DNA of 64,000 nt from Citrobacter gillenii (lineage in GTDB: Bacteria; Pseudomonadota; Gammaproteobacteria; Enterobacterales; Enterobacteriaceae): assembly GCF_013337685.1 (NCBI RefSeq), contig NZ_SUQN01000004.1:1-64000 (forward strand), in the 5' to 3' direction. Below the pieces are notes generated by a model that saw only the letters and a program-made list of their open reading frames with translations, was not told the origin of the DNA and made no database searches. A program made the position numbers and the translations under genes. Shown here one piece after another: positions 1 to 64,000 of this stretch (its first letter is position 1; each line of letters starts with the position of its first letter).

Positions 1-192
1 GGGGATGAAATACAGCTTCTAGGTCATAAAGTCATGGCAGGCCTCAGGAAGAGGCTTGCCATTGTTTCATACAGGTTTTGTCAGCCGGAGCCTGTCAAAT
101 TTCTGGCGGCAGTGAGGTTACTTTGCTGTCTGCCAACTGAACCTGAACGTCATGTTCAGCATCTGATAAGTTGCGCAAACTTCAGAGGCATC

Positions 193-236
193 AGCCCCGT
201 TATCGTCGTGATTGTCGCGATCATCCGGGGCTTTTT
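193..236 (+). terminator. possible rho-independent terminator at left edge
   Basis: A 7-bp GC-rich stem (AGCCCCG at 193-199 with CGGGGCT at 226-232) is followed by a run of five T on the plus strand. The loop is long (26 nt) but contains a further short pairing (ATCG with CGAT). No plus-strand gene is recognisable in 1-190, so what it would terminate lies off the window or is an unrecognised RNA. It faces the 3' end of the cupin gene. Confidence 0.35.
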
Positions 237-240
237 GCTG

Positions 241-624
241 TTATGGCGAGTCGTTACAGCCGGTATCTTTATGTCTGGCCCAGTCGACCATGCCCTGAAA
301 GTCAACAATGACCACCGACTCATCCCCGACGACCCAGGCATCGTGCCCTGGAGGGATGCGTGACAGATCGCCGGGGCGGCAATCAAATTCACTGCCATCG
401 TCCATTTTTACCCGCAGCACCCCAGCTACATGGTATTGAAAATGCGGGGCTTCACAACTCTTTGTTCCCGCTATCGACTGGATCGATGTCGCCCATCGCC
501 AGCCGGGCTCCAGCACCGCACGTCCGACGATGGCTCCGCTGATATTGAGAAGTTCCAGTCGTCCATTCGCAAACTCGCGAACCTCATCGGGTATATCGAA
601 TGATTTCACATCTGCTTTGTCCAT
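241..624 (-). CDS. cupin-domain protein, function unknown
   Basis: This encodes a 127-residue single-domain cupin. Two beta-barrel motifs are visible: a first motif around HFQYHVAGVLRV followed by an acidic turn (MDDGSEF), and a second motif PGDLSRIPPGHDAWV, with PGD and PPGH typical of cupins. The start is placed at 624 because AAGGAGGTG lies 5-6 bases upstream of that ATG; a longer frame beginning at 654 lacks such a site. No signal peptide or membrane segment is seen, so it is cytoplasmic. Cupins of this size range from small-molecule binding proteins to dioxygenases; the substrate is not inferable. It stands alone, converging on a possible terminator at the window edge. Confidence 0.75.
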   Translation of the reverse strand: MDKADVKSFDIPDEVREFANGRLELLNISGAIVGRAVLEPGWRWATSIQSIAGTKSCEAPHFQYHVAGVLRVKMDDGSEFDCRPGDLSRIPPGHDAWVVGDESVVIVDFQGMVDWARHKDTGCNDSP

Positions 625-654
625 TGCGCACCTCCTTAGCTTGATTACGCACAT

Positions 655-992
655 GGCCGCTCTTCAATTATATCAGCCTGGTTGTTTTTTGTTCGGTTTC
701 ACCATGGGGAATTCTGCAACAGGACCTACCCGTAGACCGGGTTTAAGCCGTGCCCGGATTAGCGTAAAATGTCCGCTTTCTGCCGCAACGCTACTGGCTA
801 ACTCAACCAAGTGAATTTTTGATGAAAAATAATCCGACGCTCTCCCTGATGTGTTTTCAGATGCTGGAATCTGGCGCGAGTCGCCGTACGGTGAAAAGGG
901 CTCTGACATCCCGCCGTGTCAAGGGACGTCAGGCTGTGGTGCTGCTCTGCAAGCAAGAGATGGCGCTGCTGAGAAGCGGGAAATTGCGCGTG
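655..992. other. gap with no confident gene
   Basis: About 340 bases separate the cupin start from the end of trpS2. Open frames exist on both strands (673-909 minus, 819-1007 plus) but they overlap each other, lack convincing ribosome-binding sites and match no family I recognise. The promoter of the cupin gene should lie at the left side of this gap. Confidence 0.4.
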
Positions 993-1997
993 TCAGAAAA
1001 CGGGTAATCCCAGCCCACACTTCACTTCCCTTACTGTTTTCTGCGTGACGTCGTGCGCCCGCTCGCTCCCTTTTTGCAATAGCGCCATCAACATGCCCTT
1101 ATCCTGGATGTAGGTCGCACGGCGTTCTCGCATGGGGGCAATGAGTTCTTGTAAACACACCTCCAGCTCATTTTTACAGGTTTTATCCCCCAGCCCGCCT
1201 TGTTGATAGTTCGCTTTCATCTCCGCAACTTTTGCTTTGTTCGGGTGAAATGCGTCCAGATATGTGAACACTATATTGCCGTCTATCTGCCCCGGGTCGG
1301 TCACTTTTAAATGGTGAGGGTCGGTGTACATGGCGCTGACCGCGCGATGAATGGCCTCTTCGCTGGCAGAAAGGAGCAACGTATTGCCAAGTGATTTCGA
1401 CATTTTGGCGTTGCCGTCGATACCCGGGAGGCGGCTGGTTTCGCTGAGCATTGCCTTACAATGCTGTAAAACGGGAGTCGGTAACAGGTTATTCATCTTA
1501 TGTACAATTTCGTTAGTCTGCTCGAGCATCGGTAATTGATCGTCGCCGACGGGAACAACGTTGGCTTTGAAGGCCGTAATATCTGCCGCCTGGCTGATCG
1601 GGTAAACCAGGAAACCAACCGGCAAAGAGCGGGCGAACCCTTTTTGCATAATTTCATTTTTTACCGTTGGGTTACGCTCTACGCGCGCCACGGTAACAAT
1701 GTTCATATAAAGCGCAGTCAGTTCAGCAAGTGCCGGTAGAGCAGACTGCAAGCAAATTGTCGTGAGTGAAGGATCAATCCCTGCGGCAAGATAATCGGCG
1801 AGCACTTCGGGGATGTTATTGCGGATCTTTTGCGGATTGCTGCCGTTATCGGTAAGCCCCTGAAGATCCGCGACCAGCACAAACTGTTGATAGTCACGTT
1901 GCAGGGCAACACGCTGGCGTAGCGAGCCAACAAAGTGGCCGAGATGTAATGGGCCGGTTGGGCGATCGCCAGTAAGAATAATGGTTTTGTTGTTCAT
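993..1997 (-). CDS. trpS2: auxiliary tryptophanyl-tRNA synthetase (TrpS2 type)
   Basis: This 334-residue class I aminoacyl-tRNA synthetase should charge tRNA(Trp) with tryptophan in the cytoplasm. The HIGH-type ATP motif is HLGH at residues 18-21 and the KMSKS loop is intact at 198-202. The sequence is clearly distant from the housekeeping E. coli TrpS (whose first motif reads TIGN), so it is most likely a second enzyme, with the standard trpS elsewhere on the chromosome. The start at 1997 is chosen for GGAGT seven bases upstream. A leader peptide with two Trp codons and a terminator hairpin precede the gene, implying induction when charged tRNA(Trp) runs low. Second TrpRS enzymes in other bacteria give resistance to TrpRS-directed antibiotics such as indolmycin; that role here is inference. 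Confidence 0.85.
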   Translation of the reverse strand: MNNKTIILTGDRPTGPLHLGHFVGSLRQRVALQRDYQQFVLVADLQGLTDNGSNPQKIRNNIPEVLADYLAAGIDPSLTTICLQSALPALAELTALYMNIVTVARVERNPTVKNEIMQKGFARSLPVGFLVYPISQAADITAFKANVVPVGDDQLPMLEQTNEIVHKMNNLLPTPVLQHCKAMLSETSRLPGIDGNAKMSKSLGNTLLLSASEEAIHRAVSAMYTDPHHLKVTDPGQIDGNIVFTYLDAFHPNKAKVAEMKANYQQGGLGDKTCKNELEVCLQELIAPMRERRATYIQDKGMLMALLQKGSERAHDVTQKTVREVKCGLGLPVF

Positions 1998-2041
1998 GTC
2001 AGACTCCTTAGTCATCAAACCGAAAGGGGTCTTTCAAATGC

Positions 2042-2067
2042 AAATAACCGCCTTTCGGCGGTTATTT
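2042..2067 (-). terminator. attenuator terminator hairpin upstream of trpS2
   Basis: Read on the minus strand this is a perfect 11-bp stem, AAATAACCGCC and GGCGGTTATTT, closed by a GAAA tetraloop. It sits between the Trp-rich leader peptide and trpS2, 44 bases before the trpS2 start codon. The 3' tract is only moderately T-rich (TTATTTGCATTTG). It would form strand pair 3:4 of a classical attenuator. Confidence 0.75.
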
Positions 2068-2087
2068 AAAATGGGGAAAACACATTC

Positions 2088-2111
2088 TGGCCGCCTTTAA
2101 GAAGGCTGCCA
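2088..2111 (-). promoter_or_regulatory. 1:2 (pause) hairpin of the Trp attenuator
   Basis: On the minus strand the 24 bases fold as TGGC-AG-CCTT, a four-base loop, AAGG-CG-GCCA. The first TGG is the second Trp codon of the leader peptide and the stop codon is in the loop. Its 3' strand contains GGCGG (2091-2095), which can instead pair with CCGCC in the 5' arm of the terminator (2057-2061). A ribosome stalled on the Trp codons would mask the 5' strand and favour that alternative pairing. Confidence 0.6.
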
Positions 2112-2156
2112 CCACAGGTTGTTATTAACGCTGTTTACATCGTGTTTTGTATTCAT
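2097..2156 (-). CDS. Trp leader peptide for trpS2 attenuation
   Basis: A 19-codon frame encodes MNTKHDVNSVNNNLWWQPS, with two consecutive TGG codons four codons before the stop. An in-frame TAA lies immediately before the ATG, so no upstream start is possible. No Shine-Dalgarno sequence is visible. A promoter-like pair places the transcript start at about the ATG, so the message could be leaderless. The frame is followed directly by competing hairpins and then trpS2, the arrangement of amino-acid biosynthetic attenuators. I infer that it senses charged tRNA(Trp). Confidence 0.7.
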   Translation of the reverse strand: MNTKHDVNSVNNNLWWQPS

Positions 2157-2162
2157 TTAATG

Positions 2163-2191
2163 AACATATCATGGTGTGATGAAGAGGTAAA
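2163..2191 (-). promoter_or_regulatory. candidate sigma70 promoter for the trpS2 leader transcript
   Basis: On the minus strand TTTACC (2186-2191) and TATGTT (2163-2168) are separated by 17 bases, each matching four of six consensus positions. Transcription would start about 2156-2157, at the ATG of the leader peptide. Read-through from the PhzF-like gene upstream is an alternative. Confidence 0.35.
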
Positions 2192-2230
2192 GCCATGCAC
2201 GCTGCGAGCTGACTGGCGTGACAACCGTTG

Positions 2231-3034
2231 TTATCGCGCGTTCTCACGCAACTGTACTTTACCTGTCAGATACGTTGTGGCTTGACCACCAATATGGACA
2301 CGATCGCCCACTAACTTGCAGCGTAAATCCCCGCCGCGCTCGGACACCTGGCGTGCCAGCATCTGTGTTTTGTTCAGTTTCTCAGCCCAGTATGGAATGA
2401 GCATGCTATGTGCCGAACCTGTGACAGGGTCTTCCGCAACGGCCTCGCCTGGGCAGAAGAAACGACTGACAAAATCGTATTCCCCATCGCCTGGCGCCGT
2501 AATGCAGACCATTTTTCCCAGCGGAAGCATGGCGTGAATATCCGGGCGTACTGCTGCAATCTGCTGCTGATTCTCCATAACGACCATGTAATCACGTGCC
2601 ACGCGGACTTCTTTGTATTCCGTGATACCCAGCGTTTCCAATAGTAAAGGCGGCGGTATAACCGATTCGGTATTCCAGGCGGGGAAATCAAGCGTCAGCC
2701 ATTCGCCACTGCGGGTCACGGTCAGCGGGCCAATAAATCGGGTTTCGAAGTGAATTGTGGTGTCCGGGTAGTCAAGATGTTCAAAGATGACGTGTGCAGC
2801 AGCCAGTGTGGCATGCCCGCATAAATTGATTTCACCCTGAGTGGTAAACCAACGTAGCTCAAAGCCGCTATCGGTGGTGACAAAGAAGGCGGTTTCTGAC
2901 TGGTTATGTTGCTGAGACATTTTTAATAATATCTCATCGGGCAACCATTCTGTAAGAGGACACACTGCGGCGGCATTGCCACCAAAAGTGGTGTTGGTAA
3001 AGGCATCTATCATGTAAAAATCAATGTGCTTCAT
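2231..3034 (-). CDS. PhzF-like isomerase/epimerase family protein
   Basis: This 267-residue protein belongs to the PhzF/diaminopimelate-epimerase fold family. Visible family motifs are an N-terminal DAFTNTTFGGNAAAV segment, SETAFF carrying the presumed catalytic Glu, CGHAT in the middle, and VAEDPVTGSAHSML toward the C terminus. It is not E. coli YddE, which diverges strongly in sequence. The start at 3034 begins the conserved MKHIDF segment and lies downstream of an AGAGGAC ribosome-binding site. The gene lies just upstream of the trpS2 leader on the same strand, 75 bases away. PhzF itself acts on a tryptophan-pathway branch compound, but substrates of relatives vary and none can be assigned here. 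Confidence 0.8.
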   Translation of the reverse strand: MKHIDFYMIDAFTNTTFGGNAAAVCPLTEWLPDEILLKMSQQHNQSETAFFVTTDSGFELRWFTTQGEINLCGHATLAAAHVIFEHLDYPDTTIHFETRFIGPLTVTRSGEWLTLDFPAWNTESVIPPPLLLETLGITEYKEVRVARDYMVVMENQQQIAAVRPDIHAMLPLGKMVCITAPGDGEYDFVSRFFCPGEAVAEDPVTGSAHSMLIPYWAEKLNKTQMLARQVSERGGDLRCKLVGDRVHIGGQATTYLTGKVQLRENAR

Positions 3035-3150
3035 CGTATAGTCCTCTTGTTGTTCTCCGGTCATCTCACGCTCTACCATGCCATGACAACGTGCAATTTC
3101 GTATTGGTTTATGCTCTTGCAGGCAATAACATATCGCGATATGCCCGCGT

Positions 3151-4935
3151 TTAGCTCGCTTGCAGCATACCGAAGCTCACAATTCGTGACCGGCCCAACT
3201 CTTTGGCGCGATACAGGGCCACGTCAGCGGCGCGCAGCAGGTTGTCGCTTTGGGCGTGCTGTGGGTAGCTGGCAACGCCAATAGACACGTCGATATGGCT
3301 GATGTCCGACGTCCCAAAGCGCAGCGTAAGCGCATGCACGCCGTTGTAGATGTCCGTCGCCATGCGGTTAGCCTCTTCTTCACCCATGCCGCTGAGCAGG
3401 ACCAAAAACTCTTCACCACCGTAGCGGAACGCCATCCCACTGTCGCGTATGGCGCGCTGAATAATTGCGGCAACGCCCTTGATAACGCCATCGCCCGCCT
3501 CGTGGCCGAACCGATCGTTGACATCTTTGAAGTGATCAATATCAATCATCAGGCAACTGATGGGTGTCTGATTATGTATCGCCTGGCCCATCTGGGTGCG
3601 CAAAGTGTCTTCCAGATGATGGCGATTGCGCAGACCGGTCAGCGGGTCGTAGAGTGCTTTTTCCAGTAACGCATCGCGCAGACGCTGATTGGCTAATGCC
3701 AGACCGAGCGCTTCTGCCATCAGTTCCAGATACGCGCGGGAAGGCGCGGTATCATCGCTGAGATTCTGAAATGAGAGCAGGCCGATAGCCTCACCTTGAG
3801 CAATCAACGGCACACACAGCGTGTGATCCTGACATGACTCTGGCAGATGGTAGCAGGCGATGTCCGGCTCGCCGTGGACCGGGGGATGACTCTGCCCGCG
3901 ACGCACGGCCCAGCATTCGTCCGGGTGGAAGGCATCCGCTTTTCCCTGCGGAGAAAGCCACTCAGCGACGCAGCGCATCTGCCATGGTTCCCGGTCAAGA
4001 ATGTAGAGGCGTCCGGCGACGCCGGGAGCAATATTCGGCGCGAACAGTTGTGCAACATTGATAACGTCAGCGAAGTTCTCACACCCCTGTAAGCGCTGAG
4101 TCATCCGTGCCAGCAGTTCGCGTATCGCCCAGTCGGCGTCACGCTCTTTCTCCAGCCGCTGCCGTACCAGGCCGTTCTCGCGAAAAATGCGGATGGCCTG
4201 TGCCATATCGCCGATTTCATCAATCTGGTTAAAGTTAGGTGTTTCAACCGCGTAATCCTGCGAGGCCAGTCGATGAACGACGTCGCTCAGTCGCACGACG
4301 GGGCGTAGCACCCGACGTTTTAAAATAAAGCCGAGGACAAACAAAAACAGCAGTGCCGTCAGTCCGACCATCACTTCAGACAGCGTGCGCAGTGTACGGG
4401 ACGTCTGCGTGGCGTCCTCAATGGCGTTGCGGGCGCGGCTGTCGAGCATCTGGCGGAAATGGTCTATTTTATCCTGCGTCCGTTCGAGCTCCTGCTCATA
4501 GGATTTACCGAAGAGCAGGGCGATAGCCTGCGCCTGCTCTCCGCGCGCGACGCTTTCGATCGCCGTCTGTTGTTCGTTCTGTAGCGTATCAACAATTTGC
4601 AATCCCTCGTGCAGGAGCGCCAATTCTTCCCCTGATGCTCCGGTATCCTTCAATTTCGTCAATCGGTGCTCAACGGCTTTTAGCGAGGTCTCTTTCTGTT
4701 GGTAGGCTTGCAACGCATCAGGATCTTTACTGACCACATACAGGCGCGCCAGATCGGACAGTGACCAGGCGTCAATTTCAACTTCTTCGGTCAGCTGATC
4801 GAATATATACCGCTGTTCTACCGCCTGTCGTTCGGTGTTATCGGCGTTTGACGCCATTAGCATGACCACGCCGGAGGCGAGGGTCAGGCATACCGTCGCA
4901 CTGTAGGCCCAGTTGGTGATTGTGGCTATTCGCAC
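3151..4935 (-). CDS. membrane diguanylate cyclase with HAMP, GAF and GGDEF domains
   Basis: A 594-residue inner-membrane signalling enzyme predicted to make cyclic di-GMP from two GTP. Order: membrane segment near residues 10-28, a helical periplasmic domain to about 185, a second membrane segment near 186-206, HAMP to about 260, GAF around 290-420, and a C-terminal GGDEF domain. The active-site motif is intact (RYGGEEF, GGEEF at 506-510). The inhibitory I-site RxxD is degenerate (RDSG at 497-500), so product inhibition at that site may be lost. It is a single gene, 119 bases downstream of the AI-2E permease stop and separated from it by a terminator. The E. coli orthologue, if any, is not clear to me. 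Confidence 0.88.
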   Translation of the reverse strand: MRIATITNWAYSATVCLTLASGVVMLMASNADNTERQAVEQRYIFDQLTEEVEIDAWSLSDLARLYVVSKDPDALQAYQQKETSLKAVEHRLTKLKDTGASGEELALLHEGLQIVDTLQNEQQTAIESVARGEQAQAIALLFGKSYEQELERTQDKIDHFRQMLDSRARNAIEDATQTSRTLRTLSEVMVGLTALLFLFVLGFILKRRVLRPVVRLSDVVHRLASQDYAVETPNFNQIDEIGDMAQAIRIFRENGLVRQRLEKERDADWAIRELLARMTQRLQGCENFADVINVAQLFAPNIAPGVAGRLYILDREPWQMRCVAEWLSPQGKADAFHPDECWAVRRGQSHPPVHGEPDIACYHLPESCQDHTLCVPLIAQGEAIGLLSFQNLSDDTAPSRAYLELMAEALGLALANQRLRDALLEKALYDPLTGLRNRHHLEDTLRTQMGQAIHNQTPISCLMIDIDHFKDVNDRFGHEAGDGVIKGVAAIIQRAIRDSGMAFRYGGEEFLVLLSGMGEEEANRMATDIYNGVHALTLRFGTSDISHIDVSIGVASYPQHAQSDNLLRAADVALYRAKELGRSRIVSFGMLQAS

Positions 4936-5010
4936 CTGTTTATTCCTTTTGCGACGAGTAATGAATGTGCATGATTGAAATTATAGAAAACGTATGATTT
5001 TGCGTGACAA

Positions 5011-5036
5011 TAAAAAGGCGACCCCGTGGTCGCCCT
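5011..5036 (-). terminator. rho-independent terminator of the AI-2E family gene
   Basis: On the minus strand GGCGACC and GGTCGCC form a stem followed by TTTTTATT, directly after the stop codon of the permease at 5054. The loop is four bases. Confidence 0.75.
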
Positions 5037-5053
5037 TTGTTATCGTCATACCG

Positions 5054-6163
5054 TTATAAATCTGGAGGATTTTTTCCTTCTTCCATAAAGTCTTTATCGA
5101 TCTCCTCCACGTTGCCCTCGTGATCGCGCCCGGATAACAGATTCCAGCAGGCAAGGAACAGTGCCGCGATCAATGGGCCAATGACAAACCCGTTAATACC
5201 GTAAATCTCCATCCCGCCGAGGGTGGAAATCAAAATTAGATAATCGGGCATCTTGGTGTCTTTGCCCACCAGCAATGGGCGCAAAATATTGTCTACCAGC
5301 CCGACGATAATGACGAAGAATCCGACGATAAACAGTCCTTGCCACAACTGCTGTGTGGCAAAGAGGAAAATTGCCGCGGGTACCCAGACAATGGCTGAAC
5401 CCACTGCAGGCACCAGTGAGAGAAACGCCATCAATGCGCCCCACAGAACGCTGCCGTCGATGTCCACAATGGCAAAAGCAATGCCACCGAGTGTGCCCTG
5501 AACCACCGCGACCACCGCTGTGCCTTTTACCGTGGCACGGGTGACACCGACAAATTTGGCAAACAGGTGCTGTTTAGCGAAATCGGTCAGCGGTAAAGAA
5601 TCCAGAATCTGACGCACCAGGTACGGCCCGTCCTTGAGCAGGAAAAACAGCAGATACAGCATGATGCCAAAGCTGATGGCAAAGCCGAATGTCCCTTTGC
5701 CAATCAGGAATGCACTGCCGGCGAGGTACTGCCCGCCCTGTAATGCAACATCGGAGAGCTTTTGCTGAATTTGTGCCACGTTATCCAGATGGTGGTCCGC
5801 AAGGAATCCTCTGGCCCAGTCAGGGAGATACGACAGGATCGCGGTGACGACTTCCGGGAACTGCGTGTTGTTCTGTTGCAGCTTGCTGTACACCACGTTC
5901 AGTTCGATAGCCAGTGATGACAGGATCACCATCAGGGGAATAAAGACAATCAGGCAGATAATGCCAATGGTGATAAGCGACGCCAGCCCGTTGCGATCGC
6001 CCAGCGCGCTGCGCAGTTTGTTTTTCACCGGATTAAAAATAGTGGTTAATATCGCGGCCCACAGAATGGCGGAAAAGTAAGGGGACAGCACATCAAAGAA
6101 CGCCCACGTCACTAGGGCGAGAATGAAAATGAAAAAACCTTTGGTCAGTCCGTTAAAACGCAT
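5054..6163 (-). CDS. AI-2E family (UPF0118) transporter
   Basis: A 369-residue polytopic inner-membrane protein with about eight hydrophobic segments, including paired N-terminal helices and a C-terminal cluster around VDNILRPLLVGKDTKMPDYLILISTLGG, which is the family signature. The start at 6163 is preceded by AGGA eight bases upstream; a longer frame from 6250 has an atypical hydrophilic N terminus. It differs from YdiK, PerM, YhhT and TqsA of E. coli as I remember them, so no symbol is given. Family members export varied small molecules or ions; the name does not prove autoinducer-2 transport. The C-terminal tail is acidic and cytoplasmic. Confidence 0.8.
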   Translation of the reverse strand: MRFNGLTKGFFIFILALVTWAFFDVLSPYFSAILWAAILTTIFNPVKNKLRSALGDRNGLASLITIGIICLIVFIPLMVILSSLAIELNVVYSKLQQNNTQFPEVVTAILSYLPDWARGFLADHHLDNVAQIQQKLSDVALQGGQYLAGSAFLIGKGTFGFAISFGIMLYLLFFLLKDGPYLVRQILDSLPLTDFAKQHLFAKFVGVTRATVKGTAVVAVVQGTLGGIAFAIVDIDGSVLWGALMAFLSLVPAVGSAIVWVPAAIFLFATQQLWQGLFIVGFFVIIVGLVDNILRPLLVGKDTKMPDYLILISTLGGMEIYGINGFVIGPLIAALFLACWNLLSGRDHEGNVEEIDKDFMEEGKNPPDL

Positions 6164-6282
6164 TAGTGGATCCTGTAAATAAGAAGCAGTCCCGACTATA
6201 GAACTGTTCAGCGGATTTACCAACCTGCAACTGTCGGCGTGCCAGGGCACGCTGAGCGAAATGGACGTGAGTCTACCGGGGT

Positions 6283-7176
6283 TTATTCATGTCCGGTGTT
6301 TACTCGTTTACCAATATCTTTGAGCTGAGAATACTTTTCCAGCAACTGCGGAGCATCATCCAGGCTCATGGCAAACATCCACATATAGGTCATCACAGAG
6401 TAAATGTGACCCGCATCAGCCCCGCCGCCGAGCGTCATGATGAGGATCGTCATGCCAAATAACAGAGCGACCACAATGCCAATGGACAAGTAACCCAGCG
6501 CTTCACGGTCGGATAAACAAATACGCAGCCTGGACAACAGGCGGTAATGTTTGCCGAGCGGGGAGGCGGCGGCACTATTGACCATGGCTATCTCTTTTTC
6601 GAGTCGATTATTTAATCGCAGGAAAAGCGCTTCGTTTTTGCGTGTATAGCTGCTCAGGAACAGTGAAAAAAAACCAAGAATGACAAGACAGGCCACACCC
6701 GTCCACAACTCTATAACCAGCAGCATGATGGCAGCCCCCAGAATAGAGGCGATCGAGGTGATAAGCGCAGGCAGATGCTTTTCAAAAAAATCGACGAACT
6801 CGCGGGAAAGCGCGACCCGTGCCGCAATGGTCGAGGTATTTTGATTGTCCCGACGTTGAGCGAGAATGACGGGAACAGACAACTCAGCATAGATCCGGGT
6901 AAATGTACGGGTATCAACACTCCGACGAGCCGCCCCTATGGCCCACATAATAAAGACCACAACGGCATAAAAAACCGCGTGTAAGGCGTTACCCGCAATA
7001 ATTGCATTGATGGCAAAGCCGGCCATTAGCGGATACAGCAGATACGTCAGGTTCTCGGCAACGACGAGAAGAAATGTGACCAGGAGTTTTTTACGGTGGC
7101 GGCGGGCCAGAGACTTAAGCGTGCCAACTGCACTGTATAAGGATGTGGATTTATCGTGACTCTTCAGGCTTATCAT
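6283..7176 (-). CDS. lone ABC-transporter six-transmembrane domain protein
   Basis: A 297-residue inner-membrane protein with about six hydrophobic helices (near residues 28-48, 58-80, 130-150, 155-178, 230-252 and 255-280), resembling the membrane domain of type I ABC exporters. It ends without any nucleotide-binding domain: no Walker A, signature or Walker B motif is present, and no adjacent gene supplies one. It is divergent from a TetR regulator, and two identical palindromes lie between them, so its expression is probably controlled by that repressor. The ribosome-binding site is weak. Whether it works with a remote ATPase or alone is unknown. Confidence 0.7.
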   Translation of the reverse strand: MISLKSHDKSTSLYSAVGTLKSLARRHRKKLLVTFLLVVAENLTYLLYPLMAGFAINAIIAGNALHAVFYAVVVFIMWAIGAARRSVDTRTFTRIYAELSVPVILAQRRDNQNTSTIAARVALSREFVDFFEKHLPALITSIASILGAAIMLLVIELWTGVACLVILGFFSLFLSSYTRKNEALFLRLNNRLEKEIAMVNSAAASPLGKHYRLLSRLRICLSDREALGYLSIGIVVALLFGMTILIMTLGGGADAGHIYSVMTYMWMFAMSLDDAPQLLEKYSQLKDIGKRVNTGHE

Positions 7177-7203
7177 TATCTGTGATTCTGTTAAAATTAA
7201 TAA

Positions 7204-7219
7204 TTGAGCGGTTGCTCAA
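7204..7219. promoter_or_regulatory. TetR-family operator, copy 1
   Basis: TTGAGCGGTTGCTCAA is a palindrome with arms TTGAGC and GCTCAA. An identical copy follows 36 bases later. It lies 28 bases upstream of the start of the ABC membrane-domain gene. Confidence 0.7.
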
Positions 7220-7239
7220 TTATTGCAGGTCGAGTGTAT

Positions 7240-7255
7240 TTGAGCGGTTGCTCAA
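7240..7255. promoter_or_regulatory. TetR-family operator, copy 2
   Basis: A second exact copy of TTGAGCGGTTGCTCAA, 21 bases before the TetR start codon. Two identical palindromes in a divergent intergenic region are what an autoregulated repressor controlling both genes would need. Confidence 0.7.
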
Positions 7256-7275
7256 AGTCAATGCGGGGTGAATTG

Positions 7276-7848
7276 ATGAAAAAAAAGACAGAAGAGTTGA
7301 GAGTACGAATTCTGGATGGCGCGGTGGCGCTGTTTATCGAAAAAGGGATAGAGAAGGTGACAACCCGGGAGTTGACGGAATATCTCGGCCTTTCTCGCAG
7401 CCATATCTATCACTACTTTAAGGACTGGCAGTCACTGTGCCTCGCCGCGCTGGAAAGATTTATGCAACAAGAGCTGGACGATTTAGCCGAATCGTTAGCC
7501 GGGCGCGAACCTCACGAAAAGTTAAGCGTATTGATCAAATACTACCTTCCTGAAGGTCCGGATGCCGTCTGGCAGCTTTATGACTCTTTATGGCGTCTGG
7601 CGAGCCATGACGCCGCTTACGCAGAGCTTGCAGAGCGCAATATGAATTGCTGGATGGAAATGATCGCCGACATTATTCGTGAAGGTGTGGGGTTGAAAGC
7701 GTTCCGGGCGCTGGATGCCGAACGTGTTACACGCCAGTTCGTTGCCATGCTTAACGGGTACTCAGAGAACCTGATTATTCATCCTTCACCTGAAAAATGT
7801 CAGTTGGCCAGCGACGATCTCCACGACTTTATCAGGCAGATGTTGTAA
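7276..7848 (+). CDS. TetR/AcrR-family transcriptional regulator
   Basis: A 190-residue regulator with an N-terminal helix-turn-helix (TTRELTEYLGLSRSHIYHYFKDW, around residues 27-50) and a C-terminal ligand domain of the YbjK/TetR type. The start is set at 7276, where MKKKTEELR follows a GGGGTG site; frames beginning further upstream would run through the two operators and are unlikely. It is transcribed away from the ABC membrane-domain gene and probably represses both. The ligand is unknown. It converges on the DUF1294 gene with 28 bases between stop codons. Confidence 0.88.
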   Translation: MKKKTEELRVRILDGAVALFIEKGIEKVTTRELTEYLGLSRSHIYHYFKDWQSLCLAALERFMQQELDDLAESLAGREPHEKLSVLIKYYLPEGPDAVWQLYDSLWRLASHDAAYAELAERNMNCWMEMIADIIREGVGLKAFRALDAERVTRQFVAMLNGYSENLIIHPSPEKCQLASDDLHDFIRQML

Positions 7849-7876
7849 AGCTGTATAGTTCGCGCGTAGCCAATGT

Positions 7877-8221
7877 TCAGAAAGGCGAAAAAGGATAGAG
7901 CTGATACACCGCTACCATCACGGAGATGCTCAATAATACGCTGATGATAAAGTAGGTTTTGAATGGCTGTTTTTGTGTTTTGTGGCGAAAGAGTTGCTGA
8001 CCTGCTATCGCGCCGGGCCATCCGCCGACAACGCCAAACATCAGTAATGTGAACTCTGGCACTCTGCGCCAGGCTTTTCGCGCCGCCATTTTGTCCATGC
8101 CGTAAATCACCAGCGTCAGTACGTTGGCGAGCAGTAACCATATAATAAAGGGATGAGATGTAAACAGGCTGCCGATCGCGGCGAGGATCAGCAGCAAATA
8201 ACAACCGCGATTGAGATTCAT
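7877..8221 (-). CDS. DUF1294 membrane protein
   Basis: A 114-residue inner-membrane protein with about four hydrophobic segments. The family pattern is seen as YGMDKMAARKAWRRVPE followed by a Gly-rich membrane helix (GVVGGWPGAIAG) and FRHKTQKQPF. Function of the family is unknown. The start at 8221 begins a hydrophobic segment after a short basic N terminus; in-frame ATGs at 8239, 8263 and 8272 are also possible and no ribosome-binding site settles it. It converges on the TetR gene. Confidence 0.75.
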   Translation of the reverse strand: MNLNRGCYLLLILAAIGSLFTSHPFIIWLLLANVLTLVIYGMDKMAARKAWRRVPEFTLLMFGVVGGWPGAIAGQQLFRHKTQKQPFKTYFIISVLLSISVMVAVYQLYPFSPF

Positions 8222-8422
8222 AGTATTCGCCACAGCCATTTCCAGAGAGTATCGACCCTGCATTGTACGCAATACCCACGGTGAGCTGAACCCCTGTCGG
8301 AAGCCGTAACCATAACCTGTTACTCATAAACCTTACTGGAATAATGTTCTATTCTAAAATTTGTCTTTTTAATACCAGACTTGTGCGCAAGGACGCTCAC
8401 AAATAAAAATACGCGATGCCAA

Positions 8423-8436
8423 TTGACTTACATCAA
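8423..8436. promoter_or_regulatory. FNR-like palindrome
   Basis: TTGACTTACATCAA matches the FNR consensus TTGAT-N4-ATCAA at nine of ten defined positions. It is about 200 bases upstream of the DUF1294 start and about 515 upstream of the secreted-protein gene, so its target is unclear. Confidence 0.3.
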
Positions 8437-8505
8437 TCTTTAGTCCTATTTTTACTACTCCTTTAGAGATAAATACGCATCCCTCTTTAAGGGGTTGTTA
8501 CAGAT

Positions 8506-8550
8506 ATGGACAGAGATGATAGAGGGTTATTGCTAAGAGGAAAGGCTTGA
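8506..8550 (+). CDS. short frame 1 of a coupled trio (14 aa), doubtful
   Basis: A 14-codon frame (MDRDDRGLLLRGKA) with AAGGGG upstream at a long spacing. Its stop overlaps the start of the next short frame (TGATG). No homologue recognised; it may be chance. Confidence 0.2.
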   Translation: MDRDDRGLLLRGKA

Positions 8551-8591
8551 TGAGTGGGGAAATTGAAAAGTTAATGACTGGGAAGGTGTGA
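8550..8591 (+). CDS. short frame 2 of a coupled trio (13 aa), doubtful
   Basis: A 13-codon frame (MSGEIEKLMTGKV) preceded by AGAGGAAAGG at good spacing inside the first frame. Its stop codon abuts the ATG of the third frame. No homologue recognised. Confidence 0.25.
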   Translation: MSGEIEKLMTGKV

Positions 8592-8678
8592 ATGTCTACA
8601 TTAATATATTATAAACCGATTTTTATTATATATCGTAATGTATTGTCAGTGCTTATAATTAAAGTGAGCATAGTGTAA
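8592..8678 (+). CDS. short frame 3 of a coupled trio (28 aa, hydrophobic), doubtful
   Basis: A 28-codon frame beginning directly after the stop of frame 2 and rich in Ile, Leu, Val and Tyr, with segments such as KPIFIIYRNVLSVLIIKV that could span a membrane. No homologue recognised; low-complexity AT-rich DNA can produce such frames by chance. Confidence 0.25.
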   Translation: MSTLIYYKPIFIIYRNVLSVLIIKVSIV

Positions 8679-8950
8679 TGCAGATTCACTTTTATGTATT
8701 CAATGCCACCATATTTTCCTTTCAATATCACTGTGTCTTCTCATCGTTCTTCTGATTTCCCACTTGTTATGATAACTTTCATATGAAGTAAATGCGCTAA
8801 ATAGATGCTGCTTTTAACATTTAACGAACAAATTTCAAGGTGTTTTCAGCCGTTGACTTGAATTTACCAGACGGTCATATTTCAACACGCGAAATATCAC
8901 TACCGCCCGTGGACGCGGTGCAACGGATTTAACGAACTGGAAACCAAAGA

Positions 8951-9340
8951 ATGAAAAAAGTACTCATCGCTAGCCTGACCTTAGTCGCAATGACCACCGC
9001 ACCAGCGCACGCCATCAACGCACAGTACCGTGCCCAGTTGGAGCGTTCCGGCTGCAACGAGATGAATGCTGGCAAGGGGTGCGACATCCACAAAACAAAG
9101 GCAGAGAATGCAAAAAACGCCGTGAAGCATACACCTAACTCGGTAAATGAATCCAACGTGCCGCAGTACGTTAAAGAGGCTGAGAATATTATCAACCTCA
9201 AAGGGATCGCCGCAGAAGAATATTTGATAGAGCGTGGCTGGCGTCAGCAGGCAGATGGCGACTGGAAAAAAGGCGCTCACCTGATGCGCGTCATTGAGGA
9301 TAAAAAAGGATTTGTGGCAAATGCCCAGATCATCAAGTAA
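8951..9340 (+). CDS. small secreted protein, paralogue of the gene at 9581
   Basis: A 129-residue protein with a clear Sec signal peptide (MKKVLIASLTLVAMTTAPAHA, cleavage after AHA near residue 21). The mature N terminus INAQYRAQLERSGC and a following CDIHK motif recur in the protein encoded at 9581, as does a C-terminal GW segment ending in IIK/NLK, so the two are tandem paralogues. Two Cys residues could form a disulfide in the periplasm. I do not recognise the family and assign no function. No E. coli K-12 counterpart occurs at this locus. Confidence 0.75.
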   Translation: MKKVLIASLTLVAMTTAPAHAINAQYRAQLERSGCNEMNAGKGCDIHKTKAENAKNAVKHTPNSVNESNVPQYVKEAENIINLKGIAAEEYLIERGWRQQADGDWKKGAHLMRVIEDKKGFVANAQIIK

Positions 9341-9580
9341 TAAAAGACCCCACACCGGGGGCCAGCCTTCGGCTGTTCAAACTCGTTCCTGACGAATTTA
9401 TCACACAATTACTGACTTTATGAAATTCGAATTATTTTGGATATAGGGGGGATGTTCTTCAGAAATATGTAGTTTATCGCCATGGATAAAGAAAAGCTTT
9501 TTAAAGCATAAAATACGTGGCGGTATGATTGGGTGAGCTGTAAATAAAAACATTGACGATATACACAAAGGGTAAATGTA

Positions 9581-9955
9581 ATGAAAGCAAAATTAATTAT
9601 GGTGTTGCTTTGTTTGTCTGTGGTGGGTAATGCTAACGCTATTAGCGCCTCATACCGAAGCCAGCTTGAGAAATCAGGTTGCACACAAGTTACTGATGGT
9701 AACGGCACATGTGATATTCATAAAAGTAAACGCGAAAACATGAAACACCATCACGCGGAATTAGCCCCCGCTGAACGCACTATAGATCAGGCTGTAGCCG
9801 GTAAAAAATTGAGTGAGGTTGTTCCCCTACTGGTTGCTAATGGCTGGAAACAGGATGATAACGCACCTTTAGAATTTGTCTCAAAAGAAGGTGTACGGAT
9901 GATTTTAGACGTTAATCAGTCTAATGATCAGGTACAGGGCGTAAATTTAAAATAA
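9581..9955 (+). CDS. small secreted protein, paralogue of the gene at 8951
   Basis: A 124-residue protein with a signal peptide ending in NANA near residue 20. The mature protein starts ISASYRSQLEKSGC and continues to CDIHKSKREN, closely matching the upstream paralogue, and has a later VANGWKQ segment. Its TAA stop shares its last base with the ATG of a 28-codon membrane peptide (TAATG), which in turn overlaps a lipoprotein gene, so it probably heads a translationally coupled operon. Function unknown; the AT-rich composition suggests horizontal transfer. Confidence 0.75.
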   Translation: MKAKLIMVLLCLSVVGNANAISASYRSQLEKSGCTQVTDGNGTCDIHKSKRENMKHHHAELAPAERTIDQAVAGKKLSEVVPLLVANGWKQDDNAPLEFVSKEGVRMILDVNQSNDQVQGVNLK

Positions 9956-10041
9956 TGAATAATCCTATTTTTATACTGTGGGCGGTAGTCTGTTTAGTAG
10001 GTTACATCATAACACTTCATCTTTATCGAGTTGATCAATGA
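9955..10041 (+). CDS. 28-residue single-span membrane peptide, coupled in operon
   Basis: This small frame starts on the last base of the preceding stop (TAATG) and ends with TGA overlapping the next ATG (ATGA). The peptide begins MNNPIFILWAVVCLVGYII and ends with a short polar tail (HLYRVDQ), the shape of a one-helix inner-membrane peptide with its tail on either side. The double overlap with two convincing genes is the main evidence that it is translated. No homologue is recognised. Confidence 0.6.
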   Translation: MNNPIFILWAVVCLVGYIITLHLYRVDQ

Positions 10042-10286
10042 AAACTATTTTTAAAATTCTGATGGTTTCTGCGGTTTGTGGTTCCCTCTATGGCTGTGTG
10101 GTACCTCTTGCAAATGATGATTATCAGGGAGCTGGCCACCATCATCATAAAAACAATAAGGGTTATAATGAAGAAGCAGGAAATCATAGCCATTATGTGA
10201 CTCGAGACGGATTCACTCTGCCGCCTTGTGATGAAATCCCCGATGCCTCCCAGGCAGATAATGGCAACCGTTGCTGGTTCGAATGA
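10038..10286 (+). CDS. His-rich small lipoprotein
   Basis: An 82-residue protein with a lipoprotein signal peptide and lipobox LYGC, lipidated Cys at residue 20. The mature part carries a histidine cluster (GHHHHK at about 33-38) and further His residues (NHSHY), then two Cys residues and a short C terminus (CWFE). The histidines suggest metal binding, which is inference. The start codon overlaps the stop of the 28-residue membrane peptide, so translation is likely coupled. It is not a known E. coli gene. Confidence 0.7.
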   Translation: MKTIFKILMVSAVCGSLYGCVVPLANDDYQGAGHHHHKNNKGYNEEAGNHSHYVTRDGFTLPPCDEIPDASQADNGNRCWFE

Positions 10287-10500
10287 TAAACGATACGCAA
10301 CTGACAGCATTGTCGTGTTAGCGCATTGATAGTGCTCGCGTTCAATACTTCAAGGGAGGCGATACGTCTCCCTTTATCATCTTATATATTAAAGGGTTAT
10401 CATTTCCTTCCCTTATTTACAAGGATGCGCTACTCTCACGAATGCGTTCGCAACCAAAATGGTTCGGGTCTGTATGCGTGCTTATTAAAGGCTACTAAAA

Positions 10501-11178
10501 ATGAAAAAAACAATCCCAGAATATACGCCAGTTGACTTATCTTGTTGGGCAAGGAAGGAGCATTTTGAGGTATTTCAGACCTTTGCACAAAGCACATTTA
10601 ACCAAACAGTTCTCTTAGACATTACCGCGCTGTTAAAACATATAAAAGAGGTTGGCTGGAAATTTTATCCTACTATTATTTTCCTGCTCTCTAAAGTCGT
10701 AAACAGACATACAGAGTTTCGTATGGCGATAAAGGACAATGAGCTTGTCATATGGAATGAAGTTCATCCAAGTTATACGATTTTCCATAATGAAACGGAG
10801 ACCTTTTCATCATTATGGAGTCACTACGATGGCAATATTCATCACTTTCAACATGTTTATGCAGAAGACATGGCACGCTATGGTAATAACCTTTCTTACT
10901 GGCCTAAGGGAGAGTCGCTGGAAAATATATTTTTCGTGTCGGCCATTCCTTGGGTAAGTTTTACCAGTTTCAATATCAACGTTGCCAACATGCAGAACTT
11001 TTTTTCCCCCATGTTCACTATTGGGAAATACTACAACCAGGATGGAAAAGTAATGTTACCTCTCGCTGTTCAGGTACATCATTCCGTGTGCGATGGTTTT
11101 CATGTGGCAAGATTGATCAATGAATTACAAGAGATTAGCGATAACATATTGCACCATTCAGAAGAACGCAATGCTTGA
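10501..11178 (+). CDS. catA: type A chloramphenicol O-acetyltransferase
   Basis: A 225-residue cytoplasmic enzyme of the CatA family, which inactivates chloramphenicol with acetyl-CoA. It aligns along its length with the Tn9 CATI enzyme: [11 protein letters not shown] near the N terminus, [23 protein letters not shown], and the catalytic motif HHSVCDGFH near the C terminus, with His of HHxxxDG as base. The sequence is not identical to the transposon enzymes, and no insertion sequence, integron or transposon end flanks it, so it looks like a chromosomal variant. It is AT-rich and lies at the end of the accessory segment before the conserved core begins. Whether it gives clinical resistance depends on its promoter, which is not obvious. 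Confidence 0.88.
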
Positions 11179-11305
11179 TGTGCCTGACGATCTCTTATTA
11201 CCAGCAAAGATAGCAGTCATGTCTGCTAAGAGTACATAACCTCCCGCTACAGGGCAGCTTGAACGTAAAGCCGCCCTCTATTTTGCCTGTGATAAAGCAA
11301 CAATG

Positions 11306-11614
11306 TTACTCAGCCATGCCGTGGTTAATGCGCGTTAACGGTTCATTGACATTAAAGATTTTGAATTGCACGTTTTGCACACCCAGCGGCTTCAGACGGG
11401 CTGTATGCTTTTTAACATATGCCAGCGCAGTTTCTTCGTCCTGGAACAGGTAGATGCCGCCGGCTTCCTGGGTTGCTTCGTTTTCTGTCCAGATTTTCCA
11501 GATAAAGCCAGGCTCCTGGTTAATGGATTCTGCCAGGTCGACAAGCTGGCGTGACATCTCTTCGCCAAACGGGCCCTGAAAATCAAAGTGCAACTGCAAT
11601 AGTGTGTTTGACAT
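11306..11614 (-). CDS. ydhR: YdhR monooxygenase-like protein
   Basis: A 102-residue dimeric alpha/beta-barrel protein of the YdhR family, thought to act as a monooxygenase on aromatic substrates, though the in vivo reaction is uncertain. The match to E. coli YdhR is strong: [13 protein letters not shown] at the N terminus, [25 protein letters not shown] and [19 protein letters not shown] site precedes the start. This is the first gene of the conserved segment shared with E. coli; the valV and valW tRNA genes that neighbour ydhR there are absent here. Confidence 0.93.
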
Positions 11615-11757
11615 AATTCCTCCATGGATAACGCTGATGCGGGTAAGTCAGTATCTTATTTTTAATTTATTGCACAATAAACGGCAAAAGATCGCTGATT
11701 CGCCAGTCGGTTGAAAATTCGTTATGATCCGCTCCCGTACTTTATCATGGCTGCCTG

Positions 11758-12456
11758 ATGTCTACTCTCTTTGATACCTTTATTGCTCCGCCGTGCCATG
11801 ACGAGATAGAGGTCCTCTATCAGGACGACCATCTGCTTCTTATCAATAAACCCACCGGTTTGCTAAGCCTGTCGGGAAAAAATCCGCAAAATATTGACTC
11901 GGTACATCACCGGCTGGTTCAGATTTATCCCGGCTGCACGCTGGTGCATCGACTTGATTTTGGCACTTCCGGGCTGATGGTGATTGCCCGCAATAAGGCT
12001 ACCAATGCTGCGCTGTGCCAGCAATTCAGCCTACGCGCTGTTACCAAGGTGTATAGCGCCTTGCTCTGTGGGCATTTGAGCGAGGATGAAGGGGTGATAG
12101 ACGCTGCTATTGCCAAGGATCCTGCGCTGTTTCCGCTGATGTCGATATGCGCCATCAGCGGCAAACCCGCGCGCTCCCGCTATCGGGTTGTCGAGCGCTT
12201 TAATCATCCGCTGAAAGACGGGACTGTACTGCCATTAACGCGGGTACAGCTTTTCCCCGAAACCGGTCGCACCCATCAGTTGCGTATTCACTGTCAACAT
12301 CTGGGATACGCCATTTGGGGCTGCGATCTGTACGGGGGGCGTCTGTTGCCGGGTACAGAACGGACGCCACGACTGATGCTGCATGCCAGCGAACTGCATT
12401 TTAAGCATCCTGTCAGCGGAGAAGCGATCAACGCCCACAATGGCAGTCCGTTCTGA
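11758..12456 (+). CDS. RluA-family pseudouridine synthase
   Basis: A 232-residue enzyme predicted to convert uridine to pseudouridine in RNA. The catalytic motif HRLDFGTSGLMV (Asp of HRLD) is intact, followed by GRTHQLRIHC, the second RluA signature, and no S4 domain precedes the catalytic core. Size and sequence resemble RluA (dual rRNA/tRNA target), but RluA proper maps elsewhere in E. coli, so this is a paralogue with unknown target. It occupies the place where E. coli has ydhQ and two valine tRNAs, between ydhR and mdtK. Confidence 0.82.
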   Translation: MSTLFDTFIAPPCHDEIEVLYQDDHLLLINKPTGLLSLSGKNPQNIDSVHHRLVQIYPGCTLVHRLDFGTSGLMVIARNKATNAALCQQFSLRAVTKVYSALLCGHLSEDEGVIDAAIAKDPALFPLMSICAISGKPARSRYRVVERFNHPLKDGTVLPLTRVQLFPETGRTHQLRIHCQHLGYAIWGCDLYGGRLLPGTERTPRLMLHASELHFKHPVSGEAINAHNGSPF

Positions 12457-12501
12457 ATAGGGTGGAGAGAATAGCCGCCGGGGGACGGCTATTGCGGGGT
12501 G

Positions 12502-13896
<1,395 letters not shown>

Positions 13897-14092
13897 TTAT
13901 TTGAGAGACTAAAAAAGCCGCCTGAGAGGGCAGCAAGAAGAAAATACAGGGGAAATTGCAGTCTATTGTAGCGAGGAATACGTAATTCTCCAGTGAAAAA
14001 ACAGGTGGGGGCGGTGCATTGCTGGCAACCGCAATTTTCACCTGCTATTGTGCACAACAGATATGTCTTAATTACGTTCAGGAGTTAGAGGT

Positions 14093-14734
14093 ATGTTTAC
14101 GGGTATTGTGCAGGGCACCGCGAAACTGGTGTCTATTGATGAGAAACCAAATTTTCGTACGCATGTAGTGGAGTTACCTGAATACATGCTGGATGGCCTG
14201 GAGACGGGTGCATCAGTTGCACACAATGGTTGTTGTCTGACGGTGACCGACATTAACGGCAATCACATCAGCTTTGACCTGATGAAAGAAACGCTGCGTA
14301 TTACCAACCTGGGCGAGCTTAAAGTGGGCGATCGGGTCAACGTAGAGCGCGCGGCAAAATTCAGCGATGAGATCGGCGGGCATTTAATGTCAGGCCATAT
14401 TATGACTACCGCTGAGATATCAAAAATTCTGACCTCAGAAAATAATCGTCAGATCTGGTTTAAGGTGCAGGATGCGTCGTTGATGAAATATATCCTGTAC
14501 AAAGGATTTATCGGCATTGATGGTATCAGCCTGACGGTTGGCGAAGTAACACCGACGCGTTTTTGCGTGCATTTGATCCCGGAAACGCTGGAGCGTACGA
14601 CGCTTGGTAAGAAAAAACTGGGGGCTCGGGTCAACATCGAAATCGACCCACAAACGCAGGCGGTCGTGGATACCGTTGAGCGCGTGCTGGCGGCAAAAGA
14701 AAGTGCAGTAAATCACGTCACCGGCGAAGTCTAA
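14093..14734 (+). CDS. ribE: riboflavin synthase alpha chain
   Basis: A 213-residue cytoplasmic enzyme catalysing dismutation of two 6,7-dimethyl-8-ribityllumazine molecules to riboflavin, the last step of the pathway. Two tandem lumazine-binding barrels are visible, each opening with an MFTGIVQG-like or LMSGHI-like element, with GCCLTV and GISLTVGEV as matching repeats. Length equals the E. coli enzyme (also called ribC). The start follows CAGGAGTTAGAGGT. No FMN riboswitch is evident in the 217 bases upstream. It converges on cfa. Confidence 0.96.
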
Positions 14735-14779
14735 GCCGGCGCGTTTCCAGGCCCCCGTTGAAGGCGGGGGCGAGAATGA

Positions 14780-15928
14780 CTAGCGTGGAACGCGCAGACC
14801 GTGTTCTACGCCACGTGAGAACACCACCTGCCAGAGCTGAATATCACGGGCGCGAAATGCGCCGGCACAGGCGTTGAGGTAGTAGCTGAACATACGTTTA
14901 AAGCGCTCGGTGTAGTGATCGGTGATTTCAGGCCAGGTTGCCATAAAGCGCGTATGCCAGGCCATCAGCGTAGTATCGTAATCGGCGCCAAAGTTGTGCC
15001 AGTCTTCCATCACAAAATGCGGCTCGCTGGCTTTCGCAATCTGGCGCACGGACGGCAAGCAACCATTCGGGAAAATATACTTATTGATCCACGGATCGAC
15101 GTTATTGTCGGTTTTTCTGGATCCAATGCTGTGGAGCAAAAACAGACCCTCTGGTTTTAAATTGCGATCGACAACATCAAAATAGGTGTTGTAGTTTTTT
15201 GGACCCACATGCTCAAACATGCCAACGGAGACAATGCGGTCGAAATGATCGTGCAGGTCGCGGTAATCCTCAAGCAAAATAGTGACATCCAGCCCTTCAC
15301 ACCGTGTTTGTGCCAGTTTCTGCTGTTCGGCAGAAATGGTCACCCCCACGACGCTGACGCCGTAATGGGCGGCCATAAACTGGGACAAGCCTCCCCAGCC
15401 GCAGCCAATGTCCAGCACGCGCATCCCCGGTTTGAGCTGTAATTTTTCGGCGATCATATTGAGCTTCGCCTGTTGGGCTGACTCCAGGGTCGTGGCGTCC
15501 TTCCAGTAGGCACAGGAATATTGCATGTAGGGATCAAGCATGCGGGTGAAGAGATCGTTGCCTAAATCGTAGTGTTCTTTTCCGACAACCCACGCGCGTT
15601 TTTTATTCTGTAAATTGAACAGGCGCGCGGCGGCGATTCGCAGCGTGTCTTTAAAGTGGCGGGGGAGTTGGCCTTCAAGGCCGGCACGTAAAACCTGAGT
15701 AAAAAACATGTCCAGCCGATCGCATTCCCACCAGCCATCCATATAACTTTCACCTAAACCCAGCGAACCTTCCTGTAAAACTCGCTTGTAAAAATCGGGG
15801 TTGTTAACGCGAATATCTGCCGGTGCAGTACCATTAATGGTAATGCCCGCACGGTTTAATAATTCACTGGTGATTCGATACCAGTCATCATCTGGTACGC
15901 TGACGTCTTCTATACACGATGAACTCAT
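14780..15928 (-). CDS. cfa: cyclopropane-fatty-acyl-phospholipid synthase
   Basis: A 382-residue peripheral membrane enzyme that methylenates cis double bonds of membrane phospholipid acyl chains using S-adenosylmethionine. The SAM site is MRVLDIGCGWGGLSQFMA in the middle of the protein, preceded by YDLGNDLFTRMLDPYMQYSCAYW and followed by VSVGMFEHVG, all Cfa signatures; length equals E. coli Cfa. The 285-base upstream region is long, as expected for a gene with stationary-phase and small-RNA control in E. coli, but I did not identify a RydC pairing site. Confidence 0.96.
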   Translation of the reverse strand: MSSSCIEDVSVPDDDWYRITSELLNRAGITINGTAPADIRVNNPDFYKRVLQEGSLGLGESYMDGWWECDRLDMFFTQVLRAGLEGQLPRHFKDTLRIAAARLFNLQNKKRAWVVGKEHYDLGNDLFTRMLDPYMQYSCAYWKDATTLESAQQAKLNMIAEKLQLKPGMRVLDIGCGWGGLSQFMAAHYGVSVVGVTISAEQQKLAQTRCEGLDVTILLEDYRDLHDHFDRIVSVGMFEHVGPKNYNTYFDVVDRNLKPEGLFLLHSIGSRKTDNNVDPWINKYIFPNGCLPSVRQIAKASEPHFVMEDWHNFGADYDTTLMAWHTRFMATWPEITDHYTERFKRMFSYYLNACAGAFRARDIQLWQVVFSRGVEHGLRVPR

Positions 15929-16213
15929 AGCTTCTCCATCACAGGTCGGTGATCAGAACCTTAAAACAGCGTAGACGCTTTTTTGGGCTTTGTGAGAAAT
16001 CTCACGGAATGAATCCGCGAATCTGTTTTCCGACGTAGAACAGAGGAAGGGAGAACCCCTTACCGAAAAGGCCATCCGTGGTTAAGCGGGAACATGCGTG
16101 TTCCCGTTAACACATAAAAATTATCGTTTTTGTAACAACTAGAAATCAGTATAGGCCTGAATTTTTGTGGGTTCAATCAAAAAATATTAGCCCGCTAATT
16201 AATTATTCAAGCG

Positions 16214-17422
16214 CTATGAATGTGATTCGCCGGGCGCAGCAGTAGAAACCTCATCAGCGTGAGAGCGACATTCTTTCTGCGACTGCATTTTGTACCCCAG
16301 CGCGGCCAGCAACACCGTAGACAGCATGACGCCGGTGGTGGTGAATAGCGGCGTGCTGATCAACCACGACACAACCAGACTTGCCAGGAAGCATAAGCCC
16401 AGTTGAAGCGTATTCTGCAGCGCTGCGGCACGTCCTGTTGCCTGTGGGAAGGGACGCAAAGCCTGAGCAACGACAATCGGATAGATAGCACCGTTCGCTA
16501 TTGCCATCACGCAGAATGGGATCAGGATTTCGGCCAGCGCAACGTGGTGAATAAAGCCGACCGCCCAGGTAGCGATAACGCTCACCGCATACAGAATGAG
16601 CAGCCACGGCAGTAATTGACGACCTTCCCATTTTTGCAGGGCGGCACGACAGCCGTATCCGCCGATCAAAAAGGCGATGGTTTGCGGCACATAGCTCAGG
16701 CCAATGACGGCCGGGCTATAGCCCATCTCGCTCAGGATAAACGGCGAGCCGGTCAGCCACGCGAAAAAGCTCGCGGAACAGGCCGCATAAATCAGCACGT
16801 TGCCGCGGTAGGTTCTGGAGCGCAGCAGGGTGGCAAAGGTGAGCTTATCCTGGCTATCGTCACGCGCTTTAGCCGTGGGCTTCAGGCGCAGGGCCGGCAG
16901 CATCAGGATCAGGGTGATGGCAAACAGGGTGGCAAAAATAGCCTGCCAAGAAAAATGCATCAGGATCCAACTGCCTAATAATGGCGCGAGCGCGGGAGAT
17001 AACCCGACCAGCGGCATAATGGTGGCAAAGATACGGTTCACTTTTTGCGAGGGATAATAATCAGCAACCAACGCCTGCCAGATAACCGACGCCGCACAGA
17101 CACCCACAGCCTGGATAAAGCGCAGCACCAGCAAGCCGGTGGCGTTTTCGACCCAAAGCATGCCAAGACTGCTCAGCGCGAAGATGGAGAGGCCCAGTAG
17201 CAAAATAGGCTTGCGGCCATAATGGTCGGAGAGTGGCCCCCACAGAAGTTGCGCGATGGCAAAACCCGCTAAGAACAGGCTAAGGCTGGCGCTGACGGCT
17301 GATGCTGGGGTTTGCAAATCGGACTGAATAGCCGCAAATGCTGGCAAATACATATCCGTTGCCAGAAAACCGAGCACGCTAAGACCTGCCAGCCAGACTA
17401 AAAACCCTTTTCCAGGTTGCAT
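16214..17422 (-). CDS. punC: purine nucleoside transporter PunC (YdhC, MFS)
   Basis: A 402-residue major-facilitator protein with 12 helices and the loop motif [12 protein letters not shown] between helices 2 and 3. It belongs to the Bcr/CflA drug-resistance subfamily; in E. coli the orthologue (YdhC) was renamed PunC for purine nucleoside uptake under PunR control. Two adjacent ATG codons are available (17425 and 17422); the second matches the usual MQPGK start. It is divergent from punR, separated by 112 bases, the normal layout for a LysR-type regulator and its target. Confidence 0.9.
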
Positions 17423-17534
17423 CATTATTTCTCTTTATAAGCAATAGAACAGTGTCGCTGAGTGTAGTGAGTGAAATTCTTGCTGTGAAACGCTAATATT
17501 TGCTTATTGATTTCAAATTTTTTGCAGGCAGAGT

Positions 17535-18446
17535 ATGTGGTCAGAATATTCCCTTGAAGTGGTGGATGCAGTCGCACGCAACGGCAGCTTTAGTTCTGCC
17601 GCCCAGGAGTTGCACCGCGTGCCTTCGGCGGTGAGCTATACCGTGCGTCAACTGGAGGAGTGGTTGGCTGTGCCTCTTTTCGAACGTCGCCATCGGGATG
17701 TGGAATTAACCCCCGCCGGGGCGTGGTTTTTAAAAGAAGGGCGTTCTGTTATCAAAAAAATGCAGATCACTCGCCAACAATGTCAGCAAATTGCCAACGG
17801 CTGGCGTGGGCAACTGGCGATTGCCGTCGATAATATTGTCAGGCCGGAGCGGACCCGGCAGATGATTGTGGATTTCTACCGTCATTTTGATGATGTGGAG
17901 TTAATCGTTTTTCAGGAGGTGTTTAACGGCGTCTGGGATGCGTTATCGGACGGGCGCGTGGAGCTGGCGATTGGCGCGACGCAGGCTATTCCGGTAGGGG
18001 GGCGCTATACGTTTCGCGATATGGGAATGTTGAGCTGGAACTGCGTGGTGGCAAGTCATCATCCGCTGGCGTCGATGCCGGGACCGCTCAGTGACGATAC
18101 GTTGCGCAACTGGCCGTCGCTGGTACGAGAAGATACCTCCCGTACGTTGCCAAAACGTATTACCTGGCTACTGGATAACCAAAAACGGGTGGTAGTGCCT
18201 GACTGGGAGTCATCTGCCACCTGCTTATCGGCTGGGCTCTGTGTTGGGATGGTGCCGACGCATTTTTCCAAACCGTGGATCGACAGCGGAAAATGGGTTG
18301 CACTACAGCTTGAAAATCCCTTTCCTGATGCCGCGTGTTGCCTGACCTGGCAGCAAAACGATACGTCACCCGCACTGAGATGGCTGCTGGACTATTTAGG
18401 GGACAGTGAAACGTTGAATAAAGAGTGGTTGCGGGAGCCAGAGTAA
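17535..18446 (+). CDS. punR: LysR-family regulator PunR (YdhB)
   Basis: A 303-residue LysR-type activator with an N-terminal winged helix-turn-helix (SFSSAAQELHRVPSAVSYTVRQLEEWL) and a two-lobed effector domain. It is orthologous to E. coli YdhB/PunR and divergent from its predicted target punC. It converges on purR with a shared GC-rich inverted repeat at 18431-18455. The ligand (a purine nucleoside) is inferred from the family. Confidence 0.9.
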   Translation: MWSEYSLEVVDAVARNGSFSSAAQELHRVPSAVSYTVRQLEEWLAVPLFERRHRDVELTPAGAWFLKEGRSVIKKMQITRQQCQQIANGWRGQLAIAVDNIVRPERTRQMIVDFYRHFDDVELIVFQEVFNGVWDALSDGRVELAIGATQAIPVGGRYTFRDMGMLSWNCVVASHHPLASMPGPLSDDTLRNWPSLVREDTSRTLPKRITWLLDNQKRVVVPDWESSATCLSAGLCVGMVPTHFSKPWIDSGKWVALQLENPFPDAACCLTWQQNDTSPALRWLLDYLGDSETLNKEWLREPE

Positions 18447-18455
18447 GGCTCCCGC
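18431..18455. terminator. inverted repeat between punR and purR
   Basis: GCGGGAGCC and GGCTCCCGC form a 9-bp stem around the stop codon of punR. No strong T-run follows on either strand, so it may act as a weak bidirectional terminator or a 3' stabilising stem. Confidence 0.4.
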
Positions 18456-18463
18456 ACAACAGA

Positions 18464-19489
18464 TTAACGACGATAATCGCGGAACGGACCATCGGCCACG
18501 GAGCGACGTTCTACCAGGCGCGGGTGCACCTCAATAGACTGTGACTCTTCGCGTTTATTCACGATACGGTCTAACAGCATGTTAAAGGCCGTTTCACCGA
18601 GCGAATCTTTTGGCTGATGAATGGTGGTTAATGCCGGGGTGAAGAAGCGGGCGTTACGCACGTTGTCGTAACCAATCAGCGACACATCTTGGGGGACGCG
18701 CAGGCCCATCTCGTCAGCGGCGCAAAGCGCGCCCATCGCCATGATATCACCACCACAGAAGACGGCGGTCGGGCGGTGCGACTGGGAGAGGATCTGCTGC
18801 ATGGCGCGATACCCGGATTCAGGCTCAAAATCGCCCTGGACAATCCAGTTGTCAGGCACTTTAATCAGCGCTTCTTCCATCGCCTTCATAAAGCCCGCCA
18901 GGCGTCCGGCGCCGGTGTTACGCTCCATAGGTCCTGGGATCACACCAATCTCGCGATGACCGCGTTCAACCAGATAACGGCCTGCCATATAACCGCCTTC
19001 AAAGGCGTTATCGATGACCGTATCGGTAAAATCGGCTTTGGCTTCGCCCCAATCCATCACCACCATCGGAATATGGCGATATTCTTCGAGCATGGAAAGC
19101 AGAGGTTCCGGGTATTCAGAACACATCACCAGCAGACCATCTACGCGCTTCTGCGCCATCATGGAGAGGTAGGCCTGCTGTTTCTCGAGGCTGTTCCACG
19201 CGTTGCCCAGAATCAGCGTATAGCCTTTCTGGAAGCAGTTCTTCTCAACGGCTTCGATGATTTCCGCAAAGTAGGCGGCTTCGCTGCTGGTCGCCAACAA
19301 GCCAATCGATTTAGTGTGATTCACCTTCAGACTGCGTGCCACCGCGCTTGGGGAATAATGTAGTTCTTTAATTGCTGCCCAGACGGCATTGCGCGTTTCT
19401 TCCGCGACAAAGCGTGTTTTGTTAATTACGTGTGATACGGTTGTAGTGGAAACGTTTGCTCGCTTCGCTACATCTTTAATTGTTGCCAT
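18464..19489 (-). CDS. purR: purine repressor PurR
   Basis: A 341-residue LacI-family repressor that binds hypoxanthine or guanine and then represses purine biosynthesis genes. The helix-turn-helix [20 protein letters not shown] is at the N terminus, the hinge helix [11 protein letters not shown] follows, then a periplasmic-binding-protein-like effector domain. Length equals E. coli PurR. Two PurR-box-like operators are present, one upstream (19534-19549) and one inside codons near the start (19446-19461), as in autoregulated E. coli purR. Confidence 0.97.
19446..19461 (-). promoter_or_regulatory. PurR operator O2 inside purR
   Basis: On the minus strand GAGCAAACGTTTCCAC, carrying the invariant core AAACGTTT. 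It lies within the coding sequence 28 bases from the start codon and, as far as I remember, is identical to E. coli purR O2. Confidence 0.75.
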
Positions 19490-19533
19490 TACATCTCACT
19501 CCAGACCATATCCTAAGTTCCTGAGAATACTCC

Positions 19534-19549
19534 AGGTAAACGTTTGCCT
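19534..19549 (-). promoter_or_regulatory. PurR operator O1 upstream of purR
   Basis: AGGCAAACGTTTACCT on the minus strand, 13 of 16 positions matching the PurR consensus ACGCAAACGTTTGCGT with the core intact. Located 45 bases upstream of the purR start codon. Confidence 0.8.
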
Positions 19550-19786
19550 TCACACACCCTTCGCGCAACATCAGGGTTGCGGTACGCCAGGAAAACGACA
19601 CGGAACGTCAGGAAGGGGTCAATGGCCGGTACGCTAATCAAGTAAGCGTGGAATTTTGTCTGATCTTTACGAAAAGGGGAAGAGTTAAAAGCATTTATCA
19701 ATATAAATCGTGAGAGATTTTTACCTTCAAGTGTGCAAAAATGCGCAATATCACTTTTTGTGTGGGAATAAAAAGGAGAAAACTTG

Positions 19787-19876
19787 ATGAGCACCGATCT
19801 GAAATTTTCGTTAGTCACCACCATTATTGTTCTGGGTTTGATTGTTGCCAGTGGTTTAACCGCCGCGCTGCATTGA
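19787..19876 (+). CDS. ynhF: small membrane protein YnhF
   Basis: A 29-residue hydrophobic peptide (MSTDLKFSLVTTIIVLGLI then VASGLTAALH) that matches E. coli YnhF except at about one residue, in the same position between purR and ydhP. An AAAAGGAGAA ribosome-binding site lies 8 bases upstream. It is a single-span inner-membrane peptide of unknown function; it is easily missed because of its length. Confidence 0.93.
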   Translation: MSTDLKFSLVTTIIVLGLIVASGLTAALH

Positions 19877-20054
19877 TGTATCGCCGAGGGAGAGCTATCT
19901 CCCTCATCCCGCCAACCCGTCCTCCCACTGCTATTGTTTGCAAATAAGCAAAAGTCTTTTGCATTTTTGTTAACTTTATTATTTTTGCGATCAATGTCAT
20001 GCTTTTGACTCTTATTCTGTGTCGTGCCACGGCTCGACGTTACGGAGTCGCTGT

Positions 20055-21224
20055 ATGAAAATAAATTATCCACTACTGGCGCTGGCGATAGGGGCGTTTG
20101 GTATCGGCACGACAGAGTTTTCTCCGATGGGGTTATTACCCGTCATCGCTAAAGGCGTCGATGTCTCGATTCCGGCGGCAGGGATGCTAATTAGCGCCTA
20201 TGCGGTAGGGGTGATGGTCGGTGCACCGTTAATGACCTTATTGCTTTCTCATCGCGGGCGCCGCAATGCGCTGATTTTTCTGATGGCGATTTTTACGCTC
20301 GGCAACGTGCTGTCGGCGTTATCTCCCGATTACACTACTCTGATGCTGTCGCGTATTCTGACCAGTCTTAACCATGGGGCCTTTTTTGGTCTCGGCTCGG
20401 TTGTAGCGGCAAGCGTGGTGCCAAAGCACAAACAGGCCAGCGCTGTCGCCACCATGTTTATGGGACTCACCATCGCCAATATTGGTGGCGTTCCTGCAGC
20501 GACCTGGCTGGGTGAAACCATCGGCTGGCGCATGTCCTTTATGGCAACGGCGGGTCTGGGGGTTATCTCGATGGTCAGCCTGTTCTTCTCGTTGCCGAAA
20601 GGCGGAGCAGGGGAGCGCCCGAACGTGCGCAGAGAGCTGGCGGTGCTCATGCGCCCGCAGGTGGTGTCAGCGTTGCTGACTACTGTGCTGGGCGCCGGTG
20701 CGATGTTCACGCTCTATACCTATATTTCACCGGTGCTACATAGCATCACCCATGCCACGCCTGCCTTTGTAACCGGAATGCTGGTGCTGATTGGCGTCGG
20801 GTTCTCAATCGGTAACTATCTGGGCGGCAAGCTGGCGGACCGCTCAGTCAACGGCACGCTGAAAGGCTTCTTACTGCTATTGATGGTGATTATGCTGGCA
20901 ATCCCGTTACTGGCGCGTAGTGAATTGGGTGCAGCCATCAGCATGGTAGTCTGGGGTGCGGCAACCTTTGCGGTAGTTCCGCCGTTACAGATGCGTGTGA
21001 TGCGCGTTGCCAGCGACGCGCCGGGCTTATCATCCTCGGTCAACATTGGTGCGTTTAATCTGGGGAATGCGCTAGGTGCGGCGGCGGGTGGCGCAGTGAT
21101 ATCGGGTGGTTTAGGTTACAGTTTTGTCCCGGTGATGGGGGCAATTGTGGCTGGGATGGCGTTGCTACTGGTCTTTGTCTCCGCGAGAAAACAGCCTGAC
21201 GAGGCCTGCAGCGTCACGAACTAA
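20055..21224 (+). CDS. ydhP: MFS transporter YdhP (arabinose-efflux/AraJ-like)
   Basis: A 389-residue inner-membrane protein with 12 helices, opening MKINYPLLALAIGAFGIGTTEFSPMG, typical of the drug:H+ antiporter-1 group (AraJ, SotB, NepI). Substrate is not established. The start at 20055 follows TACGGAGT and gives the same length as the E. coli protein; an upstream in-frame start at 20019 is less likely. It converges on sodB with a strong shared hairpin. Confidence 0.93.
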   Translation: MKINYPLLALAIGAFGIGTTEFSPMGLLPVIAKGVDVSIPAAGMLISAYAVGVMVGAPLMTLLLSHRGRRNALIFLMAIFTLGNVLSALSPDYTTLMLSRILTSLNHGAFFGLGSVVAASVVPKHKQASAVATMFMGLTIANIGGVPAATWLGETIGWRMSFMATAGLGVISMVSLFFSLPKGGAGERPNVRRELAVLMRPQVVSALLTTVLGAGAMFTLYTYISPVLHSITHATPAFVTGMLVLIGVGFSIGNYLGGKLADRSVNGTLKGFLLLLMVIMLAIPLLARSELGAAISMVVWGAATFAVVPPLQMRVMRVASDAPGLSSSVNIGAFNLGNALGAAAGGAVISGGLGYSFVPVMGAIVAGMALLLVFVSARKQPDEACSVTN

Positions 21225-21230
21225 CGCTAA

Positions 21231-21257
21231 AACGCAGAAGGGAGTCCCTTCTGCGTT
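21231..21257. terminator. bidirectional terminator between ydhP and sodB
   Basis: A 12-bp perfect stem, AACGCAGAAGGG and CCCTTCTGCGTT, with a 3-base loop. It is followed by ATCATTTTTA on the plus strand and by TTTTAGCG on the minus strand, and lies between convergent stop codons. Confidence 0.85.
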
Positions 21258-21264
21258 ATCATTT

Positions 21265-21846
21265 TTATGCTGCGAAGTTTTTCGCAACAAACTCCCAGTT
21301 CACCAGCGCCCAGAAATGTTCCAGGTAGCCAGGACGCGCGTTGCGATAGTCGATGTAGTAGGCGTGTTCCCACACATCAACGGTCATCAGCGGCGTTGCA
21401 TCGGTGGTCAGCGGTGTTCCGGCATTTGACGTGGAAACGATAGCCAGTTTGCCATCAGTACCTTTTACCAGCCAGGTCCAGCCAGCGCCGAAGTTTTTGA
21501 TCGCCGCATCGGTGAATCGCGCTTTGAAGTCAGCGAAGCTACCAAAAGATGCAACAATGGCTTCAGCCAGTTCACCGGTCGGTTCGCCGCCCGCGTTGGG
21601 TGCCAGGCAGTTCCAGTAGAAGGTGTGGTTCCAGACCTGAGCCGCGTTGTTAAACACACCACCTTCAGAGCTACGTACGATCTCTTCCAGTGATTTGCCT
21701 TCAAACGCCGTGCCTTTGATCAAGTTATTCAGGTTAGTAACGTAAGTCTGGTGGTGTTTGCCATAGTGGTATTCCAGCGTTTCAGCAGAAATGTGCGGCG
21801 CCAGAGCATCTTTGGCATACGGTAATGCAGGTAATTCGAACGACAT
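21265..21846 (-). CDS. sodB: superoxide dismutase [Fe]
   Basis: A 193-residue cytoplasmic homodimeric enzyme that dismutates superoxide to O2 and H2O2. Opening [26 protein letters not shown] and the C-terminal [13 protein letters not shown] hold metal ligands (His and Asp), and the Fe-form residues of SodB are seen rather than SodA. Length equals E. coli SodB. AGGAGAGAAGC precedes the start. In E. coli it is controlled post-transcriptionally by RyhB under Fur; no claim on a RyhB pairing site is made here. Confidence 0.97.
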
Positions 21847-21940
21847 TGCTTCTCTCCTTATTATTTATATTGAGTACACACAATAGCCTCATTGTGAGTA
21901 AGGATAGGGTAGCAAATTGAAAGGTTATGCAAAAGAAGAA

Positions 21941-21970
21941 CTTACCCTACAGCATATACTGTAGGGTAAG
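21941..21970 (-). terminator. terminator downstream of mepH
   Basis: A 12-bp perfect stem, CTTACCCTACAG and CTGTAGGGTAAG, with a 6-base loop, directly after the mepH stop. On the minus strand it is followed by TTCTTCTTTTGC. Confidence 0.75.
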
Positions 21971-21973
21971 ATT

Positions 21974-22804
21974 TTAGCGAATTGTTTTTGGCGTCATGAC
22001 ACGACGAGCGCCCACATAGTGGCGCTGCCAGTAATCTTCACTCAGGGAGGTGATTTGGATCTCCTGACCGCTACGTGGTGACTGAATAAACTTACCGTTG
22101 CCAACGTAGACACCAACGTGATCGGCGGTGCCGCGGCCCTGGGTACGGAAGAAGACCAAATCGCCGTTTTTCAGTTCATCGCGGTCGATCGGTGCCGCGT
22201 CGCGCAGGTGGTACATTTCATTGGCAGTACGCGGAATGCGGAACTTCACCAGGTCCTTATACGCGTAATAAACCAGACCACTGCAATCAAAACCGGTTCT
22301 CGGCGAAGAGCCACCCCAGCGGTAGGGTTTACCGATCTGGTTCATCAGAGTAGACATCGCGGTTTTGGTCGCTTTTTGCACTTTCACTTTATGGGCATCA
22401 GCGAGGGCTACCGGGGCTGTTGATTTTACTTTTACACAGCGCGGCTTGTGACCTTTGCGCGGGGTGCATTTTTCAGTCCAGGTGACCGCAGCGGTTTGTG
22501 TTGTTGCGACTTTACTGCGACGGTTGACCGTTTTGGTTGTTTTTGCAGGTGTCGCGGTGCGTTTTTTGGAAGAGGAAGCGGTTTTGGTGCTGGATTTACT
22601 GGTGGTTTTTTTTGCCGTTTTCTTGCTGGTTTGTGTGACTTTTTTACTGGCTGTCGCGCTTTTCTTTTTATCTACCGTTTTGAGCGTATGGGAAACGGCA
22701 GGTGTCGTCCTGGCCTGCTTGGAAGCATGGGCCACTGACGTAAAAGGGAGTGTGGTAAAAAGCAAAGCACAGAGCGTGATCGAGATCCGGTTTATCCGCG
22801 CCAC
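21974..22804 (-). CDS. mepH: murein DD-endopeptidase MepH (NlpC/P60)
   Basis: A 276-residue secreted hydrolase that cuts D-Ala-mDAP cross-links in peptidoglycan. It has a signal peptide (cleavage after AHA near residue 27), a long Lys/Thr/Ala/Ser-rich linker to about 140, and a C-terminal NlpC/P60 domain with the catalytic Cys in FDCSGLVYY and His in ADHVGVYVG. The start is taken as GTG at 22804, since MARINRISI matches E. coli YdhO and AGAGGA lies upstream; an ATG frame from 22855 would add a non-signal N terminus. The linker is repetitive and basic and varies most against E. coli. Confidence 0.93.
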   Translation of the reverse strand: MARINRISITLCALLFTTLPFTSVAHASKQARTTPAVSHTLKTVDKKKSATASKKVTQTSKKTAKKTTSKSSTKTASSSKKRTATPAKTTKTVNRRSKVATTQTAAVTWTEKCTPRKGHKPRCVKVKSTAPVALADAHKVKVQKATKTAMSTLMNQIGKPYRWGGSSPRTGFDCSGLVYYAYKDLVKFRIPRTANEMYHLRDAAPIDRDELKNGDLVFFRTQGRGTADHVGVYVGNGKFIQSPRSGQEIQITSLSEDYWQRHYVGARRVMTPKTIR

Positions 22805-23136
22805 TGAGCAGTCCTCTGTTAGGGCAGGTCTATCATGCCTGCGTGTGATTTTCAAAACTTGATGATTCTAATCTATAGAAACGGGGAAAGTTAATAGCTT
22901 TTTTTGTTTAAAATAGTGTTTCGTTACCGACCGCAAAAAAAAACAGCAATCAACGCCAATACTGGCGAAGGGATAATCAATTCCTTGTGCATAAAAGGGA
23001 TAAGTAAGATTCTGAATGCAACTTATGGCGACTGGCGATAAAATAATAACCGTAAGAAAAATGTTATTTTCCGTTGTCAGTCAGACCCGTTACAATGTCA
23101 GACTACTGCCGTAAAAGAAGTTAAGGAAGCAAGATA
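22805..23136. other. intergenic region between mepH and grxD
   Basis: About 330 bases between divergent genes hold both promoters. The stretch is AT-rich with A-runs near 22935. No small gene, repeat or recognisable regulator site was found. Confidence 0.5.
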
Positions 23137-23484
23137 ATGAGCACCACTATCGAAAAAATCCAGCGCCAGATCGCTGAAAACCCGATTCTCCTGTACATGA
23201 AAGGTTCTCCAAAACTGCCAAGCTGCGGTTTTTCCGCTCAGGCTGTGCAGGCGCTGTCTGCCTGTGGTGAACGCTTTGCTTATGTTGATATTCTGCAAAA
23301 CCCGGATATTCGCGCCGAGTTGCCGAAATACGCAAACTGGCCAACCTTCCCGCAGCTGTGGGTTGATGGTGAGCTGGTTGGCGGCTGCGACATTTTAATC
23401 GAAATGTACCAGCGCGGTGAATTGCAGCAGCTTATCAAAGAGACTGCGGCGAAGTACAAAACCGAAGAGCCGGACGCTGAGTAA
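23137..23484 (+). CDS. grxD: monothiol glutaredoxin 4
   Basis: A 115-residue cytoplasmic monothiol glutaredoxin that binds and transfers [2Fe-2S] clusters with glutathione and BolA-type partners. The CGFS motif is intact (KLPSCGFSAQAV), as are WPTFPQLWV and GGCDI. The start follows GTTAAGGAAGC. In E. coli the next gene on the opposite strand is lhr; here the gene converges directly on rnt. Confidence 0.97.
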   Translation: MSTTIEKIQRQIAENPILLYMKGSPKLPSCGFSAQAVQALSACGERFAYVDILQNPDIRAELPKYANWPTFPQLWVDGELVGGCDILIEMYQRGELQQLIKETAAKYKTEEPDAE

Positions 23485-23496
23485 TCAGCAGAAACG

Positions 23497-23525
23497 AAAA
23501 AGCGACCAGTCTGGTCGCTTTTTTT
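23497..23525. terminator. bidirectional terminator between grxD and rnt
   Basis: AAAAAGCGACCAG and CTGGTCGCTTTTT pair perfectly around a single central base. T-runs follow the stem on both strands, and the genes converge. Confidence 0.9.
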
Positions 23526-23534
23526 ATGGTCCGC

Positions 23535-24182
23535 TTATGCCTCTTCAGGCATTGGCAGGGGCCACCCACCAAGGCGTTTCCAGCGGTTAACGATTTCGCA
23601 AAACAGCACTGCCGTCCGTTCGGTGTCATACAGCGCAGAGTGCGCCTGGTTGCCATCAAACTCCATTCCTGCAGCCAGACACGCTTTAGACAGTACGGTT
23701 TGCCCGAGCGAAAGACCGCTTAAGGCCGCAGTGTCAAAGGTCACAAACGGGTGAAATGGGTTGCGCTTCAGCGAGGCGCGTTCGGCGGCTGCCATCATGA
23801 AGCTGTGATCGAAGGTGGCATTATGCGCAACCATAATCGCCCGATTGCAGCCGCTGTCTTTGATGCCTTTACGCACCATTTTGAATATGGCGTGCAGGGC
23901 GTCGTATTCGCTGACCGCGCCGCGCAGCGGGTTGCTCGGATCAATACCGTTAAACGCAAGTGCTTCTGGTTGCAGATTTGCCCCTTCAAACGGTTCGACG
24001 TGGAAATGCAACGTCATGTCCGGCATCAGCCAGCCTTGTTCATCCATTTTCAGCGTGATGGCTGCAATCTCGAGCAGCGCATCGGTTTTGGCGTTAAATC
24101 CTGCTGTTTCTACATCAATGACGACAGGATAAAAACCACGAAAACGGTCACACAGACCGGAAAGTTGAGCGTTATCGGACAT
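23535..24182 (-). CDS. rnt: ribonuclease T
   Basis: A 215-residue DEDDh 3'-5' exoribonuclease that trims tRNA CCA ends, 5S and 23S rRNA as a homodimer. DVETAGF at residue 23 region gives the first D and [13 protein letters not shown] and the C-terminal [11 protein letters not shown] supply the remaining acidic residues and the catalytic His. Length equals E. coli Rnt. lhr, which follows rnt in E. coli, is missing; a terminator comes only 10 bases after the stop. Confidence 0.97.
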
Positions 24183-24276
24183 CTGGGTCTCTTAATACGG
24201 GAAAATTGCAGCGCGTATTATGACAAAATGATGAGTATAAAACTACGGGCACAGACGATCTGCGCCCGAGGGGAGG

Positions 24277-24684
24277 TTAGTCACCCAGGCCGCGGCCTGC
24301 GTCTTTCTCTTCGATCAGTTCGATTTTGTAACCGTCCGGATCTTCTACAAATGCGATAACCGTCGTCCCGCCTTTGACCGGACCCGCTTCGCGCGTCACG
24401 TTGCCGCCGTTCTGACGAATGCGCTCGCAGGCTTCTGCGGCGTTGTCTACGCTCAGAGCAATGTGGCCGTAGGCAGTGCCCAGGTCATATTTGTCGACGC
24501 CCCAGTTGTAGGTCAGCTCAATGACGGCTTCATCGGTCTCAGGACCGTAACCGACAAAGGCCAGAGAATACTTGTATTCAGGGTTTTCACTGGTACGCAG
24601 CAGCTTCATGCCCAGCACGTTGGTGTAAAATTCGATGGAACGCTGCAGGTCACCTACGCGCAGCATGGTATGAAGTAAACGCAT
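24277..24684 (-). CDS. gloA: lactoylglutathione lyase (glyoxalase I)
   Basis: A 135-residue metalloenzyme converting the methylglyoxal-glutathione hemithioacetal to S-lactoylglutathione. Metal-binding residues His5 (MRLLH), and a Glu in the VIELTYN segment, His in YGHIALSV and Glu in [12 protein letters not shown] are present. The start at 24684 ([10 protein letters not shown]) is used rather than an upstream in-frame ATG at 24699, matching the E. coli protein. In E. coli it is co-transcribed with nemRA, and here it follows nemA by 97 bases on the same strand, consistent with electrophile defence. Confidence 0.96.
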
Positions 24685-24781
24685 CTTTTTCCCCTTCAAA
24701 AATGGCTAGTACATTCAATATGTTGTTTTAGTATAGCGGCGTTGTTGCGCCGCTATCAATGCCAGAACGGAGATTGCGCAA

Positions 24782-25879
24782 TTACAGGGTCGGATAATCC
24801 GTGTAACCCTCTGCACCGCCGCCGTAGAAACTCTCTGCGCGCTGTGGGTTCAGTTCTGCTTTGTGCTGCAAACGTGCGACCAAATCCGGGTTGGCAATAT
24901 AGGCGCGGCCAAAGGCGACGGCGTCGATCAACCCTTTCTCAATCAGCGCTTCTGCTTTTTCCGGGGTGTAGGCACCAGCACCAATAATCGGACCGTGGAA
25001 ACGCGCGCGAACTTTCTCGCGGAACGCATCGCTATACGGCTCTCCGCCGGCCCAGTCTGGTTCGGACATGTGCAGATAAGCGATACCACGTTTACCCAGC
25101 TGTTCAATCAGGTACAACGCATCGGCTTCTTCATTCGGGCCGTTATCAACGTTCTGGAAAGAGCCGATTGGGGATACGCGGATGCCAATCCGGTCTGCGC
25201 CCCATTCTTTGATACCGGCATCAACGACTTCCAGCACCAGACGTGCACGATTTTCGACGCTGCCGCCGTACTGATCGGTACGCTGGTTAGAGGTGGGTGA
25301 CAGGAACTGGTGTAGCAAATAGCCATGGGCAGAGTGCAGCTCAACCATGTCAAAGCCAGCCTCGCGTGCGTTGGCGATGGCCTGACGGAAATCATTGACG
25401 ATGCCCGGGATTTCGTCGGTTTCCAGGGCGCGCGGCATTGAGGTGTCGGCACGCGTTGCCAGACCGTTTTCATCGCGCAGCGAGGTACGGGTACCGGCGC
25501 TGATGGCGGAAGGGGCAACTGGCGGTTGTCCGTTCGGCTGCAGGCTGACGTGAGAGATACGACCGGTGTGCCACAACTGTACGGCAATATGACCTTGTTC
25601 AGCGTGGACGGCGGCGGTGATTTTTTTCCAGGCTTCAATTTGTGCTGCGCTGTGTAATCCCGGCGCACCGGCGTAGCCTTTTGCCTGAGCAGATATCTGA
25701 GTGGCCTCGCTGATGATAAGACCAGCGCTGGCGCGTTGGCGATAGTACTCGGCCATCAGCGGAGTTGGGATGTCGCCAGGTTCAATGCTACGCAGGCGCG
25801 TCAGTGGGGCCATAAATACGCGGTTGGCCGCCGTGATGGCTCCTACTTTCAGCGGGGAAAACAATTTTTCAGATGACAT
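24782..25879 (-). CDS. nemA: N-ethylmaleimide reductase (old yellow enzyme)
   Basis: A 365-residue FMN enzyme reducing electrophilic alkenes, quinones and nitro compounds with NADPH. The barrel opening [24 protein letters not shown], the substrate-binding [14 protein letters not shown] and the late [13 protein letters not shown] are old-yellow-enzyme signatures. GGAG is five bases upstream of the start. It lies downstream of nemR, but a terminator-like hairpin and a second NemR-type palindrome lie in the 58-base gap, so it may have its own promoter. Confidence 0.96.
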
Positions 25880-25897
25880 ATTAACTCCAGGTATGAA

Positions 25898-25912
25898 TAG
25901 ACCGGTCGTCTA
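25898..25912. promoter_or_regulatory. second NemR-like palindrome, upstream of nemA
   Basis: TAGACCGGTCGTCTA has arms TAGAC and GTCTA around five bases and lies 19-33 bases upstream of the nemA start. It resembles the NemR box in front of nemR but with one base less between arms. Confidence 0.5.
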
Positions 25913-25923
25913 GCGATTGGGTA

Positions 25924-25952
25924 AATAAAAACGCCTGTTAAACGACAGGCGT
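25924..25952 (-). terminator. intra-operon hairpin at the end of nemR
   Basis: On the minus strand AACGCCTGT and ACAGGCGTT form a 9-bp stem whose loop holds the nemR stop codon, followed by TTTTTATTT. It should attenuate read-through from nemR into nemA. Confidence 0.65.
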
Positions 25953-26537
25953 TGCAATAATGTTTTTAACGTGTGCCAGCGCATTTTCCAGTGGGGTGGC
26001 ACTGCGAGACATCTTGGCCTGCAGGTTGGCCCCGAGCCACAGCGCATACAGCACCTGCGCTTGCTGCAGCGGTTCGCCGCTAAACGACAGGCAGTGTGTG
26101 TCGCGACCTTTTTCCAGCGCTTGCGCCAGCAGGGTAATAATGTGCCGAGCGCCTTTATCCATCGCCGTACGCATATCTTCAGAGAGATCGCATACTTCAG
26201 CCGACAGTTTGACCGTTAAGCAACCGCTAATAATGCCGTGTTGACTAAACTGATTCAGGGTTTCCTGATAGTAGGCGAGGATTCTGTCGCGGTAGTTACC
26301 GGCACCCGACGCTAAATGTGTGGCCAGCCGAAGGTGGTAGGCCGCGTAATGGCGTTCAAGCATGGAAACACCGAACGCTTCTTTAGAGCGAAAATAGTGG
26401 TAAAACGACCCTTTGGGCACCTCGGCGGTTTTCAGCAGTTCGCTTAAACCCATACCGGTGAAACCGCGCTGCATGCAAAGCTGCTCGCCGGTTGCCAGAA
26501 GATGTTCGCGTGTGTCGTGTTCAGTTGCTTTGTTCAT
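25938..26537 (-). CDS. nemR: electrophile-sensing repressor NemR (TetR family)
   Basis: A 199-residue TetR-family repressor of nemRA-gloA. The helix-turn-helix reads LSELLKTAEVPKGSFYHYF near residues 31-49. The redox residue pair reported for E. coli NemR, Cys106 and Lys175, is conserved (Cys in GIISGCLTV at 106; Lys in NLQAKMS at 175), so reversible sensing of hypochlorous acid, quinones and glyoxals is expected. A perfect TAGACC/GGTCTA palindrome lies 15 bases upstream of the start. Confidence 0.96.
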   Translation of the reverse strand: MNKATEHDTREHLLATGEQLCMQRGFTGMGLSELLKTAEVPKGSFYHYFRSKEAFGVSMLERHYAAYHLRLATHLASGAGNYRDRILAYYQETLNQFSQHGIISGCLTVKLSAEVCDLSEDMRTAMDKGARHIITLLAQALEKGRDTHCLSFSGEPLQQAQVLYALWLGANLQAKMSRSATPLENALAHVKNIIATPVV

Positions 26538-26551
26538 GGCACGGAGTGTAA

Positions 26552-26567
26552 TAGACCAGTCGGTCTA
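26552..26567. promoter_or_regulatory. NemR box upstream of nemR
   Basis: TAGACCAGTCGGTCTA, a perfect inverted repeat with 6-base arms and 4-base centre, matching the known NemR operator. Confidence 0.85.
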
Positions 26568-26638
26568 ATGCAATAGCGCTTGCCAGAAATTCAGTTAGCG
26601 TCTTCAATAGGTATAACTATCTTACGTAAGGAGGGGAT

Positions 26639-26878
26639 GTGGCCGAACAGCTGGAGTTTTTCCCCGTCCAGAGCCCGTGCCGCGGGATCTGCCAGTCCGA
26701 CGAACGCGGCTTTTGCCGTGGATGTTTTCGTAGCCGGGATGAGCGCTTTAACTGGCAGAAAATGAGCGATGCCGAAAAGCAGGATGTGCTGCGTCTTTGT
26801 CGTCAGCGTCTGATGCGTAAATTACGTGCAAACAAACCCAGCCCGTCAGAAGAACCGCAACAACCTTCACTCTTTTAA
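26639..26878 (+). CDS. ydhL: DUF1289 protein YdhL
   Basis: A 79-residue cytoplasmic protein with the DUF1289 cysteine pattern CRGICQSDERGFCRGCFR, probably metal-binding. GTG is used as start at 26639 with GGAGGGG immediately upstream; the first residues then match E. coli YdhL exactly (AEQLEFFPV). Function unknown. It is divergent from nemR. Confidence 0.92.
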   Translation: MAEQLEFFPVQSPCRGICQSDERGFCRGCFRSRDERFNWQKMSDAEKQDVLRLCRQRLMRKLRANKPSPSEEPQQPSLF

Positions 26879-26927
26879 AAGCGTAATTGCGTATACTCGA
26901 TGCACACTCATTGTTAAGGAAGCTGCT

Positions 26928-27824
26928 ATGGTTCAGCGTATTACTATTGCGCCGCAAGGCCCGGAATTTTCTCGCTTTGTCATGGGGTACTGGCGGCTGA
27001 TGGACTGGAATATGTCCGCGCGCCAGCTCGTCAGCTTTATTGAAGAACATCTTGACCTGGGCGTAACCACCGTCGATCACGCTGATATTTATGGTGGATA
27101 CCAGTGCGAAGCGGCGTTTGGCGAGGCGATGAAGCTGGCTCCGCATCTGCGTGAAAAAATGCAGATCGTGACCAAATGCGGTATTGCCACCACGGCACGG
27201 GCGGAAAATACCCTCGGTCACTACATCACCGACAGCGACCATATTATTGCCAGCGCGGAGCAGTCGCTGAAACTGCTGGCGACCGACCATATTGATCTGC
27301 TCTTGATCCATCGTCCCGATCCGCTGATGGATGCCGACGAAGTGGCTGAGGCGTTTAAGAAACTGCATCATAGCGGCAAAGTGCGTCATTTTGGCGTGTC
27401 TAACTTTACGCCTGCGCAGTTTTCCCTGTTGCAATCACGTCTGCCGTTTACGCTGGCAACCAATCAGGTTGAGATTTCCCCGGTGCATCAGCCACTGCTG
27501 CTGGATGGCACCTTAGATCAGCTGCAACAACTGCGTATCCGGCCAATGGCCTGGTCCTGTCTGGGTGGTGGACGACTGTTCAATGATGATGCTTTCCAAC
27601 CGCTGCGCAATGAACTCGCCGTCATTGCGCAAGAATTGAATGCGCAGTCCATTGAGCAGGTGGTCTATGCGTGGATCCTCCGTCTACCGTCACAGCCGCT
27701 GCCGATTATTGGCTCAGGGAAAATTGAGCGTGTTCGCGCTGCTATTGAGGCCGAATCGTTAACCATGTCCCGCCAGCAATGGTTCCGTATCCGTAAAGCC
27801 TCGTTGGGTTACGACGTACCGTAA
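26928..27824 (+). CDS. ydhF: aldo-keto reductase-family oxidoreductase YdhF
   Basis: A 298-residue NADPH-dependent aldo-keto reductase barrel. Motifs: DHADIYGGYQCE with the catalytic Asp/Tyr, VTKCGI with the catalytic Lys, HRPDPLMDADEV, and GVSNFTPAQ; LPIIGSGKIERV binds the cofactor near the C terminus. The start at 26928 follows GTTAAGGAAG. The physiological substrate is unknown. It is 49 bases after ydhL on the same strand. Confidence 0.94.
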   Translation: MVQRITIAPQGPEFSRFVMGYWRLMDWNMSARQLVSFIEEHLDLGVTTVDHADIYGGYQCEAAFGEAMKLAPHLREKMQIVTKCGIATTARAENTLGHYITDSDHIIASAEQSLKLLATDHIDLLLIHRPDPLMDADEVAEAFKKLHHSGKVRHFGVSNFTPAQFSLLQSRLPFTLATNQVEISPVHQPLLLDGTLDQLQQLRIRPMAWSCLGGGRLFNDDAFQPLRNELAVIAQELNAQSIEQVVYAWILRLPSQPLPIIGSGKIERVRAAIEAESLTMSRQQWFRIRKASLGYDVP

Positions 27825-27904
27825 TCGCGTTTTCGGCGTTCCGTCGCTCAAAATTGCGTCACTGGTTTACACTTATCAGTCAGACACATAGTGACGGAGG
27901 TCGT

Positions 27905-28426
27905 ATGAAGCGTTTGAGTATCGCCATAATCACCTTACTGGCCTGTGCGGGCGCACAGGCTGCCAGTGAGCAAGTTGAGATGAACCTGGTGACTTCGCAA
28001 GGGGTAGGTCAGTCGATTGGTTCAGTAACTATTTCTGAAACTGCGCAAGGGCTGGCGTTTACGCCTGACCTGAAAGCACTGCCGCCAGGAGAACATGGTT
28101 TCCATGTCCATGCCAACGGCAGCTGTCAGCCTGCGATTAAAGAAGGCAAAGCTTCTGCCGCTGAATCGGCAGGGGGACATCTTGACCCGCATAAAACCGG
28201 AAAACATGAAGGTCCGGAGGGGGCTGGGCACATGGGCGACCTACCGTTGCTGGTGGTCAATGCCGAAGGTCACGCCACAACGGCTGTTACCGCCCCACGC
28301 CTGAAATCACTGGATGAGGTCAAAGGTAAGGCGCTGATGGTCCATGTGGGTGGCGATAACATGTCCGATCAGCCAAAACCTCTAGGCGGTGGCGGGGCGC
28401 GTTACGCCTGCGGGGTTATCAAATAA
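27905..28426 (+). CDS. sodC: periplasmic Cu,Zn superoxide dismutase
   Basis: A 173-residue precursor with a signal peptide (cleavage after AQA near residue 19). Copper ligands lie in GFHVHANGSC, bridging and zinc ligands in the GGHLDPHKTGKHEGP segment, and the last structural Cys in ARYACGVIK pairs with the NGSC Cys. Length equals E. coli SodC (monomeric class). Its stop codon directly abuts the convergent ydhK stop codon at 28427. Confidence 0.96.
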   Translation: MKRLSIAIITLLACAGAQAASEQVEMNLVTSQGVGQSIGSVTISETAQGLAFTPDLKALPPGEHGFHVHANGSCQPAIKEGKASAAESAGGHLDPHKTGKHEGPEGAGHMGDLPLLVVNAEGHATTAVTAPRLKSLDEVKGKALMVHVGGDNMSDQPKPLGGGGARYACGVIK

Positions 28427-30442
28427 TCAACGGCTCAGCGTGCCTGGCGGCGGAGCCTGTTCAAGCTGAGACAACGAACAGTGTAAACGCCAGATAAGCG
28501 CCGCCAGCTCTTGTGCGGCAGGCTGATGATGATGGGCAAGCGTATCGCAGATGCGCTGTAACTCGTTAAGCGTGGCATTCAGTGGACGCTGCTGGACGCC
28601 ACGCTCGTTCATCACATCGCGCAGCAGTGAAATACACACATCCCTGACGCGGGCCAACGGATCGGAGCGCGCTTCCCAGGCGCGCAGCTGCCACACCACA
28701 TGCGAGCAGTTCAGCAACACGACGCCCCAGCGTAATAACCACCGCCGCGCCAGCGCATCCTGGCTGTTACTGAGCTGGCTGACATGATGATAGGTTAACG
28801 ACTCAAATTCATGTTCGCTGTGTGCCGGATGCCGACTGAGCTGATCGACAAAATCCCGGCGCAGGGCGCGAATATGACGACGACTCTTTCTCGCGTCTGA
28901 GCCTGGCCGCAGGATAGCAAAGGCCAACCAGGATAACGCTACGCCGGTTATTTTTGCCAGATTATCATTCAGGAAATCGGCGAAGTCATACACCGGCGGA
29001 TTGGTTACGGCGATAAACGATCCCATAAAGACGATCAACTGCCCCCAAAGCCCCGCCAGAGCAGGCATTTGCAGCTTTAGCAGTTGCATGGTGGCGAGCA
29101 GTGGGAAGAGAAACAGAATGAATTGCCACAGGTCGGTAATTTGTACCATCAGACCGAACTTCACCACAAAGCTGAACAATGATAGCAGCACCAACGTGCG
29201 CATCAGCAGTGAGAGTGATTTGAACGGGGTGGCAACGGCGGAATACAGTACGCAGCTAATCGCCGCCAGCGTCAGCGCACCCGCGCCGGATTCCCATTGT
29301 GCGCCGATGCTCCACGCGCCAATCACCATCAACGTGATGAAGGTACGTAACCCACTCCAGATGGCTTCCGCGTTGTCGGTATGGCGGGCCAGGCCCGGCG
29401 TGCGGTTCACGCTGATGCGCTCGGCGGTCACGCCTTTTTCCAGCAAATGCAGATAATGGCTGCTTTGCAGGTAAATTCGGCAGAAATAACGTAGCCGTTG
29501 CCAGAAGGCGACATGCCGGTAGTCGTGGGAATCCTGCGGACGCAGGGGGGCAATAATGCGGGCTACCGTGTAGCTATTGGTTTCGGATTTCACCAGTGCA
29601 CTGAGTAGCTGTTCGATGACTTCCCGGGTGTGAGCAGGAGGATCTGGCCAGTTAAGCAGCATTCTGCGCAGGCTGGAGATCACGCTGGTCAGACGCAGTT
29701 GCTGATGCAGCAGTGAATTGAGCAGGGCATTCTGCCGTCGAAAGCGATAGTGGCTCCAGAATGCCTGAATACGCAGCAGATTCATGGTCAGAATCTGGCC
29801 GATTACCCCTTCGTGGGCTGAGCGGATCGCATCGGTGGTTTCGGGTTGCCAGAGTAAGCTGGCATGTTCCAGCAAACGCGCGTGCATGTTTTTCAGCGCC
29901 GTCAGCAACGCTGTACCATCAGACGTGCTGGGCAGGATCATCATCATCATGCCCCCGCAGAGTATCCCGACCATCACTTCGCACACGCGCGCCTGGGCAA
30001 TATCCCACAGTTGCGTAACCTCAATGGTGTTGACCATCGGAAACGCAATAATAGCCGCGGTGTAGCCTGCCAGTTGAAACGCGTAGGCCACGTTGTTGGT
30101 AAAGTGCGCGCAGGCCCAGGTGCATAAACCAATCCAGGCCGACATGCTGAGTAAAAATAACCACGGTTCATTGAGGGTGTGGCCAGCAATAATCAATGCC
30201 GCCGTGGCACCAAGCAAACTGCCTGCCACGCGGCCCAGACTTTTGCTGATGACACCGCCCACGGTGGGAAAACTAACCACCGCAGCGGAGGTCATCGCCC
30301 AGTAGGGTTCATCCAGATTTAGGTAATAGGCGAATGTTAACGCCAGGCACATCGCGATGGTGTTTCGCAGCGCGTAACGCCACTGTGCCGCGTTGGCTTT
30401 CAACCACGGTAAATTGCCCGGCGTCAGGTGAAGCCGTTTCAT
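28427..30442 (-). CDS. ydhK: FUSC/AaeB-family inner-membrane transporter YdhK
   Basis: A 671-residue protein with two blocks of about five transmembrane helices (residues 25-170 and 370-500) each followed by a cytoplasmic region, the layout of AaeB-type aromatic acid efflux proteins. It is encoded last in ydhI-ydhJ-ydhK, with its start overlapping the end of ydhJ by four bases, and should pair with the periplasmic adaptor YdhJ. The set is divergent from slyA, whose product is a likely regulator. Confidence 0.94.
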
Positions 30443-31302
30443 TTTTTCTGACCAATCGACACGCTGCAGGTGGTACCTGAAACCAGTGTGACATCGTGCG
30501 GTAGTGCGTCAAATTCGATACGCACGGGCACCCGTTGCGCCAGACGCACCCACGGTACGTTGGGTTTGATGTCAGGAATCAGACCGGAATCACTCTCTAC
30601 ACTTTGATCGTAAATCGCACGACCAATACTGGAAACGTGACCCTGTAACTTTATATTGCCGCTGTACAATGTAATCAGCGCCGGTGCGCCCTCGCGAATA
30701 TGGCGGAGCTTGGTTTCTTCAAAATAGCCCATCACATAAAATGAACGACTGTCGACCAGCGCAAACAGGGGTTTACCGGTACTGGCATAATCGCCACCGC
30801 GTGTAGAAAGATTCGTCACCCAACCAGCGACAGGAGCTTTAACTTCCGTTTGGGTCAATTGCCACTGCGCTTGCCGTAATTGGGCCTGAGCTGCCTCCAC
30901 GCTTGCCTGCATCGCTTTCACGTTGAGGTTGGCCGTGTCCAGATCCTCGGCAGAGATATAATTTTGCGACAGATGACGGCGGCGATTGGCTTCGTTATTA
31001 GCCTTTGCCAGATCGGACTGTGCTTTCGCCAGCTGCGCCTGTGCATTCAGTTCAGCAATATGAAACGGCGTCTTATCGATAACAAACAGCACGTCGCCTG
31101 CATTAACAAACTGATTATCTTTAATATTGAGTTGGGTAATGCTGCCGGAAACCTGTGGGGTGATACTGACCTGCTCCGCACGAACTTTGCCATCGCGCGT
31201 CCAGGGAGACTGCATATAATAATTCCACATCCACCAACCCGCGAGAACGGCAACAACTGCGACTATAATAGTGGAGAAGTATTTAACGGTTTTGAGCGAC
31301 AT
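30439..31302 (-). CDS. ydhJ: HlyD-family membrane-fusion protein YdhJ
   Basis: A 287-residue efflux adaptor with one N-terminal membrane anchor (residues 10-27), biotinyl-lipoyl halves around [14 protein letters not shown] and [12 protein letters not shown], and a helical hairpin between them ([19 protein letters not shown]). It probably links YdhK to an outer-membrane channel. The start at 31302 matches MSLKT of E. coli; a longer frame to 31344 overlaps ydhI. Confidence 0.94.
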
Positions 31303-31304
31303 AA

Positions 31305-31541
31305 TCACCACACAATCAGCATAACAAAGCCCAGACACACGCAAAGCGCAAAGAGCGACAGATCCATTAACAAGGGATGCCAGATTTCGCCGGAGTACAT
31401 CCAGTCGCGCAGTACGCGATGAACAACCAACCAGAAGATAAATCCGCAGATAAACGCTTTGAAAAGTGGAGGGAAGTAGACAGATGCACCGATCATTAAA
31501 TCTTGTAGGGGCAATCCTGTTGCATTAAACATAAACTTCAC
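31305..31541 (-). CDS. ydhI: DUF1656 small membrane protein YdhI
   Basis: A 78-residue inner-membrane protein with two helices, the AaeX-like partner of AaeAB-type pumps. The start is taken as GTG at 31541, which follows AAGGA eight bases upstream and gives the E. coli length; an in-frame TTG six bases further up is less likely. First gene of ydhIJK, with a 2-base gap before ydhJ. Confidence 0.9.
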
Positions 31542-31734
31542 GGGCAAAATCCTTGACGGAAGAGAGCATTGCTATAGGTTTAGCAAAAAAAGGGACAATC
31601 AGTCTCTTTAACGCATAATGTCTGAAAAAATGTCATCCGGTAAGCAAATTTGGCAATACATTTGTTTTGGGAATACAAATGCTGCACACTATTCTAAAAT
31701 CAGCATAACAACTTAGCAAGCTAATTATAAGGAG

Positions 31735-32175
31735 ATGAAATTGGAATCGCCACTAGGTTCTGATCTGGCACGGTTGGTGCGCATTTGGCGTGCTCTGATT
31801 GACCATCGCCTGAAGCCTTTGGAGTTGACGCAGACGCATTGGGTGACGCTGCACAACATTCATCAGCTGCCACCGGATCAATCGCAGATCCAGCTGGCTA
31901 AAGCGATAGGGATTGAGCAGCCTTCTCTGGTGCGTACGCTCGACCAACTGGAAGAAAAGGGACTCATTTCACGACAGACTTGCGCCAGCGATCGTCGAGC
32001 AAAGAGAATTAAACTGACGGAGAAAGCCGAGCCGCTGATCGCTGATATGGAAGCGGTTATCAACAAAACGCGTGGAGAGATTCTGGAAGGGATTTCAACC
32101 GAGGAAATTAATCTGCTGATTAAACTGGTTGCCCGACTGGAACACAATATTATTGAGCTACAGTCTCAGGGCTGA
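31735..32175 (+). CDS. slyA: MarR-family transcriptional regulator SlyA
   Basis: A 146-residue winged-helix dimer that in Salmonella and E. coli counteracts H-NS and regulates envelope and virulence genes. The sequence is almost that of E. coli SlyA to residue 110: [20 protein letters not shown] is the recognition region and [10 protein letters not shown] the wing. GGAG precedes ATG at 31735; an in-frame TTG at 31741 is an alternative start. Divergent from ydhIJK. Confidence 0.97.
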
Positions 32176-32185
32176 TGCGAAAATC

Positions 32186-32218
32186 TACGTGTGGCCAGTA
32201 TCTGACTGACCACACGTA
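32186..32218. terminator. bidirectional hairpin between slyA and slyB
   Basis: TACGTGTGG and CCACACGTA pair, extended after a single mismatch by CAGT with ACTG around a five-base loop. GATTTTC follows on the minus strand and AAATTC on the plus strand, so termination strength is uncertain. Confidence 0.5.
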
Positions 32219-32225
32219 AATTCGA

Positions 32226-32693
32226 TTAGCGCGGAGAAACGGTAACTTCTTTGCCGTTGCTGGCCATCACAACACGCTGACCTGAAGCGAATTTGGTCGC
32301 GCCTTGTTTCTGCACCACCATAATGGTGTTCCCGTCATCCTTACGGATTTCCAGTTCCACACCCTGTGTTTTATTGATCGCACCCTGGACGCTTTGACCT
32401 GCTACGCCGCCTGCAACCGCACCTGCCGCCGTAGCTAATGAACGACCAGAACCGCCGCCGACGGTGTTACCAAGGAATCCACCGAGTACAGCGCCGCCGA
32501 TCGCACCGATGACGTTGGCATCATCGCCACCCTGAATTTGCACCGGACGGACATGAACGATCGTACCGTAGGTTACGTTCTGTACCTGTTTCGCTTCGGA
32601 TGCGGTATACACGTCACCTGAAAGACTATCACTGTTAACACAACCCGCTAAAGATAATCCCATTAATGAAACAATCAGTGCACGTTTAATCAT
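32226..32693 (-). CDS. slyB: outer-membrane lipoprotein SlyB
   Basis: A 155-residue lipoprotein with lipobox LAGC (Cys at residue 18) and a glycine-zipper segment (GAIGGAVLGGFLGNTVGG, then AAGAVAGGVAG) in the middle, the 17-kDa antigen family fold. It stabilises outer-membrane proteins under PhoPQ-activating stress in E. coli. A PhoP-box-like direct repeat is found upstream at 32819-32835. It converges on slyA. Confidence 0.95.
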   Translation of the reverse strand: MIKRALIVSLMGLSLAGCVNSDSLSGDVYTASEAKQVQNVTYGTIVHVRPVQIQGGDDANVIGAIGGAVLGGFLGNTVGGGSGRSLATAAGAVAGGVAGQSVQGAINKTQGVELEIRKDDGNTIMVVQKQGATKFASGQRVVMASNGKEVTVSPR

Positions 32694-32818
32694 TTATAAC
32701 TCTCCTTTACACCACGAAACGCTAATAAAGCACCCTTCATGGTTAAATTATATGGCATTTGTGAGCCTAAGGTCACATGTTCTACTGGAACAATATGAAA
32801 ATCTTAACCGAAATCAGG

Positions 32819-32835
32819 TTAACTGAGTATAAACG
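32819..32835 (-). promoter_or_regulatory. candidate PhoP box upstream of slyB
   Basis: On the minus strand CGTTTA-TACTC-AGTTAA fits the (T/G)GTTTA-N5-(T/G)GTTTA direct repeat with mismatches. It lies 126 bases upstream of the slyB start codon. slyB is a PhoP target in relatives; this site is a candidate only. Confidence 0.35.
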
Positions 32836-32966
32836 AATCATTCATCAAATTGATTGAATAGATGGCAGCTTGTCATGATTAGCCATCAAAAATCATCAAC
32901 GAAGCATGGAATTAATCAGCACTTTATGGTTGAGTGTCAAGGCTAACGTGTTTAAAAGGATGACGT

Positions 32967-34088
32967 ATGAAATCGGGCCGTTTTATCGGTGTTATGTCTG
33001 GAACCAGCCTTGATGGTGTTGATGTTGTGCTGGCAGCAATAGATGAAACGATGGTCGCGCAGCAGGCGAGTCTGACCTGGCCCATCCCTCTCCATTTGAA
33101 ACAGGCCATTCTCGATATCTGCCAGGGGCAGCAACTCACCCTCTCGCAGTATGGGCAACTGGATACACAATTGGGGCGTTTATTCGCCGAGGCGGTAAAT
33201 GCGCTGCTGGCGCAGCAAAAATTAAAGCCGCAGGATATTGTCGCAATTGGCTGCCACGGACAAACCGTCTGGCATGAGCCGACAGGCAGTGCGCCGCATA
33301 CCCTGCAAATTGGCGACAACAACCAGATTGTGGCGCATACCGGCATCACCGTAGTCGGCGATTTTCGCCGGCGTGATATCGCGCTAGGCGGGCAGGGTGC
33401 ACCGCTGGTTCCCGCTTTTCATCAGGCGCTGTTGGCGCACCCAACTGAGCGTCGGATGGTGTTGAATATCGGCGGTATAGCTAATTTGTCACTGCTTATT
33501 CCTCAGCGCCCTGTACGAGGTTATGATACCGGGCCAGGTAATATGCTGATGGATGCCTGGATCTGGCGGCAATGTGGAAAACCTTACGATAAAGACGCGC
33601 AATGGGCCTGCGAAGGTACGGTTATTCTTCCGTTGTTGCAAAGCATGCTGAGCGATCCCTATTTTGCCGCGCCGGCACCTAAAAGCACCGGCCGCGAGTA
33701 CTTTAATTATGGTTGGATCGAACGTCATCTGGCGCAGTTCCCGGGACTGGCCGCACGTGATGTGCAGACGACGCTTGCTGAACTGACGGCGGTGACGATA
33801 TCCGAGCAGGTCCTGTTGAGCGGTGGCTGCGAGCGCTTGATGGTCTGCGGCGGTGGAAGCCGTAATCCGCTGCTGATGATGCGCCTGGCGGCACTGTTGC
33901 CCGGCACGGAAGTGACCTCGACCGATGAAGCCGGTATTAGCGGGGATGATATGGAAGCGTTAGCTTTTGCCTGGCTGGCATGGCGCACGCTGGCGGGATT
34001 ACCGGGCAATTTACCCTCAGTTACCGGTGCGACGGAATCCAGCGTTTTAGGCGCTATTTTTCCCGCAAACCCACGAACTCAGAGTTAA
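32967..34088 (+). CDS. anmK: anhydro-N-acetylmuramic acid kinase
   Basis: A 373-residue kinase of the ASKHA fold that cleaves and phosphorylates anhydroMurNAc to MurNAc-6-P in cell-wall recycling. [15 protein letters not shown] at the N terminus binds phosphate, with [31 protein letters not shown] and CGGGSRNP following in family order. An AAGGATGACGT site precedes the start. It is followed by mliC on the same strand after 93 bases containing a GC-rich hairpin. Confidence 0.96.
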
Positions 34089-34181
34089 CTGAAATTATCC
34101 TGGCGACGATGCCGGTAAACTAGGGATGTTAGGGAGGGGGTTATTCCCCTCCGGGACCAGGAATGTCTTCAGGATAGGGCT

Positions 34182-34505
34182 ATGAAAAAACTGTTATTGG
34201 TATGTTTGCCGGTACTGCTTACCGGCTGTAGTGTCTACAACCAATTTGTCGAGCGTATGCAAACGGATACCCTCGAATATCGCTGTGATGAAAAACCGCT
34301 GACCGTGAAATTGAACAATACCCAACAAACGGCAAGCTTTGTTTACGATAATCAGTTAGTGAATCTTAAACAGGGTGTATCAGCATCGGGCGCGCGTTAC
34401 ACCGATGGCATCTATGTCTTCTGGTCTAAAGGCGACAGCGCGACGGTCTATAAACGTGACAGAGTTGTGTTAAATAACTGTCAGTTACAGAACCCGAAGC
34501 GTTGA
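34182..34505 (+). CDS. mliC: membrane-bound C-type lysozyme inhibitor MliC
   Basis: A 107-residue outer-membrane lipoprotein, lipobox LTGC with Cys at residue 16. The mature domain holds the conserved [14 protein letters not shown] and [19 protein letters not shown] segments of the MliC/PliC family, which insert into the lysozyme active site. Protects peptidoglycan in host settings. It lies between anmK and pdxH on the same strand. Confidence 0.94.
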
Positions 34506-34565
34506 GATTTTCACCTGGGCGGCGCACAATAGCGTCACCCACTGACAATCCGTAGCCCAAACATC

Positions 34566-35222
34566 ATGTCTGATAACGACGAATTGCAGCAAATCGCGCA
34601 TCTGCGCCGTGAATACACGAAAGGCGGTCTTCGCCGCCGCGATCTTCCCGCCGAGCCGCTTGCGCTTTTTGAGCGCTGGCTCGGACAAGCCTGTGACGCC
34701 AAACTCGCCGATCCGACTGCCATGGTAGTGGCCACCGTTGATGAAAACGGCCAGCCGTACCAGCGCATCGTGTTGCTCAAACATTATGATGACAAAGGTT
34801 TGGTATTTTATACCAACATGGGCAGCCGTAAGGCGCACCAGATAGAGCATAACCCCCGCATTAGCCTGCTGTTTCCGTGGCATACGCTGGAACGGCAGGT
34901 GATGGTGATTGGTAAGGCCGAACGTCTTTCTACGCTTGAGGTAGTGAAGTACTTCCACAGTCGCCCACGCGACAGCCAAATTGGCGCCTGGGTATCAAAA
35001 CAGTCCAGTCGTATCTCCGCACGCGGTATTCTCGAAAGCAAATTTCTTGAACTGAAGCAGAAGTTTCAGCAGGGGGAAGTCCCGCTGCCAAGTTTCTGGG
35101 GCGGTTTTCGCGTGAGTATTGAGCAAATGGAGTTCTGGCAGGGCGGCGAAAACCGCTTACACGATCGTTTTTTATACCAGCGTGAAGACAACGCGTGGAA
35201 AATCGATCGCCTGGCCCCCTAA
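34566..35222 (+). CDS. pdxH: pyridoxamine 5'-phosphate oxidase
   Basis: A 218-residue FMN-dependent homodimer that oxidises pyridoxine-5-P or pyridoxamine-5-P to pyridoxal-5-P. FMN and substrate residues are seen in [22 protein letters not shown], and the C terminus [10 protein letters not shown]...WKIDRLAP is the family signature. Followed by tyrS and pdxY, the conserved B6-associated group. Confidence 0.97.
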
Positions 35223-35348
35223 AGATGCAAAATTCTTGTTTTAAGCGCTGGCACTGATGAATCCGGCGCTTTATTCTATGTCTCTTTCGCATCAGGCGAA
35301 AAGTCGTGTACCGGCAAAGGTGCAGTCGTTTTATACATGGAGATTTTG

Positions 35349-36623
35349 ATGGCAAGCAGTAACTTGATTAAACAATTGCAAGAGCGGGGGCTGGTGGCCC
35401 AGGTGACGGACGAAGAAGCGTTAGCAGAGCGACTGGCGCAAGGCCCGATCGCGCTCTATTGCGGCTTCGACCCTACCGCTGACAGCTTGCATTTGGGGCA
35501 TCTGGTTCCATTGTTATGCCTGAAACGCTTCCAGCAGGCAGGCCATAAGCCTGTCGCACTGGTAGGTGGTGCAACCGGTCTGATTGGTGACCCGAGCTTT
35601 AAAGCCGCCGAGCGTAAACTGAATACCGAAGACACCGTGCAAGAGTGGGTGGATAAAATCCGCAAACAGGTTGCACCGTTCCTCGATTTCGACTGTGGCG
35701 ACAACTCCGCGATTGCTGCGAACAACTACGACTGGTTTGGCGGTATGAATGTACTGACTTTCCTGCGTGATATCGGCAAGCATTTCTCTGTGAACCAGAT
35801 GATCAACAAAGAAGCGGTGAAGCAGCGTCTGAACCGTGACGATCAGGGCATCTCCTTTACCGAGTTTTCTTACAACCTGCTGCAAGGGTATGACTTCGCC
35901 TGCCTGAACAAACTGCACGGTGTGGCGCTGCAAATCGGGGGTTCTGACCAGTGGGGTAACATTACCTCCGGTATCGATCTGACCCGCCGTTTACACCAGA
36001 ATCAGGTGTTCGGCCTGACGGTTCCGCTGATCACCAAAGCAGACGGGACCAAGTTCGGTAAAACGGAAGGTGGCGCAGTCTGGCTGGATCCGAAGAAAAC
36101 CAGTCCGTACAAGTTCTACCAGTTCTGGATTAACACCGCCGATGCTGATGTCTATCGCTTCCTTAAATTCTTCACCTTTATGGACATTGAAGAGATCAAT
36201 GCCCTGGAAGAAGAAGATAAGAACAGCGGTAAAGCGCCGCGTGCCCAGTATGTTCTGGCGGAGCAGGTTACGCGTCTGGTTCACGGTGAAGAAGGTCTGG
36301 TGGCGGCAAAACGCATCACCGAATGCCTGTTCAACGGGAACTTAAGCGATCTCAGCGAAGCCGATTTCGAGCAGTTGGCGCAGGATGGCGTGCCGATGAT
36401 CGAAATGGAAAAAGGTGCCGATCTGATGCAGGCGCTGGTGGACTCAGAACTGCAGCCGTCTCGCGGCCAGGCGCGTAAGACCATTGCGTCGAATGCGGTA
36501 ACCATCAACGGTGAAAAACAGTCAGATCCGGAATACTTCTTCCAGGACAGTGACATTTTGTTTGGGCGCTACACGTTACTGCGCCGCGGCAAAAAGAACT
36601 ATTGTCTGATTTGCTGGAAATAA
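35349..36623 (+). CDS. tyrS: tyrosyl-tRNA synthetase
   Basis: A 424-residue class I synthetase charging tRNA(Tyr). HIGH-type motif is HLGH in [14 protein letters not shown]; the KMSKS equivalent is [10 protein letters not shown]; an S4 RNA-binding domain is C-terminal ([20 protein letters not shown]). Start at 35349 (MASSNLIKQ) matches E. coli. A rho-independent terminator follows before pdxY, so pdxY expression depends on partial read-through or its own promoter. Confidence 0.97.
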
Positions 36624-36636
36624 TGCGTTAAGGAAT

Positions 36637-36665
36637 GGGAGTGAGAAATCACTCCCTTATTTTTG
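36637..36665 (+). terminator. terminator after tyrS
   Basis: GGGAGTGA and TCACTCCC form an 8-bp stem with a GAAA loop, followed by TTATTTTTG. It lies in the 55-base gap between tyrS and pdxY. Confidence 0.85.
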
Positions 36666-36678
36666 TTCAGGTAAAAAA

Positions 36679-37539
36679 ATGAAGAATATCCTCGCCATCC
36701 AGTCCCACGTTGTTTTTGGTCATGCGGGCAACAGTGCAGCAGAATTTCCGATGCGCCGTCTTGGCGCCAACGTCTGGCCTCTTAATACCGTTCAGTTCTC
36801 TAACCATACCCAATACGGCAAATGGACCGGCTGTGTGATGCCGCCCAGCCACCTGACCGAAATTGTCCAGGGTATTGCCGATATCGATAAACTTAAAACT
36901 TGTGATGCTGTGCTGAGCGGCTACCTCGGTTCAGCAGAGCAGGGCGAACATATTCTGGGAATTGTCCGTCAGGTAAAGTCGGCTAATCCACAGGCGAAGT
37001 ATTTCTGCGACCCCGTGATGGGACATCCGGAAAAAGGCTGTATTGTCGCACCGGGCGTCGCCGAGTTTCACGTGCGCCACGCGTTGCCGGCCAGCGATAT
37101 TATCGCGCCTAATTTGGTAGAGCTTGAGATCCTTTGCGAGCACGCGGTGACCAACGTGGATGAAGCGGTATTAGCGGCGCGTGAGCTGATTGCTCAAGGG
37201 CCTGAGGTGGTGCTGGTGAAACATCTTGCTCGCGCAGGGATGAGTCCCGACCGTTTCGAGATGCTGCTGGTCACCGCTGAGCAGGCGTGGCATATCAGTC
37301 GTCCGCTGGTGGATTTTGGTGCGCGTCAGCCTGTGGGTGTGGGTGATGTGACCAGCGGTTTGCTACTGGTAAAACTGTTACAGGGCGCGACGGTGCAGCA
37401 GGCGCTTGAGCATGTAACGGCGGCGGTGTATGAGATTATGATTGCGACCAAAGAGATGCATGAGTATGAACTGCAGGTCGTTGCTGCACAGGATCGCATT
37501 GCAAAACCAGAACACTATTTTAGCGCTACGCAGCTGTAA
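36679..37539 (+). CDS. pdxY: pyridoxal kinase PdxY
   Basis: A 286-residue ribokinase-family enzyme phosphorylating pyridoxal in B6 salvage. N-terminal [21 protein letters not shown] binds substrate; [11 protein letters not shown] and the anion-hole segment [13 protein letters not shown] with catalytic Asp complete the site. Near identical to E. coli PdxY. BIME-type repeats follow the stop codon. Confidence 0.96.
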
Positions 37540-37544
37540 TCAAT

Positions 37545-37618
37545 GCCCGATGGCGCTCACGCTTATCGGGCTTACGTTTGTTTGGCTGTAGGCCGGGTGA
37601 GCATGCGCCACCCGGCAA
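37545..37618. repeat. REP/BIME element
   Basis: Two REP-like inverted repeats in opposite orientation: GCCCGATGGCGCTCACGCTT with ATCGGGC, and GTAGGCCGGGTGAGCATGCG with CCACCCGGC. They lie between convergent pdxY and gstA, the usual place for such elements. Confidence 0.8.
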
Positions 37619-37624
37619 CAACCA

Positions 37625-38230
37625 TTAATTTAACCCTTCTGCCTTAAGCGCCGCTGCCACTGCCGGGCGCTCAGCCATCCGCGCCATATAGGCTTCGATA
37701 TGGCTTAATCCTGCCATATTCAATTTCACGGCATACGCCCAACGCAGTACGGTGAACAGATAAGCATCTGCAATGGAAAAACGCTGGCCGCAGATCCACG
37801 GGTTGTCCTGCAGTGAATCGTTCACATACTGCATTTTTTTCTCCAGCAGTGCGCGTACGGTCGGCTTGTACTCTTCCGGCGTATCGGGACGGAATAATGG
37901 CGTAAAGCCTTTATGCAGTTCTGTCGCAATATAGTTAAGCCACTCCAGCGTTTTGTAACGCGAGAGGCTGCTGGTTGGGGCAAGAAGCTGGCGATCGGGT
38001 ACCGAATCGGCCAGGTACTGCATGATGGCCACGCCTTCGGTTAGTAGCGTACCATCGTCCAGCAGCAGAGCAGGAACTTGTCCCTTTGGGTTTACCGCGA
38101 AAAAATCATCGCCGTTTTCCAGGCGTTTCTTCATCAGATCAACACCATCAAGGGTGAAATCTTTACCGCTTTCGCGAAGCGTGATGTGCGAAGCGAGAGA
38201 ACACGCGCCCGGTTTGTAGAACAGTTTCAT
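37625..38230 (-). CDS. gstA: glutathione S-transferase
   Basis: A 201-residue beta-class GST conjugating glutathione to electrophiles. [15 protein letters not shown] carries the class-typical Cys10, and the thioredoxin-fold half ends with [13 protein letters not shown]; an all-helical C-terminal domain follows. Length equals E. coli GstA. GGAGTT precedes the start. Located downstream of dtpA on the same strand but separated by a terminator. Confidence 0.95.
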
Positions 38231-38279
38231 CGGTAACTCCTTTTGGCTGAGGTATATCGTATGGTAGTGCGACCTCAGC

Positions 38280-38311
38280 CAAAAAAAAAGCCGCTAACAT
38301 CAGTTAGCGGC
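38280..38311 (-). terminator. terminator after dtpA
   Basis: GCCGCTAAC and GTTAGCGGC form a 9-bp stem with a 4-base loop followed on the minus strand by an uninterrupted run of nine T. Confidence 0.9.
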
Positions 38312-38334
38312 CTGAAAAGAAGTTTCCCTGAGAA

Positions 38335-39840
38335 TTACGCTGTTGCGGTCTTAGAGGCTTTCTCGCTGACATCATCGTCCTGAGTCATACGGTTCAGCTT
38401 CGGTGCTGTCAGCAGCATCAGAACAGCGATAACTGCCGTTGCAATACCGATTTGCAGGAACACACGGCCATAGACTTCCAGAGACATCAGTGGGTCGGTC
38501 ACATTCTCCGGTACAGCCATCATGTTAGCAACATAGCCACCGATGATGTTTGCACCGGCAGTGGTCAGGAACCAGCTACCCATGATGAAGCCCATCAGAC
38601 GCTGTGGTACCAACTGCGCAACCATTGCCAGACCCAGACCAGAGATCATCAGTTCACCGATACTCTGCAGACCGTAGCAAATGATCAGCCAGTTAACGGA
38701 AACGATACCCGCATCGGTGGCAAATTTCGCACCCAGCGGCAGGATCAGGAACGCACCGGAACACAGCACCATACCGATAGCAAACTTGGTCGGCATTGGC
38801 AGTGTGTCACCCATCTTGTTATAGATAGCGGCAAGGATTGGGCTACCAATGATGATCCAGAACGGGTTCAGTGCCTGATACTGCTCAGGTTCGAACGCGA
38901 TGCCCAGAATAGAGTGCTCAACGTTACGGATTGCAAAGAAGTTCAGTGATGTCGGCATCTGGCTGTACAGCACGAAGAAGATAATCGCTTCCAGCATCAG
39001 AATGAAGGCGACGATCATTTTACGACGCGCGGCACCTTTCATGGCGAAGGCTTCTTTACCGAAGATAAACACGATACCCATAGCCACGACGCCCAGAACC
39101 ATACGTGCAATGCCCTGGTTGTGCAGTAACCATGTTGCGATAACAATCAACACCACCACGCCAACAATGGTCAGCAGCAGGTTGCGGAAGTTGATCGGCT
39201 CAAAGTCTGGTTTAGACCCGTATTGTTTAACCCAACGCTGGCAGAATGCGAAGTTTACGACGGTAATCAGCATCCCGACGACGCTCAGTGCGAACGCGGT
39301 GCTCCAGCCGTATCGTGCCGCCAGCCATGGAGTAGCAAGCATTGAGAAGAATGAACCGATGTTGACGGACATGTAGTACATAGTAAATGCACCATCAAGA
39401 CGCGGGTCATCTTTGGCATAGCAGGTAGAAAGCAGGGAGGATGGGTTCGCTTTAAACAGGCCATTACCGACCGCGATGGCCGCCATACCCATATAAACGA
39501 TACCAGCATCATGACCGGACCATGCGACCAGCGCATAACCGATAGCCAGTACAATGGCACCCAGCATAATGACACGCTTAGTACCCAGAACTTTATCACC
39601 TAACCAGCCGCCAATAGCCACCAGGCCGTAAACCAGGGCACTAAAGGAGGAGAAAAGGGTGATGGAATCCGCTTCTGACATACCCAGTTGTTTCACCAGG
39701 TAGACGGCCATAATCCCTTGCAGGCCGTAGTAGCCAAAACGTTCCCACAGCTCAATTGAGAAAATGAGATAGAACGCTTTTGGTTGTTTGAAGGCGTTTA
39801 AGCTCACGCTTTCAGTTGGTTTATTGTTTGCAGTAGACAC
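38335..39840 (-). CDS. dtpA: dipeptide/tripeptide permease A
   Basis: A 501-residue proton-dependent oligopeptide transporter (POT/PTR family) with 14 helices. The family signature is [24 protein letters not shown] near the N terminus (ExxER motif for proton coupling) and [15 protein letters not shown]. Previously tppB/ydgR; OmpR-dependent in relatives. The upstream gap is unusually long (614 bases). Confidence 0.96.
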
Positions 39841-40454
39841 TTTTACCTCTTTTTTTACATCCCATATCTACGGGGGTGTTCAGGTACGTGATGAGTCAAG
39901 TTCATCCGTCCGATTGTTATAGTGGGAGGGGAAACGGCAAGTAATGTTCACTATCTTGCCCCTTCAGACAAGAGGTTTGTAATACTCTGTTACATATATC
40001 CAGGATGGTGAAATCATCGGGGCAGGTAAATGTTATCTAGCGTTAAATTTCTTCAATTGAAAAATGGCAGTTTTTTTCACTGTTCAATGGGGGCGAAAAT
40101 GGCAAAGCGGCGATATGTTCTGCTATTCAGTGTTGAATCCAGTGATATAGGCCATTATCTGAAAAATACCCAGTGTAATGTTTTGTATCGAATCGACGAG
40201 AATAGGTCATCTGATTGTCATTTTAACTATAAAAATAAGAAAAATTAACATCACATTATCAATGTGATCTTGATCACGTATGAATAGAAATTTCTACTAC
40301 TAAAAAAACGATTAACCTGCTCAGGTGTTAAAGCACAAGAATATTGCATTAGATATACGCAATAGCATGGCATCATTGTCGGGGATTAAGCGATTGGAGA
40401 GTGCATAACTAATCGTTATGGTAATAAGGGGCAACGAACGTTACCCCTATTGCA
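39841..40454. other. 614-base gap between dtpA and nth
   Basis: The dtpA promoter must lie near the left side. The rest is AT-rich and contains a CRP-like palindrome at 40263-40278. A 72-codon plus-strand frame (40030-40248) has no recognisable relatives and is not supported as a gene. A transcribed small RNA near the CRP-like site cannot be excluded. Confidence 0.5.
40263..40278. promoter_or_regulatory. CRP-like palindrome
   Basis: TGTGATCTTGATCACG matches the CRP consensus TGTGA-N6-TCACA at nine of ten defined positions. It is 423 bases upstream of dtpA, too far for a simple activator site, and points to no annotated gene. Confidence 0.45.
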
Positions 40455-41090
40455 TTAGATGTCGACTTTTTCTTTGAATTCACAGAGATCCTCAATGATA
40501 CAGGAGCCGCAGCGCGGCTTCCTGGCAATGCAGGTGTAGCGACCATGAAGAATTAACCAGTGATGGCAGTCGACTTTAAATTCACTGGGAACGACTTTCA
40601 GCAGCTTTTCTTCGACCTGCTCGACGTTTTTCCCTGGGGCGAATTGTGTTCGGTTACACACCCGAAATATATGAGTATCGACAGCGATAGTGGGCCAGCC
40701 AAAGGCGGTATTGAGCACCACGTTGGCGGTTTTACGCCCGACGCCAGGCAACGCTTCCAATGCTGCTCTGTCCTCCGGAACCTCGCCATTGTGCTGTTCG
40801 AGCAAGATACGGCAGGTTTTAATCACGTTCTCCGCTTTGCTGTTGAACAATCCGATGGTCTTAATATAAGACTTTACGCCGTCGACCCCAAGTTCCAGCA
40901 TCGCGGCTGGGGTGTTAGCGACAGGGTACAGTTTTGCGGTGGCTTTATTGACGCTGACATCGGTCGCCTGCGCCGAAAGCAGCACCGAAATCAGTAGCTC
41001 AAACGGCGACGTAAAATTGAGTTCGGTGGTGGGGTGCGGATTGTTACCGCGCAGGCGCGTCAGTATTTCCAGTCGTTTTGCTTTGTTCAT
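40455..41090 (-). CDS. nth: endonuclease III
   Basis: A 211-residue bifunctional DNA glycosylase/AP lyase removing oxidised pyrimidines. Helix-hairpin-helix [16 protein letters not shown] contains the catalytic Lys, [11 protein letters not shown] the catalytic Asp, and the C-terminal cluster C-x6-C-x2-C-x5-C binds [4Fe-4S]. Start codon overlaps the end of rsxE by four bases; it ends the rsx operon, as in E. coli. Confidence 0.97.
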
Positions 41091-41782
41091 GACACATTCC
41101 CTGTTTCACCCGCCGGAACGTCTGTTAACGCAGCCTGCGCGCGACGTTTCTTCATCTTCTCGTCAATAAGATACTTGATGGCCAGCATCAGCCCCAGCCC
41201 GATGAACGCACCTGGCGGCAGCATGGCTAACAGGAACGGCGTGTCTGTATGGAAAATCTCAATGCGCAGCACTTTTGCCCAGCTACCCAGCAGACCATCA
41301 GCGCCATCAAACAACGTGCCGTTGCCGATAATCTCGCGCAGTGAGCCCAGCACAAACATCGCACCGGTTGCCCCCATTCCGATGGAAAACCCATCCAGCG
41401 CGGAGAGTGCGGGGCCTTTTTTTGCCGCAAAGGCCTCGGCACGACCAACCACAATACAGTTGGTCACAATCAACGGGATGAAGATCCCCAACGACTGATA
41501 CAACCCGAAGGCGTAGGCGTTAATAAGCATCTGTACGGCACTGACTACCGACGCGATGATCATGACATAAATAGGAATACGAATCTCAGACGGCGTCCAG
41601 CGGCGCAGGGCAGAGATGGTCAGGTTGGTTAGCGTTAAAACCAGTGTGGTAGCAAGTCCCAACCCAAGGGCATTGGTTGCGGTAGAGGTGACTGCCAGCA
41701 GCGGACACATGCCAAGTAACTGTACCAGTGCGGAGTTGTTTTTCCACAATCCCTGAACAATAACGTCTTTAATTTCGCTCAT
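41087..41782 (-). CDS. rsxE: electron transport complex subunit RsxE
   Basis: A 231-residue integral subunit of the Rsx/Rnf complex with six helices, homologous to RsxA and NqrD ([38 protein letters not shown]). The complex uses electrons from NADH and ion flow; in E. coli it keeps SoxR reduced. The Cys in CPLL and TNC motifs of the A/E pair is proposed to hold an inter-subunit iron site. Overlaps nth. Confidence 0.96.
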
Positions 41783-41785
41783 GGT

Positions 41786-42406
41786 TTATTCTCCACAGGC
41801 GGGAAGTTGAGGAAGTTGTGCAGGCAATGTCTGTGCATACAGGCCCGCGCGTTTCACCGCATTGACGACTGCGCGGGGGGTGATGGTGGCACCGGTGAAC
41901 TGGTCGAAGTCACCGCCATCTTTTTTCACCGCCCAATGAGGATCGTTTTCAGCAGAGATCGTTTTGCCGCTAAAGTGCGTTATCCAGTCGGACAGTCGAA
42001 GCTCGATTTTATCGCCCAGACCTGGCGTTTCATGATGCTCCGTGACCCGCGTACCCAGCACGGTACCGTTAAAATCGACACCAACCAGCAGTTGTATCGC
42101 GCCGGAGTAGCCGTCTGGCGCGGTGGCTTCGAGGATGGCAGCGACCGGTCGCTCGTCCTGGCGGGCGATATAAACACGGTGTATCCCTTTACCCAACGCC
42201 GGAGCCGTGACCAGATAACAGCTGTCGCGCAGATTATTATTGTAGCGGTCAGTTGGCAGAACCTGATCAAACAGCGCTTTTTGCTGCAGCGTTGCCTGCT
42301 CGTCAATCGTAGACTTAGTCAGCTGATTGATTGCCGCTGTTAAGCCCGTAGAGCCAGCGGCAAAGAGTGCCAGAGTGATACCGTGTTTACGAATCGTTTT
42401 CAGCAT
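41786..42406 (-). CDS. rsxG: electron transport complex subunit RsxG
   Basis: A 206-residue subunit with one N-terminal membrane anchor and a periplasmic domain carrying covalent FMN on the Thr of [12 protein letters not shown] near residue 175. Homologous to NqrC. Sits between rsxD and rsxE with only 3- and 9-base gaps. Confidence 0.96.
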
Positions 42407-42415
42407 AGGGTGTCC

Positions 42416-43468
42416 TTAGCGATGTCCGTACACGCGAGGGCGGGTGTAATAATCAATCAACGGGACCGTGATATTTGCCAACAATACCGCAAAGGCCACG
42501 CCATCCGGATACCCACCAAAACTGCGAATCAGCCATACCAACAGACCGGCAAGTGCACCAAAAATCAGCCGACCGCGATTGGTTGTCGATGCCGTAACGG
42601 GATCGGTAAGAATAAAGAACGCACCGAGCATGGTTGCGCCAGAGAGCAGGTGCAGCTGTGGTGACGCCAGCGACTCGGAAGAGAAAAGCCAGCCTAACGT
42701 CGCACAGATAGCGAGCGACAGCAGGAAACTGACCGGAATATGCCAGCGAATAGCATTTTTCCACAATAGCATGACGCCGCCCGCCAGCCAGGCCAGGTTT
42801 ACCCACTGCCAGCCTGCTCCTGCAAGCATCCCGCTGTAAATGGGGTACTGCATAACCTGTTCTACCGTGCGTCCGGCGTGCAACGATGTCTTGAACGTAT
42901 CAAGCGGCGTCGCCTGGCTAATGCCATCGATACCCATGCGTAAGGTGTTCATATCACCGCCGCTTGAGGTATGTCCGGTAAAAATGACGTTAATGGCGTC
43001 AACAAATCCCGGTACCGTGGCCGCAATTTCATGCGGGGGAAGCCAGCTTGTCATCTGCACCGGGAAGGAGATAAGCAGAACCACATAGCCGATCATCGCC
43101 GGGTTAAACGGGTTTTGCCCGAGGCCGCCATACAGTTGCTTGGCAATGATCACGGCAAATACGGTACCCAGGACCACCATCCACCAGGGGGCCAGCGGCG
43201 GAAGGCTGACGGCAAGCAGTAGCCCGGTGAGCAAGGCAGAGTTGTCTTTTAAAATAGCGACAACCGGCTGTTTACGCAGTTTCAATACGCCTGCTTCAGC
43301 GGCAATGGCGCTGATGGCGGCGAGAAAAATCTGTACCAACGTGCCCCAACCAAAAAACCAAAGCTGAGCGGCAATCCCCGGTAACGCGGCAATTAACACC
43401 AGCAGCATAATACGCGATGTCTGGCGCTGGTTATGGGTATAGGGAGAGCTTGCGATTCTGAATACCAT
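42416..43468 (-). CDS. rsxD: electron transport complex subunit RsxD
   Basis: A 350-residue membrane subunit with about nine helices, homologous to NqrB. Covalent FMN attaches at the Thr of the [19 protein letters not shown] segment. Its start codon directly follows the rsxC stop, so translation is likely coupled. Confidence 0.96.
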
Positions 43469-45496
43469 TTATTCCTCGTTAACAACCTGCTGCTGGGCGG
43501 CCTTTTTAGCCTGAGCGCGTGCAATAGCGGCCGCAACGGCGGCTTTGCGTGGATCAACTGGTTCGGTGGTCTCGGCGACAACCTGCTGCTCAAGTTTGCG
43601 TGCTTTAGCACGGGCAATGGCGGCTTCTACCGCGGCTTTACGCGGGTCAACCGGCTCGGCAGTCTCGGCGATGGCCTGTTGCTGCTCAAGCTTGCGTGCT
43701 TTGGCGCGGGCAATGGCGGCTTCTACCGCGGCTTTGCGCGGGTCAACCGGTTCGGCAGTCTCGGCGACGGCCTGTTGCTGCTCAAGCTTGCGTGCTTTGG
43801 CACGGGCAATAGCGGCTTCTACCGCGGCTTTGCGCGGATCGGTATCGGTGGTGCTGTCGTTAGCAGGCACATTTTCCGCCTGTTTGGCCCGGGCCTGTGC
43901 TTTCCGTGCTTCTCTGGCGGCAATGGCTGCACTATTATCCGGTTTCTCTCCGGCCTGAATAACAATCGGTTGTAAAGCCTGTGCTTGTTTCTCTTTCACC
44001 CGTGCAAGTGCGGCAGCAATGGCATCGTTGTCCTTCGCGGCAGGCTGAACGGCGGCGCTTTTATGACGTTCAAGACGCGCGGCTTTTTCACGCTCCAGGC
44101 GTGCCTGTCTGGCTTCGAATCGTGCTTTTGCCTCTGCGGCGCGTTTTTCTTCCTGGCTTATGGCGTAAATCTCAGCTTTTTCCTGACGGAAATACTGCAC
44201 CAGCGGAATATTGCTGGGACATACCCACGCACAGGCACCGCATTCAATGCAGTCAGCGATATTGTGACCGATTGCTTTGTCGTGCTGCTGTCCTTTACTG
44301 AACCAGTAAAGCTGCTGAGGCAAGAGATCGGCCGGGCAGGCGTCGGCGCAGGCGCTACAGCGAATGCAGCCTTTTTCTTCCTGCTGTTCACTCATTTCAC
44401 TGGCAGATGGCGCCAGCAGGCAGTTGGTGATCTTCACTACGGGGACATCAAGCCAGGGGAGGGTGAAGCCCATTAGCGGGCCGCCCATGATGACCATTTG
44501 CTCTGCGGAAGGGCAAAAACCTGCGTCATCAAGCAGGTGGCGAACAGGCGTGCCTAAACGTGCCCAGACGTTGCCCGGACGGCTAACGGCTTCGCCGGTC
44601 AGCGTTACGACGCGTTCGGTGATCGGTTCCCCGTCGATCACGGCGCGTTTGATAGCATAGGCCGTACCGACGTTTTGCATCAGGACGCCGATATCCGAGG
44701 AGCGTCCACCGTGTGGGACCTGTTTTCCGGTCAGAATTTGGGTCAACTGCTTCGCGCCGCCGGAAGGATATTTGGTTGGGATAACGCGCAGGCTGATATC
44801 ATGTGAGTCCGCCAGCACCGCGCGCAGCATTGATATCGCTTGCGGTTTGTTATCTTCAATCCCCAACAGGATCTCGCGCGGTTGAAGAATGTGGGCCAGA
44901 ATGCGGATGCCTTCCACCACCTGAGCTGCACAATCCTGCATCAGGCGATCGTCAGCGGTAATGTAGGGCTCACATTCCGCAGCGTTGATGATCAATGTTT
45001 CAATTTTATCGCCGCCGCCCTGCAGTTTTACGCCAGTAGGGAAACCAGCACCGCCCAGTCCGGCAACGCCGAACTGATGAATACGGGCAATAAGCTCTTC
45101 TCGGCTGCGGGAACGATAGTCAGCCCAGCCTTCACGCTCAATCCAGCGATCTTCGCCATCAGCATCGATTATGACGCTGAGCTCGGCCAATGCTGAAGGG
45201 TGCGCAGTGGAGTGCGGAGCAATGGCCACAACGGTGCCGGAGGTTGGCGCGTGCACTGGCAGCATTTTGCCTCGTCCACGCGTCAGCGCCTGGCCGCGCA
45301 GGACGTGGTCACCGACGTTTACGCACAGCTCACCCTCAGCACCAATATGCTGTTTGAGCGGAATCACCAGACGCGGCGGCAGTGGTACTTGTCGCAGCGG
45401 CGTGCCGTTTGACTGGGCTTTCATTTCGGGCGGATGAATGCCGCCTTCGAAGTCCCAAATTTTGTTTTTTCTGAATGCAGAGAATAGCTTAAACAT
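43469..45496 (-). CDS. rsxC: electron transport complex subunit RsxC
   Basis: A 675-residue peripheral subunit binding NADH and flavin. Domains: NqrF/RnfC-like N-terminal and Rossmann regions ([13 protein letters not shown] near residue 147), SLBB, two [4Fe-4S] motifs ([16 protein letters not shown] and [15 protein letters not shown] near 375-430), then a long charged helical tail. The tail ends with tandem 31-32-residue repeats ([20 protein letters not shown]). Total length is below the E. coli protein (about 740), mainly a tail-length difference. Overlaps rsxB by eight bases. Confidence 0.95.
43472..43840 (-). repeat. tandem 93-96-bp repeats in the rsxC 3' end
   Basis: Three near-identical units begin at 43840, 43744 and 43648 (96, 96 and 93 bases) and a diverged fourth begins at 43555. 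Each encodes [20 protein letters not shown] plus a short Gln/Glu-rich spacer. Almost identical DNA between units suggests recent amplification or homogenisation. Confidence 0.9.
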
Positions 45497-46067
45497 GTTG
45501 TTCCACGGGAATGATGCGCACGGGGATAGTGTTCAAATCCCACTTCCAGCTATCAGGCGTTTCGGCAACCGGACGTAATTCAATACACTGAGTCGGGCAA
45601 GGATCAACGCACAGGTTGCATCCGGTACAGAGATCGCTCATGACTGTGTGCATCGCACGCGTCGCGCCGACGATGGCATCAACCGGGCAGGCCTGAATGC
45701 ACTTTGTACAGCCAATACAGTTATTTTCATCAATGACCGCCAGCATTCTCACCGGCGTAACGTCCTGTTCATCACCATCAATAGGCTGCGGATCGACGTT
45801 CAGCAGCGTCGCAATTTTTAGCATCACCGCTTCACCGCCGGGGGCGCAGCGATTGATTTTTTCGCCCTGACAGCCAATCGCTTCCGCATACGGGCGACAG
45901 CCAGGGTAACCGCACTGGCCACATTGACTTTGCGGAAGGATCTCATCGATTTTTTCAACGACCGGGTCGTCCTCAACGGCAAAACGTCGGGAGGCATAGC
46001 CTAAAACAGCGCCGAATGCCAGACCCAGTAGACTCACTGCAGCAACGGCAATCCAGATAGCATTCAT
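45489..46067 (-). CDS. rsxB: electron transport complex subunit RsxB
   Basis: A 192-residue ferredoxin-like subunit with an N-terminal membrane anchor, an upstream cluster motif [16 protein letters not shown], and two ferredoxin motifs [16 protein letters not shown] and [17 protein letters not shown]. Start overlaps the rsxA stop by one base (TAATG). Confidence 0.97.
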
Positions 46068-46648
46068 TACAGCTTCACCAAACCACTAAAGCCCATAAAG
46101 GCCAATGACATTAAACCGGCGGTAATCAGCGCAATCGCATTACCGCGAAAAGGTGCCGGAACATCAGCCACGGCGAGGCGCTCGCGAATGGCGGCGAACA
46201 GTACCATCACCAGCGAGAAGCCGACGGCAGCGGAAAAACCGTACAGCGCCGACTGTAAAAAGTTATGACCGAGGTTGATATTCAACAACGCGACGCCCAG
46301 TACCGCACAGTTAGTGGTGATCAACGGTAAGAAGATCCCCAGCAGGCGATACAGAGCAGGACTCGTTTTGCGCACCACCATTTCGGTAAATTGCACGACC
46401 ACGGCGATGACTAAGATAAACGCCAGCGTACGCAGGTAGATGAGATCGAGCGGGATGAGGATCCAGGTGTCAATCAGCCATGCGCAAATCGATGCCAGCG
46501 TCATTACAAAGGTCGTGGCGAGGCCCATGCCTATCGCCGTTTCCAGTTTTTTGGAAACGCCCATAAACGGGCAGAGACCCAGAAACTTGACCAGTACAAA
46601 GTTATTGACCAGTACAGTTCCGACAAACAGCAGCAGGTAATCAGTCAT
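46067..46648 (-). CDS. rsxA: electron transport complex subunit RsxA
   Basis: A 193-residue membrane subunit with six helices, paralogous to RsxE ([35 protein letters not shown]). First gene of rsxABCDGE-nth. The start at 46648 ([10 protein letters not shown]) gives the E. coli length; an upstream in-frame start at 46705 is not conserved. Confidence 0.97.
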
Positions 46649-46724
46649 TTTTCGGCCTGAAATAAAAAAGCCGCCTATTATCTGACAATCTACAACAGGC
46701 GACAACAGGTTAACTGTAGGGTTA

Positions 46725-47165
46725 TTACGGGTTCACAAACGTCGATTTCACGCGCTGCGAACGCTTGAAATAGGGCACCAGCAATGCAGCTGCCAACAAC
46801 GGGAACAGTAGCTGGCGGACGGCAAAGGCATCCGGAACAGGTGAAAACGCAAAGGCTTTAATAGCCAGTAACACGGAGATCAGTAACCATAAAATGTAGT
46901 GCTTAGGTACACAGCGTCGGCGTTTGAAAAACGCGATAGTCAGCCACAGCGTGTAGTACCACATGGCGATAGCGGTAATAAAGGAAACGCCCCATAACAG
47001 CAAATTAGTGGCGCTTTGTTCGCCGAGCGTCTGAAACGTCTGCGGAGTTGCCAGCGCAGTTACATACAACAGGATCGCCAGCGAAGCGCTCAACAACGCC
47101 ACTAACAGCCAGGCCAGTGGACCAAGTAGCCAGCCTCCGATACGTTGTGCCGGTGTCGTCGTCAT
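46725..47165 (-). CDS. ydgK: DUF2569 membrane protein YdgK
   Basis: A 146-residue inner-membrane protein with four helices ([16 protein letters not shown], then near 55-75, 90-105 and 115-132), close to E. coli YdgK. Start at 47165 follows GGAGAAGAG. Function unknown. It precedes rsxA on the same strand by 76 bases and may share transcripts with it. Confidence 0.92.
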
Positions 47166-47256
47166 CTCTTCTCCAGATTTACGCGTGCAAACAAACATGC
47201 CATTCATTTTGGGGCGATTATTATAAAGCTTTTAACGATGAGCGCTACTTTCTTAT

Positions 47257-47472
47257 TTATTGCACATAATGCCAGACGGATTTTGGCACCTGGCCGATAT
47301 CAAACAGGCGTCCCCCAGAGATAAGCTCCGCCCGGCGGTGATCCGCCGCGCGATACATATTGATAATGTCGCGATCGTCGGTGAGCGTGTAGTTAAGATG
47401 ATCGAACAGTTTTTCCAGGCTTTCGAGGGAATTGATTTTGCGGAATTTTAATAAGTAATCCTGAACAGTCAT
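47257..47472 (-). CDS. cnu: Hha-family nucleoid modulator Cnu (YdgT)
   Basis: A 71-residue Hha/YmoA-like protein that binds H-NS and StpA and also the oriC cnb site in E. coli. The sequence is nearly that of E. coli Cnu ([20 protein letters not shown] ... [10 protein letters not shown]). It helps silence horizontally acquired AT-rich DNA. Single gene between blr and ydgK. Confidence 0.96.
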
Positions 47473-47757
47473 ATGTGGAGATCCATATTAAGAAAATAAC
47501 ACCAACGGAGTAGTTAATATTAAAAAATAAACAAGGTTGCACAGATAAAAACGCAGGGTGTGCAAAGATACAAATAAGAGTGTTCGTACTGATAGATACG
47601 CAGGCACGCTGAGCACCCGGTCAAAGGGTAACGCGCTTCGCTATCGCAGGCAATAAGTGCCAAGGTGGGGGACTGCACAATTCGCTATTTTTGATAGAAA
47701 TGACGCTGTTACAACCTAACCCAGCATGACTGCTGGGTTAAAAAAGGAGGCCGTGGG

Positions 47758-47892
47758 TTATTTTTTCTGCACCGCATGCACCGAAGCCGTTGGTTCTGGT
47801 GGCTGGTAGTTGTCGATATGCGTGGCAATACCTAAAAGGATGACGGAAACCGCGAGAACAATCCAACCTGTTAACTCAATAAGACGATTCAT
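47758..47892 (-). CDS. blr: small membrane protein Blr
   Basis: A 44-residue single-span inner-membrane protein starting MNRLIELTGWIVLAVSVILL and ending in a polar periplasmic tail, matching E. coli Blr (41 residues) with a slightly longer C terminus. Located between ydgJ and cnu as in E. coli. Blr associates with the divisome and affects beta-lactam sensitivity. Confidence 0.93.
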   Translation of the reverse strand: MNRLIELTGWIVLAVSVILLGIATHIDNYQPPEPTASVHAVQKK

Positions 47893-48133
47893 TACTGACG
47901 ACATTTGCTTTGATTTATCCTTAAACACAGGAGGCAAATGTTACTTATCAATAAGTAAGACGGCAAGAGCATTGGGAACGATTTCGACGACTTTTTCGCA
48001 GCAAGTTATCACTAAGTGGCATATGTTTGACTTAAGTTAAGAAACAACCTTTTCCCTGCAAAGGTTATTAAACTGTTGTGACGTTGCGATGTATGGTGTG
48101 AAATAGGTCGGTCCTGAATTGAGAGGCAATAAC

Positions 48134-49174
48134 ATGAGTGACAACATCCGCGTTGGGCTGATTGGCTATGGCTATGCCAGCAAAACTTTCCATGCCCCTC
48201 TGATTGTGGGCACCCCGGGGCTGGAGCTGGCCGCGGTATCCAGTAGTGACGAAGCAAAAGTGAAGGCGGACTGGCCTTCTGTTACGGTGGTGAGTGAGCC
48301 TAAGCATCTGTTTAACGATCCCAGCATCGACCTGATTGTGATCCCCACGCCGAATGACACGCATTTCCCGCTCGCTAAAGCAGCGCTGGAAGCGGGTAAA
48401 CACGTGGTTGTTGATAAGCCATTTACCGTGACACTGTCACAAGCTCGCGAACTGGATGCGTTGGCGCGTAGCCTGGGTCGTGTGCTGTCTGTTTTCCATA
48501 ACCGCCGCTGGGACAGTGATTTCCTGACGCTGAAAGCCCTGCTGGCAGACGGAGTGTTGGGTGAAGTCGCTTACTTTGAATCCCACTTCGATCGTTTCCG
48601 TCCGCAGGTCCGCGACCGCTGGCGTGAACAGGGCGGTCCAGGAAGCGGTATCTGGTACGATTTAGCGCCTCATCTGTTGGATCAGGCCATTAACCTGTTT
48701 GGTTTGCCCGTCAGCCTGACGGTGGACCTTGCGCAGTTGCGTCCTGGCGCACAATCGACAGATTATTTCCACGCCATTTTGACTTATCCTCAGCGTCGGG
48801 TGGTTCTGCACGGCACGATGCTGGCTGCCGCCGAGTCGGCACGCTACATCGTGCACGGTTCGCGTGGGAGCTATGTGAAATACGGTCTTGATCCGCAGGA
48901 AGAACGTTTAAAAAATGGTGAACGTTTGCCGCAGGAAGACTGGGGTTACGACATGCGCGATGGCGTGCTGACGCGGGTCGAAGGCGAAGAACGTGTGGAA
49001 GAGACCTGGTTAACCGTGCCGGGTAACTATCCGGCTTATTATGCGGGTATCCGTGATGCACTGAACGGCAATGGTGAAAACCCGGTTCCAGCACGACAGG
49101 CCATTCAAATTATGGAACTGATTGAGCTGGGTATTGAATCGGCAAAACATCGTTCTACGTTGTGTCTTGCCTGA
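48134..49174 (+). CDS. ydgJ: Gfo/Idh/MocA-family oxidoreductase YdgJ
   Basis: A 346-residue NAD(P)-dependent oxidoreductase. Rossmann motif GLIGYGYASKTFHAPL at the N terminus, EAGKHVVVDKPFTVT with the catalytic Lys of the family, and a C-terminal alpha/beta substrate domain. Start at 48134 follows GAGAGGCAAT. Substrate unknown, probably a sugar or polyol derivative. Confidence 0.94.
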   Translation: MSDNIRVGLIGYGYASKTFHAPLIVGTPGLELAAVSSSDEAKVKADWPSVTVVSEPKHLFNDPSIDLIVIPTPNDTHFPLAKAALEAGKHVVVDKPFTVTLSQARELDALARSLGRVLSVFHNRRWDSDFLTLKALLADGVLGEVAYFESHFDRFRPQVRDRWREQGGPGSGIWYDLAPHLLDQAINLFGLPVSLTVDLAQLRPGAQSTDYFHAILTYPQRRVVLHGTMLAAAESARYIVHGSRGSYVKYGLDPQEERLKNGERLPQEDWGYDMRDGVLTRVEGEERVEETWLTVPGNYPAYYAGIRDALNGNGENPVPARQAIQIMELIELGIESAKHRSTLCLA

Positions 49175-49180
49175 TTACGG

Positions 49181-49212
49181 AAATGCCGGATAAGCGTTAG
49201 CGCTATCCGGCA
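49181..49212. repeat. REP element between ydgJ and add
   Basis: GGAAATGCCGGATAAGCGTT followed by AGCGCTATCCGGCA is a REP-type imperfect palindrome between convergent genes. Confidence 0.75.
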
Positions 49213-49221
49213 CTATCATCG

Positions 49222-50223
49222 TTATGCCGCTGCGACTTTCTCACGCAACGCACGTTTCTCTTCAGTACTCAAAAACGCCATTTCCAGACCATTAATTTGC
49301 GCCTGACGGATCTGCTCGCGGCTCAACCCTGCAGCTGGAGCAGCAACGGTATATTCGTGAATAATATCCACGCCCTGAACCGCGGGATCGTCGGTGTTTA
49401 GACTGGCCAACACACCCTGTTCGAGGAACGTCTTCAGCGGATGTGCAGCCAGTGAAGCAACGGTGCTGGTCTGGATGTTGGAGGTCAGACAGGATTCGAT
49501 GCCAATTCGCTGCTCGGCAAGAAAATCCATCAATGCACGATCTTCCACAGCTTTAACGCCATGGCCAATACGTTCAGCGCCCAGTTCTCTTATTGCCTGC
49601 CAGATGCTTTCAGGGCCTGCTGCTTCACCAGCGTGCACGGTAATGTGCCAGCCTGCATCGCGCGCCCGATTAAAATGAGACAGGAACAGACTGCCTGGGA
49701 AACCTAGTTCATCGCCCGCCAGGTCCAGTGCGGTAATGTGGTCACGGTGTGCTAACAGTGCATCCAGTTCCTGCAGGCAAGCGGCTTCGCCAAAAGTACG
49801 GCTCATAATGCCAATTAAGCGCGCTTCCACGCCATAAGCCTTGCAGCCTTCACGTACGCCCGCAATCACTGCTTCAACCACGCCCGCGACGGGGAGTTGA
49901 TGCGCCATCGCCATATAGCCGGGCGAAAAGCGCAGTTCCACATAGTGCAGCCCGTTACGGGCGGCATCTTCAATATTTTCAAATGCCACGCGGCGGCAGG
50001 CATCCAGTGAGGCCAGTACCTTCACGCCCCAGTCGAGCTTCGACAAAAAACTGACTAAATCCGGTTCTGTCGAGGTGACCTGCACGTGCGGGATCAGCGT
50101 TTCCAGCGTTTGAGCGGGAAGCGTTAAATTGAACTGACGGCCAAGATCGAGAATGGTTTGCGCACGAATGTTGCCATCAAGGTGGCGATGGATGTCGGTT
50201 AAGGGGAGGGATTTATCAATCAT
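49222..50223 (-). CDS. add: adenosine deaminase
   Basis: A 333-residue zinc amidohydrolase converting adenosine and deoxyadenosine to inosine forms. Metal ligands are in [20 protein letters not shown] holds the catalytic Glu region, and [11 protein letters not shown] supplies Asp. Length equals E. coli Add. Complements the purine genes elsewhere in the window. Confidence 0.96.
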
Positions 50224-50449
50224 GGTCGCACTCTTTGTTTTTAGTAAAAGTGCGCACCATTATACAACAGAAACATCATCCGCTAAAACCATCCAGAAAG
50301 TAGGTATTCGCTTTGTAATAGCCTAATTTAGGCGTGATATTTGCTGAAATTATAGATGACAGATGTCGTGAGATTCGGAGTGATGATTTATGCTGTGATA
50401 ACCGCAATTCATGATAATTGTTTTGAGCAGCGGTTATCTGAATAGCAGT

Positions 50450-50620
50450 TTACGCGACGAGTTTGGTATCGGCCTGGAATAGTTTATTGCACTGCGGGCA
50501 AATCAACATGGCACCTTTTTGTACGCGAGAAAAACTGTGTTCAGAATGCGCGGTGCAGTTAGGGCAAGGACATTTGATAAGAAAATTACGGCGGGATTTC
50601 ACATTTTTACGTTCAGACAT
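50450..50620 (-). CDS. ynfU: YnfU-like small zinc-ribbon protein
   Basis: A 56-residue protein with two Cys pairs, CPCPNC and CPQC, spaced like a zinc ribbon, and a basic N terminus (MSERKNVKSRRNFLIK). The start at 50620 follows AGGAAGAG; a longer frame to 50650 adds a non-conserved stretch. It resembles the E. coli YnfU small zinc-binding protein as I recall it. Function unknown. Confidence 0.75.
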   Translation of the reverse strand: MSERKNVKSRRNFLIKCPCPNCTAHSEHSFSRVQKGAMLICPQCNKLFQADTKLVA

Positions 50621-50741
50621 AGGCTCTTCCTGATTTGAGTGGAAGCCCACTATACACGGTTAGCTGAAAAATACTGTTTTTTCTCACATTGCCCTATTGT
50701 GCAATGGTGAGAGAGTAACAAAGAAGGCGGATTCCCCAGCA

Positions 50742-50778
50742 GGTAAAATTTGCGCAATGAAAAGGCTCATTGCGCAAA
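50742..50778 (-). terminator. terminator after malY
   Basis: TTTGCGCAATGA and TCATTGCGCAAA form a 12-bp stem with a 6-base loop followed on the minus strand by TTTTACC, just after the malY stop. Confidence 0.8.
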
Positions 50779-50783
50779 TACAG

Positions 50784-51956
50784 TCAGCGTAGCGAACGAA
50801 TAGCGTTTATTAACCCATTCACACCTTTTTCCAGTTTTGCACGCGGACATCCGGCATTCAGACGGACAAAACCGCGACCTTCTTCACCATAGGTATATCC
50901 CGGCATGATCGCGACTTTTTGCTGATGGATGAGTACATCCTGCAACGCATGATCATCAATATTGAGCGGACGCAGGTCAATCCATGCCAGATAAGTTGAT
51001 TGTGGGATCTGCCAGTTTAACTCAGGGAACGCAGCATTAAGCTCATGTGCGACATAGTGCAGATTAGCGGCCAGATAATCGCGTAACGCATCTAACCACG
51101 GGGCGCCGTGCTGATAAGCAGCAATATGCGCGGTAAGCGCCAGTACTGCAGGTGAGGAAAGGCCATCTCGGCCTTTTAGCGCCGCAAGGTAGTGGTTACG
51201 GCTATCGGCGTCTTCAACGATTCCGTAAGCCCCGGTTAGCGCCGGAATATTAAAACTCTTGGAGCCGGATGTGAGCAGCGCCCAGTCGCCTCGAGCAACC
51301 TGATTCCATGGGATATGAGGTTGTTGATCCCATACCATGTCCATATGAATCTCGTCGGAAATGACCTTCACGCCGTGCCGTTGGCACATGCTAGCCATGG
51401 TTTCCAGTTCATCTCGGGTCCAGACCTTGCCGGTCGGATTCTGCGGACTACAGAGCAGAAGAATTTTGCTTTCAGGCCGCGAGAGGGTTTCTTCCAGCTT
51501 AGCCATATCGCAATACCAGCCGTGCGCACGTTTCTCCAGTGCAACAGGGTGCACTGTACGCTGGTTGCCTTTGATGGCGTTGTAAAACGCATCGTAAGCT
51601 GGAGTATGGATAACCACCGCGTCACCCGTTGATGACCACTGGCGGATCAGCTCCGACACCATATAGATGACGGAGGGGCCATAAACTACAGATTGCGGAT
51701 CGATTTGGGTGTTATGGCGGGTCAGGAACCAGTGGCTAATTGCCGCCAAAAAATCATCATTTTTCCAGCGACTGTAGCCCAACACACCGTGTGACAGGCG
51801 CTGCGTCAGCGCCTGGAGAATGCATGGTGCGGTGGCAAAATCCATATCTGAGATGGTGAATGGTAGCAGGTCGGCTGAACCAAACCGGTCGGCGACATAA
51901 TCCCATTGGGTGCACCAGGTACCGTGCCTGTCCACTTCAGTTGAGAAATCAAACAT
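50784..51956 (-). CDS. malY: MalY cystathionine beta-lyase / maltose regulon modulator
   Basis: A 390-residue PLP enzyme cleaving cystathionine C-S bonds; in E. coli it also binds MalT and blocks maltose regulon activation. The PLP Lys lies in SGSKSFNIPALTG, and SPQNPTGKVWTRDEL and ISDEIHMDMVW are aminotransferase-fold signatures. Ten bases downstream of malX in one operon. Confidence 0.95.
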   Translation of the reverse strand: MFDFSTEVDRHGTWCTQWDYVADRFGSADLLPFTISDMDFATAPCILQALTQRLSHGVLGYSRWKNDDFLAAISHWFLTRHNTQIDPQSVVYGPSVIYMVSELIRQWSSTGDAVVIHTPAYDAFYNAIKGNQRTVHPVALEKRAHGWYCDMAKLEETLSRPESKILLLCSPQNPTGKVWTRDELETMASMCQRHGVKVISDEIHMDMVWDQQPHIPWNQVARGDWALLTSGSKSFNIPALTGAYGIVEDADSRNHYLAALKGRDGLSSPAVLALTAHIAAYQHGAPWLDALRDYLAANLHYVAHELNAAFPELNWQIPQSTYLAWIDLRPLNIDDHALQDVLIHQQKVAIMPGYTYGEEGRGFVRLNAGCPRAKLEKGVNGLINAIRSLR

Positions 51957-51966
51957 ATTGTTGCCC

Positions 51967-53559
51967 TTATGCCTGTACGGTATTCATCAGAACCGTCATT
52001 TCGTCCTTCACCGACTGGACCTGCGGACCGATGACGACCTGCAAGTTATGCTGATTGAGTTGAACGACACCAATCGCGCGATTGTCCTTCAGTGCCTGCA
52101 CGTTCACAAGCGACATATCTTTCACGGAAAGACGCAAGCGGGTAATGCAATTATCCAGGCTGACGATATTCTCAGCGCCACCCAGCGCCGCCAGAATAGC
52201 CGGGACGTTATAGCCTGATTTGCCCGGCGTTCCTGCCATGACTTTCTCAATATTGCTGGCAATTTCGACATCACGACCCGGTGTTTTCAGATTAAAGCGG
52301 GTGATGGCGAAGCGGAAGATGACGTAGTACACCGCGAACCAGATAGCAGCGACAACCGGTACCAGATACCACTTGGTGGACAACCCGTGCAGGATGCCAA
52401 ACACCACGAAGTCAATCAGGTTGCCATCGGTATTGCCGATAGTGACGCCAAGCACAGCCATGATAGTGAAGCCCAGTCCGGTCAACAGTGCGTGAATAAC
52501 ATACAGTACCGGTGCGACGAACAGGAATAAGAACTCCAGAGGTTCGGTGGTACCGCCAATCACGCAGGCGATCAGGCCGGAGATTAATAATCCCTTAATT
52601 TTGTGACGATTTTCAGGGCGAGCACAGTGGTACATCGCTAACGCAGCGCCCGGTAAACCGCCGAGGAACGCCGGCATTTTGCCCTGGGACAGGAAACGCG
52701 TGGCACTTTCAGAGAAGCCCTGAGTGGTAGGGCAGCTCAATTGGGCCTGGAAAATAGTCAGCGCGCCGCTAACGCTATGACCACACACCTCCTGCGTACC
52801 GCCAGCTTCAGTGAAGCGAATTAAGGCCACCAGAATGTGATGCAGGCCAAACGGCAACAGCAGACGTTCACCGGTACCAAACAGCATCGGACCAAAATCA
52901 CCGGCGCTATTGATGATGTTACCCAAGCCAGTGATACCCATGGCGAAGAACGGCCAAATCAGCGGAATGACCAGCCCGACCAGTCCCATCACTACCGACG
53001 AAATAATCGGCACAAAACGGGTACCACCGAAGAACGCCAGCGCATCCGGCAGGCGAATGTTGTGGAAACGTTCATGCAGCATCCAGACAATGATCCCGGC
53101 GATTACCGCACCGAGGATCCCAGTGTCGATCGACTGGATCCCCAGAATGTTTTGCACGTTGTTAGCTTTGAGGATCGCCGCATCCGTGGTGGGCAATATT
53201 CCCTTGGCCGTTAACCAAAAGTTGACGGCCAGGTTCATTACCGCATAGCCGACAAAACCGGCAAAGGCCGCAACGCCTTTGTTTTCGCGCGCCAGGCCAA
53301 GCGGGATAGCGATACAAAACATCACCGGCAGAAAACTAAATGCGAAGGATCCGACTTTGCTCATCCAGGTAAACAGCGCCTGCAACATCGGGTTCCCCAA
53401 CGCGGGGAGCAGCGTAATGACATCATGGCTGCTTAATGAGCTGCCGATCCCCAGCATGATCCCGCAAAACGAGAGCAGTGCTACGGGCAACATAAAGGTT
53501 TTGCCCAACTGCTGGAAAAATTCCCATAACGTGACTTTTGGTGTGCTTCTCGTCGTCAT
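51967..53559 (-). CDS. malX: PTS maltose/glucose-specific EIICB component MalX
   Basis: A 530-residue PTS permease with a membrane IIC domain (residues 1-400) and a C-terminal IIB domain whose phosphorylation site is the Cys of SLDNCITRLRLSV. The IIC transporter loop TTEPLEFLF is present. It is divergent from malI with paired MalI operators and a CRP-like site between them. Confidence 0.95.
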   Translation of the reverse strand: MTTRSTPKVTLWEFFQQLGKTFMLPVALLSFCGIMLGIGSSLSSHDVITLLPALGNPMLQALFTWMSKVGSFAFSFLPVMFCIAIPLGLARENKGVAAFAGFVGYAVMNLAVNFWLTAKGILPTTDAAILKANNVQNILGIQSIDTGILGAVIAGIIVWMLHERFHNIRLPDALAFFGGTRFVPIISSVVMGLVGLVIPLIWPFFAMGITGLGNIINSAGDFGPMLFGTGERLLLPFGLHHILVALIRFTEAGGTQEVCGHSVSGALTIFQAQLSCPTTQGFSESATRFLSQGKMPAFLGGLPGAALAMYHCARPENRHKIKGLLISGLIACVIGGTTEPLEFLFLFVAPVLYVIHALLTGLGFTIMAVLGVTIGNTDGNLIDFVVFGILHGLSTKWYLVPVVAAIWFAVYYVIFRFAITRFNLKTPGRDVEIASNIEKVMAGTPGKSGYNVPAILAALGGAENIVSLDNCITRLRLSVKDMSLVNVQALKDNRAIGVVQLNQHNLQVVIGPQVQSVKDEMTVLMNTVQA

Positions 53560-53604
53560 CTAACGACTCCTTGTAAAAAATCGACCAACGAATGATGGCG
53601 AGAA

Positions 53605-53620
53605 GATAAAACGTTTTACC
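53605..53620. promoter_or_regulatory. MalI operator, malX-proximal
   Basis: GATAAAACGTTTTACC, one base off the perfect palindrome found at 53684. Confidence 0.8.
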
Positions 53621-53629
53621 TAATTTTAG

Positions 53630-53645
53630 TGCGTTACAAATCACA
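53630..53645. promoter_or_regulatory. CRP-like site between malX and malI
   Basis: TGCGTTACAAATCACA carries a perfect TCACA half and a weaker TGCGT half, located between the two MalI operators, as in E. coli where CRP activates both promoters. Confidence 0.55.
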
Positions 53646-53683
53646 TTATCGAAGGATAATAGGGCGTATAAATACGGATGATT

Positions 53684-53699
53684 GATAAAACGTTTTATC
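53684..53699. promoter_or_regulatory. MalI operator, malI-proximal
   Basis: GATAAAACGTTTTATC is a perfect 16-base palindrome 31 bases before the malI start codon. Confidence 0.88.
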
Positions 53700-53729
53700 C
53701 ATCACGTTATCAGGGAGCTTTCTGGTTTT

Positions 53730-54758
53730 ATGGCTATAGCCAAAAAAATAACCATTCATGATGTAGCGCTGGCGGCCGGTGTCTCAGTCAGTACCGTCTC
53801 ATTGGTTCTTAGCGGCAAAGGGCGTATCTCATCAGCGACCGGAGAACGGGTCAATGCTGCCATCGAACAACTGGGGTTCGTACGTAACCGCCAGGCATCG
53901 GCGCTGCGTGGCGGGCAGAGTGGGGTTATTGGGTTAATCGTTCGCGATCTCTCGACGCCGTTTTATGCCGAACTGACGGCAGGACTGACGGAAGCCTTAG
54001 AAGCTCAGGGGCGGATGGTATTTTTACTGCATGGCGGTAAGGACGGCGAACAGCTGGCCCAGCGTTTCTCGATGTTACTCAATCAGGGTGTTGACGGGGT
54101 GGTGATCGCCGGAGCCGCAGGCAGCAGCGACGCGTTACGGCAGTTGGCCGGTGAAAAGGGTATTCCGGTAGTGTTTGCTTCACGCGCCAGCTATCTGGAT
54201 GATGCTGACACCGTCAGACCCGACAATATGCAGGCTGCGCAGCTGTTAGTTGAGCATCTTGTCGGGCATGGTCATCAACGAATCGCCTGGTTAGGGGGAC
54301 AGAGCTCCTCTCTGACCCGTGCAGAACGCGTGGGGGGATATTGCGCCACGCTGCTTAAATTTGGACTGCCTTTTCACAGCGATTGGGTACTGGAGTGCGC
54401 CTCAAGCCAGAAGCAGGCCGCAGACGCCGTGACGGCGCTACTACGGCATAACCCGACCATCAGTGCGGTGGTGTGCTATAACGAAACTATCGCCGTTGGG
54501 GCTTGGTTTGGCCTGATGAAAGCAGGGCGACAGAGTGGTGAAATTGGCGTTGACCGTTATTTTGAACAGCAGATCTCGCTAGCCGCCTTTGCCGATGTGG
54601 CAGAGAACGCTCTGGATGATTTACCGATTATTTGGGCCAGCACGCCTGCGCGTGAAATGGGATATACACTGGCTGAACGCGTACTCCAGCGAATCAGCAG
54701 TGATGAGGGGCATTCGCGCAATCTGACGTTATCCGCCAGACTGGTGACGCAAAAGTAA
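53730..54758 (+). CDS. malI: maltose regulon repressor MalI (LacI family)
   Basis: A 342-residue LacI-family repressor of malXY. Helix-turn-helix TIHDVALAAGVSVSTVSLVLSG at the N terminus, followed by a periplasmic-binding-protein-like domain. Start at 53730 is chosen because a longer frame to 53682 would run through the operator. Downstream, hdhA-uidRABC of E. coli is absent and ydgA follows after 74 bases. Confidence 0.95.
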   Translation: MAIAKKITIHDVALAAGVSVSTVSLVLSGKGRISSATGERVNAAIEQLGFVRNRQASALRGGQSGVIGLIVRDLSTPFYAELTAGLTEALEAQGRMVFLLHGGKDGEQLAQRFSMLLNQGVDGVVIAGAAGSSDALRQLAGEKGIPVVFASRASYLDDADTVRPDNMQAAQLLVEHLVGHGHQRIAWLGGQSSSLTRAERVGGYCATLLKFGLPFHSDWVLECASSQKQAADAVTALLRHNPTISAVVCYNETIAVGAWFGLMKAGRQSGEIGVDRYFEQQISLAAFADVAENALDDLPIIWASTPAREMGYTLAERVLQRISSDEGHSRNLTLSARLVTQK

Positions 54759-54770
54759 TGCGCCAGAGGT

Positions 54771-54801
54771 AAAAAAGCCCGATAAATTGCTTTATCGGGC
54801 T
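54771..54801 (-). terminator. terminator after ydgA
   Basis: AGCCCGATAAA and TTTATCGGGCT form an 11-bp stem with a TTGC loop; on the minus strand a run of T follows. It may also serve the convergent malI. Confidence 0.88.
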
Positions 54802-54832
54802 GTGGCGGACATCACGCAGATGGAAATTACGG

Positions 54833-56335
54833 CTACGGCATGGCCGGGGCATCTGGTGCGGAAAGTGTTGGCATACCAAACATGCCGACAAACTCATCCA
54901 GCGGCATTTTTTGGCCGTTGAGCGTCACCTGACCGTTTGCGTACTGCAGGCTGGAGCCGATGGTGTTGTCCTGTACCGTCGTGATGCGGAACATTTGACC
55001 CATCGCAGCAAGACCATTGACCTGCTGTTTCGCCATACCTGCCGCTTCTTCCTGCTGATACCCTTCCAGTTTGGCAATCTGGGTCATGAACTCAGTTGCC
55101 ATATCCATCGGGATCGCCAGCTTCGCGTCCAGTGATTTCACTGAGCGATCCACTTCCTGTGCCAGCGTTTTTGGTTCTTCCTGGTTCGCATTCGGGTCTT
55201 TCAGGAACAGGGACAGATTAAAGCTGGTCTCACCCTTGGCATTTTTCCAGCTCAGTGGCGCAACGGTAATAACCGGCTCACCCTTCATCAGAATAGGCAG
55301 AGCGCTGAAGAACGCTTCGGTCACTTTCTGCTGATACAGCTCCGGGTTTTGCACTACGTCAATCTGTGACATCAATGCTTTGGTTTGGGCACTATACTGC
55401 TGGCTGAACTGATGTAATGCTTCGCCATCAATCTGGCCTACTTTCAGCGTCAGCTTACCGCTACCCAAATCTTGACCCTGCAATTTCAGGCTGTTGATCG
55501 TGTAATCCAGCTGGCTGTTGACGGTTTTACCCTCGTTAACCAGGTCTGATTTACCGTCGATGCCCATGCCTTCCAGCACCGCCAGCTCTTTGCCTTCGAC
55601 GGAAATAGACAGCTTATCAAGGGACAATTTCTGATCGCCAATACGCTCACCAAAGCTGGCAACCGAGCTTGAGCCATCCGTCTTCAGATTATTAAAGGTA
55701 ACTTGTACTTTTTGGTCGTACTCGTTAACCGCATTGACCACGCCGCTTTGCGCTTCACCGGTCAGGGAAACCGCGTTACCGTCTTTGTCGGCGCTGAGCT
55801 GGAATTCGCCTCCGCTAAAGGCCACTTTCTCATCGCCTTTTTCGTAACTCAGCGGCTTGAGAGATATGTCAGAGCGGGTATCGCCGCTATAGCCCACGCG
55901 GGAATTGATGATGAAAGGAGACTCACCCTTGGCAATGTCAAATAACGGTTTGGTGACGTCATTATTCACCAGCGTGGTTTTCACTGCGGCCATCGCGGGT
56001 ACCAGGTTGAATGACTTAAGCTGGGCTAGCGGGAAAGGGCCATGATCGACGGATTCATCCAAAATGATGCTTTGCCCTGGCTTCAGCCAGGCATTTTCCT
56101 GACCGGCAACAGGTTTTACCACCAGTTGCAGCTGGCTGCTGAACACGCCGCGCTGGTAGTTCTCATAACTCAGCTCAATGCCTGCCTCGGGCGAGAGGCG
56201 TTTGAGCTGATCGTTTGCCTGCGTCACCATCTCAGCAAGATGGGTTTCCAGTTTCTTTCCCGTGAACCATGCACCGCCCGTCCAGACGATTCCCAGTGCA
56301 ACCACCACACCCGCAGCTACCAGCGTTTTTTTCAT
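54833..56335 (-). CDS. ydgA: YdgA family (DUF945) protein
   Basis: A 500-residue envelope protein with an N-terminal hydrophobic segment (LVAAGVVVALGIVWTGGAW) that is probably an uncleaved anchor, and a long beta-rich domain of the YdgA/YhdP-like DUF945 family (NYQRGVFSSQLQLVVKP). Start at 56335 matches the E. coli protein; the frame extends to 56389. In E. coli it is linked to swarming and to the inner-membrane proteome; its role is unsettled. Confidence 0.93.
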   Translation of the reverse strand: MKKTLVAAGVVVALGIVWTGGAWFTGKKLETHLAEMVTQANDQLKRLSPEAGIELSYENYQRGVFSSQLQLVVKPVAGQENAWLKPGQSIILDESVDHGPFPLAQLKSFNLVPAMAAVKTTLVNNDVTKPLFDIAKGESPFIINSRVGYSGDTRSDISLKPLSYEKGDEKVAFSGGEFQLSADKDGNAVSLTGEAQSGVVNAVNEYDQKVQVTFNNLKTDGSSSVASFGERIGDQKLSLDKLSISVEGKELAVLEGMGIDGKSDLVNEGKTVNSQLDYTINSLKLQGQDLGSGKLTLKVGQIDGEALHQFSQQYSAQTKALMSQIDVVQNPELYQQKVTEAFFSALPILMKGEPVITVAPLSWKNAKGETSFNLSLFLKDPNANQEEPKTLAQEVDRSVKSLDAKLAIPMDMATEFMTQIAKLEGYQQEEAAGMAKQQVNGLAAMGQMFRITTVQDNTIGSSLQYANGQVTLNGQKMPLDEFVGMFGMPTLSAPDAPAMP

Positions 56336-56442
56336 TTCGATATCCATAAAATAAATCCAGGCGTTTGAAGACGCCTGGAGGGGTGACATGTCTTTAACTC
56401 ACTACTAGCTTAGCAAGAGTTGTTAAAAATATCAGTATCTTG

Positions 56443-57618
56443 CTACAGCTTGTTATAAACCCGCGCTAAACGACCGGTGCCGCTGACGTTCACCGGCGAC
56501 TCATTGGCGCTGATAAATGCCGATTCACCTGCTTTCAGTACCAAGCGTTGCTCGCCCTTGCTCAGCACGGCTTCGCCCTCAACGCAGAACAAAATGGCGG
56601 CGCTGTGCTGGCTGATAGTGGCTTCACGGGCAGACAGTTCATGTAGGGAGAACGCGAAATCGTCAACCGGGATTGGGAAATCAAGTTCACTCTCTGTTTT
56701 GACTGGGGTTGTCAGCAGTTGATTCGCCGGTTTAGCGACAAACTGAACGTTGGCGACCAGTTCTGGAATATCGATGTATTTCGGCGTCAGTCCGGCGCGC
56801 AGTACGTTATCGGAGTTGGCCATGACCTCGAGCGCCACACCTTGCAAGTAGGCGTGTGGGGTTTCGGCAAACAAGAACATCGCCTCGCCTGGATTCAGCT
56901 TCACCACATTGAGCAGCAGCGGAGAGAACAGGCCGCTATCATCCGGATAGACATCCGCTATCAGACGGATAGTTTGCCACGGCTCACCCTGTTGGCTGTT
57001 AAGGGCAGATTTCAATACGGCCAGCGCACGCGATTTCTCTTCGCCCTGCATATTCAACAAGCTGGCGAAAAGGTGGCTCAGACGCTCGGCGTTGGGTTCC
57101 TGCAGGAAGTGAGCGATGGCCGGATGCGCACCAGACACTGGCTGTAGCAGTGCCACAATCTCGGAGAACTCGCGAAACGCATTCATCGCCAGGAAAGGCG
57201 TCAGGGCAAACACCAGTTCGGGCTTGTGATTAGGATCTTTGTAATTACGCTCGGCGGCGTCCATTGGGATCCCTGCAGCGTTTTCTTTGGCAAAGCCAAC
57301 CTCAGAATTGTGTTTGTTCGGGTGGACCTGAATCGAAAGAGGCTGGGCAGCGCAGAGCACTTTAAACAGGAAAGGCAGTTCACCAAAGCGTTGTGCTACG
57401 GCATCACCTAACAGTGCTGACTTATCGTGCTCGATCACGTCACGCAGGGAAACTGTCTGGCCGTCGGCGTTCTGAACCCGAGAACTGCTTTTCGGATGGG
57501 CGCCCATCCACAGCTCTGCCATCGGTTGCTGGGTCGGATTTTCAATGCCATAAAGTTCCGTTAAGGCAGTTTTGCTTCCCCAGGCATAGTTCTGCACTGA
57601 GTTGATGAGTTTTTGCAT
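56443..57618 (-). CDS. manA: mannose-6-phosphate isomerase
   Basis: A 391-residue zinc enzyme interconverting fructose-6-P and mannose-6-P. Zinc ligands lie in SIQVHPNKHNSEVGF and KPELVFALTPF, with the catalytic Arg in a later loop (AGLTPKYIDIPEL). Start at 57618 (MQKLINSVQNYAWGS); a longer frame to 57888 would overlap the fumA promoter. Divergent from fumA. Confidence 0.96.
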   Translation of the reverse strand: MQKLINSVQNYAWGSKTALTELYGIENPTQQPMAELWMGAHPKSSSRVQNADGQTVSLRDVIEHDKSALLGDAVAQRFGELPFLFKVLCAAQPLSIQVHPNKHNSEVGFAKENAAGIPMDAAERNYKDPNHKPELVFALTPFLAMNAFREFSEIVALLQPVSGAHPAIAHFLQEPNAERLSHLFASLLNMQGEEKSRALAVLKSALNSQQGEPWQTIRLIADVYPDDSGLFSPLLLNVVKLNPGEAMFLFAETPHAYLQGVALEVMANSDNVLRAGLTPKYIDIPELVANVQFVAKPANQLLTTPVKTESELDFPIPVDDFAFSLHELSAREATISQHSAAILFCVEGEAVLSKGEQRLVLKAGESAFISANESPVNVSGTGRLARVYNKL

Positions 57619-57881
57619 TATCAAGCCCTGTTTCAATGTGGAATTATCTCTGACTATTAAACCAAGAAACCCACGGGGAAGTAACCTGCGCATGTAAAAA
57701 GTCGTACTTGTCTCAGTTTTTGTTAAAAAATTGTGTAGGATATGGTGACTCGCTTTTAATACCCTGAGCAATTCTGGTTGCACAAAGGCCGTTGCTGGCA
57801 CAACCGGACCCGCGACAGGGAAGCAGGGCAATGGAACATCTGCCCAGAGAATAACCAGACCGAGCAGTAAGTGAGAGCACA

Positions 57882-59528
57882 ATGTCAAACAAACCCTTTC
57901 ATTATCAGCATCCTTTCCCCCTCAAAAAGGATGATACCGAATACTATCTGTTGACCAGCGACCATGTTTCCGTTTCCGAATTTGAAGGCCACGAAATCAT
58001 TAAAGTTGATCCGCAAGCCTTAACCCTCCTTGCCCGCCAGGCATTTCATGATGCCTCATTTATGCTGCGCCCGGCGCATCAGCAGCAGGTTGCGGATATT
58101 CTTTGCGACCCGGATGCCAGCGAGAACGACAAATATGTGGCCCTGCAATTCCTGCGTAACTCCGACATCGCGGCGAAAGGCGTGTTACCGACCTGCCAGG
58201 ACACCGGTACGGCGATTATTGTCGGTAAAAAAGGGCAACGTGTCTGGACCGGCGGGGGTGATGAAGCCGCTCTGGCGCGTGGGGTGTATAACACTTATAT
58301 CGAAGATAACCTGCGCTATTCGCAAAACGCCGCGCTGGATATGTATAACGAGGTGAACACCGGAACCAACCTGCCTGCGCAGATAGACCTGTATACCGTG
58401 GACGGTGACGAGTACAAATTCCTCTGCATCGCCAAAGGCGGGGGATCGGCGAATAAAACCTATCTGTATCAGGAAACCAAAGCGCTGCTCACGCCGGGTA
58501 AATTGAAAAATTATCTGGTCGAGAAAATGCGTACGCTGGGAACCGCAGCCTGTCCGCCGTATCACATTGCTTTTGTGATTGGTGGAACCTCGGCAGAAGC
58601 AACGCTGAAAACCGTTAAGCTGGCGTCGGCAAAATATTATGATGAATTGCCGACTGAAGGTAATGAGCATGGTCAGGCGTTCCGCGATGTCGAGCTGGAA
58701 AAAGAGCTGTTGATTGAAGCGCAAAACCTTGGACTGGGCGCGCAGTTCGGCGGGAAATACTTCGCCCACGATATTCGCGTGATCCGCCTGCCGCGCCACG
58801 GTGCGTCATGCCCGGTTGGCATGGGTGTCTCCTGTTCAGCGGATCGTAATATCAAAGCCAAGATCAACCGCCAGGGGATCTGGATTGAGAAGCTGGAAAA
58901 TAATCCCGGCAAGTACATCCCGGAAGCGTTGCGTCAGGCCGGTGAAGGCGAAGCGGTGCGCGTCGATCTTAACCGCCCGATGAAAGAGATCCTGGCTCAG
59001 TTGTCGCAGTATCCTGTTTCCACGCGTCTGTCACTGAATGGCACAATCATCGTCGGACGTGATATTGCGCATGCAAAACTGAAAGAGCGTCTGGATAACG
59101 GCGAAAGTTTGCCGCAGTATGTTAAAGATCATCCAATCTATTACGCGGGTCCGGCGAAAACGCCGGAAGGTTATGCTTCGGGTTCGCTGGGCCCAACCAC
59201 CGCCGGACGCATGGATTCATACGTTGATCAACTGCAGTCTGCGGGTGGCAGCATGATCATGCTGGCAAAAGGCAACCGCAGCCAGCAGGTTACTGACGCC
59301 TGCCATAAACACGGTGGCTTCTATTTAGGTAGTATCGGCGGTCCTGCGGCAGTGCTGGCGCAAGGCAGTATCAAGAGCCTGGAATGTGTGGAATACCCGG
59401 AACTGGGGATGGAAGCCATCTGGAAAATTGAAGTGGAAGATTTCCCGGCGTTTATCCTGGTGGATGACAAAGGTAACGATTTCTTCCAACAGATTCAGAC
59501 GTCGCAGTGCGCACGCTGCGTTAAGTAA
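57882..59528 (+). CDS. fumA: fumarate hydratase class I, aerobic (FumA)
   Basis: A 548-residue [4Fe-4S] dimeric fumarase of the TCA cycle. Cluster Cys residues are seen in [21 protein letters not shown] and the [14 protein letters not shown] region; the C terminus [10 protein letters not shown] is typical. Its place before fumC distinguishes it from fumB. An AAGTGAGAGCAC site precedes the ATG. A strong terminator follows. Confidence 0.95.
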
Positions 59529-59534
59529 CGTCAG

Positions 59535-59559
59535 CCGCCCCTCGGGGCGGTTTTTTTTT
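59535..59559 (+). terminator. terminator after fumA
   Basis: CCGCCCC and GGGGCGG form a tight stem followed by nine T. Confidence 0.93.
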
Positions 59560-59671
59560 ACCGCACGAACCACCAAACGAGGGTTCCATCCTCGTCAATA
59601 CTCATAAGACCAATGGCAAATGGGCAATGTCGAAACATAACCTAATCAATTGTTAATATAAGGAGCAGGTC

Positions 59672-61075
59672 ATGGTAACGGTACGCCGCGAAAATGATTC
59701 AATGGGGGCGATTGAGGTTCCGGCCGATAAACTCTGGGGCGCACAAACCCAACGATCGCTGGAGCATTTTCGTATCTCTACGGAGAAAATGCCGGTCTCG
59801 CTGATCCACGCGCTGGCGCTCACTAAACGTGCCGCCGCGAAGGTAAATCAGGACCTCGGGCTGCTGGCGGCAGAAAAAGCGAACGCCATCATGCAGGCGG
59901 CAGATGAAGTGCTGGCTGATAAACACGCTGACGAGTTTCCGCTGGCTATCTGGCAGACCGGTTCCGGTACGCAAAGCAATATGAACATGAACGAGGTGCT
60001 GGCGAACCGCGCCAGCGAACTGCTGGGCGGCGTGCGGGGGATGGAACGTAAAATACACCCCAACGATGACGTCAATAAAAGCCAAAGTTCAAATGACGTG
60101 TTCCCCACGGCGATGCACGTTGCCGCACTGCTGGCTCTGCGTAAGTCACTTATTCCACAATTGAATGTTTTAATTGAAACACTGAGTAAAAAATCCCACG
60201 CGTTTGCAGATATTGTCAAAATTGGCCGTACGCATCTGCAGGACGCTACACCGTTGACGCTGGGTCAGGAAATTTCTGGCTGGGTGGCGATGCTGGAACA
60301 TAACCTGAAGCACATAGAAAACAGCCTGCCGCATGTGGCTGAACTGGCTTTGGGAGGAACGGCCGTCGGCACCGGACTGAATACACATCCTGAATATGCT
60401 CGCCGGGTCGCGGATGAACTGAGAGTGATCACCTGTGCACCGTTTGTCACCGCGCCGAATAAATTCGAAGCGCTGGCCACCTGTGATGCGCTGGTACATG
60501 CCCATGGTGCACTGAAAGGTCTGGCCGCATCGTTAATGAAAATTGCCAACGATGTGCGCTGGCTGGCATCTGGTCCGCGCTGTGGTATCGGCGAGATAGC
60601 GATTCCTGAAAACGAGCCAGGCAGCTCCATCATGCCTGGTAAGGTCAACCCCACACAATGTGAAGCCTTAACTATGCTGTGCTGTCAGGTAATGGGCAAC
60701 GATGTGGCTATCAACATTGGCGGAGCCTCCGGTAATTTTGAGCTTAACGTCTACCGACCGATGGTTATCCATAATTTCCTGCAATCAGTTCGTCTGCTGG
60801 CAGATGGTATGGAAAGCTTCAATGCGCACTGCGCGACCGGCATTGAGCCCAATCGCGAGCGCATTGACCAGTTGCTCAACGAATCCCTGATGCTGGTGAC
60901 TGCCCTGAATACCCATATTGGGTACGATAAAGCCGCAGAGATCGCCAAAAAGGCTCACAAAGAGGGGCTGACGTTAAAAGCCTCGGCGCTGGCGCTGGGC
61001 TACCTTAGCGAAGCCGAGTTCGACAGTTGGGTGCGCCCGGAACTGATGGTCGGAAGTATGCGACCGGGACGTTAA
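59672..61075 (+). CDS. fumC: fumarate hydratase class II (FumC)
   Basis: A 467-residue iron-independent homotetrameric fumarase, favoured under oxidative stress or iron limitation. The superfamily signature [13 protein letters not shown] is present, with [14 protein letters not shown] and [20 protein letters not shown] precedes the start. Its 3' end overlaps the convergent tus gene by four bases. Confidence 0.97.
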
Positions 61076-62001
61076 TCTGCCACATACAGGTGCAGCCGGG
61101 GAATAATCAACCTCAGCGGCTGCGCCTGCGGTTTGAAACGGTGTTGCACGTTGTCGGCATCGTAATTCAGCAACTCGCCGATGTCCGGCACACTCATACC
61201 ATTATCGTTATTAATCAGTGCAATCAGCGGTGTCGGACACGCATATTGCACTTGCTTTTGCTGCCCTTTGTACCAGACGCGGGCGATGGGCTGGACTTTC
61301 ACCGGTCTTTTTATCTTCAGTTTCGCCTGTTGCGGCAGGGCGGCAATGTCCTGATACTCGCGCTCCAGACGGGCCTGCCACTCTTCGCGCGTCCATGGAT
61401 GTACGCTGCGCGGTGAATTCAGGCTCTTTTCCAGTTGTTCCAGTACCTCATCGCGTTTCAGGTTTTTAATAATGTGTTTATTGGCCCAACCGAATCGCAG
61501 GGTCGCAGGTTCTCTGACCACCGTCAGCGTTCGATAAGCATTGAGGGTGATGAGTCCTGGTAAATGGCGATGCACCCATTCGAAACGTGCGGCGGGTGGC
61601 AGACCTGAATCCACCGTCACAATATGCTCAAAGGTTGTTTTCAACTGGTTGATACGCTGGATTTGCGCTTCCAGCGTCGCCTGAGAAGGGCTGTCGACCT
61701 GATAGCACAACACGCCGGGTAGGCGCACGGCAGCTTTGCTGCTGCGATTCTCGGACTGCTGCTGAATAAACAGGTGGCGGTAGTGGCGCAGCGCCAGACT
61801 TTCAGCTTCTTTACCTAAATGTTGTTTAACGTCGATGGCCTCCAGCGGGGCGTGCTCCGACTCTTTTGCGATTTCTGGCAAGGAGAACACACGGGCAATC
61901 AGTAGCGTGTGCTGCTGCAGATTTTCAGTGAATTGCGCCAGTTCTTGTTCCATCTGGCGAAAAGTGCTGTTCAGACGTTCAACGAGATCGTAACGAGCCA
62001 T
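61072..62001 (-). CDS. tus: replication terminus site-binding protein Tus
   Basis: A 309-residue DNA-binding protein that blocks the replicative helicase at Ter sites in a polar manner. It is orthologous to E. coli Tus across its length ([16 protein letters not shown] ... PRLHLYVAD). A Ter site lies 10 bases upstream of the start codon and would allow autorepression. Its presence places the window in the replication terminus half of the chromosome. The 3' end overlaps fumC. Confidence 0.96.
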
Positions 62002-62010
62002 AGAGTTACC

Positions 62011-62033
62011 ATTTTAGTTACAACATACTTTTT
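62011..62033 (-). promoter_or_regulatory. Ter site (TerB-like) in the tus promoter
   Basis: On the minus strand the core AGTATGTTGTAACTAAA is exact and the 23-base site matches E. coli TerB at 21 positions as I recall it, including G at position 6. The non-permissive face points to higher coordinates, so forks moving from rstB toward tus would be blocked. Tus bound here should repress its own gene. Confidence 0.92.
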
Positions 62034-62074
62034 TATAGCACACCCAACGTTACCTGACCACCGAGCCGTAGGGG

Positions 62075-63376
62075 TCAAGTAGCGGAAAATTCAGGAATGT
62101 TATGCCAGAGGGGCCAGCTAAAGGTGAAACGCGCGCCGCCGAGTTCGCTTTCGTCACACATCACCGTACCGCCCATGGCCTGCGCAATCGAGTGGACGAT
62201 GGCCAGCCCGAGTCCGCAGCCGCCGGTGGCCCGGTCGCGGCTGGGATCGAGACGAACAAACGGTTCAAAAACTTGCGCACGGGCGTCAGGTGGAATGCCG
62301 GGGCCATCGTCTTCGACGATCAGCATCGCTTGATTACCCTGAAGCAGCAGACTGGCGTGAACCGTAGACTGGCAGTAGCGCAGGGCGTTGTTGAGTAAAT
62401 TATCCAGGACGCGCTCCATCAGGCGCATATCCAGCGCACCGTAATCACCGGAGGTTAGATGGCGCAGGCGCACCGTGCGGTCAGGATTAACGCTTTGTAC
62501 ATCGTCCAGATGGGTGGTGAGCCATACCGGTAGGTTTGGTTCCGTGAGGTTTAACTCATTCTGTGGCCGGTCGAGTCGCGCATAGGTGAGTAACTCTTCG
62601 ATGAGCGCTTCCAACTGGCTAATATCACGATTCAGCGCCTGGGATTCCTGTTCGCTGAGGTTATCGCTCATCTCCAGCCGGTAGCGTAAACGCACCAGCG
62701 GTGTGCGCAGCTCATGGGCGATGCCATCAATCAGCTGTTTTTTGCTGGCAATGAGCGCATTGATATTGTCCGCCATTTGGTTGAACGCCACGCCGAGCCG
62801 CTCAAAACTGGAACCGCTGTCAAAATGCAGCCGTTCACTCAGGTGTCCTTCACCAAAACGTTGCGCCGCCGCTTCCAGCCTCAACATCTCCTTCCAGTGC
62901 GGACGCATCCAGATAAGCACCGGGAAGGCCAGCGAAATGGCGATGAACGCCATCAGCGCGACGTCCAGCAAGCGCATTTGATGCAGAAAATAGAGATAGG
63001 GAACCGGGCCGACGGCAAGGACATAATGGCTGCGAGGAATACGCTGAATAAAGGTGTACTGGTCGTCGAGTGCCACAATATCGCCCTCGCGCAGACGCTG
63101 CTGGGTAGGGGCATCCAGATGGTATTTATTCAGCGGCTCCACGCGCAGATCAAACGAGAGGTTTAAATCCATCTCTTTCAGCGTCTTCCCCCACTCATGG
63201 GGCGGGATCTCGCGAAGTTCACTGCGCATCAAATACAAGGAGCTTTTCATTAAATCATCGAGCGACTGCCTGCCGGCGCGCTCTGCGGTGAATTTATATA
63301 CCAAACCGACCAGCAGGGTCATCACCAGAAAGCAGACGAACAGCAACAGGTAAAACTGTACAAACAGCTTCTTCAT
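62075..63376 (-). CDS. rstB: sensor histidine kinase RstB
   Basis: A 433-residue inner-membrane kinase: helices near residues 5-25 and 135-155, a periplasmic sensor between, HAMP, the H-box IDGIAHELRTPLVRLRYR with phospho-His, and an ATPase domain with N, G1 (VEDDGPGIPP) and G2 (GGCGLGLAIV) boxes. Orthologous to E. coli RstB of the PhoP-linked RstBA system. In E. coli rstA lies immediately upstream; here the DNA upstream of the start codon does not encode RstA. Confidence 0.95.
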   Translation of the reverse strand: MKKLFVQFYLLLFVCFLVMTLLVGLVYKFTAERAGRQSLDDLMKSSLYLMRSELREIPPHEWGKTLKEMDLNLSFDLRVEPLNKYHLDAPTQQRLREGDIVALDDQYTFIQRIPRSHYVLAVGPVPYLYFLHQMRLLDVALMAFIAISLAFPVLIWMRPHWKEMLRLEAAAQRFGEGHLSERLHFDSGSSFERLGVAFNQMADNINALIASKKQLIDGIAHELRTPLVRLRYRLEMSDNLSEQESQALNRDISQLEALIEELLTYARLDRPQNELNLTEPNLPVWLTTHLDDVQSVNPDRTVRLRHLTSGDYGALDMRLMERVLDNLLNNALRYCQSTVHASLLLQGNQAMLIVEDDGPGIPPDARAQVFEPFVRLDPSRDRATGGCGLGLAIVHSIAQAMGGTVMCDESELGGARFTFSWPLWHNIPEFSAT

Positions 63377-63382
63377 AACAAA

Positions 63383-63715
63383 TCACCGGACGCTCAATAA
63401 GTTAGCTAATACGCTTTTGCCACTCGGGGCTGGCGGGGGATTGCTGTATCCACCGAGACGCAGATTCAGAAATTCAGTCTGACCATCGTCAATCGCGCTT
63501 ATCCCGGCAGAGTACACTGTATAAACCCTTTCTGCATTCTCATGGCCCATGAGGCCCGTAATAAATACAGCATGTCTGGAACGTGCGAGGGCAGTTGGGC
63601 CCGGTAAACAGTCTCGTCTTAACAGAGTAATTGCTGCTGGCGGTTGTCTTTGTGCAAGGTGAGTGCGCGATATGAGGGGAGCATCATCTAGAAAGCCCGT
63701 ACTGGATGCGGGCAA
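63383..63715 (-). CDS. hypothetical small protein, possibly phage-derived
   Basis: An open frame of up to 110 residues immediately upstream of rstB, where rstA would be expected. The C-terminal half (GLMGHENAERVYTVYSAGIS ... SGKSVLANLLSVR) resembles, from memory only, small Ash/Icd-like hypothetical proteins carried by P4-type phage elements. A shorter start at the Met of MGHENAERV is possible. No ribosome-binding site is convincing and it may not be translated. Confidence 0.35.
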   Translation of the reverse strand: MPASSTGFLDDAPLISRTHLAQRQPPAAITLLRRDCLPGPTALARSRHAVFITGLMGHENAERVYTVYSAGISAIDDGQTEFLNLRLGGYSNPPPAPSGKSVLANLLSVR

Positions 63716-63871
63716 AAATACTGAAAGTCATGCTTCAGCAATAATCACTGAACTATAATTAACCAGGAAGTTGAACAGTCTCTACCCGTGGCGATAACAC
63801 AAAAATCTCTTATAACTCCTTCGTATTGAATACCCTTTCCCTCACGGATTCTTTATTTTCACACACAGCGT

Positions 63872-63970
63872 ATGTTGATGATTCCCATTGATAATGACAT
63901 GCCATGCGATTTTTATAGCCTGGTTATCAATGGTTCAGCATTGCCATACGACCACGAATGGATTGATTAA
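63872..63970 (+). CDS. short frame (32 aa) before the edge gene, doubtful
   Basis: A 32-codon frame starting MLMIPIDNDMPCDF and ending DHEWID stops one base before the ATG at 63972. No ribosome-binding site is clear and no homologue is recognised. Confidence 0.2.
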   Translation: MLMIPIDNDMPCDFYSLVINGSALPYDHEWID

Positions 63971-63971
63971 A

Positions 63972-64000
63972 ATGAAGAAATTATTTGGTCTTATTGCTTC
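63972..64000 (+). CDS. truncated gene at right edge, likely exported protein
   Basis: Only MKKLFGLIAS is visible before the window ends. A basic start followed by hydrophobic residues suggests a signal peptide. It is not the start of rstA, and it could not be identified. Confidence 0.35.

Follow-up and report, generated by a model that had tools for sequence, protein, structure and literature searches.

A probable Trp-codon attenuator with a putative Shine-Dalgarno-covering strand upstream of the auxiliary tryptophanyl-tRNA synthetase gene trpS2 in Citrobacter gillenii and other bacteria

The trpS2 gene of Citrobacter gillenii, which encodes an auxiliary tryptophanyl-tRNA synthetase (TrpRS), is very probably controlled by a ribosome-mediated Trp-codon attenuator in which a downstream segment of the leader, strand 5, provides a probable lock on the trpS2 Shine-Dalgarno (SD) sequence. 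The gene is located within the 64,000-nt stretch of DNA that we analyzed (the window), and the features of its leader are listed in Table 1. The preliminary description of this DNA had placed a pair of TGG codons, two hairpins, a GGCGG strand with a CCGCC partner and a terminator stem in front of trpS2; inspection of the minus strand found all of these coordinates to be correct, base for base. The hairpin formed by strands 1 and 2 (1:2) has the sequence TGGCAGCCTTCTTAAAGGCGGCCA (2088-2111, minus strand), the CCGCC piece of strand 3 is at 2057-2061, and strands 3 and 4 form a perfect 11-bp stem (3:4) at 2042-2067 with a GAAA loop. The leader peptide of C. gillenii ends in Trp-Trp-Gln-Pro-Ser, and position 2191, the 5′ end of the candidate −35 hexamer, is the outer edge of the 1998-2191 element. 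The 151-nt leader has a predicted folding energy of −49.9 kcal/mol compared to −33.4 ± 4.25 kcal/mol for shuffled sequences (z −3.9; 0 of 200 were as low). No Rfam 15 family matched the trpS2 leader element at the gathering threshold. The sole Rfam match in the window at that threshold is the STnc550 sRNA (19490-19879, plus strand; E 2.9e-109) and not a T-box, and we therefore dropped a T-box identity for the leader.

Table 1 Features of the trpS2 leader and gene, with positions in the window.
Feature	Position	Strand	Basis
Candidate −35 hexamer TTTACC	2186..2191	-	Sequence; 17-nt spacing to −10; similar T-rich hexamers in relatives, by eye
Candidate extended −10 TATGTT, preceded by TG; would place +1 at the A of the leader ATG	2163..2168	-	84 dereplicated leaders
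Leader ORF MNTKHDVNSVNNNLWWQPS, 19 codons plus TAA stop	2097..2156	-	Sequence; Trp-Trp kept in relatives
Control codons TGG TGG	2109..2114	-	Sequence and upstream-region comparison
Strand 1, with the second TGG inside	2102..2111	-	Fold; 1:2 covariation between clades
Strand 2; antiterminator core GGCGG at 2091-2095	2088..2097	-	Nascent-RNA folding, covariation
Strand 3, 5′ arm of terminator stem; possible partner of strand 2, 4 or 5	2057..2067	-	Fold, covariation
GAAA loop of terminator stem	2053..2056	-	Sequence; loop co-changes with strand 5 in other clades
Strand 4, 3′ arm of terminator stem; modest T tract	2042..2052	-	Stem alignment, T counts
Strand 5 GACCCCTTTCGGT; possible partners GCC-GAAA-GGCGGTT (2046-2059) or the trpS2 SD	2019..2031	-	Covariation, folding
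trpS2 SD AAGGAG, strand 6	2004..2009	-	Sequence
trpS2, auxiliary tryptophanyl-tRNA synthetase (TrpRS II clade); start codon 1997-1995	993..1997	-	TIGR00233, 2a4m

Comparison of 164 regions upstream of trpS2 relatives, near-identical strains included, indicated that 143 of them contain a Trp-Trp leader according to one automatic rule, versus 8 of 3280 dinucleotide shuffles. These regions were taken from plasmid records and from genome contigs, a scan of which gave 67 loci. At strict E-values, 67 of 394 genomes from the order carry trpS2, as do 25 of the 398 in the phylum sample, and one (G518) of the 16 class-level matches supplied an upstream region. The leaders span the gamma-, alpha-, and betaproteobacteria and include one Deinococcus, with few named records from outside the Gammaproteobacteria (i.e. 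Methylocystis, Rhizobium, Variovorax, and the Deinococcus). Their peptides differ strongly between clades (MNINHAVLTVNRWWLPS, MNMTAFNHNYWWCCS, MKLNPIFALITTSWWHSLL, MKFNSASTSIFFWWCSI, and MTVSITSANLWWRST, with MKGKHAPCQAWWPGS in Deinococcus); what is constant is the Trp-Trp pair, the short tail to the stop (4-6 codons from the first Trp in 143/143 leaders that fit the rule) and the distance to the gene (about 111-195 nt, median 128). The preliminary description had read the element as a Trp-codon attenuator, a reading that was to fall if the TGG pair and hairpins were not conserved in orthologous leaders. Both hairpins (1:2 and 3:4) as well as the TGG pair and the spacing to the gene are found again in different families and classes, and these findings, together with the predicted formation of 2:3 in nascent RNA (see below), support that reading.

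Among the 21 of 164 regions that are exceptions to the rule, two carry Trp-Trp on inspection (L050, in which it is displaced by an insertion, and L109, which has a longer ORF), three have a single Trp (L048, L136, and L176), and in the other 16 we found neither a Trp-Trp nor a single-Trp leader (L141, L144-L148, L159, L168, L170, L171, L175, L177, L178, L183, L189, and L190). In L050 (Citrobacter amalonaticus, 2737-3000) the leader is intact and approximately 145 extra bases lie between strand 5 and the SD. L048 (Superficieibacter electus, 2886-3001) reads TTG-TGG, with one control Trp gone and the rest kept, and is a natural one-codon variant. A model of the leader (R1) gave 17 strong matches, all 17 of which are beside trpS2, and, in other genomes, seven weak ones (E 4.7e-4 to 0.009); G036 and G055, which both bear trpS2, were not recovered.

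The leader stays with trpS2 beside different neighbors, as seen on two E. coli plasmids, in Salinivibrio, and in Variovorax. This bears on the possibility that the hairpin merely terminates the upstream PhzF-family gene, which is on the same strand as trpS2 and ends at 2231, and that trpS2 is constitutive or controlled by a repressor such as TrpR. Consistent with the latter, the accessible text of one study reports that trpS2 expression falls together with that of mtr and the trp genes in a tolC mutant (PMC12506092), a drop that could reflect repressor control. However, the persistence of the leader beside other neighbors speaks against this explanation, which also leaves the Trp-Trp pair, 1:2, 2:3, and strand 5 unexplained; we consider it very improbable.

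The two E. coli plasmids (pKTa005_5, L162, and pB379_2, L163) have the leader intact with IS elements close by, and at the search sensitivity used they account for the only trpS2 matches in 5426 E. coli genomes, with no match on a chromosome. Seventeen of 40 listed plasmid matches, all from Klebsiella, cover only residues 80-334 of TrpS2 (e.g. NZ_CP096267.1, 25676-26440), and a transposase is annotated under three of these. At least 23 Staphylococcus plasmid records among the matches listed carry a trpS of the TrpRS II type; the one that was read, a Staphylococcus epidermidis plasmid (L170), has no Trp-Trp leader.

To assess covariation we calculated duplex energies for strands belonging to one and the same leader and set them against the energies obtained after strands had been exchanged between clades. 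With 42 representatives from 22 clades, which were picked, as were the loop positions, after viewing the sequences, with L136, L141, L176, L091, and L169 excluded and the clades partly non-independent, pairing of strand 3 with strand 5 (3:5) gave the strongest signal (z −10.6), followed by 1:2 (z −7.7), strand 5 with the SD (5:SD; z −6.4) and 2:3 (z −2.3, p about 0.015). When each leader was compared with shuffled partners of its own, z was below −1 in 22/22 clades for 3:5, 21/22 for 1:2, 20/22 for 2:3, and 13/22 for 5:SD. Three of four control pairings were null in the clade shuffle (the apex with the 2-3 spacer, strand 1 with strand 5, and strand 2 with the SD); the fourth, in which the 2-3 spacer was paired with the strand-5 region, reached significance (z −4.2), and we ascribe this to the base of the 3:4 stem. 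Results from an earlier run, on 28 representatives in 10 clades, were in agreement. Applied to 34 near leaders, RNAalifold returned no helix besides 1:2 and 3:4, with compensatory change in 3 of 15 predicted pairs, all within 3:4; strand 5 becomes visible in the wider set.

The five-pair 2:3 helix had been regarded in the preliminary description as a weak point. This objection is eased in part by co-changing helices of 5-7 bp in relatives (GGCGGT:ACCGCC, GGCGGCT:AGCCGCC, GGCGGCA:TGCCGCC, and AGCGGC:GCTGCT), and the weakness persists in the modest p value of the clade shuffle. The 3:5 helix is exemplified by GCCGAAAGGCGGTT with GACCCCTTTCGGT in Citrobacter, GCCATAAGGC with GTCTTATGGC in L109, and GCCGCCAGCCATGGC with GTCATGGCTGGCGGC in L187. 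Loop plus strand 4 was also tried as the partner of strand 5; with z −4.6, and with 9 of 22 clades standing out from shuffles, it fell short of strand 3 plus loop, which we therefore describe as the partner. In the Deinococcus leader (L169) no strand 5 was found (3:5 pairing z +0.5), and we therefore limit the six-strand reading to the Proteobacteria.

Folding of nascent RNA supports a switch of strand 2 between strands 1 and 3. With RNA ending just past the terminator loop, and with a stalled ribosome represented by a mask of 13 nt from the first TGG, the probability of 2:3 across 28 representatives rises from a mean of 0.08 when strand 1 is free to 0.93 when it is masked (0.00 to 1.00 for the C. 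gillenii leader). Outliers are L110 (0.06) and L143 (0.49), in which 2:3 stays low even with strand 1 masked, and L099 (0.83) and L109 (0.84), in which it is high even with strand 1 free. In equilibrium folding of the full leader, 3:4 persists with strand 1 masked (mean 0.84 versus 0.92 when free in the 28 representatives; 1.00 in both states for C. gillenii) and is clearly lower under the mask only in L119, L109, and L087, while L099 lacks 3:4 in any state. Because 3:4 wins in both states at equilibrium in most representatives, the switch must be kinetic. A kinetic mechanism is accepted for trp attenuation.

In the full-length leaders the trpS2 SD is mostly paired (mean accessibility 0.19 in the 28 representatives), although leader by leader this is unexceptional, since an average of 29% of shuffles have an accessibility no higher than the native one. 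Enforcing 3:5 raises mean accessibility to 0.40, compared to 0.31 with shuffled spacers, and lowers it in 4 of 28 leaders (L088, L099, L116, and L117). The 3:5 state is on average approximately 6 kcal/mol above the minimum and so would have to be a kinetic trap. A relay in which 2:3 by itself would release the SD was rejected, as mean accessibility rises from 0.19 to 0.23 only, with a clear rise confined to C. gillenii, L034, and L065. Plain transcription attenuation as in trp, with strand 5 an accessory that has no translational role, would fit the small influence of strand 5 on SD accessibility as well as the classical order of strands 1-2-3-4 and the kinetic switching of 2:3. Against this, 3:5 is the most strongly covarying helix, beyond shuffled spacers in every clade, and 5:SD covaries as well, so that we regard plain attenuation as unlikely, if still a serious contender. 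The strength of the 3:5 covariation leads us to view a translational layer acting through strand 5 as likely, with modest support from folding.

The T tract that follows strand 4 had been called modest in the preliminary description, and it is still a weak point. In C. gillenii there are 5 Ts in the best 8 nt when counted from the G-C core and 3 when counted from the full stem, and scanning of 1900-2500 for terminator patterns that include a U run gave no match. Over the relatives the verdict varies with where the end of the stem is placed: at least 5 Ts occur in an 8-nt stretch of the next 16 nt in 74 of 98 leaders with a recognized G-C core (of 122), whereas after the full stem 5 or more Ts in 8 occur in 13 of 42 representatives, including four of five Vibrio-like leaders and not that of C. 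gillenii. The G-C-core count had suggested that Enterobacteriaceae-like leaders have a good U tract and Vibrio-like leaders a poor one; since the full-stem recount went the opposite way, we claim no clade pattern. These observations bear on whether the Trp codons act on translation only, with 3:4 an inefficient terminator and the stall deciding whether strand 5 covers the trpS2 SD. Such an arrangement would account for the covariation of 5:SD and 3:5 and for the modest T tract and empty terminator scan, and the hairpins of the Streptomyces lividans trpL2 leader are likewise described, in the accessible part of that report, as being without a U-rich stretch (PMC8079986). It sits poorly with the T counts taken from the G-C core, with the perfect 11-bp stem of C. 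gillenii, and with the only partial freeing of the SD by enforced 3:5, and we think it improbable. It is likely that the trpS2 leader has both outputs, termination and translation.

The leader ORF appears to be leaderless, judging by the register of its promoter. We took the start to be the ATG giving about 17 codons (those of L059, L166, and L174 were moved by hand) and scored the leaders with −10 weights and a 16S tail that we assumed. Over 84 dereplicated leaders a sharp maximum of the mean −10 score (1.54) lies where the hexamer ends 6 nt before the ATG, and the other spacings listed, between 0 and 25 nt, all score no higher than zero. Base frequencies relative to the ATG in these leaders (T-15 70%, G-14 77%, T-12 65%, A-11 81%, T-7 80%) are those of an extended −10 promoter with +1 on the A of the ATG. 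Pairing with the 16S tail averages −2.9 kcal/mol before the leader ATG and −7.8 kcal/mol before trpS2 (66 leaders each), versus −2.3 kcal/mol in control DNA (84), i.e. no SD was found before the leader ATG, where pairing is near that of control DNA. One exception is a Proteus leader (L160), with a GTG start and an SD-like AAGGA.

Taken together, these analyses lead us to infer a course of events, from trigger and stall through termination or its relief to release of the SD. RNA polymerase would start at the A of the leader ATG, and the 19-codon leader would be translated without an SD. When Trp-tRNA is ample, the ribosome would pass both TGG codons, 1:2 and then 3:4 would form, and many transcripts would end past 3:4; in those that read through, strand 5 would pair with the trpS2 SD. 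Under a shortage of Trp-tRNA, the ribosome would wait at TGG-TGG and cover strand 1, 2:3 would pair before strand 4 is made, and transcription would continue. After read-on, strand 5 could pair with strand 3 and the opened terminator loop, freeing the SD.

Whether the proteobacterial trpS2 leader is, more broadly, one old cassette inherited with TrpRS II seems to us evenly balanced. Such a cassette would combine a leaderless Trp-Trp leader with a six-strand switch (1:2, 3:4, and 5:SD versus 2:3 and then 3:5), in which strand 5 would read closure of the terminator hairpin so that leaky transcripts go untranslated unless the ribosome has stalled. One stall would thus have two outputs, the ON state would be metastable and outlast the stall, and the Deinococcus and Streptomyces leaders would represent an older form without strand 5. 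If this is true, a leader-peptide attenuator would have a two-level output, provided by a strand that both detects the terminator hairpin and protects the ribosome-binding site. The leaderless register, kept across classes, would suit the leader as a model of attenuation without a 5′ untranslated region.

The enzyme encoded downstream is a spare. TrpS2 scores above the cut-off of TIGR00233, and its closest solved relative is 2a4m, ‘Tryptophanyl-tRNA synthetase II’, which we take to be a Deinococcus protein. The main TrpRS, 28% identical to TrpS2, is encoded elsewhere in the genome, which therefore has two TrpRS genes. Among the tested genomes, a second TrpRS is present in 18 of the 19 that have a Trp-Trp leader versus 2 of the 12 that lack any Trp leader (Fisher p 1.5e-5; the sample comprised all 12 fetched genomes without a Trp leader, 19 of those with a Trp-Trp leader and two with a single-Trp leader, one of which has a second TrpRS and one of which does not). 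The leader thus goes with the spare enzyme and not with TrpRS II as such. At the place aligned to Bacillus His43, Gln is found in 87 of 88 TrpS2 entries, duplicates included (in the remaining entry, L026, 42% identical, the motif was not recognized), and in eight further TrpRS II proteins, whereas the main TrpRS has His. According to the accessible part of the source, H43N, which in Bacillus numbering replaces the indolmycin-contacting His, confers indolmycin resistance (PMC4899734), making it plausible that TrpS2, with Gln in place of His43, is less sensitive to indolmycin.

Defense against TrpRS inhibitors is a plausible role for the trpS2 leader, and Trp limitation or a TrpRS-inactivating kinase could equally be the trigger; a HipA-type kinase is reported to inactivate TrpS in Caulobacter (PMC8545095, in the text available). 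The published Salmonella data agree with an attenuator in part. In the available portions of these reports, Salmonella trpS tolerates insertions, which the authors credit to trpS2 (PMC3487940), and trpS2 is 2-fold up together with the trp genes in biofilm (PMC2805695). For many Gram-negative bacteria the leader would provide a control logic for their spare TrpRS, which in some cases is plasmid-borne, such that this enzyme is on only if Trp-tRNA charging fails, with a bearing on tolerance to TrpRS inhibitors and to TrpS-inactivating HipA-type kinases.

The logic of the attenuator is not new, since attenuators of Streptomyces trpS genes have already been described. Ribosome-mediated attenuation of an auxiliary antibiotic-resistant TrpRS gene is reportedly the subject of a 2010 paper by Vecchione and Sello, to go by its title. 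The accessible text of Seliverstov 2005 (PMC1262725) predicts a trpS2 attenuator in S. avermitilis and names pheST among enteric attenuated genes. In the open-licence literature searched we found no description of the trpS2 leader element outside the Actinobacteria. Within the reach of that search, three points are new: the occurrence of the element in a Deinococcus as well as throughout gamma-, alpha-, and betaproteobacteria, its leaderless register among Gram-negative hosts, and the fifth strand.

With the Streptomyces trpS/trpRS1 attenuators, in so far as their published descriptions are accessible, the trpS2 leader shares a Trp-codon leader peptide, alternative hairpins, and an auxiliary TrpRS gene downstream; it differs in having two Trp codons and Gram-negative hosts, and perhaps in its strand 5, which can cover the SD. 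The leaderless Trp leader before an auxiliary trpS also appears to be shared with Streptomyces, a likeness drawn from the available description of the leaderless S. lividans trpL2 leader MMTRTCTQLWRAA (PMC8079986) on the one hand and from promoter register on the other, and S. meliloti rnTrpL likewise begins at the ATG of trpL (PMC7298713, in the text available). In both pheM-pheST and trpS2, an enteric synthetase gene is placed under a leader peptide with cognate codons. PheRS, whose genes have pheM as their leader, is a housekeeping enzyme, whereas trpS2 encodes a spare, and we know of no SD-covering strand for pheST. Trp codons and strands 1-2-3-4 are shared with the E. coli trp leader and S. 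meliloti rnTrpL, both of which control biosynthesis and have termination as their output. Its probable sequestration of the SD likens the trpS2 leader to erm-type translational attenuators and to the TRAP-controlled trpE of Bacillus subtilis, in which sequestration comes in addition to termination; erm senses a drug-stalled ribosome, and in the case of trpE the sensor is a protein, TRAP.
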